DNA of 44,389 nt from NCBI GenBank assembly GCA_028687645.1, contig JAQTZQ010000013.1:1-44389 (forward strand), given 5' to 3'. Below are positions 1-44,389 of this stretch, piece by piece (position 1 is the stretch's first letter; each line of letters begins with the position of its first letter). This stretch comes from Rhodocyclaceae bacterium. GTDB taxonomy: Bacteria; Pseudomonadota; Gammaproteobacteria; Burkholderiales; Rhodocyclaceae. Below the pieces are notes generated by a model that was not told the origin of the DNA, searched no databases, and saw nothing but the letters and a program-made list of their open reading frames with translations. Position numbers and translations under genes: made by a program.

Positions 1-165
1 GCTGATGGATTTTCTGGCGGCTGGGTTGGCAGATTAATTGCGGTGGAGATGGATTTTGCCCTGAACTGCCCGGTCTTGTATAAGATTCATGCGATTGCCC
101 TGTGGCGAGCAGGCGACCCGCGCGCCAGTAAGCCGGGATTTCGCGCTGCTTCTCTGCTAAAATAA
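1..165 (+). CDS. possible 3' end of an unidentified upstream gene
   Basis: Reading frame 1 stays open from the window edge to a TAA at 163-165, giving 54 residues that end in RAASLLK. I do not recognise the protein. An internal ATG occurs at codon 17. An open frame this short is weak evidence for a gene, and the only support is that it ends 38 bases before ndk on the same strand. The rest of this stretch (166-203) holds the ndk leader with its ribosome site. Confidence 0.3.
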   Translation, partial: ADGFSGGWVGRLIAVEMDFALNCPVLYKIHAIALWRAGDPRASKPGFRAASLLK

Positions 166-203
166 CCGGTTTTTCAACTAACTAGCTTTTGCGGAGCAAT
201 TAA

Positions 204-632
204 ATGGCTATCGAACTCGCCCTCTCTATCATCAAACCTGACGCTGTCGCCAAGAACGTTATTGGCAAGATTTATTCCCGTTTTGAATCCAACGGTCTGA
301 AGATTGTTGCTTCCAAAATGGTTTGGTTGTCCGAACAAGAAGCCGGCCAGTTTTACGCCGTGCACAAGGCCCGTCCTTTCTTCAAGGATCTGGTTTCCTT
401 TATGACTTCCGGTCCGGTCATGGTTCAAGTGCTCGAAGGCGAAAACGCTATCGCCAAGAACCGCGAATTGATGGGCGCCACCAACCCGAAAGAAGCTGCT
501 GCTGGCACCATCCGCGCTGATTTCGCTGAATCCATCGACGCCAACGCCGTGCACGGCTCTGACGCTCCGGAAACCGCCGCTGTTGAAGTTGCGTTCTTCT
601 TCCCGGGTCTCAACGTCTACGCAGGTCGGTAA
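204..632 (+). CDS. ndk: nucleoside diphosphate kinase
   Basis: Cytosolic enzyme that moves the gamma phosphate from ATP to other nucleoside diphosphates through a phosphohistidine, balancing the NTP and dNTP pools. The 142-residue protein has the usual family length. It starts [15 protein letters not shown], and the catalytic histidine is H117 in the NAVHGSD signature, followed by the conserved acidic/hydrophobic tail. The ATG is preceded by GGAG at 193-196 with good spacing. In many betaproteobacteria ndk directly precedes rlmN, as here. A heptad-repeat hairpin separates the two genes, so read-through into rlmN may be modulated. Confidence 0.97.
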
Positions 633-635
633 TTA

Positions 636-702
636 GAAATTGGGGATTGGTGATTGGTAGAAACACGGTTTTACCAATTCCCAATTCCTATTCACCAATC
701 AC
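636..702. repeat. heptad-based imperfect palindrome between ndk and rlmN
   Basis: Head-to-tail variants of the 7-mer GATTGGT (ATTGGGG, ATTGGTG, ATTGGTA) are followed, after a short AAACACGG centre, by the opposite orientation (ACCAATT, CCAATTC, ACCAATC). The RNA could fold into a long hairpin. It begins 4 bases after the ndk stop and ends one base before the rlmN ATG, leaving no room for a Shine-Dalgarno sequence. A second member of the same family lies before hisS at 4741-4836. The element type is not identified; a REP-like or MITE-like intergenic repeat is the closest description. Confidence 0.75.
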
Positions 703-703
703 G

Positions 704-1795
704 ATGATCAATCTTCTCGATTTCGATGGCGAAAGCCTGACTGCCTGGTTTGCCGAGCAGGGCGAAAAGCCCTTCCGCGCCAAGCAGGTCTTGCGCTGGA
801 TCCATCGTTCCGGCGTGGCGGACTTCGATGCCATGACCGACATCGCCAAGAGCCTTCGTGAGAAGCTCAAGGCGAGGGCGGTCGTGGCGCCGCCGGCGAT
901 TGTCTCCGACAAGTTGTCGGATGACGGTACGCGCAAGTTTTTGATTGATGTGGGCAACAATAACGCGGTCGAAACGGTGTTTATTCCCGAAGATGATCGC
1001 GGTACGCTGTGCATTTCAACGCAGGCCGGTTGTGCGCTCGATTGCGCCTTCTGTTCAACCGGCAAGCAAGGTTTCAACCGCAACCTGACGGTGGCGGAAA
1101 TCATTGGCCAGCTCTGGCAGGCCAATCACGCACTCGGTGCGGTCCACGGCGATGAACGGGTTATTTCCAACGTCGTGATGATGGGCATGGGCGAACCGCT
1201 CGCCAATTTTGATAATACGGTTGCCGCGCTCAAATTGATGCTCGACGACAACGCTTACGGCCTCTCGCGCCGCCGTGTCACGGTATCCACCTCCGGTCTG
1301 GTGCCGGTCATGGATAGGCTGGGTGATGAATGCCCGGTGGCGCTGGCCGTTTCGCTGCACGCTCCGAACGACAGGTTGCGCGATCAACTGGTGCCGATCA
1401 ACCAGAAATATCCGTTGAAGGAACTGATGGCGGCGTGCCGGCACTATCTGGACAAAGCGCCGCGCGATTTCATTACCTTCGAGTACATCATGCTCGACGG
1501 CATCAATGATTCCGATAAACACGCCCACGAACTGTTGGCGCTGGTCAAGACAGTGCATTGCAAATTCAATTTGATTCCCTTCAATCCGTTCCCTGGCTCG
1601 CCGTTCAAGCGTTCACCGGCGGAGCGGGTGCGCCGCTTTGCTGATATTTTGATGCAGGCGGGCATTGTGACAACCACACGCAAAACGCGTGGTGACGACA
1701 TCGACGCAGCATGCGGCCAACTGGCCGGACAAGTACAGGACAAGACTCGGCGTACAGCCGGGCGAATAATCCCCATTCAGGAGACTAGACATTGA
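704..1795 (+). CDS. rlmN: 23S rRNA (adenine2503-C2)/tRNA A37 methyltransferase, radical SAM
   Basis: Dual-specificity RNA methyltransferase that methylates C2 of A2503 in 23S rRNA and A37 in some tRNAs, using a 4Fe-4S cluster and two SAM molecules. The radical-SAM motif CALDCAFC is at C110, C114 and C117. The second catalytic cysteine is C337 in the [10 protein letters not shown] signature near the C-terminus. I chose the ATG at 704 ([12 protein letters not shown], 363 residues) because the frame upstream of it is made of heptad-repeat sequence. No clear Shine-Dalgarno precedes it. The 3' end overlaps the TTG start of the next gene by four bases, indicating co-translation with pilW. Confidence 0.96.
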
Positions 1796-2595
1796 AAGCC
1801 ATGGCACTAAAGCAATTGGCGCTCGGTTTTTGCATTGCTCTGTTCGGTGTTGTTACGGTCAACGCCCAGGGTATGTACGATTTTCAGAGTGCGCCCCAGC
1901 AAACCGACAAAAGCACCGACCCGCGCAATCGGGCAAAAATTCACACTGAACTGGGCGCGCTGTATTTTCAGGATGGCAACATGCCGGTCGCCATTGAAGA
2001 GTTGCGCATCGCACTGGAAGCGGATTCCAGTTATTACCCCGCTTACAGCGTGCGTGGTTTGGTGTACGCCTATTTGAAAGAATATTCCAAGGCGGATGAG
2101 GATTTCAGGCAGGCGATGAGCTATGCGCCGGATGATGCCGACGTCAATAATAATTACGGATGGTATTTGTGCCAAACCGGCAAGGAGCGCGAGTCGATCA
2201 GCTACTTCATGACGGCGCTGAAAAATCCGCTCTACCAGACGCCGGATCGTGCCTACGCCAATGCGGGCACCTGCGCCTTGCGTGCCGGTGATCAGGATGC
2301 TGCCGAGCGCTATCTGTTGCAGGCGCTGCGTTTGTCCCGCGATGGAGCACCGCAGGCGCGTATCCAACTGGCCAAACTTTATTATCAGCGCGGTTTTCTG
2401 GAAGAGTCGCGACGCTATATCAACGAAGCCATGAGAATGATGGAGCCTCCGTCTGTTGATGCATTGTGGATCGGTTTGCGCGTCGAAAGAAAATTGGGTA
2501 ACAAGGCGGTAGAAGGGGATTACGCGGCTATTTTACGTTTGCGCTATCCCTCTTCGCCTGAGTACGCCGCTTATCTCAAAGGAAATTTTGAATGA
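1792..2595 (+). CDS. pilW: type IV pilus biogenesis TPR protein PilF/PilW
   Basis: TPR protein of the family that pilots or stabilises the PilQ secretin in the outer membrane (PilF in Pseudomonas, PilW in Neisseria). Its place between rlmN and rodZ is the conserved PilF position. The start is taken as TTG at 1792, because AGGAGA at 1779-1784 is well placed for it and far from the ATG at 1801. The 267 residues have an N-terminal export signal (hydrophobic about residues 8-24, ending VNAQG) and then tandem TPRs from about residue 45, including the pilus-family [11 protein letters not shown] motif. Odd point: homologues are usually lipoproteins, but no lipobox cysteine is present at the end of this signal. 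Confidence 0.9.
1852..1863 (+). repeat. copy 1 of the 12-mer GTTACGGTCAAC
   Basis: Exact 12-base copy inside the pilW signal-peptide region, where it is read as Val-Thr-Val-Asn. Three further exact copies occur in this window (15674, 23227, 37760), together with several one-mismatch relatives. Function unknown. Confidence 0.6.
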
Positions 2596-3518
2596 GTCAC
2601 GCCGAGATACCCGCCTCAGGCCTTGAGTCGGTGAACGAAAAACCTGTGCTTGCCATGGCTTCGGTGGGAGAGCAGCTACGTAGTGCGCGCCAGGCGCGCA
2701 GGCTGGAAGTGGTTGATATTGCCCAAACGCTGAAGCTTGGAACACGTCAGGTCGAGGCGGTGGAAAATGAAAATTGGCATCTGTTACCCGGCCAAACTTT
2801 CATACGCGGCATTGTGAGGAATTATGCGCGTCTGCTTGGTATCGATTCTGCCCCCTTGATGACGCAACTCGACAGCATTTTGAAAAAGCCCGAAGAACCA
2901 CTTAAGGCACCTGGTGGCAAAATGGCGAATATGCCTCAGGGCTCCGGATTTGGGGCGCCGCGTCGGGATCGTCTGGTGGTCGTGTTTGGCTTGGTGCTGG
3001 TGGTTGTTGCAGCGCTTGCCTATTTTTTGCTGGCACAGAATCTCTCCTCACTACGCGAAACCGCGCAAACAGCCATTGACTCCATGGCGCAGAAAACGCC
3101 GCCTGCCACCGACTCGGCTCCGGTTGAGTTGGCTGCTGGCAAAGCTGCCGCAGTAACGGAGCCGGTATTTCCACCGGGTGAAACAGCGGAGCAAGTGAAG
3201 AACCCGCAAGCTGTCCCGCCGCCTGAGTTGTCACCAGCGATGCCGAGTCCTGTCGAACCCGTTATTGCAACGACAGCCAAGCCAGAGATGTTACGTTTTG
3301 TCGCTGACAAAGAGTCCTGGATTGAGGTCCGTGACCGAAATAGTCGCGTAGTTTTTTCTGAACGTCTAACGTCTGGTTCCGAAAAATTCGTCAATGGTGA
3401 CGGTCCGTTGTCGCTGGTCATCGGCTATTCGCCTGGCGTCAAAGTCTATTTGCGCGGTGAGGCGATTGATCTCACTCCCCACTCGCGCGGCGATGTGGCG
3501 CGGCTGGTTCTGGAATAA
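2592..3518 (+). CDS. rodZ: cytoskeletal protein RodZ
   Basis: Bitopic inner-membrane protein that links MreB filaments to the cell-wall elongation machinery and helps set rod shape. Domain order fits the family: an N-terminal Xre-like HTH (about residues 25-90, with EQLRSARQARRLEVVDIAQTLK), a basic stretch RRDR, one membrane helix (about 128-147), a Pro/Ala-rich periplasmic linker, and a C-terminal DUF4115 beta domain (about 235-308). The 308-residue length is typical. The ATG overlaps the pilW stop (ATGA), so the two are probably translationally coupled. The gene is followed three bases later by ispG, the usual neighbour. Confidence 0.93.
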   Translation: MSHAEIPASGLESVNEKPVLAMASVGEQLRSARQARRLEVVDIAQTLKLGTRQVEAVENENWHLLPGQTFIRGIVRNYARLLGIDSAPLMTQLDSILKKPEEPLKAPGGKMANMPQGSGFGAPRRDRLVVVFGLVLVVVAALAYFLLAQNLSSLRETAQTAIDSMAQKTPPATDSAPVELAAGKAAAVTEPVFPPGETAEQVKNPQAVPPPELSPAMPSPVEPVIATTAKPEMLRFVADKESWIEVRDRNSRVVFSERLTSGSEKFVNGDGPLSLVIGYSPGVKVYLRGEAIDLTPHSRGDVARLVLE

Positions 3519-3521
3519 GCG

Positions 3522-4754
3522 ATGAGCACTCGTCAACGGCGTGCGACGCGTGCCTGTCAGATCGGGCATGTTGGTATTGGCGGTGATTCGCCGGTGGTCA
3601 TTCAGTCGATGACCAATACCGATACCGCTGATTACGTCAAGACGGCGATTCAATGTGCCGAGTTGGCACGCGCCGGTTCCGAGTTGGTGCGTATCACCGT
3701 GAACACGCTGGAAGCCGCTGCCGCCGTGCCGAAAATCCGGGAGCATCTCGAGCGGATGAACTGCAACGTGCCGCTGATCGGCGATTTTCATTACAACGGT
3801 CATCGCCTGCTGACCGAGCACCCGGCTTGTGCCGAGGCGCTGGCCAAGTATCGGATCAATCCGGGCAATGTCGGTTTCGGCAAGAAGAAGGACGAGCAAT
3901 TCGCTCAGATGGTCGAACTGGCCTGCAAATACGACAAGCCGGTGCGCATTGGCGTTAATTGGGGCAGCCTCGACCAGGAATTGCTGGCAAGAATAATGGA
4001 CGAAAATTCCCGTCGACCGCAACCATTGGACGCGACCGAGATGATGCGTCACGCGATGGTCACTTCGGCGCTCGAATCTGCCGCCAAGGCGGAAGAGGTC
4101 GGTCTGGCCGGCGAGAAGATCATCCTGTCGTGCAAGGTATCGAGCGTGCAGGATCTGATCGCCATTTATCGCGAATTGTCGAAGCGCGCCGATTACGCGC
4201 TGCACCTCGGTCTGACCGAGGCGGGCATGGGTTCCAAAGGAATCGTCGCGTCGACCGCAGCACTTTCTGTTTTATTGCAGGAAGGCATCGGCGACACCAT
4301 TCGCATTTCCCTGACGCCGGAACCCGGCGGTGCGCGCACGCAGGAAGTGATCGTTGCCCAGGAAATATTGCAGACCATGGGCCTGCGCGCCTTTACGCCG
4401 ATGGTTGCGGCCTGCCCCGGTTGCGGCCGAACGACCAGCACTTTCTTCCAGGAACTGGCCGGTGAGGTGCAGGATTTCGTCCGCGCCAAAATGCCGGAAT
4501 GGAAGCTGCAATACGACGGCGCCGAAAATATGACCCTGGCGGTCATGGGCTGCATCGTCAATGGCCCGGGCGAATCGAAGCACGCCAATATCGGTATTTC
4601 CCTGCCGGGTACGGGCGAGGCGCCTTCTGCGCCGGTCTTTGAGGATGGCGAAAAAACCGTCACCCTGAAGGGCGACAATATCGCTAATGAATTCAAGCAA
4701 ATTATCGAGCGCTATGTGGCGCGCACTTATCAAAGGAAAGGAATTGGGGATTAG
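3522..4754 (+). CDS. ispG: (E)-4-hydroxy-3-methylbut-2-enyl-diphosphate synthase
   Basis: Penultimate enzyme of the MEP isoprenoid pathway. It converts MEcPP to HMBPP with a 4Fe-4S cluster and an external electron donor (flavodoxin or ferredoxin). Cluster ligands are visible: C298 and C301 in [10 protein letters not shown], and C344 in [11 protein letters not shown], with E351 in the usual fourth-ligand place. The protein has 410 residues, longer than the E. coli enzyme, as is common in betaproteobacteria. The last residues (GIGD) and the TAG stop are written in the beginning of the heptad repeat at 4741, so the repeat has replaced or extended the original C-terminus. Confidence 0.96.
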
Positions 4755-4836
4755 GGATTAGGGATTGGTAATTGGTGATTAGTAAGACCCCGGGGTTTTA
4801 CCAATCACCAATCACCAATCACCAATCACCGATTTT
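4741..4836. repeat. heptad-repeat palindrome between ispG and hisS
   Basis: Tandem GATTAGG/GATTGGT-type heptads on the left are followed by at least four ACCAATC units on the right. The two inner arms, about 29 bases each, differ at only three positions and meet at CCCCGGGG, so a long near-perfect hairpin with almost no loop is possible. The left edge carries the ispG stop codon. The right edge reaches to within about 15 bases of the hisS ATG. Same family as the repeat at 636-702; both end with CAATCACG close to the next start codon. Confidence 0.85.
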
Positions 4837-4851
4837 CAATCACGCACCACC

Positions 4852-6141
4852 ATGACTCAAGCTCTGCAAGCCGTACGCGGGATGAACGACGTCCTGCCCG
4901 AGGAAGCGGCATTCTGGGAACTGTTCGAGGACACCATCCGTTCGTGGCTGAAGAGCTACGGTTATCGGCCGATCCGCATGCCCATCGTCGAGCCGACCCC
5001 GCTCTTCAAGCGCGCTATTGGTGAAGTGACCGATATTGTCGAAAAGGAAATGTATTCCTTCATCGATGGCCTCAATGGCGAAGCGCTGACGCTGCGTCCT
5101 GAAGGCACTGCCGGCTGCGTGCGGGCGGTGATCGAACACAATCTGGCCGCCCGTCAAACCCAACGGCTTTATTACATCGGTCAGATGTTCCGCCACGAGC
5201 GCCCGCAAAAGGGACGTTACCGCCAGTTTCATCAGGTCGGTGTCGAGTCCTTTGGCATTGCCGGGCCGGATATTGATGCTGAAATGATCCTGATGGGTGC
5301 CAGACTGTGGGCAGATTTGGGTCTGGATAGCATTGATCTACAAATCAACAGCCTCGGCCAGCCGGATGAGCGCGCCCTGCATCGTGCTGCGTTGATCACC
5401 TATTTTGAAGAAAATGCCGAATTGCTCGACGAGGAAGCCAAGCGTCGCCTGCACACCAACCCGCTGCGGATTCTTGATACCAAGAATCCGGCCATGCAGG
5501 CAATGTGCAGTGCTGCGCCGAAATTGATCGATTACCTGGGGGCTGAATCGCTGGCCCATTTTGAGGGCGTCCAACGCGTTTTGCGTGATACGGGCATCCC
5601 CTTCAAGATCAATCCAAGGCTGGTGCGTGGCCTCGATTATTACAACCTGACGGTTTTTGAGTGGGTCACCGACAAACTCGGCGCGCAGGGGACGGTTTGT
5701 GCTGGCGGTCGTTACGATGGTCTGGTTGAGCAGCTCGGTGGCAAACCAACATCAGCCTGCGGTTTTGCCATGGGGATTGAGCGCCTGATTGCCTTGATCA
5801 AGGATTCCGGCGGCGAACCGGCTGCGCCAGCGCCCGACGTGTATATCGTGCATCAGGGCGATGAGGCTTCCCGCCTTGCTTTCCGCACCGCTGAAGGCCT
5901 GCGCGACCAGGGTATTGATGTGCTCTTGCACTGCGGCGGCGGCAGTTTCAAGTCGCAGATGAAAAAAGCAGATGCTAGCCGGGCGACATTTGCCATCATT
6001 ATTGGTGATGAAGAAGCAGCAAGCGGTGAAGCCCAGCTAAAATCCTTGCGTGAAGCAGGTATTGAACAACGTAAATTAAAAGTCGATGATCTGGCCGAGG
6101 CCATCATCGGCCTAATTATTGATTCGGACGAAGAGGAATAA
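4852..6141 (+). CDS. hisS: histidyl-tRNA synthetase
   Basis: Class II aminoacyl-tRNA synthetase that charges tRNA-His. The 429 residues show the N-terminal VRGMNDVLP block, motif 2 ([16 protein letters not shown], about residues 113-128), the HisA motifs [15 protein letters not shown] and GGRYDGL, motif 3 (GFAMGIERL) and a C-terminal HGTP anticodon-binding domain (about 330-420). No Shine-Dalgarno is visible before the ATG, because the upstream region is repeat-derived followed by CACGCACCACC. The gene sits in the conserved ispG-hisS-yfgM-bamB-der order. A paralogue lacking the anticodon domain, hisZ, lies 7 kb downstream. Confidence 0.97.
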
Positions 6142-6146
6142 GCAGC

Positions 6147-6785
6147 ATGGCGCATTACGACCTCGAAGAACAGGAACAGATCGACTCGATCAAGACCTGG
6201 TGGAAAATGTACGGCAACCTGTTGACCGGCATCGTGACCGTGGCCTGTCTGGCGGTTATCGGCTGGCAGGGCTGGAACTGGTATCAGCGTGGCCAGTCGG
6301 CACAGGCGGCGGCGATATATGGCGTACTGGAGCAAGCGGTAGTCGCGCGTGACGCGCAAAAGATTAAAGGGGCTGCTGGCGAGTTGGCCGAGAAATTCAG
6401 CGGCACTGCATATGCCGCATTGGGTGCTTTGCAGGCCGGCAAACACTCTTTTGAAGCGGGTGATCTGAAAACCGCCAAATCGCAACTGGGTTGGGCGGCA
6501 GAGCATGGCAAGGATGAAATCAAGGATATTGCCCGGCTGCGCTTGGCCGCCGTTCTGCTTGATGAAAAATCTTACGATGAAGCGCTCAAGCAGCTTGAAG
6601 CCAGTCACGCCCCGGCCTTTGCGGCACGTTTCCAGGAATTGAAGGGCGATGTGCTGGCCGCGCAGGGCAAAAAGCCGGAAGCAATTGCGGCTTATAAGGC
6701 GGCGCAAACCAAGAGCGACGGCAAGACCGGCGTCGGCAGCGAATTGCTGCAACAGAAAATTGACAGCCTGGGTGAGGCCGCCTGA
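6147..6785 (+). CDS. yfgM: YfgM-family inner-membrane TPR protein
   Basis: Member of the YfgM (UPF0070) family, an inner-membrane protein with a periplasmic TPR domain that in E. coli associates with the SecYEG translocon and PpiD. The 212 residues begin with the family motif DLEEQEQIDSIKTWW, then one membrane helix (about 24-44), then a helical TPR-like periplasmic region rich in Ala/Lys. It lies five bases after hisS and overlaps bamB by one base, so it belongs to the same operon. This neighbourhood suggests a role in delivering outer-membrane proteins. Confidence 0.92.
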   Translation: MAHYDLEEQEQIDSIKTWWKMYGNLLTGIVTVACLAVIGWQGWNWYQRGQSAQAAAIYGVLEQAVVARDAQKIKGAAGELAEKFSGTAYAALGALQAGKHSFEAGDLKTAKSQLGWAAEHGKDEIKDIARLRLAAVLLDEKSYDEALKQLEASHAPAFAARFQELKGDVLAAQGKKPEAIAAYKAAQTKSDGKTGVGSELLQQKIDSLGEAA

Positions 6786-7945
6786 TGTCCTTGCGCCTGA
6801 TTGCTCTCTTGGCTTCAATGCCATTGTTGCTTGCAGCCTGTTCTACGCTTTCGGATGGGATGGACGCAATTAATCCATTTGCCAGCAGCGGCCCAAAAAT
6901 GGCCGCGTTAACGCCGTTGACCGCAAGCGTTGAGGTCAAGGAGCAGTGGTCGTTTAACGCCGGCAAGGCGCGGGATTACACCTTCAAGCCGGCAATCGTC
7001 GGTAACGCAGTCTTTGTTGCTGAAGCTGATGGCACTGTCAACAGGCTGGAGGATGGCAAGTCAGTCTGGAAAATCAAAGTCGGGCAGCCGATTTCGGCCG
7101 GTGTCGGGGCTGCTTCAGGTTTGGTGGTCGTCGCTACCGCCAAGGGTGAAGTGCTGGCGTTCGCAGCAGACGACGGGCAGCCCAAATGGAAGGCGCGGGT
7201 CTCCAGCGAAGTTATCGCGCCGCCAGCTGTCAGTGCTGATGGTGTCGCTGTGCGCAGTGGCGACAACCGGGTGTTTTTACTGGATTTGAACGATGGTGGT
7301 CGCAAATGGGTTTATCAGCGTGCGACACCGAGCTTGTCTTTGCGCAACACCGCGCCACCGGTTTTCGGTGATCGTTACGTTTTTGTTGGGTTCCCTGGCG
7401 GTAAACTGGTAGCGCTGGGTCTGCAAAATGGCGCACCGGTTTGGGAGGGCACTGTTGCTCTGCCTAAAGGCGCGACGGAACTTGATCGCGTCGCCGACAT
7501 TGCTTCCTTGCCGGCTTTCGACGGCTCGCAAGTCTGCGCCGTCGCTTTCCAGGGGCGTGTTGCCTGCTTTGACTTGGGGCAGGGCGGCGCAACGATCTGG
7601 GCGCGTGACATGTCATCGGCTTCCGGCCTGGCGCTGGATGGACGCTATCTGTTTGTGACCGACGAAAAGGGCGCAGTTCATGCGCTTGATCGCCAGTCCG
7701 GCAGCAGTCTGTGGAAGCAGGACAAATTGCTCAATCGCCACGTTTCTGGCCCGGCGGTACGGCGCGGCCAGGTTGCAGTGGCAGATGGCGAAGGGATCGT
7801 TCACCTGCTGTCGCGAGAAGATGGCGGCTTTTTGGCACGTCACAAAACGGATGGCACCCCCGTTCGCACCCCGGTTCAGGTTCTTGGCAATGGCTTCCTG
7901 ATCCAAACCACTGGCGGCAAAGTCAGCGCAATCGAGATTCAATGA
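6785..7945 (+). CDS. bamB: outer-membrane assembly lipoprotein BamB
   Basis: Lipoprotein subunit of the BAM complex that inserts beta-barrel proteins into the outer membrane. A lipobox signal is clear: [19 protein letters not shown], with acylated Cys19. The rest of the 386 residues is an eight-bladed PQQ-type beta-propeller, visible as recurring G-x-x-x-W and ALD-x-x-G-x-x-x-W repeats. The ATG overlaps the yfgM stop, and its own stop overlaps the der ATG, so translation is coupled on both sides. Confidence 0.95.
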
Positions 7946-9273
7946 AACCAACGCTCGTTCTGGTTGGCCGGCCCAATGTCGGCAAATCCACCCTGTTCAA
8001 TCGTCTGACCAAATCGCGCGATGCGATTGTCGCCGACATGCCGGGTTTGACCCGTGATCGCCATTATGGTCATGGAAAAATCGGCGGCAAGCCTCATCTG
8101 GTAGTCGATACTGGCGGCTTCGAGCCGCTGGTCAAAGACGGCATCATGCACGAAATGGCGCGCCAGACGGAACAGGCGATTGCTGAAGCCGATGCGGTGA
8201 TTTTTGTCGTTGATGCGCGCGTCGGTTTGACGCCACACGATATGGAAATCGCCAATTTGCTGCGGCGCATGGCGCGGCCGGTGTTTGTTGCGGTCAACAA
8301 GTCAGAAGGCATTAATTCCGGGATCGCCGAAGCGGATTTTCACCAACTCGGTTTGGGTGAGCCAAATGCCATTTCTTCCGCCCATGGCGAAGGCGTGCGT
8401 GGTTTGGTCGAACTTGCGCTGGCCTCCTTCCCTGAGCCAGACGAAAATGAAGAGAAATCGTCAGCGATCAAGGTGGCCATTGTCGGTCGCCCGAATGTTG
8501 GCAAGTCGACAATGATCAATACGCTGCTCGGCGAAGAACGCGTCATTGCTTTCGACCAGCCGGGAACTACCCGCGATTCGATTGAAATCGATTTCGAGCG
8601 CGGTGGCAAAAAATACATTTTGGTCGACACTGCCGGGATGCGTAAACGCGGCAAGGTTTTTGAATCGATTGAGAAATTCTCAGTGGTCAAAACCCTGAAA
8701 GCGATTGAGGATTCCAACGTCGTTATTCTGATGGTCGATGCGCAGGCCGATGTTTCCGAGCAGGATGCTCACATTGCCGATTTCATCGTCCAATCCGGGC
8801 GCGCGTTGGTGGTGGCGGTCAATAAATGGGATGGTCTCGATGCCTACACCCGTGAACAGACCCGCCTGACCCTGCAACGCAAGCTCAAATTTCTCGATTT
8901 CGCGCGTTTCCATTTTGTCTCCGCCAAGGAAAACATCGGTCTTGAGTCGATTTTTAGGTCAGTCGATGCCGCTTACGCTGCCGCCATTACCAAAATGTCG
9001 ACCCCACGTCTTGCCCGCGTGCTGGCCGATGCCGTGGCCAAGCAAGCACCGTCCAAGCACGGTTTGTTCCGTCCCAAGCCGCGTTATGCGCACCAGGGAG
9101 GCTCCAATCCGCCGATTATTGTGGTCCACGGCAATGCGGTTGATAAAATAAGTGACAGCTATCGCCGTTATCTGGAACATACTTTCCGCGAAGCGTTCAA
9201 ATTGCAGGGAACGCCTTTGCGTATTCAGTTTGTCAGTGCGAAAAACCCGTTTGCTGACAAAGATAAAAAGTAA
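7942..9273 (+). CDS. der: ribosome biogenesis GTPase Der (EngA)
   Basis: Essential GTPase for 50S ribosomal subunit maturation. Two tandem G domains are present, each with the P-loop GRPNVGKST (about residues 8-16 and 182-190), DTGG/DTAG G3 motifs and NKSE/NKWD G4 motifs. A C-terminal KH-like domain (about 355-443) contains the characteristic [10 protein letters not shown] and [11 protein letters not shown] blocks. The start at 7942 ([17 protein letters not shown]) is chosen because the family begins just before the first P-loop and the ATG overlaps the bamB stop. Longer upstream extensions read bamB in the wrong frame. The protein has 443 residues, a normal length. Confidence 0.97.
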
Positions 9274-9351
9274 AAAATTAATTTTTCTCCGCGCCGAAGC
9301 ATTTTTCGGTACATTAGCTGTCTCATAACAACATACATGGAGCTCCACACC

Positions 9352-9588
9352 ATGAGCAACAAAGGGCAACTCCTACAAGACCCCTTCCTCAACGCACTTC
9401 GCCGCGAGCACGTTCCCGTTTCAATTTACCTGGTTAACGGAATCAAATTGCAGGGCCAGGTTGAGTCTTTTGATCAGTACGTCGTGCTGCTCAAAAATAC
9501 AGTCACACAAATGGTTTATAAACACGCCATTTCAACGGTGGTCCCGGCACGTCCGGTCAACCTCCAGCAAGAGCAGGCAGCGGAGTAA
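9352..9588 (+). CDS. hfq: RNA chaperone Hfq
   Basis: Hexameric Sm-like RNA-binding protein that pairs small RNAs with mRNAs. The 78-residue sequence has the Sm1 motif (about residues 8-50, [27 protein letters not shown]) and the Sm2 motif [10 protein letters not shown]. The start MSNKGQ at 9352 is supported by GGAG at 9339-9342; an in-frame ATG at 9337 overlaps that ribosome site and is unlikely. The 78-base gap after der (9274-9351) is A/T-rich and includes the self-complementary AAAAATTAATTTTT, so hfq may have its own promoter, although no convincing -35/-10 pair was found. The gene is followed by a terminator and then hflX. Confidence 0.97.
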
Positions 9589-9604
9589 TCATCCCTTGTC
9601 GCCA

Positions 9605-9633
9605 GGCCCGCAAATCAGGCGGGCCGTTCTTTC
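9605..9633 (+). terminator. intrinsic terminator or attenuator between hfq and hflX
   Basis: A perfect 7-bp stem (GGCCCGC at 9605-9611 with GCGGGCC at 9619-9625) and a 7-base loop are followed by the T-rich GTTCTTTCT. It sits 17 bases after the hfq stop and 19 bases before the hflX start. The T tract is interrupted, so partial read-through into hflX is likely. Confidence 0.75.
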
Positions 9634-9651
9634 TCGCCCTCGGATACCCTC

Positions 9652-10800
9652 ATGAATGAACGACCAGCCGCCGGCGAACGCGCGGTGATCGTTCAACTGG
9701 ATTTCGGCCAGCCTGATCTTGAGGATCAACTGGAAGAAGTCCGGCTGCTCGCCGAATCAGCCGGGGCGGAAGTGGTTGCCGAAGTCGGTGGGCGACGGCA
9801 CAGCCCGGACCCCAAGACCTACGCCGGCAAAGGCAAGGTGCAGGAAGTGGCTGCCATGCTGGCTGCCGGTGAGGCGGATCTGGTAATTTTTAACCACGAA
9901 CTATCACCGGCACAGGAACGTAATCTTGAACGCGAACTCAAATGTCGCGTGATTGACCGAACCAGCCTGATTCTCGACATCTTTGCCCTGCGCGCTTCCA
10001 GCGCCGAGGGAAAATTGCAAGTTGAACTGGCGCAGCTTGAGCATTTATCGACCCGATTGGTCCGTGGCTGGACTCACTTGGAACGTCAGCAAGGTGGCAT
10101 CGGCATGCGCGGCCCGGGTGAAACCCAGCTAGAAACCGACCGGCGTTTGTTGGGCAAGCGAGTCAAGTTGCTCAAGGAGCGTCTGGAAAAGCTCTCCCGG
10201 CAGCGCGGCGTGCAGCGTAAATCCAGGATGCGTGGCGAGGTGCTGAACGTGTCATTAGTCGGCTATACCAATGCCGGCAAGTCCACCTTGTTCAACGCGC
10301 TGACGCATGCGGGTGTTTTTGCCGCCAATCAATTGTTTGCGACGCTAGATACCACATCACGCAAGCTATGGATTGAGGGCGCTGGCAATATCGTGATTTC
10401 CGATACGGTCGGTTTTATCCGCGATTTGCCTCACTCCCTGGTCGATGCTTTTCATGCGACTTTGGAAGCCGCCGTCGATGCCGATATTTTGTTGCACATT
10501 GTCGATAGTGCCAGTCATGCCCGTGATGAGCAGGTCTATCAGGTCAATCAGGTGCTGGAAGAAATCGGTGCTCGGCAACTCAGGCAAGTACTGATCTGGA
10601 ACAAGATTGATCTGACCGAGGCCGAGCCGGGAATCGACCGGGATGAATATGGTAATATCGCGCGCGTTCGTGTCAGTGCGCGAACCGGCGATGGTCTTGC
10701 CGCTCTCAGGGAAACCCTGGCTGAATATGCGTTAGCCAAGGCCGATGCAAGACGCAAGGCATTGGCTCAGGTTCACCACGAAGAATTTACAACTACATAG
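9652..10800 (+). CDS. hflX: GTPase HflX
   Basis: Ribosome-associated GTPase that can split stalled or stressed 70S ribosomes. The 382 residues have the N-terminal HflX domain with the glycine-rich GGIGMRGPGETQLETDRR motif (about residues 148-165), a coiled region, and a G domain with P-loop GYTNAGKST (about 204-212), DTVGF and NKID. It is shorter than the E. coli protein at the C-terminus, as in other betaproteobacteria. It lies between hfq and hflK, its usual place; hflK follows after 40 bases. Confidence 0.95.
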   Translation: MNERPAAGERAVIVQLDFGQPDLEDQLEEVRLLAESAGAEVVAEVGGRRHSPDPKTYAGKGKVQEVAAMLAAGEADLVIFNHELSPAQERNLERELKCRVIDRTSLILDIFALRASSAEGKLQVELAQLEHLSTRLVRGWTHLERQQGGIGMRGPGETQLETDRRLLGKRVKLLKERLEKLSRQRGVQRKSRMRGEVLNVSLVGYTNAGKSTLFNALTHAGVFAANQLFATLDTTSRKLWIEGAGNIVISDTVGFIRDLPHSLVDAFHATLEAAVDADILLHIVDSASHARDEQVYQVNQVLEEIGARQLRQVLIWNKIDLTEAEPGIDRDEYGNIARVRVSARTGDGLAALRETLAEYALAKADARRKALAQVHHEEFTTT

Positions 10801-10840
10801 ACTCCCCAGAAACTCCATGATTCCGACTTTAGGTGTGCTC

Positions 10841-12130
10841 ATGTCTCTCAACGACCCGCAATGGGGTAACCGTGGTAACAAGGACGGTGACGATTCCAAT
10901 GGCGGTCCGCGTCGCCCCAATCAAGGGCCGCCCGACCTCGAAGACCTGTGGAAGGACTTCAACCGCAAGTTGAACGGAATGTTCAACAAAAAAGGTGGTG
11001 GCGGCAATAACAGTGGCGGCGATGGTCCGCGTATGCCGCAAATTGATTTCAATCCCAGGTTTCTGGGGGGCGGTATCGGCCTGATTGTCGCGCTGGTAAT
11101 TATCGTCTGGCTGGCCTCCGGTTTCTACATTGTCGATGCTTCGCAGCGTGGCTTGGTGCTGCAATTTGGCAGTTACAAAGAAACCTCCGAGCCGGGTTTG
11201 CGCTGGCGTTTTCCGTCACCGATTCAGACCCATGAGCTGGTTAATTTGACCGGCGTGCGTACGGTTGAAATCGGCTATCGCGGCAGTGAGAAGAATAAGG
11301 TGTTGAAAGAAGCGCTGATGCTGACTGATGATGAAAACATCGTAAACATCCAGTTTGCCGTGCAGTATGTCTTGAAAGATCCAGTCGAATATCTCTTCAA
11401 TAATCGAAATACGGACGAAGCAGTGATGGGTGCAGCGGAAACCTCTGTTCGTGAAATTGTCGGCAAGAGCAAAATGGATTTTGTGCTCTATGAAGGCCGA
11501 GAGCAGATTGCGACCCAAGCGACCAAGTTGATGCAGGAAATTCTTGATCGTTACAAGAGCGGTATCATGATTTCCAAAGTGACGATGCAGAACGCTCAGC
11601 CGCCTGAGCAGGTGCAGGCGGCATTTGACGATGCGGTAAAAGCTGGACAGGATCTTGAACGTCAAAAAAATGAAGGTCAAGCTTACGCCAACGACGTTAT
11701 TCCCAAGGCCAAGGGTACGGCTGCACGCTTGCTTGAAGAGGCAAACGGTTACAAACAACGGGTGATTGCTACCGCAGAGGGTGACGCCTCGCGCTTCAAG
11801 CAGGTTCAGACGGAATACGCCAAGGCTCCTGAAGTGACGCGTCAGCGCATGTATCTCGATACGATGCAGCAGGTTTACTCAAATACCAGCAAAGTCATGA
11901 TTGATGCCAAAGGTCAAGGAAATTTGCTGTATTTGCCGCTCGATAAATTAATGCAAGCGGCTGGTACCGTTACTGCGGCGCCGGTTAGCATGGATGCACC
12001 CGTTCAGCAAAGGGCTCGTACCACCGGGCAAGGTTCTTCGGAATCTCCACCACAAATGGATACATCTTTGAACAATACTTCGAATCGTCGAGAGCCCTCG
12101 CTACGTTCGCGTGATCGGGAGAGCCGCTAA
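10841..12130 (+). CDS. hflK: FtsH protease modulator subunit HflK
   Basis: SPFH/band-7 membrane protein that forms a large periplasmic cage with HflC around the FtsH protease and limits its access to substrates. The start MSLNDPQWG at 10841 is the family start; in-frame upstream codons read the hflX tail or spacer. The 429 residues comprise a Gly/Asn-rich cytosolic N-terminus, one membrane helix (about residues 75-97), the SPFH domain from FYIVDASQRGLVLQFG, a long Ala/Glu-rich coiled-coil and a disordered Ser/Arg-rich tail. It overlaps hflC by one base (TAATG). Confidence 0.95.
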   Translation: MSLNDPQWGNRGNKDGDDSNGGPRRPNQGPPDLEDLWKDFNRKLNGMFNKKGGGGNNSGGDGPRMPQIDFNPRFLGGGIGLIVALVIIVWLASGFYIVDASQRGLVLQFGSYKETSEPGLRWRFPSPIQTHELVNLTGVRTVEIGYRGSEKNKVLKEALMLTDDENIVNIQFAVQYVLKDPVEYLFNNRNTDEAVMGAAETSVREIVGKSKMDFVLYEGREQIATQATKLMQEILDRYKSGIMISKVTMQNAQPPEQVQAAFDDAVKAGQDLERQKNEGQAYANDVIPKAKGTAARLLEEANGYKQRVIATAEGDASRFKQVQTEYAKAPEVTRQRMYLDTMQQVYSNTSKVMIDAKGQGNLLYLPLDKLMQAAGTVTAAPVSMDAPVQQRARTTGQGSSESPPQMDTSLNNTSNRREPSLRSRDRESR

Positions 12131-13011
12131 TGAGCTCACGTCTTAATTTTATGGGTGCTTTGCTCGCCACGCTTTTCATTGTTTTGGCGATGTCGATCTT
12201 TACCGTTGATCAGCGTCAATTTGCGTTGGTTTTTCAACTTGGTGAGGTGAAGCAGGTGATTACGGAGCCTGGCCTCAATTTCAAGATCCCGCTGATCCAG
12301 AATGTGCGCTATTTTGAAAAACGCATCATTACGCTGGACAACAATGATCCGGAACGTTTCATCACTTCAGAAAAGAAGAATGTTCTGGTTGATTCCTTTA
12401 TCAAATGGCGCATCGTCGATCCCAAGCTTTATTACATTTCCGTGGGTGGTGATGAGGCTCGAGCCAGGATCAGGTTGAATCAGACGGTCAACGCCGGTTT
12501 GCGTGAAGAATTTGGTAAGCGCACGGTGCATGACGTGGTCTCTGGTGAGCGTGACCAAGTCATGACTCAAATGCGGGAGAAGGCTGATATTGATGCGCGT
12601 ACTATCGGCGTCCAGATTGTTGACGTCCGCCTCAAACGTGTTGAGTTGCCGAATGAGGTTAGTGATGCCGTTTATCGCCGGATGGAGGCAGAGCGTAAGC
12701 GGGTGGCTAATGAGTTGCGTTCCGAAGGTTCAGCAGAGGCGGAAAAAATTCGTGCGGATGCTGATCGCCAACGTGAGGTAATTGTCGCCGAAGCTTACCG
12801 CGATGCCCAAAAGGCCAAGGGTGAGGGTGATGCCAAAGCCTCAAGTATTTATGCTCAGGCTTTTTCACCAAACCCCGAGTTTTATGCCTTCTATCGGAGT
12901 CTTGAAGCCTATCGTGGCAGTTTCACTAACAAGACTGATATTCTGGTCGTTGAGCCGAATTCCGAATTTTTCAAGTACATGAAAAATTCCGGACACGACA
13001 AAGGCAAATGA
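12130..13011 (+). CDS. hflC: FtsH protease modulator subunit HflC
   Basis: Partner of HflK in the HflKC-FtsH complex. The 293 residues show an N-terminal membrane anchor (about 8-25), the SPFH domain (FTVDQRQFALVFQLGEVKQV and onward), an Ala/Glu/Arg-rich helical region containing RSEGSAEAEKIRADADRQ, and the C-terminal block NPEFYAFYRSLEAYR. The start overlaps the hflK stop and the stop overlaps the next start, so the trio is tightly coupled. Confidence 0.95.
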   Translation: MSSRLNFMGALLATLFIVLAMSIFTVDQRQFALVFQLGEVKQVITEPGLNFKIPLIQNVRYFEKRIITLDNNDPERFITSEKKNVLVDSFIKWRIVDPKLYYISVGGDEARARIRLNQTVNAGLREEFGKRTVHDVVSGERDQVMTQMREKADIDARTIGVQIVDVRLKRVELPNEVSDAVYRRMEAERKRVANELRSEGSAEAEKIRADADRQREVIVAEAYRDAQKAKGEGDAKASSIYAQAFSPNPEFYAFYRSLEAYRGSFTNKTDILVVEPNSEFFKYMKNSGHDKGK

Positions 13012-13193
13012 CCTCTACGATTCTGATGGCCTTCGCACTGATGCTGGTGCTCGAAGGCCTGATGCCTTTTATAGCCCCGGCGGCCTGGCGTGAAACCTTC
13101 CGCCGTCTGGTTCAATTTTCTGACGGGCAGATTCGCTTCATCGGTCTTACTTCGATGATCATCGGCCTCGTCCTGCTCATGGTTTTTGCATGA
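13008..13193 (+). CDS. DUF2065 small inner-membrane protein
   Basis: A 61-residue protein with two membrane helices (about residues 3-22 and 42-60) separated by the conserved loop [21 protein letters not shown]. It matches the DUF2065 (YjeT-like) family, which is typically encoded beside hflC. Function is unknown; position suggests a link to the HflKC complex, which is inference. It overlaps both neighbours by four bases (ATGA). Confidence 0.85.
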
Positions 13194-14344
13194 ATTGGCT
13201 GTTACCTGAATATATTGCGGATGCGCTGCCAGCTGAGGCTGCACGCATCGAACGACTGCGCCGTACGGTGCTTGACCACTTCCGCGCACGCGGTTTCGAA
13301 CTGGTCATGCCGCCGATGCTGGAATATCTTGAGTCCTTGTTGACCGGGGCTGGGCAGGATCTTCATCTGCGCACCTTCAAGCTGGTCGATCAGCTGAGTG
13401 GTCGCACGATGGGCGTTCGCGCCGACATCACGCCGCAGGCGGCGCGGATTGATGCGCACCTGCTCAATCATCAGGGCGTCACGCGCCTTTGCTATTGTGG
13501 CAGCGTACTGCACACTTTGCCGGCCACCATCTCGGCCGGTCGTGAGCCGCTGCAAATTGGCGCGGAACTTTACGGTTTTGAAGGCATTGAGGCTGATCTG
13601 GCAATCATTCGTTTGATGGCTGGTGCTTTGGATGAAATCAAGCTGCCGATGAGCCGAGTCGACCTTAGTCATGTCGGTATTTATGAAGCTTTGGTGAATG
13701 CTGCCGGATTACCGCAGGCGGCTGAGGAAAACCTGCTCAGCCTTCTCCAGGCCAAGGATGTGCCGGGTATTGTTGAGGCCTGTGTCAACGTTCCATCACC
13801 TTATCGCGAGGCACTGCAAAGCCTGCCAGCGCTCTATGGTGGCGCTGAAGTTCTCGAGCGTGCTGCCGCTGAACTGCCCGCCCTGCCGGAAATTACTGCC
13901 GCTCTCGAAAGCTTGCGCCATTTGATTGCCGCTGCGCCCGAGTTGCCTTTCTCGGTCGATTTGTCCGATTTGCGCGGTTACCACTATCACAATGGCGTGG
14001 TTTTCGCCGCTTATTGCCCGGATTATCCGGCCGCGATTGCGCTGGGTGGCCGCTACGACGGCGCCGGGAAAGCTTTTGGGCGGGCGCGTCCAGCCACCGG
14101 CTTCTCGATGGATTTGCGCGAAGTGGCGCGCCTGGTGCCACCACCGAAATCACAAGGTGCTGTTCTGGCGCCTGGCGTCGGGCAAGACAAACTGCTTGCC
14201 GCGCAGATTGCCGCGCTACGCGAACAGGGGGAAACTGTCGTTGAATTGCTACCTGGCGAAACTGCCTGTGAAGGGCCATTCTGCGACCGCAAGCTGGCCA
14301 AGGTCGGCGAACACTGGATCATTGAAGCAATACAAGAGGACTAA
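13190..14344 (+). CDS. hisZ: ATP phosphoribosyltransferase regulatory subunit
   Basis: HisS-like regulatory partner of the short-form HisG; together they catalyse and feedback-regulate the first step of histidine synthesis. The 384 residues contain the class II synthetase core ([55 protein letters not shown]) and lack the anticodon-binding domain of true HisRS. True hisS is present separately at 4852. Its presence predicts a short HisG elsewhere in the genome. The order hflC-DUF2065-hisZ-purA is typical of betaproteobacteria. Confidence 0.95.
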
Positions 14345-15655
<1,311 letters not shown>

Positions 15656-15673
15656 TCGGGGTTTTGCCAAAGT

Positions 15674-15685
15674 GTTACGGTCAAC
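15674..15685 (+). repeat. copy 2 of the 12-mer GTTACGGTCAAC
   Basis: Exact copy directly upstream of, and overlapping by three bases, the left arm of the purA terminator hairpin. It also covers the stop codon of the convergent M23 peptidase gene. Confidence 0.6.
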
Positions 15686-16634
15686 GGGCTTTCGGGCCCG
15701 TTTTTTGTTCCAGGATAGGCGGTGCTTGGCCTGGGGAGCGATAGTCTGCCGTCACTTTCTGCCGATATTGCGGGGCAAAGACGTAGGCGGGGTTGCCGAC
15801 GTAAAAGCGAATCGGCACTGAAATACTGCCAAACCCATTGCTCTTGCGCAGTAGTTGATGCACGACAAAATGCAGATGTGGGCCGGAGGAATAGCCGGTA
15901 CTTCCTGATCGCCCAATGACGCTTCCGACCGTTACCCGCTGCCCGACACCCACCTGAACCCCGCTCGGCGCCAAATGTCCGTAGGTGGCGATACTGTCAT
16001 CGGCATGCAGGATGCGCACATGGTTGGCCATGCTCAGCATCGCCGGATCTTTGCCGCCAAATTGATTGTGGCCTTCGGCGGCGATGACGATGCCACTGCG
16101 CGCGGCGACGATGGGCGTGCCCTCGGGCATGGTGAAATCAATGGCTTGCTCACTATCCGGCGTGTTGTGCGTCACCAGCGGGCCGCCCGGTGCTTGGCCA
16201 ATGATGAAACTGAGTCCGTCAGCGAAGGGCAGGCGATAGGTGGCGCTGGTTTCGTGCCGGGCGCGAAAATTTCCCGGTAAAAAATGAGATTGCGTCGAAA
16301 AACGCAGGCCGCGTGCCGGATTCGCCGCGCGTATCGTCGCCAGTGTGGTGTCGCTATTGGCGCGAACCACGACTGCCAAGGGAAAAATTTGATCGGCGCT
16401 GATGTTGTCGACCGAGTTTAGTGAGACTAAAACCGAAACCGGGGCATGGCCCCGGTTGTGCGCAATGAGCTGATAGCTATTGCTGACTTTTTCTGAAGTG
16501 ACAGAAAACGGGTAATGCGACTTGGCCAGTGTCTGGGCACTGAGCAGCAAACCCAAGGCCAGCGTGACAAGGAGTCGCCAGTGTTTAACGGGGCGGGGCA
16601 ACAGCCTGCCAGCCTTCCGGGCAATGTCGGACAT
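15681..16634 (-). CDS. exported M23 (LytM-type) metallopeptidase
   Basis: Putative periplasmic zinc endopeptidase acting on peptidoglycan cross-bridges. From the ATG at 16634 the protein has 317 residues: an N-terminal signal or anchor (about residues 20-37, ending TLAKSHYPF), a beta-rich domain, then the M23 domain. The metal and catalytic residues are visible: H156...D166 (THNTPDSEQAIDF), H220 (YGHL) and H253/H255 (HLHF). The start is uncertain: this ATG overlaps the upstream gene by 50 bases, and a TTG at about 16601 with GGAAGG upstream is an alternative. The last codons lie inside the purA terminator hairpin. Confidence 0.85.
   Translation of the reverse strand: MSDIARKAGRLLPRPVKHWRLLVTLALGLLLSAQTLAKSHYPFSVTSEKVSNSYQLIAHNRGHAPVSVLVSLNSVDNISADQIFPLAVVVRANSDTTLATIRAANPARGLRFSTQSHFLPGNFRARHETSATYRLPFADGLSFIIGQAPGGPLVTHNTPDSEQAIDFTMPEGTPIVAARSGIVIAAEGHNQFGGKDPAMLSMANHVRILHADDSIATYGHLAPSGVQVGVGQRVTVGSVIGRSGSTGYSSGPHLHFVVHQLLRKSNGFGSISVPIRFYVGNPAYVFAPQYRQKVTADYRSPGQAPPILEQKTGPKAR
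15683..15707 (+). terminator. intrinsic terminator of purA
   Basis: Stem AACGGGC (15683-15689) and GCCCGTT (15696-15702) with loop TTTCGG, followed by a run of T. It lies 28 bases after the purA stop. The hairpin is also the last eight or so codons of the convergent M23 peptidase gene. Confidence 0.9.
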
Positions 16635-16971
16635 AAGGGTAGTAGCTTCCAGCAGAGTTGCAAAAATACCAGTTGCCGGAGCCCTGCTGTGGCGCGACGG
16701 GTTGTGGTGGTGCTTCGTAAACATAATTTGGGCGCGGCTGATAACTATTATAGGCGGCAGCGCCAATAGCCAGTCCGGTCAGGGCAACCACGGCAGCTGG
16801 GACACCCCAGTGACGGCTGTGGGGGCGATGGGCCGGCGGTGGATTGTAGTGCCGTTGATGGCCGTAAGAGCGGGAAGGGCCATTGTCGTGGCGCCGCCAA
16901 TCAGCCTGAGCATTTCCGATCAGGCTGGCAGAAATGAGAAGTACGAGGCTGGTAACTTTGAGTGTTTTCAT
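16585..16971 (-). CDS. small exported protein of unknown function
   Basis: The 128 residues start MKTLKVTSLVLLISASLIGNAQAD, a standard signal peptide cleaved after AQA. After that comes a His/Arg/Pro-rich segment (RRHDNGPSRSYGHQRHYNPPP), one hydrophobic segment (VPAAVVALTGLAIGAAAY, about residues 56-73), a Pro/Tyr-rich stretch and a C-terminal YFCNSAGSYYPYVRHCPEGW motif with two cysteines that may pair. Similar short exported proteins ending in a YYPYV-C-GW motif are common in betaproteobacteria, but I know no function. Its 3' end overlaps the proposed start of the M23 peptidase, so the two are probably co-transcribed. It is divergent from the hyf-like operon. Confidence 0.75.
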   Translation of the reverse strand: MKTLKVTSLVLLISASLIGNAQADWRRHDNGPSRSYGHQRHYNPPPAHRPHSRHWGVPAAVVALTGLAIGAAAYNSYQPRPNYVYEAPPQPVAPQQGSGNWYFCNSAGSYYPYVRHCPEGWQAVAPPR

Positions 16972-17214
16972 GATTTTGGCTTCAGAGGTCTGGTGGATAC
17001 AAGCCGAATAACGCACCCACCTGATCGCCGATGACAAGTTTTTGTCGGGTAATTGTTAGCAAATGTTTCATTTTTGCCGGATATATTGACCGCGATCCCC
17101 CAAGAACTGCCCCCGATTGATATTATTGCCGCCTCATGAAAAACGTCGCACACAATTAAGCATGGGTTTCATCCTCTTTATTCAATCTAACCATACGCCA
17201 AGTTCGGGAGCGCT

Positions 17215-19224
17215 ATGCTGAACTGGCTGACGATAGACTGGATCTTGCTGGTCATCGTCGTATGGTTATTGATTGGCGTCGCTGGCATTGTCGCTCTGCG
17301 GCGTTTTCGCTTCGTCGCGCGCGTACTTTTTCCGATTGGTGGATTTGTCTGCTTGAGCCTGGCCGGGCTTGCCTTGCAAGCCTTGGGAAACACCCCGGAA
17401 ACCGCCATTCTCCCGATTGGTTTGCCGCAGCTGCCGTTTCATTTGCGTCTCGATAACCTGAGTGCATTTTTCCTGCTATTAATTGGTGGTGTCGGCGCCG
17501 GTGTCTCGCTGTTTGCCGCCGGTTACTTTCGCAAGGGCGCGGGAACGCCACCCGGGCTGCTCTGTCTCGAATACCACATATTCCTCGCCAGCATGGTGCT
17601 GGTTGTTCTGGCTGACGATGCTTACGCCTTCATGGTGGCCTGGGAAACAATGGCGCTTTCGTCTTTTTTCCTGGTGACCGCCAATCACAAGGTGCCAGAA
17701 GTACAAAAAGCTGGCTTTCTCTATCTGCTGATTGCCCATATCGGCGCCATTGCCATTTTGCTTTGCTTTGGCGTGTTGCAGGCCAATACGGGTGATTACA
17801 CCTTTGACAACATGCGCGCCATGACGCTGACGCCGTTCTGGGCGTCCACCGCCTTTCTGCTGGCGCTGTTTGGTTTTGGTGCCAAGGCGGGGATGTTGCC
17901 TTTGCATATCTGGTTGCCGGAAGCGCACCCCGCAGCGCCGTCTCCGGTCTCCGCGCTGATGAGTGCGGTGATGCTCAAGACCGCCATTTACGGATTGCTG
18001 CGCATTTCTTTTGACCTGCTGCACACGCATGTCTGGTGGTGGGGCGGATTGTTACTGGCGTTGGGTTTGCTGACTGCCTTGTTTGGGGTGGTTTTTGCTG
18101 CCGTGCAAACCGACATGAAGCGCTTGCTGGCCTATTCATCGATCGAAAACATTGGCTTGTTGCTCGCCGGGATGGGCCTGACGCTCATTTTTCATGCCTA
18201 TCAGATGCCCGCTCTGGCAGCTTTGTCACTAACGGCAGTGCTCTATCACACTGCCAGTCATGCCTTTTTTAAGAGTCTTCTGTTTCTCGGTACAGGTTCG
18301 GTGTTGCATGCGACCAGCGAGCGCAACCTTGGCCGCCTCGGCGGATTGATGCATTTCATGCCCTGGGTCGCCTGGCTGGTGTTGATTGGTGTTTTTGCGA
18401 GTTCTGGCTTGCCGCCTTTTTCCGGCTTTGTGTCGGAATGGCTTTTGCTGCAAAGCTTTTTGTTTACGCCGGGATTGCCCGATTCTTTCCTCAACATGCT
18501 GATTCCGATTGTCGCGGCGATGATTGCCTTGATCGCCGCGCTGGCTGGTTACGCCATGGTGAAATTCTTTGGCGTGATTTTTCTCGGGCAACCGCGAGAA
18601 GAGAAGCTGAAAGAGGCGCACGACGCCGGCATCTGGGAAAAAATCGGCATGATCTGGCTGGCCGCTTGGTGTATTGCCCTGGGTTTATTCCCCAATTTTT
18701 TAATCGGGCTGATTGATTCGGTCACCGTTTCATTGGTTGGTGCGGGACTAGCGCAACAAGCCCAATCAAGCGGCTGGCTGTTTTTGGTGCCGAGTTCCAT
18801 CGAGCGTGCCAGTTTTGCGCCGCTGTTGTTCCTGCTCGGGATTGCCCTGGGTTGTTTGTTGGCGTATGTCCTACTGCGGCGTTTGTACCACGGGGGCTTA
18901 CGCCGGGCTGCGCCCTGGGATTGTGGTCATCCGTGGCAGACGGCACGCATGCAGGACACCGCTGAAGGCTTCGGGCAGCCGATTCGACAGATGTTTGAAC
19001 CCTTCATGCGGTTGACGCGCAAGATACCGACGCCTTTTGACAAAGAGCCGGTTTACAAGGTGACGATCGAAGATCATTTCTGGTTTTGGCTTTACTTGCC
19101 GATCGCCAAGGTTATTGAGTTTGTTGCTGGCCAGGTTGGGCGTTTGCAGCAAGGACGGATTTCGATTTACCTGCTTTACAGCTTCATCACGCTGTTGTTC
19201 ATGTTGTTCCTGGTGCAAAAATGA
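17215..19224 (+). CDS. hyfB: HyfB-like antiporter subunit (NuoL/MrpA family)
   Basis: Large ion-translocating membrane subunit of a complex I-like or hydrogenase-4-like machine. The 669 residues have about 15 membrane helices and the Proton_antipo_M signature: EYHIFLASMVLVVLADDAYAFMVAWE, GFGAKAGMLPLHIWLPEAHPAAPSPVSALMSAVMLK and MKRLLAYSSIENIGL. The helix-12 lysine and the conserved glutamate are present. ATG is preceded by GGGAG at 17206-17210. It is the first gene of a six-gene operon and overlaps the next by four bases. I found no confident promoter in the 243-base divergent gap. The symbol is by family only, since the complex is probably not a hydrogenase. Confidence 0.9.
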   Translation: MLNWLTIDWILLVIVVWLLIGVAGIVALRRFRFVARVLFPIGGFVCLSLAGLALQALGNTPETAILPIGLPQLPFHLRLDNLSAFFLLLIGGVGAGVSLFAAGYFRKGAGTPPGLLCLEYHIFLASMVLVVLADDAYAFMVAWETMALSSFFLVTANHKVPEVQKAGFLYLLIAHIGAIAILLCFGVLQANTGDYTFDNMRAMTLTPFWASTAFLLALFGFGAKAGMLPLHIWLPEAHPAAPSPVSALMSAVMLKTAIYGLLRISFDLLHTHVWWWGGLLLALGLLTALFGVVFAAVQTDMKRLLAYSSIENIGLLLAGMGLTLIFHAYQMPALAALSLTAVLYHTASHAFFKSLLFLGTGSVLHATSERNLGRLGGLMHFMPWVAWLVLIGVFASSGLPPFSGFVSEWLLLQSFLFTPGLPDSFLNMLIPIVAAMIALIAALAGYAMVKFFGVIFLGQPREEKLKEAHDAGIWEKIGMIWLAAWCIALGLFPNFLIGLIDSVTVSLVGAGLAQQAQSSGWLFLVPSSIERASFAPLLFLLGIALGCLLAYVLLRRLYHGGLRRAAPWDCGHPWQTARMQDTAEGFGQPIRQMFEPFMRLTRKIPTPFDKEPVYKVTIEDHFWFWLYLPIAKVIEFVAGQVGRLQQGRISIYLLYSFITLLFMLFLVQK

Positions 19225-20168
19225 GCATATCGGGCTTCCTTTCCCAGTTGCTGGCAATTATTGTGGCCTTGGTTCTGGCACCGCTGCTCATGGGTTGGGT
19301 CAATCAATGGCGCGCATGGCTGCAAAACCGTACGGCGCCCGGATTACTTCAGCCCTATCGGATGCTGAACAAGCTGTTTCACAAGGAGTCGATTGTTGCC
19401 GAGACGGCCTCGCCAATTTTCCGTCTGGCACCTTATATCGTCTTCGGCTGCATGGTCTTGGCCTGCGCCATTATTCCCACGCTGTCGACTGATTTACCCA
19501 TGTCGCCAGCCGCCGACGCAATTGCGCTGGTCGGCCTGTTTGCCGTGGCTCGCGTTTTTATTTCGCTGGCGGCAATGGATATTGGTACGGCTTTCGGCTC
19601 TTTGGGCGCGCGCCGGGAGATGCTGATCGGTTTTCTGGCCGAACCGGCTTTGCTCGCCATCCTGTTCAATGCCTCGCTGATCAGTAATTCGACGGCATTG
19701 ACCAGCATTGTTGAATATCTGGCCCACAAGGAATTTGCCATCTATCCCAGTCTGGCCTTTGCCGGCATCGCCTTCACCATGGTCTCCTTTGCCGAGAATG
19801 CGCGTGTTCCGGTTGATAACCCGGCGACCCATCTGGAACTCACCATGATTCACGAAGCGCTGATCCTGGAGTATTCCGGTCGGCATCTGGCCTTGATTGA
19901 ATGGGCGGTGGCGCTCAAGTTATTTGCCTATTCGTGTATCGGCCTGGCCTTGTTCTTTCCGTGGGGGATTGCCGAAGCCGAGGCGCCGGTTGTGTTGATT
20001 TTTGCCCTGCCAGCCTTGGTCTTGAAACTTGCTGTTGGGGGTTTTCTTTTGGCGCTGATCGAAACACTGTCGGCCAAAATGCGTATTTTCCGTGTGCCGG
20101 AATTCCTCGCCACTGCGTTTTTACTGGCAGTGATCGGCATGCTGGTTCATTTCCTGCTCGGCGCATAA
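19221..20168 (+). CDS. hyfC: HyfC-like membrane subunit (NuoH/HycD family)
   Basis: Membrane subunit that connects the redox arm to the antiporter arm, equivalent to NuoH in complex I and HycD/HyfC in formate hydrogenlyase. The 315 residues form about eight membrane helices. The conserved cytosolic loop is AENARVPVDNPATHLELTMIHEALILEYSGR (about residues 193-223), carrying the acidic residues of the quinone or proton pathway. ATG overlaps the hyfB stop. Confidence 0.9.
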   Translation: MSISGFLSQLLAIIVALVLAPLLMGWVNQWRAWLQNRTAPGLLQPYRMLNKLFHKESIVAETASPIFRLAPYIVFGCMVLACAIIPTLSTDLPMSPAADAIALVGLFAVARVFISLAAMDIGTAFGSLGARREMLIGFLAEPALLAILFNASLISNSTALTSIVEYLAHKEFAIYPSLAFAGIAFTMVSFAENARVPVDNPATHLELTMIHEALILEYSGRHLALIEWAVALKLFAYSCIGLALFFPWGIAEAEAPVVLIFALPALVLKLAVGGFLLALIETLSAKMRIFRVPEFLATAFLLAVIGMLVHFLLGA

Positions 20169-20828
20169 ATGAACGCTCTCATTCCCCAACTGATCAATCT
20201 GTTCGCCGCCGTGATCCTTATTCTGGCCTTCGCGATGCTCTCCCAGCGCCGGATTCTGAATTTGATCCACCTCTACACCTGGCAAGGCCTGGCGGTCGTC
20301 GGATCAACAACGGTGGTGGCCTATGTGACAGATCAGCACCATCTTTATTATTCGGCAGCGCTGACCATGGCGCTCAAGGTTATTTTGATTCCCTGGATGC
20401 TGCATCGCCTGATCAACCGCCTGAACGTGCGTTGGGATATCGAGACCCTGGTCAATATTCCGACCTTGATGATCGTCGGTATTGCCCTGGTGGTTTTTGC
20501 CTTTAACGTGGCGCTGCCAATCTCACGTTTTTCAGAAACGGTTGCCCATGGCACCCTCGGCATTGCGCTGGCCTGCGTACTGCTCTCATTTTTGATGATG
20601 ATTACCCGCGCCAAGGCGGTACCGCAGGTGATAGGTTTTCTGGCGATGGAAAATGCCTTGTTTCTGGCGGCGACATCGGCCACCTACGGCATGCCGATGG
20701 TCGTTGAACTGGGTATTGCACTCGATGTGCTGGTCGGCATTCTGATCATGGGGGTGTTCATGTTCCAGATTCGCGAGCAGTTCGACAGCCTGGACATCAG
20801 CCACCTTGAGAAACTGAAGGAAGACTGA
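20169..20828 (+). CDS. hyfE: HyfE-like membrane subunit
   Basis: The 219-residue protein has about seven membrane helices and belongs to the HyfE family, whose C-terminal part resembles the small antiporter-associated subunit NuoK/MrpC. In MENALFLAATSATYGMPMVVELGIALDVLVGILIMG the buried glutamates typical of NuoK are visible. It starts directly after the hyfC stop and ends six bases before hyfF. HyfE occurs in hydrogenase-4 and its relatives but not in formate hydrogenlyase-1 (Hyc). Confidence 0.88.
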   Translation: MNALIPQLINLFAAVILILAFAMLSQRRILNLIHLYTWQGLAVVGSTTVVAYVTDQHHLYYSAALTMALKVILIPWMLHRLINRLNVRWDIETLVNIPTLMIVGIALVVFAFNVALPISRFSETVAHGTLGIALACVLLSFLMMITRAKAVPQVIGFLAMENALFLAATSATYGMPMVVELGIALDVLVGILIMGVFMFQIREQFDSLDISHLEKLKED

Positions 20829-20833
20829 ACCGC

Positions 20834-22291
20834 ATGAATGCGCTCTACTTTGTTTTTGGGATTCCGCTGCTCGGTGGCTTGGTGCTGGCGCTGGTCGGGC
20901 ACCGCAGTTATGCCCGGGATCTCAACGTCGCCTTCAGTACTGGTAGTTTTATCGCGGCCTGTTTTTTGTCCGTTCAGGTGATTGATCATGGCCCCATGTT
21001 TGCCATGGACAAGCAGTTTTTGATTGATCCACTCAATGTGTTTTTAGTTTCGCTGACCGCTTTTGTCGGCATGACGACGGCCATTTTTTCGCGACCCTAT
21101 ATGCGAGTCGAAGAGGATCACGGAAAAATGACACCGAGCCGCATGCGCCTCTATCACAGCATGTATCAGTTTTTTGCCGTGACCATGCTGGTGGCTTTGA
21201 CGACCAATAATTTGGGCACGCTCTGGGTGACGATGGAGGCCGCCACGCTGACCACGGTTTTACTGGTTTCCGTTTACCGCACACCGGCCAGTCTTGAGGC
21301 GGCATGGAAATATTTCATTCTGTGCGGTGTCGGCCTTGCCCAGGCACTTTTTGGCACCATCCTGCTTTACATGGCAGCGGACAGGGTGATACCGGAGGGT
21401 GTCGATGCGCTATTGTGGAGCAATCTCAATGTGGTCAAGGGGCAGTTGAATCCGACCATCATGTCTGTGGCTTTTGTTTTTTTGCTGTTGGGTTATGGTA
21501 CCAAGGTCGGCCTGGTGCCGGTTCATAACTGGTTGCCGGATGCGCATGCCGAAGGCCCGACGCCGATTTCCGCCGTGCTCTCCGGCTTGTTGTTGAACGT
21601 CGCGCTGTATGCCGTTTTGCGCTTCAAAGTACTAACCGACGGTGCCTTGCAGAGCAATTTCGCCGGCAACTTACTGATCGGCTTTGGCTTGCTCTCGGTC
21701 GTCGCTGCTGCCTTTTTCCTGTCGCGACAAAAAGACGTCAAGCGCATGTTTGCCTATTCGTCGATTGAGCATATGGGGCTGATGACCTTTGCCTTTGGCT
21801 TGGGTGGCCCGGTCGCCAATTTTGCCGGTTTGCTGCACATGACGTTGCATTCGCTGATCAAGTCGGCGATCTTCTTTTCGGTCGGCCATGCAACGCAAAA
21901 GGCCGGTTCACAGATCATGGACGATATTCGCGGCCTGATGAAAGTCAGCCCGACCGTGGGTTGGGGTTTGATGCTGGGTACGCTGGCCATTCTCGGCATG
22001 CCGCCGTTTGGTGTTTTTGCCAGTGAATTTCTGATTTTGACCACCGCCATGCGAGATCTGCCATGGGCCACACCGTTTTTGTTACTGGCGCTGGGGGTGG
22101 CATTTGCCTCAATTTTCAGCCGCGTGCAGCCGATGGTGTTTGGTGACACGGTACTGAAACCTCTGGAGCATCCACCCGCCTTGTTGCCGGTCTTTGTCCA
22201 CCTGGCATTAGGCCTGATGCTGGGTTTATACATTCCCCCTTATCTGAACGCCTGGTACTTACAAGCGGCTCTGTTGATTGGCGGCCAATGA
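20834..22291 (+). CDS. hyfF: HyfF-like antiporter subunit (NuoN/MrpD family)
   Basis: Second antiporter-like membrane subunit, 485 residues and about 14 helices. The signature regions are WVTMEAATLTTVLLVSVYR, GYGTKVGLVPVHNWLPDAHAEGPTPISAVLSG and VKRMFAYSSIEHMGLM, with the conserved Glu and Lys residues of the proton channel. With HyfB it gives two antiporter modules; the third (HyfD) of E. coli hydrogenase-4 has no counterpart here. Its stop overlaps the hyfG start. Confidence 0.9.
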   Translation: MNALYFVFGIPLLGGLVLALVGHRSYARDLNVAFSTGSFIAACFLSVQVIDHGPMFAMDKQFLIDPLNVFLVSLTAFVGMTTAIFSRPYMRVEEDHGKMTPSRMRLYHSMYQFFAVTMLVALTTNNLGTLWVTMEAATLTTVLLVSVYRTPASLEAAWKYFILCGVGLAQALFGTILLYMAADRVIPEGVDALLWSNLNVVKGQLNPTIMSVAFVFLLLGYGTKVGLVPVHNWLPDAHAEGPTPISAVLSGLLLNVALYAVLRFKVLTDGALQSNFAGNLLIGFGLLSVVAAAFFLSRQKDVKRMFAYSSIEHMGLMTFAFGLGGPVANFAGLLHMTLHSLIKSAIFFSVGHATQKAGSQIMDDIRGLMKVSPTVGWGLMLGTLAILGMPPFGVFASEFLILTTAMRDLPWATPFLLLALGVAFASIFSRVQPMVFGDTVLKPLEHPPALLPVFVHLALGLMLGLYIPPYLNAWYLQAALLIGGQ

Positions 22292-23841
22292 TGCAGATCG
22301 GAGATTTTTCGTTCAAGCTTGAGGCCATGGCAGCGCCTTTGCCCATCTGGCGTGCAACTTGCTCTGCGGCTGACTGGTCCGCTGTGGCTCAATCCGTTGC
22401 CATCAATGGTGGACGTCTGCTCAGTCTATGGGGCAGCGACCGGCGTGATGGTGAGGCCGGAGGCTTCGTCATTTCAGTCGCTTACGCCAATACCGAAGGC
22501 TTACTTTGGCTGGATTTGTTGCTGGATAAGGATGTTACGGTCTACCCCGATATCTCGGGTATTTTTCCTTGCGCCAATCGCATGCAGCGAACAATAGGCG
22601 ATCTGCTCGGCGTCTTTGCCGAGTCGGCGGAGGATAAGCGTCCGTGGCTGAATCACGGCACTTGGCCGGCGACTTATTTTCCGCTGCGGCAAGAGGCGAC
22701 GGGGTTGGAGCAGTTTTCCGACTGCGCCGCTGAGGATTATCCTTTTGTACGGGTTGAGGGCGATGGTGTCCATGAAATCGCGGTGGGGCCGGTGCATGCC
22801 GGCATTATCGAGCCGGGGCATTTCCGGTTTTCAGTCGTTGGTGAGCGCGTTCTGCGCCTTGAAGAGCGCTTGGGTTACAAACACAAAGGCATCGACAAAC
22901 TGTTCGAGCGGACCAACGCGCTGGATGGTGCACGCTTGGCCGGGCGGGTTTCTGGTGATTCAACGGTGGCCTTCTCCTGGGCTTACTGCATGGCGCTGGA
23001 AAGTATTGGCAATACGCAACTGCCCCCTCGTGCTGCAGCGTTTAGAGCCTTGCTACTGGAGCGTGAACGCGTAGCCAATCATCTTGGCGATCTTGGCGCG
23101 CTGGCCAATGACGTGGCCTTTGCCTTTGGTCTGACGCATTTCATGCGCCTCAAGGAAGACTGCCTGCGCCTCAATCAGCGGCTTTTCGGCCACCGCTTGC
23201 TGATGGATTGCATCATTCCCGGCGGTGTTACGGTCAACCTCGAAAATGAGGGTGTTTTTGATTTAATGACTCAGTGCAAAGAAATCTCCGGGGAGGTCAA
23301 AAAGTTGCGTGCGGTTTATGAGGATCACTCCGGATTGCAGGATCGTTTCATTTCTACCGGGCGGGTTAGTCACGAACTGGCTGTCACCTTGGGTTTGAAT
23401 GGATTTTCCGGGCGGGCGAGTGGCGTTACCAGTGATTTGCGTGCGGATTTTGCCATGGCGCCCTACGCTGATTTGGGGGTCAGGAGGGCTGTGCATTGCA
23501 ATGGCGATGTAGCGGCACGCGCTACAGTGCGCTTTGATGAACTACTCGAATCCTTGCGCTTGATTCCCAAGATCGTCAGTGAATTACCGGGTGGCGATAT
23601 TTTTGTGCAGCCCGTATTCGATGGCGCCAGAAAGCAGGGGGCCGGCTGGATCGAGGGCTGGCGCGGCGAGGTGTTTGTGGCACTGGATTCCGATGGTGAG
23701 AAAATCCACCGTTGCCATTGTCACGATCCTTCGTGGCAAAACTGGCCGGTGCTCGAACATGCGGTGATCGGCAATATTGTTCCCGATTTTCCGTTGATCA
23801 ATAAGTCCTTCAATCTCAGTTACGCGGGGCCGGATCGCTGA
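22288..23841 (+). CDS. HyfG-like large subunit without nickel-ligand cysteines (Ehr-type)
   Basis: Fusion of a NuoC-like domain (about residues 25-150) and a NuoD/hydrogenase large-subunit domain (about 165-517), as in HycE/HyfG. In true group 4 [NiFe] hydrogenases two CxxC motifs hold the nickel-iron site. Here the N-terminal motif reads S222-G-D-S225 (in AGRVSGDSTVAFS) and the C-terminal DPCxxC reads D480-P-S482-W-Q-N485. All four ligands are therefore lost, while the flanking residues remain conserved. No C-terminal maturation extension is evident. It fits the large subunit of energy-converting-hydrogenase-related (Ehr) complexes. The real substrate is unknown. Annotation as an active hydrogenase or formate hydrogenlyase would be wrong. 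Confidence 0.88.
   Translation: MMQIGDFSFKLEAMAAPLPIWRATCSAADWSAVAQSVAINGGRLLSLWGSDRRDGEAGGFVISVAYANTEGLLWLDLLLDKDVTVYPDISGIFPCANRMQRTIGDLLGVFAESAEDKRPWLNHGTWPATYFPLRQEATGLEQFSDCAAEDYPFVRVEGDGVHEIAVGPVHAGIIEPGHFRFSVVGERVLRLEERLGYKHKGIDKLFERTNALDGARLAGRVSGDSTVAFSWAYCMALESIGNTQLPPRAAAFRALLLERERVANHLGDLGALANDVAFAFGLTHFMRLKEDCLRLNQRLFGHRLLMDCIIPGGVTVNLENEGVFDLMTQCKEISGEVKKLRAVYEDHSGLQDRFISTGRVSHELAVTLGLNGFSGRASGVTSDLRADFAMAPYADLGVRRAVHCNGDVAARATVRFDELLESLRLIPKIVSELPGGDIFVQPVFDGARKQGAGWIEGWRGEVFVALDSDGEKIHRCHCHDPSWQNWPVLEHAVIGNIVPDFPLINKSFNLSYAGPDR
23227..23238 (+). repeat. copy 3 of the 12-mer GTTACGGTCAAC
   Basis: Exact copy inside the hyfG-like gene, read as Val-Thr-Val-Asn in GGVTVNLEN. Confidence 0.6.
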
Positions 23842-24401
23842 TGTTGAAAATGCTCATACAAATGGCCAGACAAGGGATAGGGACCGAGCCTAAGCCGGAG
23901 ATCGATGCCGATTCCTTCCCGGCGGAACATCGTCTGCATCAAGAAATTCTCAACGTACTGGGGCGTGCGCTGACCATCCGGGAAGTTGATGCCGGCTCGT
24001 GTAACGGCTGTGAACTTGAGATCCACGCCACCAACAACCTGTATTACAACCTGGAAGGGCTGGGCATCAAGTTTGTCGCCAGCCCGCGTCACGCTGATAT
24101 GTTGCTCGTCACCGGGCCGGTTTCGCGCAATATGGCGATGGCCTTGCAGCGCACCTACGAAGCCACGCCCGATCCCAAACTGGTCGTGGCGGTGGGTGAT
24201 TGCACGATCAATGGCGGTATTTTTGGTGAAAGCTACGCCTCCTGTGGTGGCGTTGACAAAGTTATCCCGGTCGATCATTTCATTCCAGGTTGCCCACCGC
24301 CACCGATTGAAATACTTAAAGGTATTCTGACGGCAGTGCGCCAGGTCAGTGGCAAGAAAAAGGATGCGTCAGGACAAAAGCAGGAAGGCTTCTCTGGCTG
24401 A
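23841..24401 (+). CDS. hyfI: HyfI-like small subunit (NuoB family, one 4Fe-4S cluster)
   Basis: Electron-transfer subunit that holds the N2-type cluster next to the large subunit. The 186 residues keep all four ligands: C54 and C57 (SCNGCELEI), C121 (GDCTINGG) and C151 (PGCPPPP). The iron-sulfur route to the former active site is therefore intact even though the nickel site of the large subunit is gone. ATG overlaps the previous stop by one base. It is the last gene of the operon; the short C-terminal tail is Lys/Gln-rich. No HyfA or HyfH ferredoxin gene follows. Confidence 0.92.
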   Translation: MLKMLIQMARQGIGTEPKPEIDADSFPAEHRLHQEILNVLGRALTIREVDAGSCNGCELEIHATNNLYYNLEGLGIKFVASPRHADMLLVTGPVSRNMAMALQRTYEATPDPKLVVAVGDCTINGGIFGESYASCGGVDKVIPVDHFIPGCPPPPIEILKGILTAVRQVSGKKKDASGQKQEGFSG

Positions 24402-24475
24402 ATCATGCTCAAAAGCCCTACAATCCGGCCTTATGATGCAGTTCGCAACCAGTCTGAAAAAACCAGCCGTAGAAA

Positions 24476-24504
24476 TGAAAAAAGGCCTTGATTAACAAGG
24501 CCTT
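24476..24504 (-). terminator. intrinsic terminator of tRNA-Leu (possibly bidirectional)
   Basis: Perfect 9-bp stem AAGGCCTTG (24482-24490) and CAAGGCCTT (24496-24504) with a 5-base loop. On the minus strand it is followed by TTTTTT (complement of 24478-24483), 15 bases beyond the CCA end of the tRNA. It also lies downstream of hyfI on the plus strand, but there no T run follows. Confidence 0.85.
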
Positions 24505-24518
24505 AGATCAAAATTGCT

Positions 24519-24603
<85 letters not shown>

Positions 24604-24623
24604 ACATCTGCAAAGAGCGGCGA

Positions 24624-24651
24624 ATTATAAAGAAAGAACAAAACATGTCAA
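24624..24651 (-). promoter_or_regulatory. consensus sigma70 promoter of tRNA-Leu, overlapping the rnr start codon
   Basis: On the minus strand, TTGACA (24651-24646) is separated by 16 bases from TATAAT (24629-24624), matching the consensus at all 12 positions. The expected start is near 24617, about 14 bases before the mature 5' end, preceded by a GC-rich discriminator (TCGCCGC) as in stringently controlled stable-RNA promoters. The -35 box lies within codons 1-3 of rnr on the other strand. Confidence 0.85.
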
Positions 24652-27041
24652 GAAAAAAACTATCTAAAACCCGTCGGGCTGATCCGTTTTTTGAGCGCGA
24701 GTCGGCGCGCTATGAATTCCCCCTGCCTTCGCGTGAGTATATTTCGCAGGCGTTGACCGACGAAGGGCGGCCTTTAAGCTTTATCGGCCTGACTGAATTG
24801 CTCGATATTGCCGGCAGCGAACGCGAGATGTTCCAGCGTCGTCTGGGGGCGATGGAGCGTGAAGGGCAACTGATGCGCAATCGCAAGGGCGATTACATTC
24901 TGCCGGAACGCGCCAGTCTGACCTTGGGCAAGATACAGGGCCACCCTGATGGTTATGGTTTCCTGATTCCCGATGACGGCAGTGCCGATATCTTTCTCGA
25001 TCAGCACCAGATGGGCAAGGCGCTGCATGGCGACCGGGCGCTGGTGCGGGTGACCGGCATTGATCGCAAGGGTCGGCCGGAGGGCGGAATTGTCGAGGTT
25101 ACTGAACGTGCCAATACACGGGTCATCGGTCGGGTGCTGGTTGAGCACGGGATTGTGTTTGTGGTGCCTGAAAACAAGCGGATTGCCCAGGATATTCTGG
25201 TACCGGTGGATAAAAAGGCGAAGATTCAGCCGGTGGCAGGGCAGGTGGTGATGGTTGATATCATCGAACAGCCGAGCAAGTTTTCGAAGCCGATTGGGCA
25301 GATTACCGAGGTTCTTGGTAATTACGCTGATCCGGGTATGGAAATCGAGATTGCCCTGCGCAAGCACGACTTGCCTTTCGAGTTTTCCCGGGATGCTTTG
25401 GAAGAGAACAAGGCGCTGCCGGACAAGGTTAAAAAGTCCGATTTGAAGGGCCGCGAGGATTTGCGCGAGTTGCCGCTGGTGACCATCGATGGTGAAACGG
25501 CGCGTGACTTTGATGATGCTGTCTATTGCGAAAAGCAGGGCCGTGGCTGGCGGCTGGTGGTGGCAATCGCTGACGTGTCGCATTATGTCAAACCCGGCAT
25601 GGCGCTTGATCAGGAGGCGATGGATCGTGGTAATTCGGTGTATTTCCCACGGCGGGTAATTCCAATGTTGCCGGAGAAACTGTCGAACGGCATCTGTTCG
25701 CTGAACCCGGATGTCGAGCGGATGGCGATGGTTTGCGATATGGAGATCAGCGCTGCCGGCAAAATTGGCGAATACAAGTTTTACCCGGCGGTGTTCCGCT
25801 CCAAGGCGCGGCTGACTTACAACCAGGTTTGGTCATGGTTGTCGGGCGAGGCGAAGCCGGAAAGTGATATTCACATCGCCTTGCAGCCGCAGTTGAAGAA
25901 TCTCTACAAGTTGTTTGCTGCGCTGCATAAGGCGCGTGGCCAGCGTGGAGCGATTGATTTCGAGACGACCGAAACGCAGATGTTGTTCAACGCGCAGGGC
26001 AAAATTGAGAACATCGTGCCGGTAATGCGCAATGATGCACACCGGATTATTGAGGAGTGCATGTTGGCGGCTAACGTTTGCGCTTCGGATTTCCTTGCCG
26101 AGCACAAGCAAGTTTGCCTCTACCGCGTGCATGCCGCGCCTTCTGAGGAGAAACTGAAAAATCTGCGCACCTTCCTCGGCGAATTCGGGATGGCCTTGAG
26201 CGGTGGCGATGATCCGCAGGCCAAGGATTACGCTTTGTTGTTAGAGAAGGTCAAGCTGCGCCCTGACTTTCAGCTATTGCAGACGGTGATGCTGCGTTCG
26301 CTGAAGCAGGCGATGTACAGCCCGGATAACGTCGGGCACTTTGGTTTGGCCTACGAGCATTACACGCATTTCACCTCGCCAATCCGGCGTTACCCGGACT
26401 TGCTGGTGCATCGTGCCATCAAGGCGGTGCTGGCCAAGGAAACATACACGCCGACCATGAGTTGGGACGATATTGGTCTGCATTGCTCGGCCACCGAGCG
26501 GCGTGCCGATGAGGCGACGCGCGATGTCGAGAACTGGCTCAAGACTTTCTTTATGAAAGAGCGTATCGGCGAGGAGTTCGACGGCACCATCTCGGCGGTG
26601 ACCGCGTTTGGTATTTTTGTCGCGCTCGATACGGTTTATGTCGAGGGGCTGGTTCATGTGTCTGAACTGGGGCAGGATTATTTCCAGTTCGACAATATCA
26701 AGCATCAGATGCTGGGTGAACGGACAGGGCAGCGTTTCCGTCTCGGGGATCGCGTTCACGTCCGGTTGGTGCGGGCCAATCTGGAGAGCAACAAGATTGA
26801 CTTTATTCTGGTGCCTGATGAAATCAAAGGGCTGGGCACGGGTAAGCCAGGGCGGGTGAGCAAGACTGTCGCAAGGGTTCCGGTCAAGGTGGCGGCAAAA
26901 GCGCCGAGAAAGGCTCCGGCCAAAGCGCTACCAAAGCCCAAAGCAGCGGCCAAGCCAAAATCGGTGGTCAAGCCAAGATCAGCGAAGGCAGCAAAGCCGG
27001 CCCATAAAGCATCAGAAAAAAAGCCGCAAAAACGCCGTTGA
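24645..27041 (+). CDS. rnr: ribonuclease R
   Basis: Processive 3'-5' exoribonuclease of the RNB family, able to degrade structured RNA and important in quality control and cold response. The start is MSRKKLSKTRR at 24645; upstream in-frame codons run into the tRNA. The 798 residues contain an N-terminal HTH-like region, cold-shock OB folds (about 85-240), the RNB catalytic domain with ETARDFDDAVYCEK (clustered metal-binding Asp, about residue 290) and the RRYPDLLVHR motif, an S1 domain (about 640-725) and a long Lys/Ala/Pro tail. The ribosome site is weak (AAAGAA). rlmB lies downstream, as in many proteobacteria, but here an HDOD gene and a hemerythrin gene are in between. Confidence 0.96.
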   Translation: MSRKKLSKTRRADPFFERESARYEFPLPSREYISQALTDEGRPLSFIGLTELLDIAGSEREMFQRRLGAMEREGQLMRNRKGDYILPERASLTLGKIQGHPDGYGFLIPDDGSADIFLDQHQMGKALHGDRALVRVTGIDRKGRPEGGIVEVTERANTRVIGRVLVEHGIVFVVPENKRIAQDILVPVDKKAKIQPVAGQVVMVDIIEQPSKFSKPIGQITEVLGNYADPGMEIEIALRKHDLPFEFSRDALEENKALPDKVKKSDLKGREDLRELPLVTIDGETARDFDDAVYCEKQGRGWRLVVAIADVSHYVKPGMALDQEAMDRGNSVYFPRRVIPMLPEKLSNGICSLNPDVERMAMVCDMEISAAGKIGEYKFYPAVFRSKARLTYNQVWSWLSGEAKPESDIHIALQPQLKNLYKLFAALHKARGQRGAIDFETTETQMLFNAQGKIENIVPVMRNDAHRIIEECMLAANVCASDFLAEHKQVCLYRVHAAPSEEKLKNLRTFLGEFGMALSGGDDPQAKDYALLLEKVKLRPDFQLLQTVMLRSLKQAMYSPDNVGHFGLAYEHYTHFTSPIRRYPDLLVHRAIKAVLAKETYTPTMSWDDIGLHCSATERRADEATRDVENWLKTFFMKERIGEEFDGTISAVTAFGIFVALDTVYVEGLVHVSELGQDYFQFDNIKHQMLGERTGQRFRLGDRVHVRLVRANLESNKIDFILVPDEIKGLGTGKPGRVSKTVARVPVKVAAKAPRKAPAKALPKPKAAAKPKSVVKPRSAKAAKPAHKASEKKPQKRR

Positions 27042-27051
27042 CCGTAGCGAT

Positions 27052-27918
27052 TTAGTGCTGCTCGCGTGCGGCGAGCAGTTCGTTGGCCTTGGTGACTATA
27101 GTGGCGACCTGTTCTTCGTTCAGGCCAGGTAGCTGCTCGGCGAGCCATTCCAGCGATGATCCGTGGATGATCTGCTTGGCGTCGACAATATCCGAAGGTA
27201 GCGCAGGGTCATCGGGGCCGCCGGTTGACAGGTGACGGGCGGTGTCGATGCACAGCCGCGAGAGATTGGAACGAGTGTTGTCGATGCCACGGATCAATTG
27301 CGTCAGCAGCGGCGGCAGGTGCCAGGTGGTGGCGCATTTCAGGGTCAAATCCTTGAAGCGGAAGCCGCAGGCATCCACTTGCGCTTGTACTGAACGCGGC
27401 GAGCGCCCCGAATGCAGGGCTTCGAGCGCCGCCAAGGGTAGCTCGGGTGCCACTGACCACAGCAACAACTCCCCCATTTCAGCCAGCAGACTGGCCATCG
27501 CAACTTCGTCCGGCGAAACGTCGGCACGGGCCGAGCCCCATTTCATCGCCAGACTACTGGCCAGATTCGAACGTGCTTCGCATTCGGCCAGGCCGGGATT
27601 GCTCTCATCGGTTTCCGGACAGGCGGCCAGGAGTTTGTGAAAATTATCAGTACCTAGTTGCATGACGGCAGCCAGGGGGGTGGTGGTGTCGTGGCCGAGC
27701 CGTTGGCTACGATGAGATTCAGCCTCGCGCAGCAAGCGCAAGCAGAGAAAGGGATCAGCGGCAGCAATGGATGCCAGGTCGTGAGCCGAAAGCTGTTCCC
27801 CCAGCGTATCTTCGAGCTCAAGCAGGCGCAGCTTTGAGCGTGGCATGCAGGGTAGTTCTTGGGCGCTAAGGAATGCCGCCCATTGATCCACGCCCCATAG
27901 TTTTTGATGTTCTTTCAT
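27052..27918 (-). CDS. HDOD-domain protein
   Basis: The 288-residue protein matches the HDOD family (HD-related output domain), found in bacterial signalling and lacking the metal-binding HD pair of phosphodiesterases. Family features are an N-terminal helix block with LPCMPRSKLRLLELEDTLGEQLSAHDLASIAAADPFLCLRLLREAES, a central helical core with LLAEMGELLLW, and CGFRFKDLTLKCATTWHLPPLL. The start is ATG 27918 with AAGG six bases upstream; a TTG two codons earlier is less likely. It is convergent with rnr, with a 10-base gap and no terminator seen, and divergent from the hemerythrin gene. The role is unknown; HDOD proteins often act in two-component or motility control. Confidence 0.85.
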   Translation of the reverse strand: MKEHQKLWGVDQWAAFLSAQELPCMPRSKLRLLELEDTLGEQLSAHDLASIAAADPFLCLRLLREAESHRSQRLGHDTTTPLAAVMQLGTDNFHKLLAACPETDESNPGLAECEARSNLASSLAMKWGSARADVSPDEVAMASLLAEMGELLLWSVAPELPLAALEALHSGRSPRSVQAQVDACGFRFKDLTLKCATTWHLPPLLTQLIRGIDNTRSNLSRLCIDTARHLSTGGPDDPALPSDIVDAKQIIHGSSLEWLAEQLPGLNEEQVATIVTKANELLAAREQH

Positions 27919-28056
27919 GACCAACCTTGCCTTTTTGGATAACTGAGAGATCCTCGTTCAATTAACGGCCAAAACATGCGATAACTGAAATTTTGACAAT
28001 TGTTCACGGTTTCCATTTTGGTGCAAAGCCTATAATGGTGGTCTCTTGGACGTATT

Positions 28057-28638
28057 TTGGGTGCGATTGACGTGAAATTTGAACGAACCGTCAAGCTGGA
28101 CAATATTGACCCGGATTCATCTGCTATAGAAGCCGAAGCAGTCAATCAAATGCTGGGTAAATCTCTTCCGCCAGCGCTGGATACGGGGATTGGTGCCGTT
28201 GATTTCGAACATGGGCAGTTGTTGTCCTGCATGGCAAGCTTGCGCCAATTGTGTGTCGATCCGACCCGTGACACCTGTTTGCCTTGTTCCGGTGAGCAAC
28301 GGGCGCATTGTGAATCATCGTTAATCGGTATTCTGGGTGATTTGCTGGCATTTATTCTCGATCACTTCCATACCGAAGAAAAGGCGATGCGTGATTCCTT
28401 GCTTTACATGCTTGATCGCGAGGTTTGCGAAGCGCACATGGAAGATCACGCACGTATTTCAGAAAAAATACAGCAGATCGTTGCCGCTATCGAGCCCGAT
28501 AAAACCGTACTTCAGGTACGTGAACTGAGTGCTTTGCTTGAGCGCTGGATGACCCATCATGTTGACTTGCACGACAAGGCGCTAGCCCGTTGGATCGCGC
28601 GCCAAGAGTCCTTCACCGATTTGTTCAAGAAAACCTGA
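28057..28638 (+). CDS. hemerythrin-like protein with a cysteine-rich insertion
   Basis: Di-iron oxygen-binding four-helix protein. All expected ligands are visible: H52, H103 with E107 (HxxxE), H127 and H131 (HxxxH), H168 and D173. Between helices A and B is an insertion with C58, C66, C74, C77 and C85, including a CxxC and the RAHC motif, which could bind a metal or act as a thiol sensor. I do not see such cysteines in classical hemerythrins. The start is uncertain: TTG at 28057 gives 193 residues and GTG at 28072 would remove five. TATAAT at 28031-28036 is a likely -10 box, with no good -35. It is divergent from the HDOD gene. Confidence 0.85.
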   Translation: MGAIDVKFERTVKLDNIDPDSSAIEAEAVNQMLGKSLPPALDTGIGAVDFEHGQLLSCMASLRQLCVDPTRDTCLPCSGEQRAHCESSLIGILGDLLAFILDHFHTEEKAMRDSLLYMLDREVCEAHMEDHARISEKIQQIVAAIEPDKTVLQVRELSALLERWMTHHVDLHDKALARWIARQESFTDLFKKT

Positions 28639-28699
28639 TGAGTTCGTCTTGAAGCGCTTGGGGCGATAAAATCCGGGCTCCGATTTTCTGAAAGCAGCC

Positions 28700-29428
28700 A
28701 TGTCTTTCCGCCTGATTTACGGCTTTCACGCCATCACCGCCAAGCTTCGCCACGACCCTGGCGCCGTCAAGGAAATCCTCATTGACGCGACACGCCACGA
28801 TGCGCGCGCTCGTGATTTGCTCGAACATGCCGAACTTCAGCAGATCAAAGTGCTGGGCTGTGATGGCAAGCGTCTGGATGATCTGGCGCCGGGAGCCAGG
28901 CATCAGGGGGTTATCGCCCGCGTTGAAGGGGGCCGCAAGGTGGCACATCTGGATGATGTGCTTGATACGCTCGAAGAACCCGCTTTTTTGCTCGTGCTCG
29001 ATGGTGTGACTGATCCTCGCAATCTCGGTGCCTGCCTGCGTGTTGCTGATGCGGCTGGCGCGCACGCGGTGATTGCACCCAAGGATCGTGCCGCCGGATT
29101 AACCGATGTAGCGATGAAAACCGCCAGCGGTGCGGCTGAAAGTGTGCCTTATGTGATGGTCACCAATCTGGCTCGCACCCTGCGTGAATTGCAGGAACGC
29201 GAGATTTGGGTGATTGGTACCGCCGGCGAAGCCGAGAGTGATCTCTACGCTGCCGAGTGGCCGCGAGCAACCGCCTGGGTACTTGGTGCTGAAGGCGAGG
29301 GGATGCGCCGCTTGACCCGGGAGAATTGCGATCAACTGGTCAAAATTCCGATGTTTGGTTCGGTCGAAAGCTTGAATGTTTCGGTGGCCGCTGGCGTTTG
29401 TCTTTACGAAGCGCGCCGTCGCCGCTGA
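28700..29428 (+). CDS. rlmB: 23S rRNA (guanosine2251-2'-O)-methyltransferase
   Basis: SpoU/TrmH-family SPOUT methyltransferase that methylates G2251 in the peptidyl-transferase P-loop of 23S rRNA. The 242 residues have an N-terminal substrate-binding domain (FRLIYGFHAITAKL) and the SPOUT core with motif 1 (LDGVTDPRNLGACLRVADAAG, about residues 99-119), motif 2 (LGAEGEGMRRLT) and motif 3 (IPMFGSVESLNVSVAAGVCLYE), whose trefoil knot binds SAM. Start ATG at 28700 is preceded by a weak ribosome site (GAAAGCAGCC). Confidence 0.93.
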   Translation: MSFRLIYGFHAITAKLRHDPGAVKEILIDATRHDARARDLLEHAELQQIKVLGCDGKRLDDLAPGARHQGVIARVEGGRKVAHLDDVLDTLEEPAFLLVLDGVTDPRNLGACLRVADAAGAHAVIAPKDRAAGLTDVAMKTASGAAESVPYVMVTNLARTLRELQEREIWVIGTAGEAESDLYAAEWPRATAWVLGAEGEGMRRLTRENCDQLVKIPMFGSVESLNVSVAAGVCLYEARRRR

Positions 29429-29479
29429 TTTTGGGTGATTTTGGTCGTTGACCGTAAAGATTCGATCTTTGGCGGGTGA

Positions 29480-29512
29480 TTGACATTCAATCTGGTGATT
29501 GTTAGATTGAAT
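29480..29512 (+). promoter_or_regulatory. promoter and palindromic operator of the ArsR-rhodanese gene
   Basis: TTGACA (29480-29485), a 17-base spacer and TAGATT (29503-29508) form a strong sigma70 promoter. A perfect 9-bp inverted repeat, ATTCAATCT (29485-29493) and AGATTGAAT (29504-29512) with 10 bases between, covers the space between the boxes and the -10 itself. This is the expected layout for ArsR-type autorepression. The predicted start site coincides with the ATG at 29515. Confidence 0.8.
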
Positions 29513-29514
29513 CC

Positions 29515-30186
29515 ATGACAATCAATCCGAACAAATCCTATCTTTATGAGCACGTCGCGCGTATTGGCAAGTCTCTTTCCAGCCCCAAGCGTTTGGAGTT
29601 ACTGGAATTGCTGGCGCAAGGCGAAAAGACGGTTGAAACGCTCTCCACCCAGGCGGATATTGATATGCGTCTGGCCAGTGCACACCTCAAGGCTTTGCGC
29701 GAGGCACGACTGGTCGAAACGCGGCGTGATGGTAAATACATCCACTATCGCTTGAGTGGCCCCGATGTGGCGCAGTTGTGGGTCACCCTGCGGGAAACTG
29801 CTGAAGAGCATCTGGTTGAGCTTCGCCTGGCACTTGCGCAGATGGTCAGTGCGCCGGACTGCTTATGCACTGAAGACCGGGAGAGCCTGTTACTGAAAGC
29901 CCAGCAAGGTGATGTGGTGGTGATTGATGTTCGACCCGCTGCCGAGTTTAACGCCGGGCATTTGCCTTTTGCCCGTTCAATGCCGCTTGATGAGCTGGAA
30001 CAAAGGCTGGCCGATTTGCCTGCAGATAGCCACGTTGTTGCGTATTGCCGTGGGCCGTTCTGCGTGATGTCGGATGAGGCCGTCAAATTATTGCGCGACA
30101 AGGGTTTTTCGGCGCAAAAAATTACCGATGGGGTTTGCGAATGGGCGGCATCCGGGCTACCTATTGAAATGGATAATCTCAAATAA
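29515..30186 (+). CDS. ArsR-family regulator fused to a rhodanese domain
   Basis: The 223-residue protein has an N-terminal winged-helix ArsR domain (about residues 8-95, with RLELLELLAQGEKTVETLS and LASAHLKALREARLVETRRDGKYIHYRL) and a C-terminal rhodanese domain (about 120-218). The rhodanese active loop is C178-RGPF-C183, and a further C116-L-C118 pair sits in the linker. No metal-binding ArsR box such as CxC in helix 3 is seen. Relatives respond to reactive sulfur species or thiols. The start at ATG 29515 has no room for a Shine-Dalgarno, because promoter and operator end two bases before it. It is the likely repressor of its own gene; a DsrC/TusE-like gene follows after 147 bases. Confidence 0.9.
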   Translation: MTINPNKSYLYEHVARIGKSLSSPKRLELLELLAQGEKTVETLSTQADIDMRLASAHLKALREARLVETRRDGKYIHYRLSGPDVAQLWVTLRETAEEHLVELRLALAQMVSAPDCLCTEDRESLLLKAQQGDVVVIDVRPAAEFNAGHLPFARSMPLDELEQRLADLPADSHVVAYCRGPFCVMSDEAVKLLRDKGFSAQKITDGVCEWAASGLPIEMDNLK

Positions 30187-30250
30187 TTGAATAAAGACGC
30201 GGAATCAACAAAGCAGGCCTAGTCTGAGCAAGATAATCATTTGCTTAAAT

Positions 30251-30306
30251 ATTACTTGACTAATAGAGTCGGGTAATCTTTAATTGGCTCAGAGAAATTT
30301 TCTCTG
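30251..30306 (+). promoter_or_regulatory. promoter with two palindromes before the DsrC/TusE-like gene
   Basis: TTGACT (30256-30261), a 17-base spacer and TTTAAT (30279-30284) form a good sigma70 promoter. A dyad centred at 30264 has ATTAC (30251-30255) and GACT (30258-30261) repeated inversely as AGTC (30267-30270) and GTAAT (30273-30277), covering the -35. A second palindrome, CAGAGAAA/TTTCTCTG at 30290-30306, lies at the expected start site. Neither resembles the ATTCAATCT operator of the gene before, so a different regulator is probable. Confidence 0.6.
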
Positions 30307-30333
30307 GCTATGATCTTGATCAAGGAGTTCAAA

Positions 30334-30627
30334 ATGAATTTGCCGGCACGCGATGGTGATGGTTATCTGGAGAGCATGGACGATTGGACGCCGGAGATCG
30401 GTTTGGCGATGGCGCAAGCGGATGGCGTGGATGTTGCCGGTGAAAAGTGGGCACAGATACTCAGGGCGCGCGATTACTTTGAAGAATTTCAGGCCGTGCC
30501 GCCGATTCGCAAGTTTGCCAAGTATCTCGATCAGGATCAAAAAGCAGTTTTTGATCTGTGGATGACCGGCCCGATGAAGCCGATTACCAAATATGGCGGC
30601 CTGCCCAAGCCGACCGGTTGCGTCTGA
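30334..30627 (+). CDS. DsrC/TusE-family sulfur-carrier-like protein, one cysteine
   Basis: Small cytosolic protein of the DsrC/TusE family, which carries persulfide on a cysteine at the end of a flexible C-terminal arm. The 97 residues end with the diagnostic GLPKPTGCV, so CysA is C96. The second cysteine of true DsrC, expected 11 residues earlier, is T85; no other cysteine exists in the protein. It is therefore TusE-like or an RspA-type DsrC homologue, and not the partner of dissimilatory sulfite reductase. No tusBCD or dsr genes are in the window. ATG 30334 follows AAGGAG at 30322-30327, a strong site. It follows the ArsR-rhodanese gene, suggesting shared sulfur physiology. Confidence 0.88.
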   Translation: MNLPARDGDGYLESMDDWTPEIGLAMAQADGVDVAGEKWAQILRARDYFEEFQAVPPIRKFAKYLDQDQKAVFDLWMTGPMKPITKYGGLPKPTGCV

Positions 30628-30657
30628 TCAAACTTTGATTTTTAGCCATTTTTGGCT
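30627..30657 (+). terminator. two weak hairpins after the DsrC/TusE-like gene
   Basis: ATCAA/TTGAT (30627-30639) is followed by TTTTT, then AGCCA/TGGCT (30644-30657) with loop TTTT. Both stems are only 5 bp, so termination here is tentative. A near copy of the 12-mer repeat follows at 30658-30669. Confidence 0.3.
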
Positions 30658-30682
30658 GTTGACCGCAACCCGGCCCAAGATC

Positions 30683-33271
30683 TCAGGCGGCTGGGCTCTC
30701 CAGCCAATGCAACAAGGTTTCGAATAGCCGGTCCGGGGCTACCGGCTTGCTGATGTGATCGTTCATTCCCGCGTCGAGACAGGCGCGGCGGTCGTCTTCA
30801 AAAGCGTTGGCGGTCATTGCCAGAATCAGGGTGTTCTGATTCATCGAGTCAGCGCGAATCACTTTCGTCGCGTCGACGCCGTTGAGGTTGGGCATCTGCA
30901 TGTCCATCAGGATCAGGTCGAATTGCCGGGTTCGGGCAATGGCGACGGCGATTGCGCCATCCTCGGCCAGCGTTACATCAAGGCCAACATCTTCAAGCAA
31001 ACCGGACGACACTTCGCGGTTGATCGGGTCGTCTTCAACCAGCAAAACCGCTGCACCGGCAAATTTTCTGCGCAGCGTGGTCTCGGCGTTTTCCCCCTGG
31101 GCGAGATGTTGCGGGTGCGCGCTTTTCTCGGAAACTTTGCCCAAACGTGCAGTAAACCAAAAGGTGCTGCCGTCGCGCTGGCTGCTGACGCCGATGTCTC
31201 CATTCATCAACAGCGCCAGACGCTTGCTGATCGCCAGGCCCAGGCCGGTACCGCCGTATTTGCGGGTGGTTGAATCATCGGCCTGCTCGAAAGCGGTGAA
31301 GAGGCGTGCTACGTCGTCCGGCGAGATACCAATCCCGCTATCCACGACTTCGCAGCGCAGCAGTATGTCTTCGGGATTATCTTCGATGACGCTGACGCGA
31401 ACTGAAATTGCACCGTGCTCGGTGAATTTGATCGCGTTAGCGGTCAGGTTGAGCAGGATCTGGCCGATCCGCATGGGGTCGCCGAGCAGCGTTTGGCTGG
31501 CAATTGCCGGGTTGCCATCAATATGGAATTGCAAGCCTTTGTCGCAGGCTTTGTGACCGAGAAGGGTGCTGAGGTTGGCCAGCACGTCATCAAATTTGAA
31601 TTCGGTTTTTTCCAGCGTCAGGCGCTCGGCTTCAATTTTTGAAATATCAAGAATGTCGTTAATCAGGTTGAGCAGGTGTTGCGACGATTGCTTGGCCTTG
31701 GCGAGCTGGTCCTTGCCTCGGGGATCACTCATCTTGCGCCAGACCAGATCGATCATACCCATGATGCCGTTCATTGGCGTGCGCAACTCATGGCTCATGT
31801 TGGCGAGGAAGGTGCTTTTAGCGCGGCTGGCCGCCTCGGCAACGGCTTTGGCATGAAGCAGTTCAATCGTGCGCTCGGCAACCAGCATTTCAAGATGGTC
31901 GCGATGGGTTTGCAACTCGGCTTGCGAGCGCTTGAGCTCGGTGACATCGGTCGTGGTTCCCAGTAATCCGGCAATATTGCCATCCGCCCGGTGGAACGTG
32001 GCCTTCTGGAAAATGACGTGGCGAGCCTCACCGTTTTTATGAATTACCCATTCGTAAGTCTGCTTGCCGGGGTTGGCGAATAGCTCGGCATCCATTTCAA
32101 AGTAGCGTTGGGCGATTTCAGGCGGCGCCATCTCATCGACTGTTTTACCGATAATTTCGGCGCGCGATTTGCCTAGCGATTCCTCAAACGCCGGGTTGCA
32201 ACCGAGGTAGCGGCCATCAGTACCCTTGTAGAACAGCGGCACCGGGATGCTCTCGATCAGCGTATTCAAAAACAGGGTCTGATTCTCCATTGCCAGCCAG
32301 TTTCGGCGCAGGAGCAAAGCGCCCCAAAGCGTCGCGGCGAAGAACGCGAGTAGCATGATGAAGGTATTGCGCCCCTCACGCTTCCAGTCGTCCAGATAAT
32401 CCTCGGGCGCCATGCCGACGGCGAGCACGTACGGAATATGACGAATGTGGTGGAAAGCGTAGTTGCGCTCTACACCGTCCGGCGCCTTGAGTGTATGGAA
32501 CATTCCAGCTTCCTGGCCGGACGCCAGCATTGCCTTGAATTCGTTTGAAACCTGCTTGTGTCCAGGCTGCCCGGCTGGCCCGTCAACCGCCGGAAAGCGA
32601 GTTAGCAGGCTATGATCCAGATGGCGGATGACCGCTGAGCCATGTTCGCCAAGCGAGAGTTTGGACAACTGCTCGGTGAAATGATCCAGCGTCACTGCTG
32701 CCGAGATTACGCCGGCAAATGAGCCGTCCGGGTGGCGGTAGGAGCGAGTGAGGGCGATGACCCAGATTTTGGAAACGCGCCCTAACAACGGTTCGGTGAT
32801 GATCAGGTCTTTGCCGGGGTTGGCTTGATGCTGTGCGAAAAAAGCCCGGTCGGTATAAGTCACTGGCTTTTTGCGGTCAACGCCCTTGCCCCACATCACC
32901 TCGCCCTCGCTGTTGCTAACCCGGAAAGCGTCAACCGCAGAGTGGCGGTTGAGGTTGTCACTGAGTATCGCTTCAATTTGTGCGTCGCTGAGTGTCTCTT
33001 CCGATGCCCGGTGTTCGAGAGAGTCGGCGATGGCTAGCAAACCAAGGTCAATACGTCGCACCGAGTCGGCAATATTGAGTTCGAGTAGCGCTGCCAGATT
33101 GGTGGTTGTACTGCGTACCTGCGCTATTGTCCGTTCGTGGCTTTCTCGCAGATTGAGGCTGCCGACAGCAATCATCGCCGTATTGAGCGCCAAAAACGCA
33201 AAAATCAGCCAGCCTTGAAACCGCTGGCCGATTGATTTGGGCGTGTTGTGACGCTGGGGCAAATGCTGCAT
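30683..33271 (-). CDS. membrane hybrid sensor histidine kinase (Cache-PAS-HisKA-HATPase-REC)
   Basis: The 862-residue kinase has TM1 (about 20-38), a periplasmic Cache sensor region (about 45-300, with the VISAAVTLDHF block typical of dCache-type sensors), TM2 (about 303-322), a PAS domain (about 330-448), a coiled-coil, HisKA with phospho-acceptor H494 (FLANMSHELRTPMNG), HATPase_c with the N box (LTANAIKFTEHG) and G boxes (DSGIGIS, GGTGLGLAISK), and a C-terminal receiver with phospho-acceptor D790 (LILMDMQMPNLNG). There is no Hpt domain, so a separate phosphotransfer protein or another output is needed. No cognate regulator gene is adjacent. The stimulus is unknown; Cache domains usually sense small periplasmic ligands. 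Confidence 0.93.
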   Translation of the reverse strand: MQHLPQRHNTPKSIGQRFQGWLIFAFLALNTAMIAVGSLNLRESHERTIAQVRSTTTNLAALLELNIADSVRRIDLGLLAIADSLEHRASEETLSDAQIEAILSDNLNRHSAVDAFRVSNSEGEVMWGKGVDRKKPVTYTDRAFFAQHQANPGKDLIITEPLLGRVSKIWVIALTRSYRHPDGSFAGVISAAVTLDHFTEQLSKLSLGEHGSAVIRHLDHSLLTRFPAVDGPAGQPGHKQVSNEFKAMLASGQEAGMFHTLKAPDGVERNYAFHHIRHIPYVLAVGMAPEDYLDDWKREGRNTFIMLLAFFAATLWGALLLRRNWLAMENQTLFLNTLIESIPVPLFYKGTDGRYLGCNPAFEESLGKSRAEIIGKTVDEMAPPEIAQRYFEMDAELFANPGKQTYEWVIHKNGEARHVIFQKATFHRADGNIAGLLGTTTDVTELKRSQAELQTHRDHLEMLVAERTIELLHAKAVAEAASRAKSTFLANMSHELRTPMNGIMGMIDLVWRKMSDPRGKDQLAKAKQSSQHLLNLINDILDISKIEAERLTLEKTEFKFDDVLANLSTLLGHKACDKGLQFHIDGNPAIASQTLLGDPMRIGQILLNLTANAIKFTEHGAISVRVSVIEDNPEDILLRCEVVDSGIGISPDDVARLFTAFEQADDSTTRKYGGTGLGLAISKRLALLMNGDIGVSSQRDGSTFWFTARLGKVSEKSAHPQHLAQGENAETTLRRKFAGAAVLLVEDDPINREVSSGLLEDVGLDVTLAEDGAIAVAIARTRQFDLILMDMQMPNLNGVDATKVIRADSMNQNTLILAMTANAFEDDRRACLDAGMNDHISKPVAPDRLFETLLHWLESPAA

Positions 33272-33471
33272 GGGGGCAAGCGTGATTAACCACTGAAAAA
33301 GAGCAGGAATTATCGCACTTTATGAGGTACTGACATTCGAGCTTACCAATTATCAAGTTTTAATCTGAGCCGATTAATCTATTTGTCACCTTGATCCAAT
33401 AAATTAGAGATAGCGTTCCGAAGTTTGTGAACCGTTTCCCTTCGATCAATTTGTAAAGAGGACACTGCACA

Positions 33472-34401
33472 GTGAACCAAAATAGCGCCAAGGAACTGAG
33501 TGATTTTGATCGCCGTATTCATGCTGAAATGCTCGACAGTTTTGATGAAGAGCTGGAAATGGAGATTGACGACGAGCGAATGAATTACTTGATAGCCGAG
33601 GTGACAGAGGCAGCAAGTGAGTCATCAGATCTGAATCGTCACTTCTACTTTCGCGAGCTGTTTCGGTTGCAGGGCGAATTGGTCAAATTGCAGGACTGGG
33701 TAGTGCACAAAGGCTTGAAAGTGGTTGTGCTTTTTGAAGGCCGCGATGCGGCTGGCAAGGGTGGCGTCATCAAGCGGATTACCCAACGCCTGAATCCTCG
33801 CGTTTGTCGCGTTGCTGCATTGCCGGCACCGAGTGAGCGGGAACGGACGCAGTGGTATTTCCAGCGTTATGTCTCGCATTTGCCGGCAGCCGGGGAAATG
33901 GTCCTCTTTGATCGCAGTTGGTATAACCGTGCCGGTGTCGAGAAGGTGATGGGCTTTTGTAACGACGAAGAGTATGAGGAGTTCTATCGCAGTGTTCCGG
34001 AATTCGAAAAAATGCTGCTTCGCTCCGGCATCATCCTGATCAAGTATTGGTTTTCGATTACCGATGATGAACAGGAGCTGCGCTTCAAAATGCGCATTCA
34101 CGACCCGCTCAAACAATGGAAACTGAGCCCGATGGACATGGAATCCCGTCGTCGCTGGGAGGATTACACCAAGGTCAAGGAGGCCATGTTGGAGCGCACG
34201 CATATTCCAGAAGCGCCCTGGTGGATCATCGAGGCGGTCGACAAGAAAAAGGCCCGGCTCAACTGTATTCATCACTTGCTCAGCCAGGTGCCGTATGGCG
34301 AAATCGAACGCGCGCCGGTGGTTCTGCCAGAACGTGTCCACAACCCGGATTACCTGCGAAATCCGGTTCCGCCTGAAATGTTCGTTCCTGCTGTGTATTA
34401 G
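33472..34401 (+). CDS. ppk2: polyphosphate kinase 2
   Basis: PPK2-family phosphotransferase that uses inorganic polyphosphate to phosphorylate nucleotides (or the reverse). The 309 residues include an N-terminal extension and a single PPK2 domain, as in class I enzymes. Walker A is GRDAAGKGG (about residues 90-98), followed by RLNPRVCRVAALPAPSERERTQWYFQRY; Walker B is FDRSWYNRAGVE (D147). The start is GTG at 33472 with AGAGGA upstream (TAAAGAGGACACTGCACA). It is divergent from the hybrid kinase over 200 bases with no clearly recognisable promoter. Polyphosphate metabolism is prominent in Rhodocyclales. Confidence 0.94.
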   Translation: MNQNSAKELSDFDRRIHAEMLDSFDEELEMEIDDERMNYLIAEVTEAASESSDLNRHFYFRELFRLQGELVKLQDWVVHKGLKVVVLFEGRDAAGKGGVIKRITQRLNPRVCRVAALPAPSERERTQWYFQRYVSHLPAAGEMVLFDRSWYNRAGVEKVMGFCNDEEYEEFYRSVPEFEKMLLRSGIILIKYWFSITDDEQELRFKMRIHDPLKQWKLSPMDMESRRRWEDYTKVKEAMLERTHIPEAPWWIIEAVDKKKARLNCIHHLLSQVPYGEIERAPVVLPERVHNPDYLRNPVPPEMFVPAVY

Positions 34402-34503
34402 TGTTCGACTCAAGTGGTTGATGAGCGGACAGAGATGGGCACCGAACAATTCTCACCTGAAACCAAAACGCAACCAAACTGTTACGTGACTGCCATCAAA
34501 ATT

Positions 34504-34519
34504 TGTCACATTAGTGACA
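34504..34519 (+). promoter_or_regulatory. possible operator upstream of the small membrane protein gene
   Basis: Perfect inverted repeat TGTCAC (34504-34509) and GTGACA (34514-34519) with a 4-base spacer, 26 bases before the start at 34545. A further GTGAC lies about 20 bases upstream. The arm order is the opposite of a CRP site, so it is not a CRP box. No convincing -35/-10 was found around it. Confidence 0.4.
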
Positions 34520-34544
34520 CGCAATTACTTTCACGAAGGCTTTC

Positions 34545-35162
34545 ATGAACGATTTTTTCAACAAGGTCAAAACCTTACGCTGGGATGATCATCGCTATTA
34601 TCACCAGAGCCGCATCAACCAGACGCTGCATCTGATCAGTGCGATCAGCTTCCTGGTGGCCTACGTCATGCTTTTCATCGATCCGGCGATGGCTGGCATT
34701 ATCGGTTGGGCAGTCGGCATGGTGACGCGCCAATCGGGCCATATCTTTTTCGAGCCGCGTGGCTACGATCACGTCAATAACACCACCTATGAGCACAAAG
34801 AATCGATCAAGGCGGGTTACAACATGAATCGCAAGGCGGTACTGATCAGCGTCTGGCTGGCTTTTCCGGTCATTCTTTACTTCAGCCCGAGCTTCCTTGG
34901 CTTGATTGAGCCGAGTACCAATCTTGACGGTTATATCCACGATGTCGGGATGGCCTGGCTGGCCCTGGGTATTTCTGGTCTGATTGTTCGCACTCTGCAT
35001 CTCTTCCTCCTGCGCAGTCCGGCCTGGGGTTTGGCCTGGTGTTACAAGATTCTTTCCGACCCGTTTCACAATGTCGAGATTTACGCCAAATCACCCCTTG
35101 CATTGATGCGCGGTGAGCGGCTTGATCCTATCAATCACGATATGCAGGGCGCTCACCACTGA
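34545..35162 (+). CDS. small integral membrane protein, Mpo1/DUF962-like histidine pattern
   Basis: The 205-residue protein has about four membrane segments (roughly 28-45, 47-62, 98-118, 135-155). I do not recognise it with certainty. The N-terminal part has H20-x4-N25-x3-H29, and after the second helix comes Q63-x2-H66-x3-E70 (RQSGHIFFE). This spacing and context recall the DUF962/Mpo1 family of iron-dependent membrane dioxygenases that shorten 2-hydroxy fatty acids, where HxxxN/HxxG and QxxGHxxFE motifs hold the metal. The likeness is partial and the function is therefore only suggested. It is followed by two genes with TTG starts. Confidence 0.75.
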   Translation: MNDFFNKVKTLRWDDHRYYHQSRINQTLHLISAISFLVAYVMLFIDPAMAGIIGWAVGMVTRQSGHIFFEPRGYDHVNNTTYEHKESIKAGYNMNRKAVLISVWLAFPVILYFSPSFLGLIEPSTNLDGYIHDVGMAWLALGISGLIVRTLHLFLLRSPAWGLAWCYKILSDPFHNVEIYAKSPLALMRGERLDPINHDMQGAHH

Positions 35163-35219
35163 GACTTTGTTGAAAATTCGGCGGATCCTGAACGGGTTCG
35201 CCCATTTGGGGAGAATGGT

Positions 35220-35501
35220 TTGCTTTCGATTGTCGACGTCAAAGATTTCATCGATCTTGATCATGAAACGGTTTATGCGGTTCGCCACGCAATGGGGCTT
35301 CCGGCAGGCGATTCAGCGGTACTGGCGCAGCAACTATTGAGTACGGAAAGCGGGATTACGATTCTGCATCACATGTTTCGCGATCTGATTGCAGCCTCCG
35401 AGGTGGAATTTCAGTCGCAACACAAAAAAGAAATCAGGCGGGCCTACGCCCATTTCTCACGCAAATATCCGCTACCCCACATCCTGGGCGATGGGGCTTG
35501 A
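35220..35501 (+). CDS. hypothetical protein, 93 residues
   Basis: Predicted soluble, mostly helical and charged protein (LSIVDVKDFIDLDHETVYAV at the start, RRAYAHFSRKYPLPHIL near the end), with no cysteines and no membrane segment. I do not recognise it. The start is TTG at 35220, supported by GGGGAG at 35208-35213; an ATG at 35215 is in another frame. Its stop overlaps the TTG of the alpha/beta hydrolase, suggesting coupled translation. Confidence 0.6.
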   Translation: MLSIVDVKDFIDLDHETVYAVRHAMGLPAGDSAVLAQQLLSTESGITILHHMFRDLIAASEVEFQSQHKKEIRRAYAHFSRKYPLPHILGDGA

Positions 35502-36271
35502 GCCTTAGACGCAAGCTGCTTTACGGCAAACCCAAAGCACCCTTGCTCCCGGTGGTGGAACATCACCAGATCAGGGATTTTTCAATTCAGATTGGTACGG
35601 TCACACTGCATGGCTGGCTTGCGTGGCCGAAGAGCGAGACAAGCGGAGCGATCTTGTATTTCAATGGCCGTCGAGAAAGCCCGACGACCATTTTTCGCTT
35701 TCTTGGCGTGATGAGGCATCAGGCGGTTGCCGTCTTCAATTACCGAGGGCTTGGGCAATCCAGCGGCGAGCCGTCGGAGAAAATGCTGGTTAGCGATGGA
35801 CTTCATGTGCTGGATTGGCTGAGCGCAGAAACGCAATTACCGCTATCGTCTATCGTCATTGTTGGCCGCAGTCTTGGCTCCGGCATTGCCGTTCAGGTCT
35901 GTGCCATGCGGGAAACCGCCGGGCTGATCCTGATCTCGCCTTTTGACTCGCTGATCAATGTGATTCGCCAACGCCTTGGATTTTTTCCCGATTTTTTGCT
36001 TCAGGATAAATTCAATTCAGTCCAATATATTCAGAGAATTAACTGCAAGATTCTGTCGATTACCGGATCTTGCGACACCACAATTCCGACTGAACTGACC
36101 GATGTGCTGTTCCAGCGCTGGGATGGAGAGTTGACCAAACACGTGGTGCCGCAAGGGCAGCATCGCGGACTGCTGCGCTACCCTTGCGTCGAAAATGCGG
36201 TTGCTCTGTTTCTGAACCGGCTGATAGATGAGCAATTGGCGGCCCAGAATTCCCGGAAAATCTCGCCTTAG
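35498..36271 (+). CDS. alpha/beta hydrolase
   Basis: The 257-residue serine hydrolase fold resembles the ABHD17/BEM46-like group of S9-clan hydrolases. The catalytic triad can be read as S125 (VGRSLGSG nucleophile elbow), D193 (TGSCDTTIP) and H222 (QGQHRGLL), and FNGRRESPTT lies near the oxyanion position. There is no signal peptide. Substrate is unknown. The start is TTG at 35498, overlapping the previous stop; GGGG lies very close. The TAG stop falls exactly on the left edge of the MITE-like element. Confidence 0.8.
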   Translation: MSLRRKLLYGKPKAPLLPVVEHHQIRDFSIQIGTVTLHGWLAWPKSETSGAILYFNGRRESPTTIFRFLGVMRHQAVAVFNYRGLGQSSGEPSEKMLVSDGLHVLDWLSAETQLPLSSIVIVGRSLGSGIAVQVCAMRETAGLILISPFDSLINVIRQRLGFFPDFLLQDKFNSVQYIQRINCKILSITGSCDTTIPTELTDVLFQRWDGELTKHVVPQGQHRGLLRYPCVENAVALFLNRLIDEQLAAQNSRKISP

Positions 36272-36381
36272 GGAGGCGCTGATTTATTCGTAATTGTTTG
36301 GACTGAGCCTGTCGAAGCCATTGATTTATAGAGGAATGTGCTTCGATAAGCTCACCACGAGCGGAATTATTCAGCGCTTCC
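36271..36381. mobile_element. MITE-like imperfect palindrome between two convergent genes
   Basis: A 111-bp element with related ends: left GGGAGGCGCTGATTTATTCG; right arm, read inverted, GGAAGCGCTGAATAATTCCG. Inner arms are GGACTGAGCCTGTCGAAGC (left) and, inverted, GTGGTGAGCTTATCGAAGC. TTA occurs immediately outside both ends (36268-36270 and 36382-36384), like a 3-bp target duplication. Inner sequences of the CTGAGCCTGTCGAAG type are common small intergenic repeats in proteobacteria. It carries no coding capacity. Its hairpin could end transcription from both sides. Confidence 0.7.
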
Positions 36382-37806
36382 TTAGCCTTTGTTACTGGCT
36401 GGGTCTTGCCAACCGCCACCCAAAGCCTTGAACAGATCAACCGACGCACCCAAACGGTTTTTACGGCTGGCCAGATACAACAGTTGCGCCGTATTTAGCG
36501 TGCGTTGTGTGTCGAGCAGGTCGCTGTAACCCGAGTAGCCGCTGTCGTAGCGTTTTTGCGCCAGATTGAAGGCACGTTTCGATGCTTCAACCTGGGCGGC
36601 AAAGGCGGCTTCTTCGTTGGCGAATTCGTGCAGATTGACGATGGCGTCGCTGACTTCGCGGAAGGCGGTTTGCAGGGTTTTACGGTAGTTGGCGACATTT
36701 TCGGCTTGCGCTGCCGTGGCCTGATCGACGCGTGCGCCGGTGCGGCCCGCGTCGAAAATTGGCATGGTCAGGCCGATGGCGGCAGTCCAGATGCCGGCGC
36801 TGCTGGTGAACAGGTTGGAGAGCGCGGCGCTTTCGCTGCCATAGAGGCCGGTCAGGCCGATGGCCGGAAAATAGGCAGCTTTGGCGACGCCGATCCGGGC
36901 GTTGGCGGCGATCAGTTTTTCCTCCGCCTGACGCACATCCGGGCGCGCTTCGAGTAGCGATGAAGGCAGGCCGGTGGGTGGCGTTGGCGGCAGCGGCAAT
37001 TGCTCAAGGCTGGCGCTGGCGATCTTCAGGCCGGGTTGGCCGCTGAGCAGGCCAATCTGGTTTTCTGACAGCGCGCGCAGGCGTTTGAACTGACTCCACT
37101 GGCCCTGGGCGGCGTTCAACTGGCTTTCGGCCTGGGCTAGTTCGAGGCCGGAGGCGCTGCCGGCATCAAGGCGGGCTTGTACAATTTTCAGCGATTCCTG
37201 ACGGGATGCCAGCGTTTGCCGGGTGACTTCGAGTTGTGCTTCGTTGCTGCGCAAAGCCAGATACTCATTAACCAGCTGGCCGATCAGGGTGAGTTGAATA
37301 CTGTCACGGCCAAAACGGCTGGCCAGCATTTCGGCGCGGGCGACTTCGTTGCTGCGCCGGACGCGGCCCCAGAGATCGACCTCGTAGCTTAACGAAAGGG
37401 CGGCGCGGCGGTTGTTGTAGGTGGCGGAACCGCTGTTTTGGCCACTGAAGGTTTCACCGCTGATCCGGTTGCGGCTGCCGTTGGCGGCGAGACCGATGGA
37501 TGGGTAAAGCTCGGCACCGGCTTCGCGCGCTGCCGCTTCACCGGCTTCAAGGCGGGCGAGGGCGGCTTGTAGATCCTGATTGGCAGCCAGCGTTTGCTGG
37601 ACCAGTTGATTCAGCGTGGCATCGTTGAACAGCGTCCACCATTCGGGATTGATTGGTGCGACAGCTTGCGCTGTGGCGGTTGCTTCCTTGTGCTGCTCAG
37701 GCAGCGTTGAGCTCGGGCGAGCATAGTCCGGGCCGACCGCACAGCCGGCGAGGAAGATTGTTACGGTCAACGCCAAAAACAGGCGATTTTTTTTGAAGGC
37801 GGGCAT
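36382..37806 (-). CDS. NodT/OprM-type outer-membrane efflux lipoprotein
   Basis: Outer-membrane channel of a tripartite RND exporter. The 474 residues begin with a lipobox (FLALTVTIFLAGC, acylated C22), then the family opening AVGPDYARPSSTLP and two OEP (TolC-like) repeats rich in Ala/Leu/Gln helices (about residues 60-250 and 270-460). It is the third gene of the operon and overlaps the pump gene by one base. The TAA stop is at 36382-36384, on the right flank of the MITE-like palindrome. Confidence 0.93.
   Translation of the reverse strand: MPAFKKNRLFLALTVTIFLAGCAVGPDYARPSSTLPEQHKEATATAQAVAPINPEWWTLFNDATLNQLVQQTLAANQDLQAALARLEAGEAAAREAGAELYPSIGLAANGSRNRISGETFSGQNSGSATYNNRRAALSLSYEVDLWGRVRRSNEVARAEMLASRFGRDSIQLTLIGQLVNEYLALRSNEAQLEVTRQTLASRQESLKIVQARLDAGSASGLELAQAESQLNAAQGQWSQFKRLRALSENQIGLLSGQPGLKIASASLEQLPLPPTPPTGLPSSLLEARPDVRQAEEKLIAANARIGVAKAAYFPAIGLTGLYGSESAALSNLFTSSAGIWTAAIGLTMPIFDAGRTGARVDQATAAQAENVANYRKTLQTAFREVSDAIVNLHEFANEEAAFAAQVEASKRAFNLAQKRYDSGYSGYSDLLDTQRTLNTAQLLYLASRKNRLGASVDLFKALGGGWQDPASNKG
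37760..37771 (+). repeat. copy 4 of the 12-mer GTTACGGTCAAC
   Basis: Exact copy in the signal-peptide region of the NodT-type gene, on the strand opposite to that gene and so in a different codon context from copies 1 and 3. Confidence 0.6.
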
Positions 37807-40800
37807 TAGTTTTTCTCCGTCGTCGAGTCGTGGTCATCACCGGCCAGGGCCATTTGTTTGCCGCGTTCGAGCCAGGTGAAGAAGAGCGGAATGAAAATGG
37901 TGGCGATGAAGGTGGCGGCGATCATCCCGGCGAAGACACCGGTGCCCATCGACTGCCGCGCTGCTGCACCGGCGCCACTGGCCTTGACCAGCGGGAAAAC
38001 ACCGAGCACGAACGCCAGCGATGTCATCACAATTGGCCGCAGACGCAGGCGGGCGGCGGCCATTGCGGCATCGACCACATTCATCCCCTCGGCGTATTTC
38101 TGGGCGGCGAATTCGACAATCAGGATGGCGTTTTTCGACGCCAAACCAATCAGCACGACCAGACCAATCTGGAAGTAGATGTCGTTCGGCATGCCGCGCA
38201 GCCAGATCGCCGTCAGCGCGCCCATCAGGGCGAACGGTACGGCCATGACGACGGCGACCGGCAGCGACCATTTTTCATATTGGGCAGCCAGAATCAGGAA
38301 GACCATGATGATGGCGAAGACGAATGCCTGCATTGACGAGCCGGAGCTGCGCTTTTCCTGGAAAGCCTGACCGGTCCAGGCGATTTGATACCCGCTGGGC
38401 AGGGTGGCGGCGACTTCTTCGACAATCCGGATCGCATCGCCCGAACTGACGCCCGGCTTGCTGTCACCCATGATTTTGGCAGCAACGAAGCCGTTGAAGC
38501 GCTCAACTTGTTCCGGGCCGACAATACGCTTGATCGTGCTCACTGCCGAGAGCGGAATCATTGCGCTGCTGGTGCTGCTTCGTACATAAACCTTGGTCAG
38601 ATCGTCCGGCTTCATGCGGTAGCTGGCTTCGGCCTGCAATTGCACGCGGTAAACCCGGCCTGCCTTGTTGAAGTCATTGACGTACAGCGCGCCCATCGTG
38701 CTTTGCAGCGACTCGTAAATGCTGGCCAGCGGGATGCCGAGCGCCATGGCTTTCGGCTCATCGACCTCAACGAAAAGCTGCGGCACGGTGGGGCGGAAGA
38801 AGGTGCTGATGCGGGTGAATTCCGGGTGCTTTTGCAAATCGGCGATGAAGCTTTGGGTGACTTCATTCAGCTTTTTGGTATCACCATCAATCCGGTTTTG
38901 CACATAGACCTCGAAGCCGCCCGCTGTCCCCAGCCCCATAATCGGCGGCGGGTTGAAGACCAGCGCCATGCCGTCCGGCTGCATCATACCCATGCCCATG
39001 AACTTGCCAGCGAGATCCTGCGCCTTGGCCTGACGTTCGCTCCAGTCCTTGAGCGGAATGAAGATGGTGCCGGCGTTGGGCTTGTTGCCGCCGCCAATCA
39101 GGTCGAAGCCGGAAACGACAAAGGTGTGCTTGACGGCAGGGTCCTGCGCCACCATCTGGCGCATGTTTTCACCGGTCGTCGCGGTGCGCTTGAGGGTCGC
39201 ACCATCGGGCAGCATCAGCGCCGAAATCAAGTAACCTTGGTCTTCGGAGGGCACGAAGCTGCCGGGAATAATGCGGAACAACATCACGGTCAACCCGATA
39301 ACCAAGGCAAAAATGATGCCGCCGATCACGCCATGCTTGAGCGTAAAGCCGACCGTGCGGGTGTAGGAATTAGTAAAGCGTTCGAACAGGCGGTTGAAGG
39401 GGCGAAACAGTTTGTGCTCGGTGTGCTGGGCCTTGAGCAGCAGGGCGCAGAGTGCCGGCGTCAGCGTCAGCGCGACGACACCGGAAAGCACCACGGCCAC
39501 CGCGACGGTGACGGCGAACTGCTTGTAAAGCTGGCCGGCAATGCCGCCGAGGAAGGCGACTGGCACGAACACCGCACAAAGCACCAGCACGATGGCGACC
39601 AGCGCGCCTTGTACCTGCTGCATGGCTTTAATTGCGGCGTCACGCGGCGATAGCTTTTCTTCCGCCATCAGCCGTTCGACGTTCTCCAGCACGACAATCG
39701 CGTCATCGACGACGATACCAATCGCCAGCACCATCGCAAACAGCGTCAGCGTGTTGATCGAGAAACCGAATAGCCAGAGGCCGGCGAAAGTGCCGATTAG
39801 CGAAATCGGCACGGCAACCATCGGAATCAGTGTCGCGCGCCAGCTTTGCAGGAAGATATAGACGACGGCGAGGACGAGAATCATCGCTTCGATCAGCGTT
39901 TTGACCACTTCGCTGATTGAGGCAGAAACGAAGAGCGTGGTGTCGAAGGGAATGACGTAACCCATGCCTTCGGGGAATTTTTTCTTCAACGTTTCCATCT
40001 TGCCGCGCACTGCTTCGGCAACTTCCAGCGCGTTGGCGCCGGTTTGCAGGAAGACACCCATGGCGATGGTTGGCTGGCCGTCCAGCGTCACGCTCTGGTC
40101 GTAGCTGTAGGCGCCGAGTTCGATGCGCGCAACGTCCTTCAGGCGCAACATACCGCCGGGGCCGCTGGCGCGGATGACGATATTGCCAAACTCTTCCGGC
40201 GTCAGCAGGCGACCTTTGGCGGTTACCGTATAAACCAGTTGCTGGTCGCTTGGCGCTGGTTCCTGACCGATTTTGCCCGCCGCGTTCTGGGCGTTTTGCG
40301 CCTTGATTGCGGTCGAAATGTCGCTGGCGGTCAGGCCGAGTTGCGCCATGCGGTCCGGCTTCAACCAGACGCGCATCGAGTAATCCTGGGCGCCGAAGAT
40401 GGTTACGTCGCCAACACCCTTGACCCGCTTCAACTCGTCAACAATGTTCAGACTGGCGTAGTTGGAGAGGAAAAGCGTGTTGTAACGGCCCTTGTCGGAC
40501 TCCAGTGCGACGACTTGCAGAATGTCGTTTGAGCGCTTCTGGACCAACACCCCATTACGTCGCACCTCTTCCGGCAGGCGCGGCTCGGCGGCTTTGACGC
40601 GATTATTGACGTTGACCGAAGCAATATCGACATTGGTGCCCACGTCAAAGGTGGCGGTAATCGTTACCGTGCCATTGGCGGTGGCAGATGAGGTGAAATA
40701 CGACAGATTCTCAACCCCGTTCAACTGCTCCTCAATCGGTGCAGCGACCGTTTTGGCCAGGGTTTCGGCGGAAGCGCCCGGATAGGTGGCGGAGATCAAA

Positions 40801-40928
40801 ACCGTCGGCGGGGCGATTTGCGGGTATTGCGCAATCGGCAATACCTGCGAGGCCACCAGCCCGGCAAGCACAATAATGATTGAGATGACCGACGCGAAAA
40901 TTGGTCGATTAATAAAGAATTTCGACAT
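37806..40928 (-). CDS. RND multidrug efflux pump (HAE1 family, AcrB-like)
   Basis: Inner-membrane proton-driven drug exporter. The 1040 residues show the AcrB architecture: N-terminal MSKFFINRPIFASVISIIIVLAG, two large periplasmic loops and twelve membrane helices. The proton-relay aspartates are in GIVVDDAIVVLENVERL (about residues 405-415), and the HAE1 motifs GxSxETLxxxVxxPIE-like and GNxxRxxxG-like regions are present. It begins 9 bases after the fusion-protein gene, with AAGGAG upstream, and overlaps the outer-membrane gene, so the three are co-expressed. Substrate range cannot be read from the sequence. Confidence 0.95.
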   Translation of the reverse strand: MSKFFINRPIFASVISIIIVLAGLVASQVLPIAQYPQIAPPTVLISATYPGASAETLAKTVAAPIEEQLNGVENLSYFTSSATANGTVTITATFDVGTNVDIASVNVNNRVKAAEPRLPEEVRRNGVLVQKRSNDILQVVALESDKGRYNTLFLSNYASLNIVDELKRVKGVGDVTIFGAQDYSMRVWLKPDRMAQLGLTASDISTAIKAQNAQNAAGKIGQEPAPSDQQLVYTVTAKGRLLTPEEFGNIVIRASGPGGMLRLKDVARIELGAYSYDQSVTLDGQPTIAMGVFLQTGANALEVAEAVRGKMETLKKKFPEGMGYVIPFDTTLFVSASISEVVKTLIEAMILVLAVVYIFLQSWRATLIPMVAVPISLIGTFAGLWLFGFSINTLTLFAMVLAIGIVVDDAIVVLENVERLMAEEKLSPRDAAIKAMQQVQGALVAIVLVLCAVFVPVAFLGGIAGQLYKQFAVTVAVAVVLSGVVALTLTPALCALLLKAQHTEHKLFRPFNRLFERFTNSYTRTVGFTLKHGVIGGIIFALVIGLTVMLFRIIPGSFVPSEDQGYLISALMLPDGATLKRTATTGENMRQMVAQDPAVKHTFVVSGFDLIGGGNKPNAGTIFIPLKDWSERQAKAQDLAGKFMGMGMMQPDGMALVFNPPPIMGLGTAGGFEVYVQNRIDGDTKKLNEVTQSFIADLQKHPEFTRISTFFRPTVPQLFVEVDEPKAMALGIPLASIYESLQSTMGALYVNDFNKAGRVYRVQLQAEASYRMKPDDLTKVYVRSSTSSAMIPLSAVSTIKRIVGPEQVERFNGFVAAKIMGDSKPGVSSGDAIRIVEEVAATLPSGYQIAWTGQAFQEKRSSGSSMQAFVFAIIMVFLILAAQYEKWSLPVAVVMAVPFALMGALTAIWLRGMPNDIYFQIGLVVLIGLASKNAILIVEFAAQKYAEGMNVVDAAMAAARLRLRPIVMTSLAFVLGVFPLVKASGAGAAARQSMGTGVFAGMIAATFIATIFIPLFFTWLERGKQMALAGDDHDSTTEKN

Positions 40929-40937
40929 GACCGCTCC

Positions 40938-42095
40938 TTAACCCTGCTTGGCCGGTGCTGCCGGTGCTGCCGGTGCTGCCGGTGCTGCCGCTGGTGCAGT
41001 GGCAGGCGCGCCAGGAACGGCAGGCGGATGCGGGGCCACCGGTGCGCCGGGGCGCAGTTTCATCAGGTTGTCGATAATTACCTTGTCGCCGGCCTTCAAA
41101 CCACCGAGCACGACCCAGTCCTTGCCCAGCCATTCACCAGCCTGAATCGGGCGTGGCGTCACTTTGTCGCCTTCGCCAGCCAGCATGACCAGCGCACCCT
41201 GCTCGGTCTGCATGACAGCCGATTGAGGCACTAGGAAAACGCCATCGCGCTCGCCAGTCAGCAGACGGATACGTACAAACTGGCCGGGCAACAACTGGTT
41301 ATCCGGATTGCTGAATTCAGCACGCAAAGCCTGAGTGCCCAAGGTGGTATCAATATTGGAGGCGAGAAAATTCAGTTTGCCGGGCTGGCTATAAATACTG
41401 CCATTGGCCATCAGCAACTGGATGCCGGTGATATTTTTGGCCGAAATGCGGCCACCGGGGAATTTGGCGAGATCACTTTCGCCCAGGCTGAAGCGCACCC
41501 ACATCGGATTCAACTGGTAGATGGAGGTGAGCAGGCTGTCGCTGCCGACGGTCAGCAGATTTCCTTCCGACTTGGCGGCGCGACCAGTGGTGCCGGCCAC
41601 CGGGGCGGTGACCGTGGTCCACGCCAGATTCAGCTCGGCCTGACGCAATGCGGCCTGAGCGATGGCATTATTTGAAGCGGCATCGTCGTATTCCTTCTGG
41701 CTGATGGCTTTCGATTCGATCAGGCTTTTTAGACGATTCATCTCCCGGCTGGCTTGATCTGCCTTGGCGCGGGCCTCGCTCAAGGCGATTTCGTAGCTGG
41801 AGCGATCAATCTGGAACAGCGCTTGCCCGGCCTTCACCGTTTCGCCTTCCTGATACAGCCGTTTGAGCAGAATGCCGCCCACCCGTGCACGGACTTCGGT
41901 TTCACGCGCACCTTCGGTTTGCGCCATGATTTCAATCGAGGTCGGGATTTTCTGCGGCTGGACTTCCAGTACCGTGACCGGCATCGGCCCCATCTTCGGT
42001 GGCCCTGCTGGTTTACTGTCCGAGCAGGCGCTCAGGGTGGCGGCAATGACAAGAACAGAAAGGGCAGTGCGCTGAAACAGGGGGCGGGAAGTCAT
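40938..42095 (-). CDS. RND efflux membrane fusion protein (AcrA-like)
   Basis: Periplasmic adaptor linking pump and outer-membrane channel. I chose the start MTSRPLFQRT at 42095 because GGAG lies 8 bases upstream and the signal peptide follows at once; in-frame codons further upstream pass through the promoter. The 385 residues contain a lipobox (VIAATLSAC, C24), the lipoyl/hairpin region (EVRARVGGILLKRLYQEGETVKAGQALFQID, about 70-100), a coiled-coil hairpin and beta-barrel domains. The C-terminus is an unusual Ala/Pro tail encoded by a 9-bp tandem repeat. Confidence 0.93.
   Translation of the reverse strand: MTSRPLFQRTALSVLVIAATLSACSDSKPAGPPKMGPMPVTVLEVQPQKIPTSIEIMAQTEGARETEVRARVGGILLKRLYQEGETVKAGQALFQIDRSSYEIALSEARAKADQASREMNRLKSLIESKAISQKEYDDAASNNAIAQAALRQAELNLAWTTVTAPVAGTTGRAAKSEGNLLTVGSDSLLTSIYQLNPMWVRFSLGESDLAKFPGGRISAKNITGIQLLMANGSIYSQPGKLNFLASNIDTTLGTQALRAEFSNPDNQLLPGQFVRIRLLTGERDGVFLVPQSAVMQTEQGALVMLAGEGDKVTPRPIQAGEWLGKDWVVLGGLKAGDKVIIDNLMKLRPGAPVAPHPPAVPGAPATAPAAAPAAPAAPAAPAKQG
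40951..40989. repeat. 9-bp tandem repeat in the fusion-protein tail
   Basis: Four perfect copies of GCCGGTGCT (40951-40986) followed by a variant. On the coding strand this gives repeating Ala-Pro-Ala-type triplets near the C-terminus. The unit keeps the frame, so copy-number changes would only lengthen or shorten the tail. Confidence 0.85.
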
Positions 42096-42125
42096 GGGAA
42101 TTGCTCCATCGGGAATGTTTGCGGT

Positions 42126-42153
42126 ATTATATACATTCACGGATGTATGTAAA
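42126..42153 (-). promoter_or_regulatory. promoter of the RND operon with AcrR-box-like operator
   Basis: On the minus strand, TTTACA (42153-42148), a 16-base spacer and TATAAT (42131-42126) form a strong promoter. A palindrome with half-sites TATACAT and ATGTATGTA (42128-42151) fills the space between the boxes. From memory of the E. coli AcrR operator, about 19 of 24 positions agree. Binding here would block the pump promoter; the divergent regulator gene starts 59 bases away. Confidence 0.85.
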
Positions 42154-42209
42154 TCTTTTTTAGCAGTCGCCAAGATGACTTACCATTTACAAAACGGTGG
42201 GAGAAATTA

Positions 42210-42827
42210 ATGGTCAGAAAGACCAAAGATGAAGCGGAAAAAACGCGTAAGGATCTGATTGAGGCAGCGCGCCGGGTGTTTCATCAGTGCGGGGTTAGCC
42301 GCTCAACGCTGGAAAAAATCGCCAAGGAAGCCGGCGTCACGCGCGGCGCGGTGTACTGGCATTTCAAGGACAAGGCAGAGTTGTTTTTTGCCATGCGCGA
42401 GGATGTTTTCATCCCGATGGTTGAGCGCACCGATTCCTTCCTGCTTTCTGAGGCTTACGACAATCCTCTCGACGCCATTGAAGCCTCGCTCAAGGAATTT
42501 TTTCGCGTACTCGACGATTGCCTGATCGTCCGCGAAGTATTCGAAATCATGATTTCACGCTGCGAATATGTTGATGAATTCGCCAGCGTGCAGGAAGAGG
42601 TAGGCCGCCCGGCGCAGGAGTTTCTGCACAAGATGGAAAGCGTGTATCAGCGCGCTGCTGACAAGGGCATGTTGCGCACAGGCCTTGATCCGCTTGAATC
42701 TGCGCGCGACACCTGGGCGTTTACCAGCGGCATGTTGCACCTGCTCCTCGGTTGCCAGATGAACCAAGGGCTGGATCAGGAAATTCCCCGGATGATTTCG
42801 ACGCATATGTCCTTGCGTCGGCGGTAA
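42210..42827 (+). CDS. TetR-family repressor of the efflux operon (AcrR/TtgR-like)
   Basis: The 205-residue TetR-type protein has an N-terminal HTH (about residues 12-58: RKDLIEAARRVFHQCGVSRSTLEKIAKEAGVTRGAVYWHFKDKAELF) and a C-terminal ligand-binding domain of the AcrR/TtgR subfamily (EVFEIMISRCEYVDEFASV, DTWAFTSGMLHLLL). ATG 42210 is preceded by GGGAGAA. It is divergent from the RND operon, with an AcrR-like operator between them, so drug-released repression of the pump, and perhaps of itself, is the likely role. It is convergent with the following kinase gene, with 18 bases between and no terminator seen. Confidence 0.93.
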   Translation: MVRKTKDEAEKTRKDLIEAARRVFHQCGVSRSTLEKIAKEAGVTRGAVYWHFKDKAELFFAMREDVFIPMVERTDSFLLSEAYDNPLDAIEASLKEFFRVLDDCLIVREVFEIMISRCEYVDEFASVQEEVGRPAQEFLHKMESVYQRAADKGMLRTGLDPLESARDTWAFTSGMLHLLLGCQMNQGLDQEIPRMISTHMSLRRR

Positions 42828-42845
42828 CTTGTCATCACCTGCTGT

Positions 42846-44389
42846 TCAATGACCCGGCTTCTCCAGCCACTTCAGCAAGGATTCATAGAGCAACTCCGGG
42901 ATAACCGGCTTGGCAATGAAGTCATCCATCCCGGCGGCGAAGCACTGATCCTTGTTCTCGGCAAAGGCATTTGCCGTCATCGCCAGAATGGGCGTTGTTT
43001 CGCACTCAGGTAGTTGCCGGATCTGTCGTGTCGCATCCAGGCCGTCCAGTACCGGCATCTGCATGTCCATCAGGATCGCGGCGTAGTTGGCAGCATGGGC
43101 CTTCGCCACGGCTTCACGGCCATTCTCAGCGAGGTCAACGATGAGGCCGACCTCTTCTAGCAGCATCTGGGCAATTTCCCGGTTGGTCGGTTCGTCTTCA
43201 GCCAGCAAGATGCGCTTGCCGGCATATTTACGTTGTATCGCCTTCTCAGCGCTATCAGCTCCGGCCTCGGCCGTATTCTCAACAGAATATTGCCCCTTCC
43301 TGAGTACGGCGGTGAACCAGAAGGTGCTGCCCTTGCCTTCGGCACTACTCACCCCGGCAGCGCCGCCCATCACTTCGGCGATCTTCTTGGTGATCGCCAG
43401 ACCGAGGCCGGTGCCGCCGTACTTGCGGGTGGTTGTGTTGTCAGCCTGCTCGAAGGCGGCGAAGAGTTTTGACAGGGCGTCTGGGGCGATGCCAATACCG
43501 CTATCCTCGACTTCGAAGCGCAGGGTGGCGCTTGTATCGGTCTGCGATACTTCCTTTACTCTCAGAATGATGTGGCCGGTCTCGGTGAACTTGAGGGCAT
43601 TGGCGGCGTAATTGAGTAATGCTTGCTGCAAGCGAGTTGGATCACCATGGAGGTTGTGGGGCAGAGATTCGGTTTCAGTGAAGAAGCGCAGCCCTTTGCT
43701 GCGCGCCTTTTCACCGAGCATGGAGGTGATGTTGCCAAGCATGGCTTCGATATGAATCGGTGCATCATCCAGCGTAAACTTGCCGGCTTCGATCTTGGAG
43801 AGGTCGAGCACGGCATTGATGATTTCGAGCAGATGATTGCCGGCCCCTTCAATCTTGTCGAGCTTGTCGGCCTGCTGCGGGGTCAATCCACTACGGCGCA
43901 GGATGTATGCCATGCCGGTGATGGCATTCAAAGGGGTGCGGATTTCGTGACTCATATTGGCCAGGAAGGCGCTCTTGGCGACGTTGGCGGTTTCTGCTGC
44001 TTCTTTTGCCAAGGCCAGTTCCTGGGTGCGATTGGTGACCAGTTCTTCGAGATGGTCGCGGTGCTGTTTCAATTCGGCTTCGGCTTGTTTGCGTTCGCTG
44101 ATGTCAATGCCGACGCCAAGCAGATAGGCGCCACCATCGATCACCATACGGGTGCCGCTAAAGAGGTAGGGTATGCCTTGTCCATACCGATCCTGAAATA
44201 AAGCCTCGATACTTGTCGTGCCATCCCGGAAAGTCTCCTCCATGGCCGCAGCAATTCGTACCTGATCCAGTCCGGAGAAAAAGTCAGGCCCATGCATCGT
44301 CGCCAGTTCGTCGTCGCTGTAGCCGGTTATCTCGTTGAAATGCTTATTCCAGCGCACAAATCGACCGCTGGCATCGAACAAGTAAAAAA
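42846..44389 (-). CDS. hybrid sensor histidine kinase, 5' end beyond the window
   Basis: At least 513 residues, open to the window edge; a TTG at 44381 is inside the gene, since the frame upstream (FYLFDASGRFVRW) continues a PAS domain. The order is PAS (ending EAELKQHRDHLEELV), coiled-coil, HisKA with FLANMSHEIRTPLNA (phospho-His), HATPase_c (NYAANALKFTETG, DSGIGIAPD, GGTGLGLAITKK) and a receiver with phospho-Asp in ILMDMQMPVLDG. No Hpt domain is present. It is clearly related to the kinase at 30683-33271, from the linker onward, but differs in sensor input as far as visible. Confidence 0.92.
   Translation of the reverse strand, partial: FYLFDASGRFVRWNKHFNEITGYSDDELATMHGPDFFSGLDQVRIAAAMEETFRDGTTSIEALFQDRYGQGIPYLFSGTRMVIDGGAYLLGVGIDISERKQAEAELKQHRDHLEELVTNRTQELALAKEAAETANVAKSAFLANMSHEIRTPLNAITGMAYILRRSGLTPQQADKLDKIEGAGNHLLEIINAVLDLSKIEAGKFTLDDAPIHIEAMLGNITSMLGEKARSKGLRFFTETESLPHNLHGDPTRLQQALLNYAANALKFTETGHIILRVKEVSQTDTSATLRFEVEDSGIGIAPDALSKLFAAFEQADNTTTRKYGGTGLGLAITKKIAEVMGGAAGVSSAEGKGSTFWFTAVLRKGQYSVENTAEAGADSAEKAIQRKYAGKRILLAEDEPTNREIAQMLLEEVGLIVDLAENGREAVAKAHAANYAAILMDMQMPVLDGLDATRQIRQLPECETTPILAMTANAFAENKDQCFAAGMDDFIAKPVIPELLYESLLKWLEKPGH

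Follow-up and report, generated by a model that had tools for sequence, protein, structure and literature searches.

The window, the whole 44,389-nucleotide stretch of Rhodocyclaceae DNA that we analysed, carries an operon of six open genes that overlap or abut one another. The operon and its borders contain the following features.

15681-16766, − strand: M23 peptidase-like gene, 5′ neighbour
16585-17037, − strand: 5′ neighbour ORF, no Pfam family
17215..19224, + strand: antiporter-type membrane subunit of 669 aa, hyqB/hyfB-like (920 bits with NF005086 'hydrogenase 4 subunit B', against a cut-off of 667)
19221..20168, + strand: hyqC/hyfC-like NuoH-type membrane subunit, 315 aa (PF00146, 5.9e-36; aligned with HyfC, HycD and NuoH)
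20169..20828, + strand: membrane subunit of 219 aa, hyqE/hyfE-like (1.6e-24 and 87 bits with NF008556 'hydrogenase 4 membrane subunit', short of the cut-off of 136)
20834..22291, + strand: antiporter-type membrane subunit of 485 aa, hyqF/hyfF-like (891 bits with NF005045 'hydrogenase 4 subunit F', against a cut-off of 543)
22288..23841, + strand: large subunit of 517 aa, similar to hyqG, NuoC/D and HycE and lacking the nickel ligands (open ORF)
23841..24401, + strand: small subunit of 186 aa, hyqI-like, with a single [4Fe-4S] site (PF01058, 5.3e-31)
24519..24603, − strand: tRNA-Leu(CAG), bordering the operon

Six relatives that lack the operon also have the tRNA gene at this location. No regulator (hyqR-like gene) was found on the 5′ side, and the interval 17035-17214 contained no match to a sigma-54-like site (TGGCAC-N5-TTGC, at most two mismatches) and no FNR-like site. 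The operon encodes no HyfA/D/H/J, no ferredoxin-docking subunit of the HyfA/HyfH/NuoI type and no NADH module. Subunits B and F exceed the NCBIfam 'hydrogenase 4' cut-offs, and among 60 listed of 90 plasmid relatives of the large subunit, 27 are named 'NADH-quinone oxidoreductase subunit C', two 'nickel-dependent hydrogenase large subunit', two 'HypE' and one 'NADH dehydrogenase 30 kDa', with 28 having no feature or annotation; these names bear out the expectation that such complexes are mis-annotated.

The large subunit aligns with HycE (FHL subunit 5) over residues 76–517 (195 bits). In the alignment with HycE and HyfG the four nickel-ligand cysteine positions are occupied by Ser222, Ser225, Ser511 and Gly514, and the stretches of interest are encoded as follows.

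22951..22962, + strand: codons of S222-G-D-S225, replacing the N-terminal CxxC, aligned with CGIC in HycE and HyfG of E. coli
23725..23742, + strand: codons of D480-P-S-W-Q-N485, not a ligand motif, aligned with AATYAN of HycE
23812..23829, + strand: codons of N509-L-S-Y-A-G514, the true C-terminal ligand position, opposite DPCYSC

The original prediction held that all four ligands are replaced and placed the N-terminal pair correctly at S222-G-D-S225. Its C-terminal pair, D480–N485, is ruled out as a ligand motif by the alignment with HycE and NuoD (TPSFAH), which puts this segment upstream of the ligand pair; two of the four positions were therefore misplaced, with all four ligands still gone. 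An alignment with the ligands elsewhere in the protein had been named as refuting the claim; the C-terminal pair does move, to S511/G514, yet there is no cysteine there either. In an 82-row alignment (the window, 75 of 80 relatives' loci and six loci of the same order), position 222 is Ser in 71 rows, Ala in eight, Cys in one and a gap in two; Gly223 and Asp224 are each found in 80 rows; position 225 is Ser (67), Thr (12) or Ala (1); position 511 is Ser (72), Asn (7), Ala (1) or Cys (1); and position 514 is Gly in 81. The five loci not in this set, read separately, agree with it at the ligand positions. Because the substitutes are conserved across the set, the ligand loss is not a matter of frameshift, as predicted, nor of chance. 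L080, L107, L134, L144, L152 and L117 each have one cysteine among the four positions, L117 being a second copy in the window's own genome. Of the rows fetched, those of Hyq/Ehr type thus have at most one of the four cysteines, and the true hydrogenases have all four. Over 39 rows, 76 positions of the large subunit are invariant.

The large subunit ends one residue past the motif Asp in 81/81 rows of the same clade and in 30/30 rows outside the window's class, and HycE and HyfG continue for 32 further residues after the corresponding Arg. This end coincides with what we take to be the maturation cut site of HycE, and the C-terminal maturation extension of group 4 [NiFe] hydrogenases is absent. 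Among 398 sampled genomes of the phylum, 63 have a Hyq/Ehr-type complex (assigned by score, 35 of them read). HypD is missing from 40 of these 63, and from 15 when only the 26 with a completeness rating of 100% are counted; it is present in all ten HycE-type genomes (two read, L164 and L166; one of three further distant genomes, L165, was also read). The complex does not, at the level of the family, depend on Hyp maturation. In the window's own genome, HypD is encoded on contig C116, together with NiFe hydrogenase matches.

The small subunit keeps its four predicted cluster cysteines (Cys54, Cys57, Cys121 and Cys151), which are present in 70/70 aligned rows; PF01058 is its sole Pfam match and no ferredoxin domain was found. 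In a second Ehr-like operon of the same genome, on contig C188, the small subunit carries fused ferredoxin-type motifs. Subunit B contains the pump residues Glu144, Lys224, Lys255, Lys353 and Glu408, and Glu135, Lys224, Lys343 and Glu398 of subunit F are found in 84/84 rows; the conserved Glu, Lys and Glu of both subunits presumably lie on TM5, TM7 and TM12. The structure model of the large subunit has a clear fold, with a loop (residues 151–199) of pLDDT below 50, and the structural families among the matches listed are FHL and complex I, with no others. The residues that we take to form the quinone site of complex I (His38, Tyr87 and Asp139, Thermus numbering) correspond to Ile174, Gly223 and Asp275. 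Of the quinone site of complex I, only a part is thus retained: the Asp is kept, and the Tyr and His positions are changed.

The operon occurs in six of 16 genomes of the window's order. From 585 matching stretches 80 relatives were kept; the gene order B-C-E-F-G-I is complete in 70 of their loci and the other ten carry only its 3′ genes. In a tree of 71 rows the window falls in a 21-row clade of beta-type rows (support 100/93). The rooting of this tree and its placement of L165, NuoCD and L124 are unreliable, and support is weak (68/69) where the Hyq-like rows part from the others. The commonest recurrent neighbours, recognised by eye from their sequences, are housekeeping-like (scpA, metG, apbC, nadB and maeB), and no redox partner was seen among those looked at. 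A genome of only 0.93 Mb (G217) has kept the operon while its nuoB, nuoC and nuoD are broken fragments; E. coli queries for nuoE, F, G, H and I matched nothing in its fetched stretches, and it has no PF00115 oxidases. G217 also keeps fixABCX-like genes and genes for a succinate/fumarate-type dehydrogenase. FixC is found in seven of the 63 Hyq-type genomes (once as a fragment with a stop) and is absent from the window's own genome; Fix is therefore not a general donor, and the link remains a hint from G217. Nitrogen fixation was likewise rejected as a requirement: nifH exceeds the cut-off in 10/63 Hyq-type genomes versus 27/335 others (Fisher p 0.06), and in the window's own genome no nifH does so.

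With about even confidence, we read these sequences as those of a nickel-free, complex-I-like, redox-driven ion pump, an Ehr-type and Hyq-like complex of six subunits (B, C, E, F, G and I) for which we can suggest a donor and an acceptor. The small subunit would take electrons from, or give them to, a soluble low-potential carrier, most likely ferredoxin or flavodoxin. Beside the cluster, a rebuilt polar pocket (Ser222, Asp224, Ser225, Asn509 and Ser511, with Arg459 and Asp275) may handle a small substrate, most probably a quinone head group, and the reaction would be coupled, in principle reversibly, to H+ or Na+ movement. Such a machine would amount to a minimal complex I minus its NADH module. 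The exchange of the ligands for conserved residues, the missing maturation peptide, the HypD-free genomes, the largely complete gene order among the relatives, the retained cluster cysteines and pump residues, the survival of the operon in G217 while complex I decays and the ferredoxin-type motifs of the C188 small subunit all point this way. The H2 exchange published for Hyq in vivo is the main contrary evidence, and the missing docking subunit, the few genomes with FixC, the loss of the Tyr87 and His38 positions and the low pLDDT of loop 151–199 also count against the pump.

The contrary evidence comes from Azorhizobium caulinodans, the Hyq of which, with its CxxC loss and in vivo hyq-dependent H2 exchange, was missed by the original prediction. 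If Hyq is as claimed, the complex would be a true hydrogenase that lacks a [NiFe] site, handling H2 at a new site beside the small-subunit cluster. Microaerobic H2 evolution (in pmol per 1e9 cells per min) was 61,000 in a delta-hupSL strain versus 14,000 in delta-hupSL delta-hyq, and 56,600 in nifK delta-hupSL versus 1,100 in nifA (PMC3357923), and H2 was still recycled by strains with a 20-gene hup/hyp deletion and by a hyq+ species without hup/hyp (PMC2930871). Both uptake and evolution are attributed to Hyq in vivo, even when nitrogenase is missing and, in part on data not presented, when the hup/hyp genes are. However, all of these data come from living cells; the authors say that they had no cell-free assay, and they admit an uncharacterized further source of H2. 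The hyq deletion slowed diazotrophic growth by ∼20% and added H2 gave no rescue (PMC2650096), and in the sections of PMC12342949 drawn on here H2 did not raise Ehr expression in Nitrospira moscoviensis. Moreover, the 'invariant' cysteines of HyqG (Cys258, Cys491 and Cys497, here positions 273, 504 and 510) are found in 0/81 same-clade rows at each position, and outside the window's class one of the three occurs in only 12/30 rows. We consider this reading unlikely. A further kind of hydrogenase, in which H2 would react at a Ser/Asp/Asn pocket beside the lone [4Fe-4S] cluster without nickel, Hyp or, in the window's clade, the suspected cysteines, seems very unlikely.

We give a small probability to a partnership with a dehydrogenase for one-carbon compounds (FDH-Ehr, or CO dehydrogenase). 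Electrons from formate or CO would then reach quinone or a different acceptor by way of the small subunit, and ions would be pumped. According to the sections of three papers used here, FDH-Ehr has been proposed for other Ehr complexes (PMC6349859), Ehr subunits are more abundant in Geobacter on formate (PMC7894505) and one comammox Nitrospira has hyfBCEFGI adjoining a CO dehydrogenase (PMC5596200). Against this, there is no formate or CO dehydrogenase gene in the 38 scanned of 39 called window genes, none was recognized among the recurrent neighbours looked at, and single E. coli queries for fdoG and fdoH matched nothing in the stretches of G217 that were fetched, a weak result. A similarly small probability goes to a vestigial or regulatory peripheral part on a complex that mainly exchanges ions or aids inorganic-carbon uptake, in the manner of Mrp or DAB modules. 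In four of 91 loci (L037, L038, L052 and L064) the operon does adjoin a dabA-like gene, which is accompanied by antiporter-type subunits; three of these are from Accumulibacter, so the link is not general, although many loci have short flanks, and the invariant cluster cysteines (70/70) and 76 large-subunit positions are unlike a dead cap. A decaying hydrogenase or pseudogene, suggested by the lost catalytic ligands, is most improbable and is refuted at the family level because the operon, with six open and overlapping or abutting genes, is conserved in 80 relatives and outlasts complex I in G217.

Published positions thus clash, Ehr complexes being 'unlikely hydrogenases' and Hyq a 'bidirectional endo-hydrogenase'. 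The absence of ligands and of a maturation peptide, the occurrence without HypD and the retention where complex I is lost now make the question testable, between a nickel-free ion pump that substitutes for complex I, using another donor, and nickel-free handling of H2.

Among known systems, the closest studied relative is the Hyq 'endo-hydrogenase' of A. caulinodans, compared here through the orthologue of Rhizobium 3841 pRL11 (L157), a species named in the Hyq papers; a primer from the A. caulinodans paper had no match in 171 loci. The two share the order B-C-E-F-G-I, the lack of both CxxC motifs and the four HyqI cluster cysteines, and the large subunits are 44.9% identical. The window differs in having no hyqR-like gene on the 5′ side, no match to a NifA/sigma-54 site and no nifH over the cut-off in its genome. 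The loss of both CxxC motifs from HyqG was published in 2012; what the alignments appear to add is that the window's clade also lacks the three HyqG cysteines. Judged by its sequences, the complex is of Ehr type and not an ordinary [NiFe] hydrogenase, as predicted, having a group-4-related large subunit without CxxC and antiporter-type subunits with pump residues. The Ehr complexes of Nitrospira, Geobacter and Margulisbacteria, in the portions of the literature used here, pair antiporter-type subunits with a large subunit that is group-4-like but has no [NiFe] ligands, and they are suspected of coupling redox chemistry to ion translocation; the likeness to them is drawn from published descriptions. 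Formate hydrogenlyase and hydrogenase-4 (HycE and HyfG; structure 7z0s) differ from the window complex, which is without their nickel ligands, maturation peptide and HyfA/D/H/J, and complex I (NuoCD, NuoB, NuoH and NuoL/M/N) differs in its NADH module, for which the window operon has no counterpart.

The source assembly (G000; 4.28 Mb, 310 contigs, completeness 99.7%), probably betaproteobacterial to judge from its closest relatives, carries on contig C75, the window, an operon whose product is a real, conserved Ehr-type complex (energy-converting-hydrogenase-related) of a Hyq-like, largely betaproteobacterial clade. A Pfam scan of 38 of the 39 called window genes revealed no hyf- or hyp-type genes among the 32 scanned outside the operon. 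The features discussed are as follows.

15681-17037 (-): M23 peptidase-like ORF and the ORF that it overlaps (16585-17037, no Pfam family)
17215-24401 (+): six overlapping or abutting genes, B, C, E, F, G and I in E. coli hyf naming
24519-24603: tRNA-Leu(CAG)
24519-24645: region in which the rnr ORF as called (GTG 24576) overlaps the tRNA gene
30310-30627: DsrC-like protein
33472-34401: PPK2 polyphosphate kinase

The last two lie near a Cache/PAS hybrid histidine kinase. The sequence TTGATNNNNATCAA (at most two mismatches) occurs 40 times in the whole window against 19 expected, with no copy just upstream of the operon.

The large subunit was aligned with HycE, HyfG and NuoCD of E. coli MG1655. 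Its SGDS segment (residues 222-225) lies opposite CGIC of the hydrogenases and NLSYAG (509-514) lies opposite DPCYSC; a second, separate alignment places both motifs identically. The main claim of the original prediction, a large subunit without nickel-ligand cysteines, stands, and its second motif is relocated: residues 480-485, aligned opposite AATYAN, are ruled out as the C-terminal ligand motif. In the 82-row alignment, all four ligand cysteines are missing from 80 rows, and two rows have one (L080 at position 222 and L107 at position 511). A wider set of 66 rows contains 53 with none, seven with one and six with all four; the last group consists of HycE, HyfG and four rows from other hydrogenases, two of which represent a single gene. 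Thirty rows from beyond the window's class (including Rhizobium, Bradyrhizobium and Azospirillum; the rest are probably alphaproteobacteria) all have Ser222, Asp224 and Gly514, with cysteine at 225 in two. The protein ends one residue past the motif Asp in 81/81 same-clade rows (pattern search) and in all 30 outside-class rows, whereas HycE and HyfG continue for 32 residues beyond the corresponding Arg. In HycE these 32 residues form the peptide that HycI removes.

The four cluster cysteines of the small subunit are present in 70/70 aligned rows (rows below 80% of subunit length were excluded from residue counts). Subunit B has Glu144 in 74 of 75 rows, Lys224, Lys353 and Glu408 in all 75 and Lys255 in 67; subunit F has Glu135, Lys224, Lys343 and Glu398 in 84/84. 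NuoL, NuoM and NuoN carry Glu, Lys and Glu/Lys in the same columns, whereas E. coli HycC lacks the second of these pump residues (Leu208), which the window's subunits keep. The alignments show, at the level of sequence, a large subunit without nickel ligands combined with an intact proximal cluster site and intact pump residues. Such a complex would take electrons from a low-potential carrier, pass them to a quinone and couple this reaction to ions. Canonical complex I quinone residues are retained only in part, which calls for a distinct type of acceptor pocket.

The genome G217, outside the window's class (0.93 Mb, GC 33%, rated 100% complete), retains hyqB to hyqI, with hyqC interrupted by a contig break, and nuoB, nuoC and nuoD remain as broken fragments. 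E. coli queries for nuoA, E, F, G, H, I, J and K and for hypA-E, cyoB, cydA, fdoG and fdoH had no match at 1e-4 in the fetched stretches, which cover all but a few contig ends (short queries are weak); PF00115 (heme-copper oxidase) and HypD had none across the whole genome. Kept are genes for a succinate/fumarate-type dehydrogenase and ATP synthase, and fixABCX-like genes. The latter encode a FixX-type Fer4_ETF_QO protein, a pair of proteins with ETF domains, and a FixC-like protein that shares 54-61% identity with its counterparts in eleven other genomes. A putative chain from NADH through Fix, ferredoxin, Hyq and quinone to fumarate would explain this gene set; FixC occurs in only 7/63 Hyq-type genomes.

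These 63 genomes (E ≤ 1e-60) come from a survey of 398 Pseudomonadota genomes, 76 of which match at E ≤ 1e-30 and were divided by score, the others being ten HycE-type and three further genomes. HypD (PF01924) is present in 23/63 Hyq-type, 10/10 HycE-type and 0/3 other matching genomes, and in 71 of all 335 non-Hyq genomes; among Hyq-type genomes rated 100% complete, 15/26 lack it. This occurrence without Hyp agrees with a remark in PMC2930871 that hup/hyp-deleted A. caulinodans strains retain the Hyq-linked trait. G000 itself has HypD, on a contig also bearing NiFe hydrogenase matches.

A search of genome contigs (E ≤ 1e-3) gave at least 585 stretches that encode a relative. The best 80 of these, at 55-75% identity, are mostly betaproteobacterial and some gammaproteobacterial records; 70 have the complete ordered operon and ten only its 3' genes, in the same order. 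Nearest among these 80 are L034 (75%), where the operon sits elsewhere beside a malic-enzyme-like gene (identified by eye), and L035 (74%). None of 24 other genomes of the genus (some incomplete) has a close match, whereas 6 of 16 other genomes of the order do, with a best E no higher than 1e-110. The RNase R gene was placed in 12 genomes of the genus; in the six for which its surroundings were compared, these read hflK-hflC-hisZ-purA-(ORF like 16585-17037)-tRNA-Leu-rnr, without matches to B, C, F, G or I. The window has the operon between that ORF and the tRNA gene; because the six genomes lack it between the same neighbours, it was most likely gained beside the tRNA gene. The M23-like gene has no match in the six stretches; only ORF 16585-17037 has a purA/tRNA-Leu counterpart. 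Translation of rnr more probably begins at an ATG near 24645. Three beta-type operons (L045, L054, L040) in records titled Actinomycetes and Sphingobacteriaceae are probably binning errors.

Other operons were also observed. G000 has a second, divergent Ehr-like operon (L117, contig C188, 1778-9002, minus strand). Its large subunit shows 32-35% identity and reads CGDS and DLSYCG at the two motif positions, and its small subunit combines the cluster domain with fused ferredoxin-type motifs. A similar operon adjoins a window-type operon in L111, and a third type lies next door in L042. In L037, L038, L052 and L064 (three of the four Accumulibacter), a dabA-like gene (PF10070 by a scan of L052 alone) and antiporter-subunit genes directly adjoin the operon.

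The in vivo H2 data of PMC3357923 speak against the proposed nickel-free pump. The two are reconcilable only by supposing an indirect effect, in which Hyq would feed another H2 source or be fed by one; an uncharacterised H2 source is acknowledged there by the authors themselves. The same paper (2012) reports that neither CxxC motif is present in HyqG from eight genera, with three cysteines completely conserved, and rates a [NiFe] site as 'uncertain, if not unlikely'. All three cysteines occur in the Rhizobium 3841 protein (L157); the outside-class rows have the equivalents of Cys258 (273) and Cys497 (510) in 30/30 and of Cys491 (504) in 12/30, whereas each occurs in 0/81 rows of the window's clade. 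PMC2930871 (2010) links hyq to N2-fixing microaerophilic alphaproteobacteria; nifH is above cut-off in only 10/63 Hyq-type genomes, and the best 80 of at least 585 relatives are, in contrast to that tie, largely betaproteobacterial. The kind of system is already known: publications describe A. caulinodans hyqRBCEFGI (PMC2650096, PMC2930871, PMC3357923), interpret a Nitrospira hyfBCEFGI operon as a hydrogenase (PMC5596200), and treat Ehr complexes without CxxC as of unknown function (PMC10284858, PMC12342949) or as suspected ion pumps (PMC6349859).
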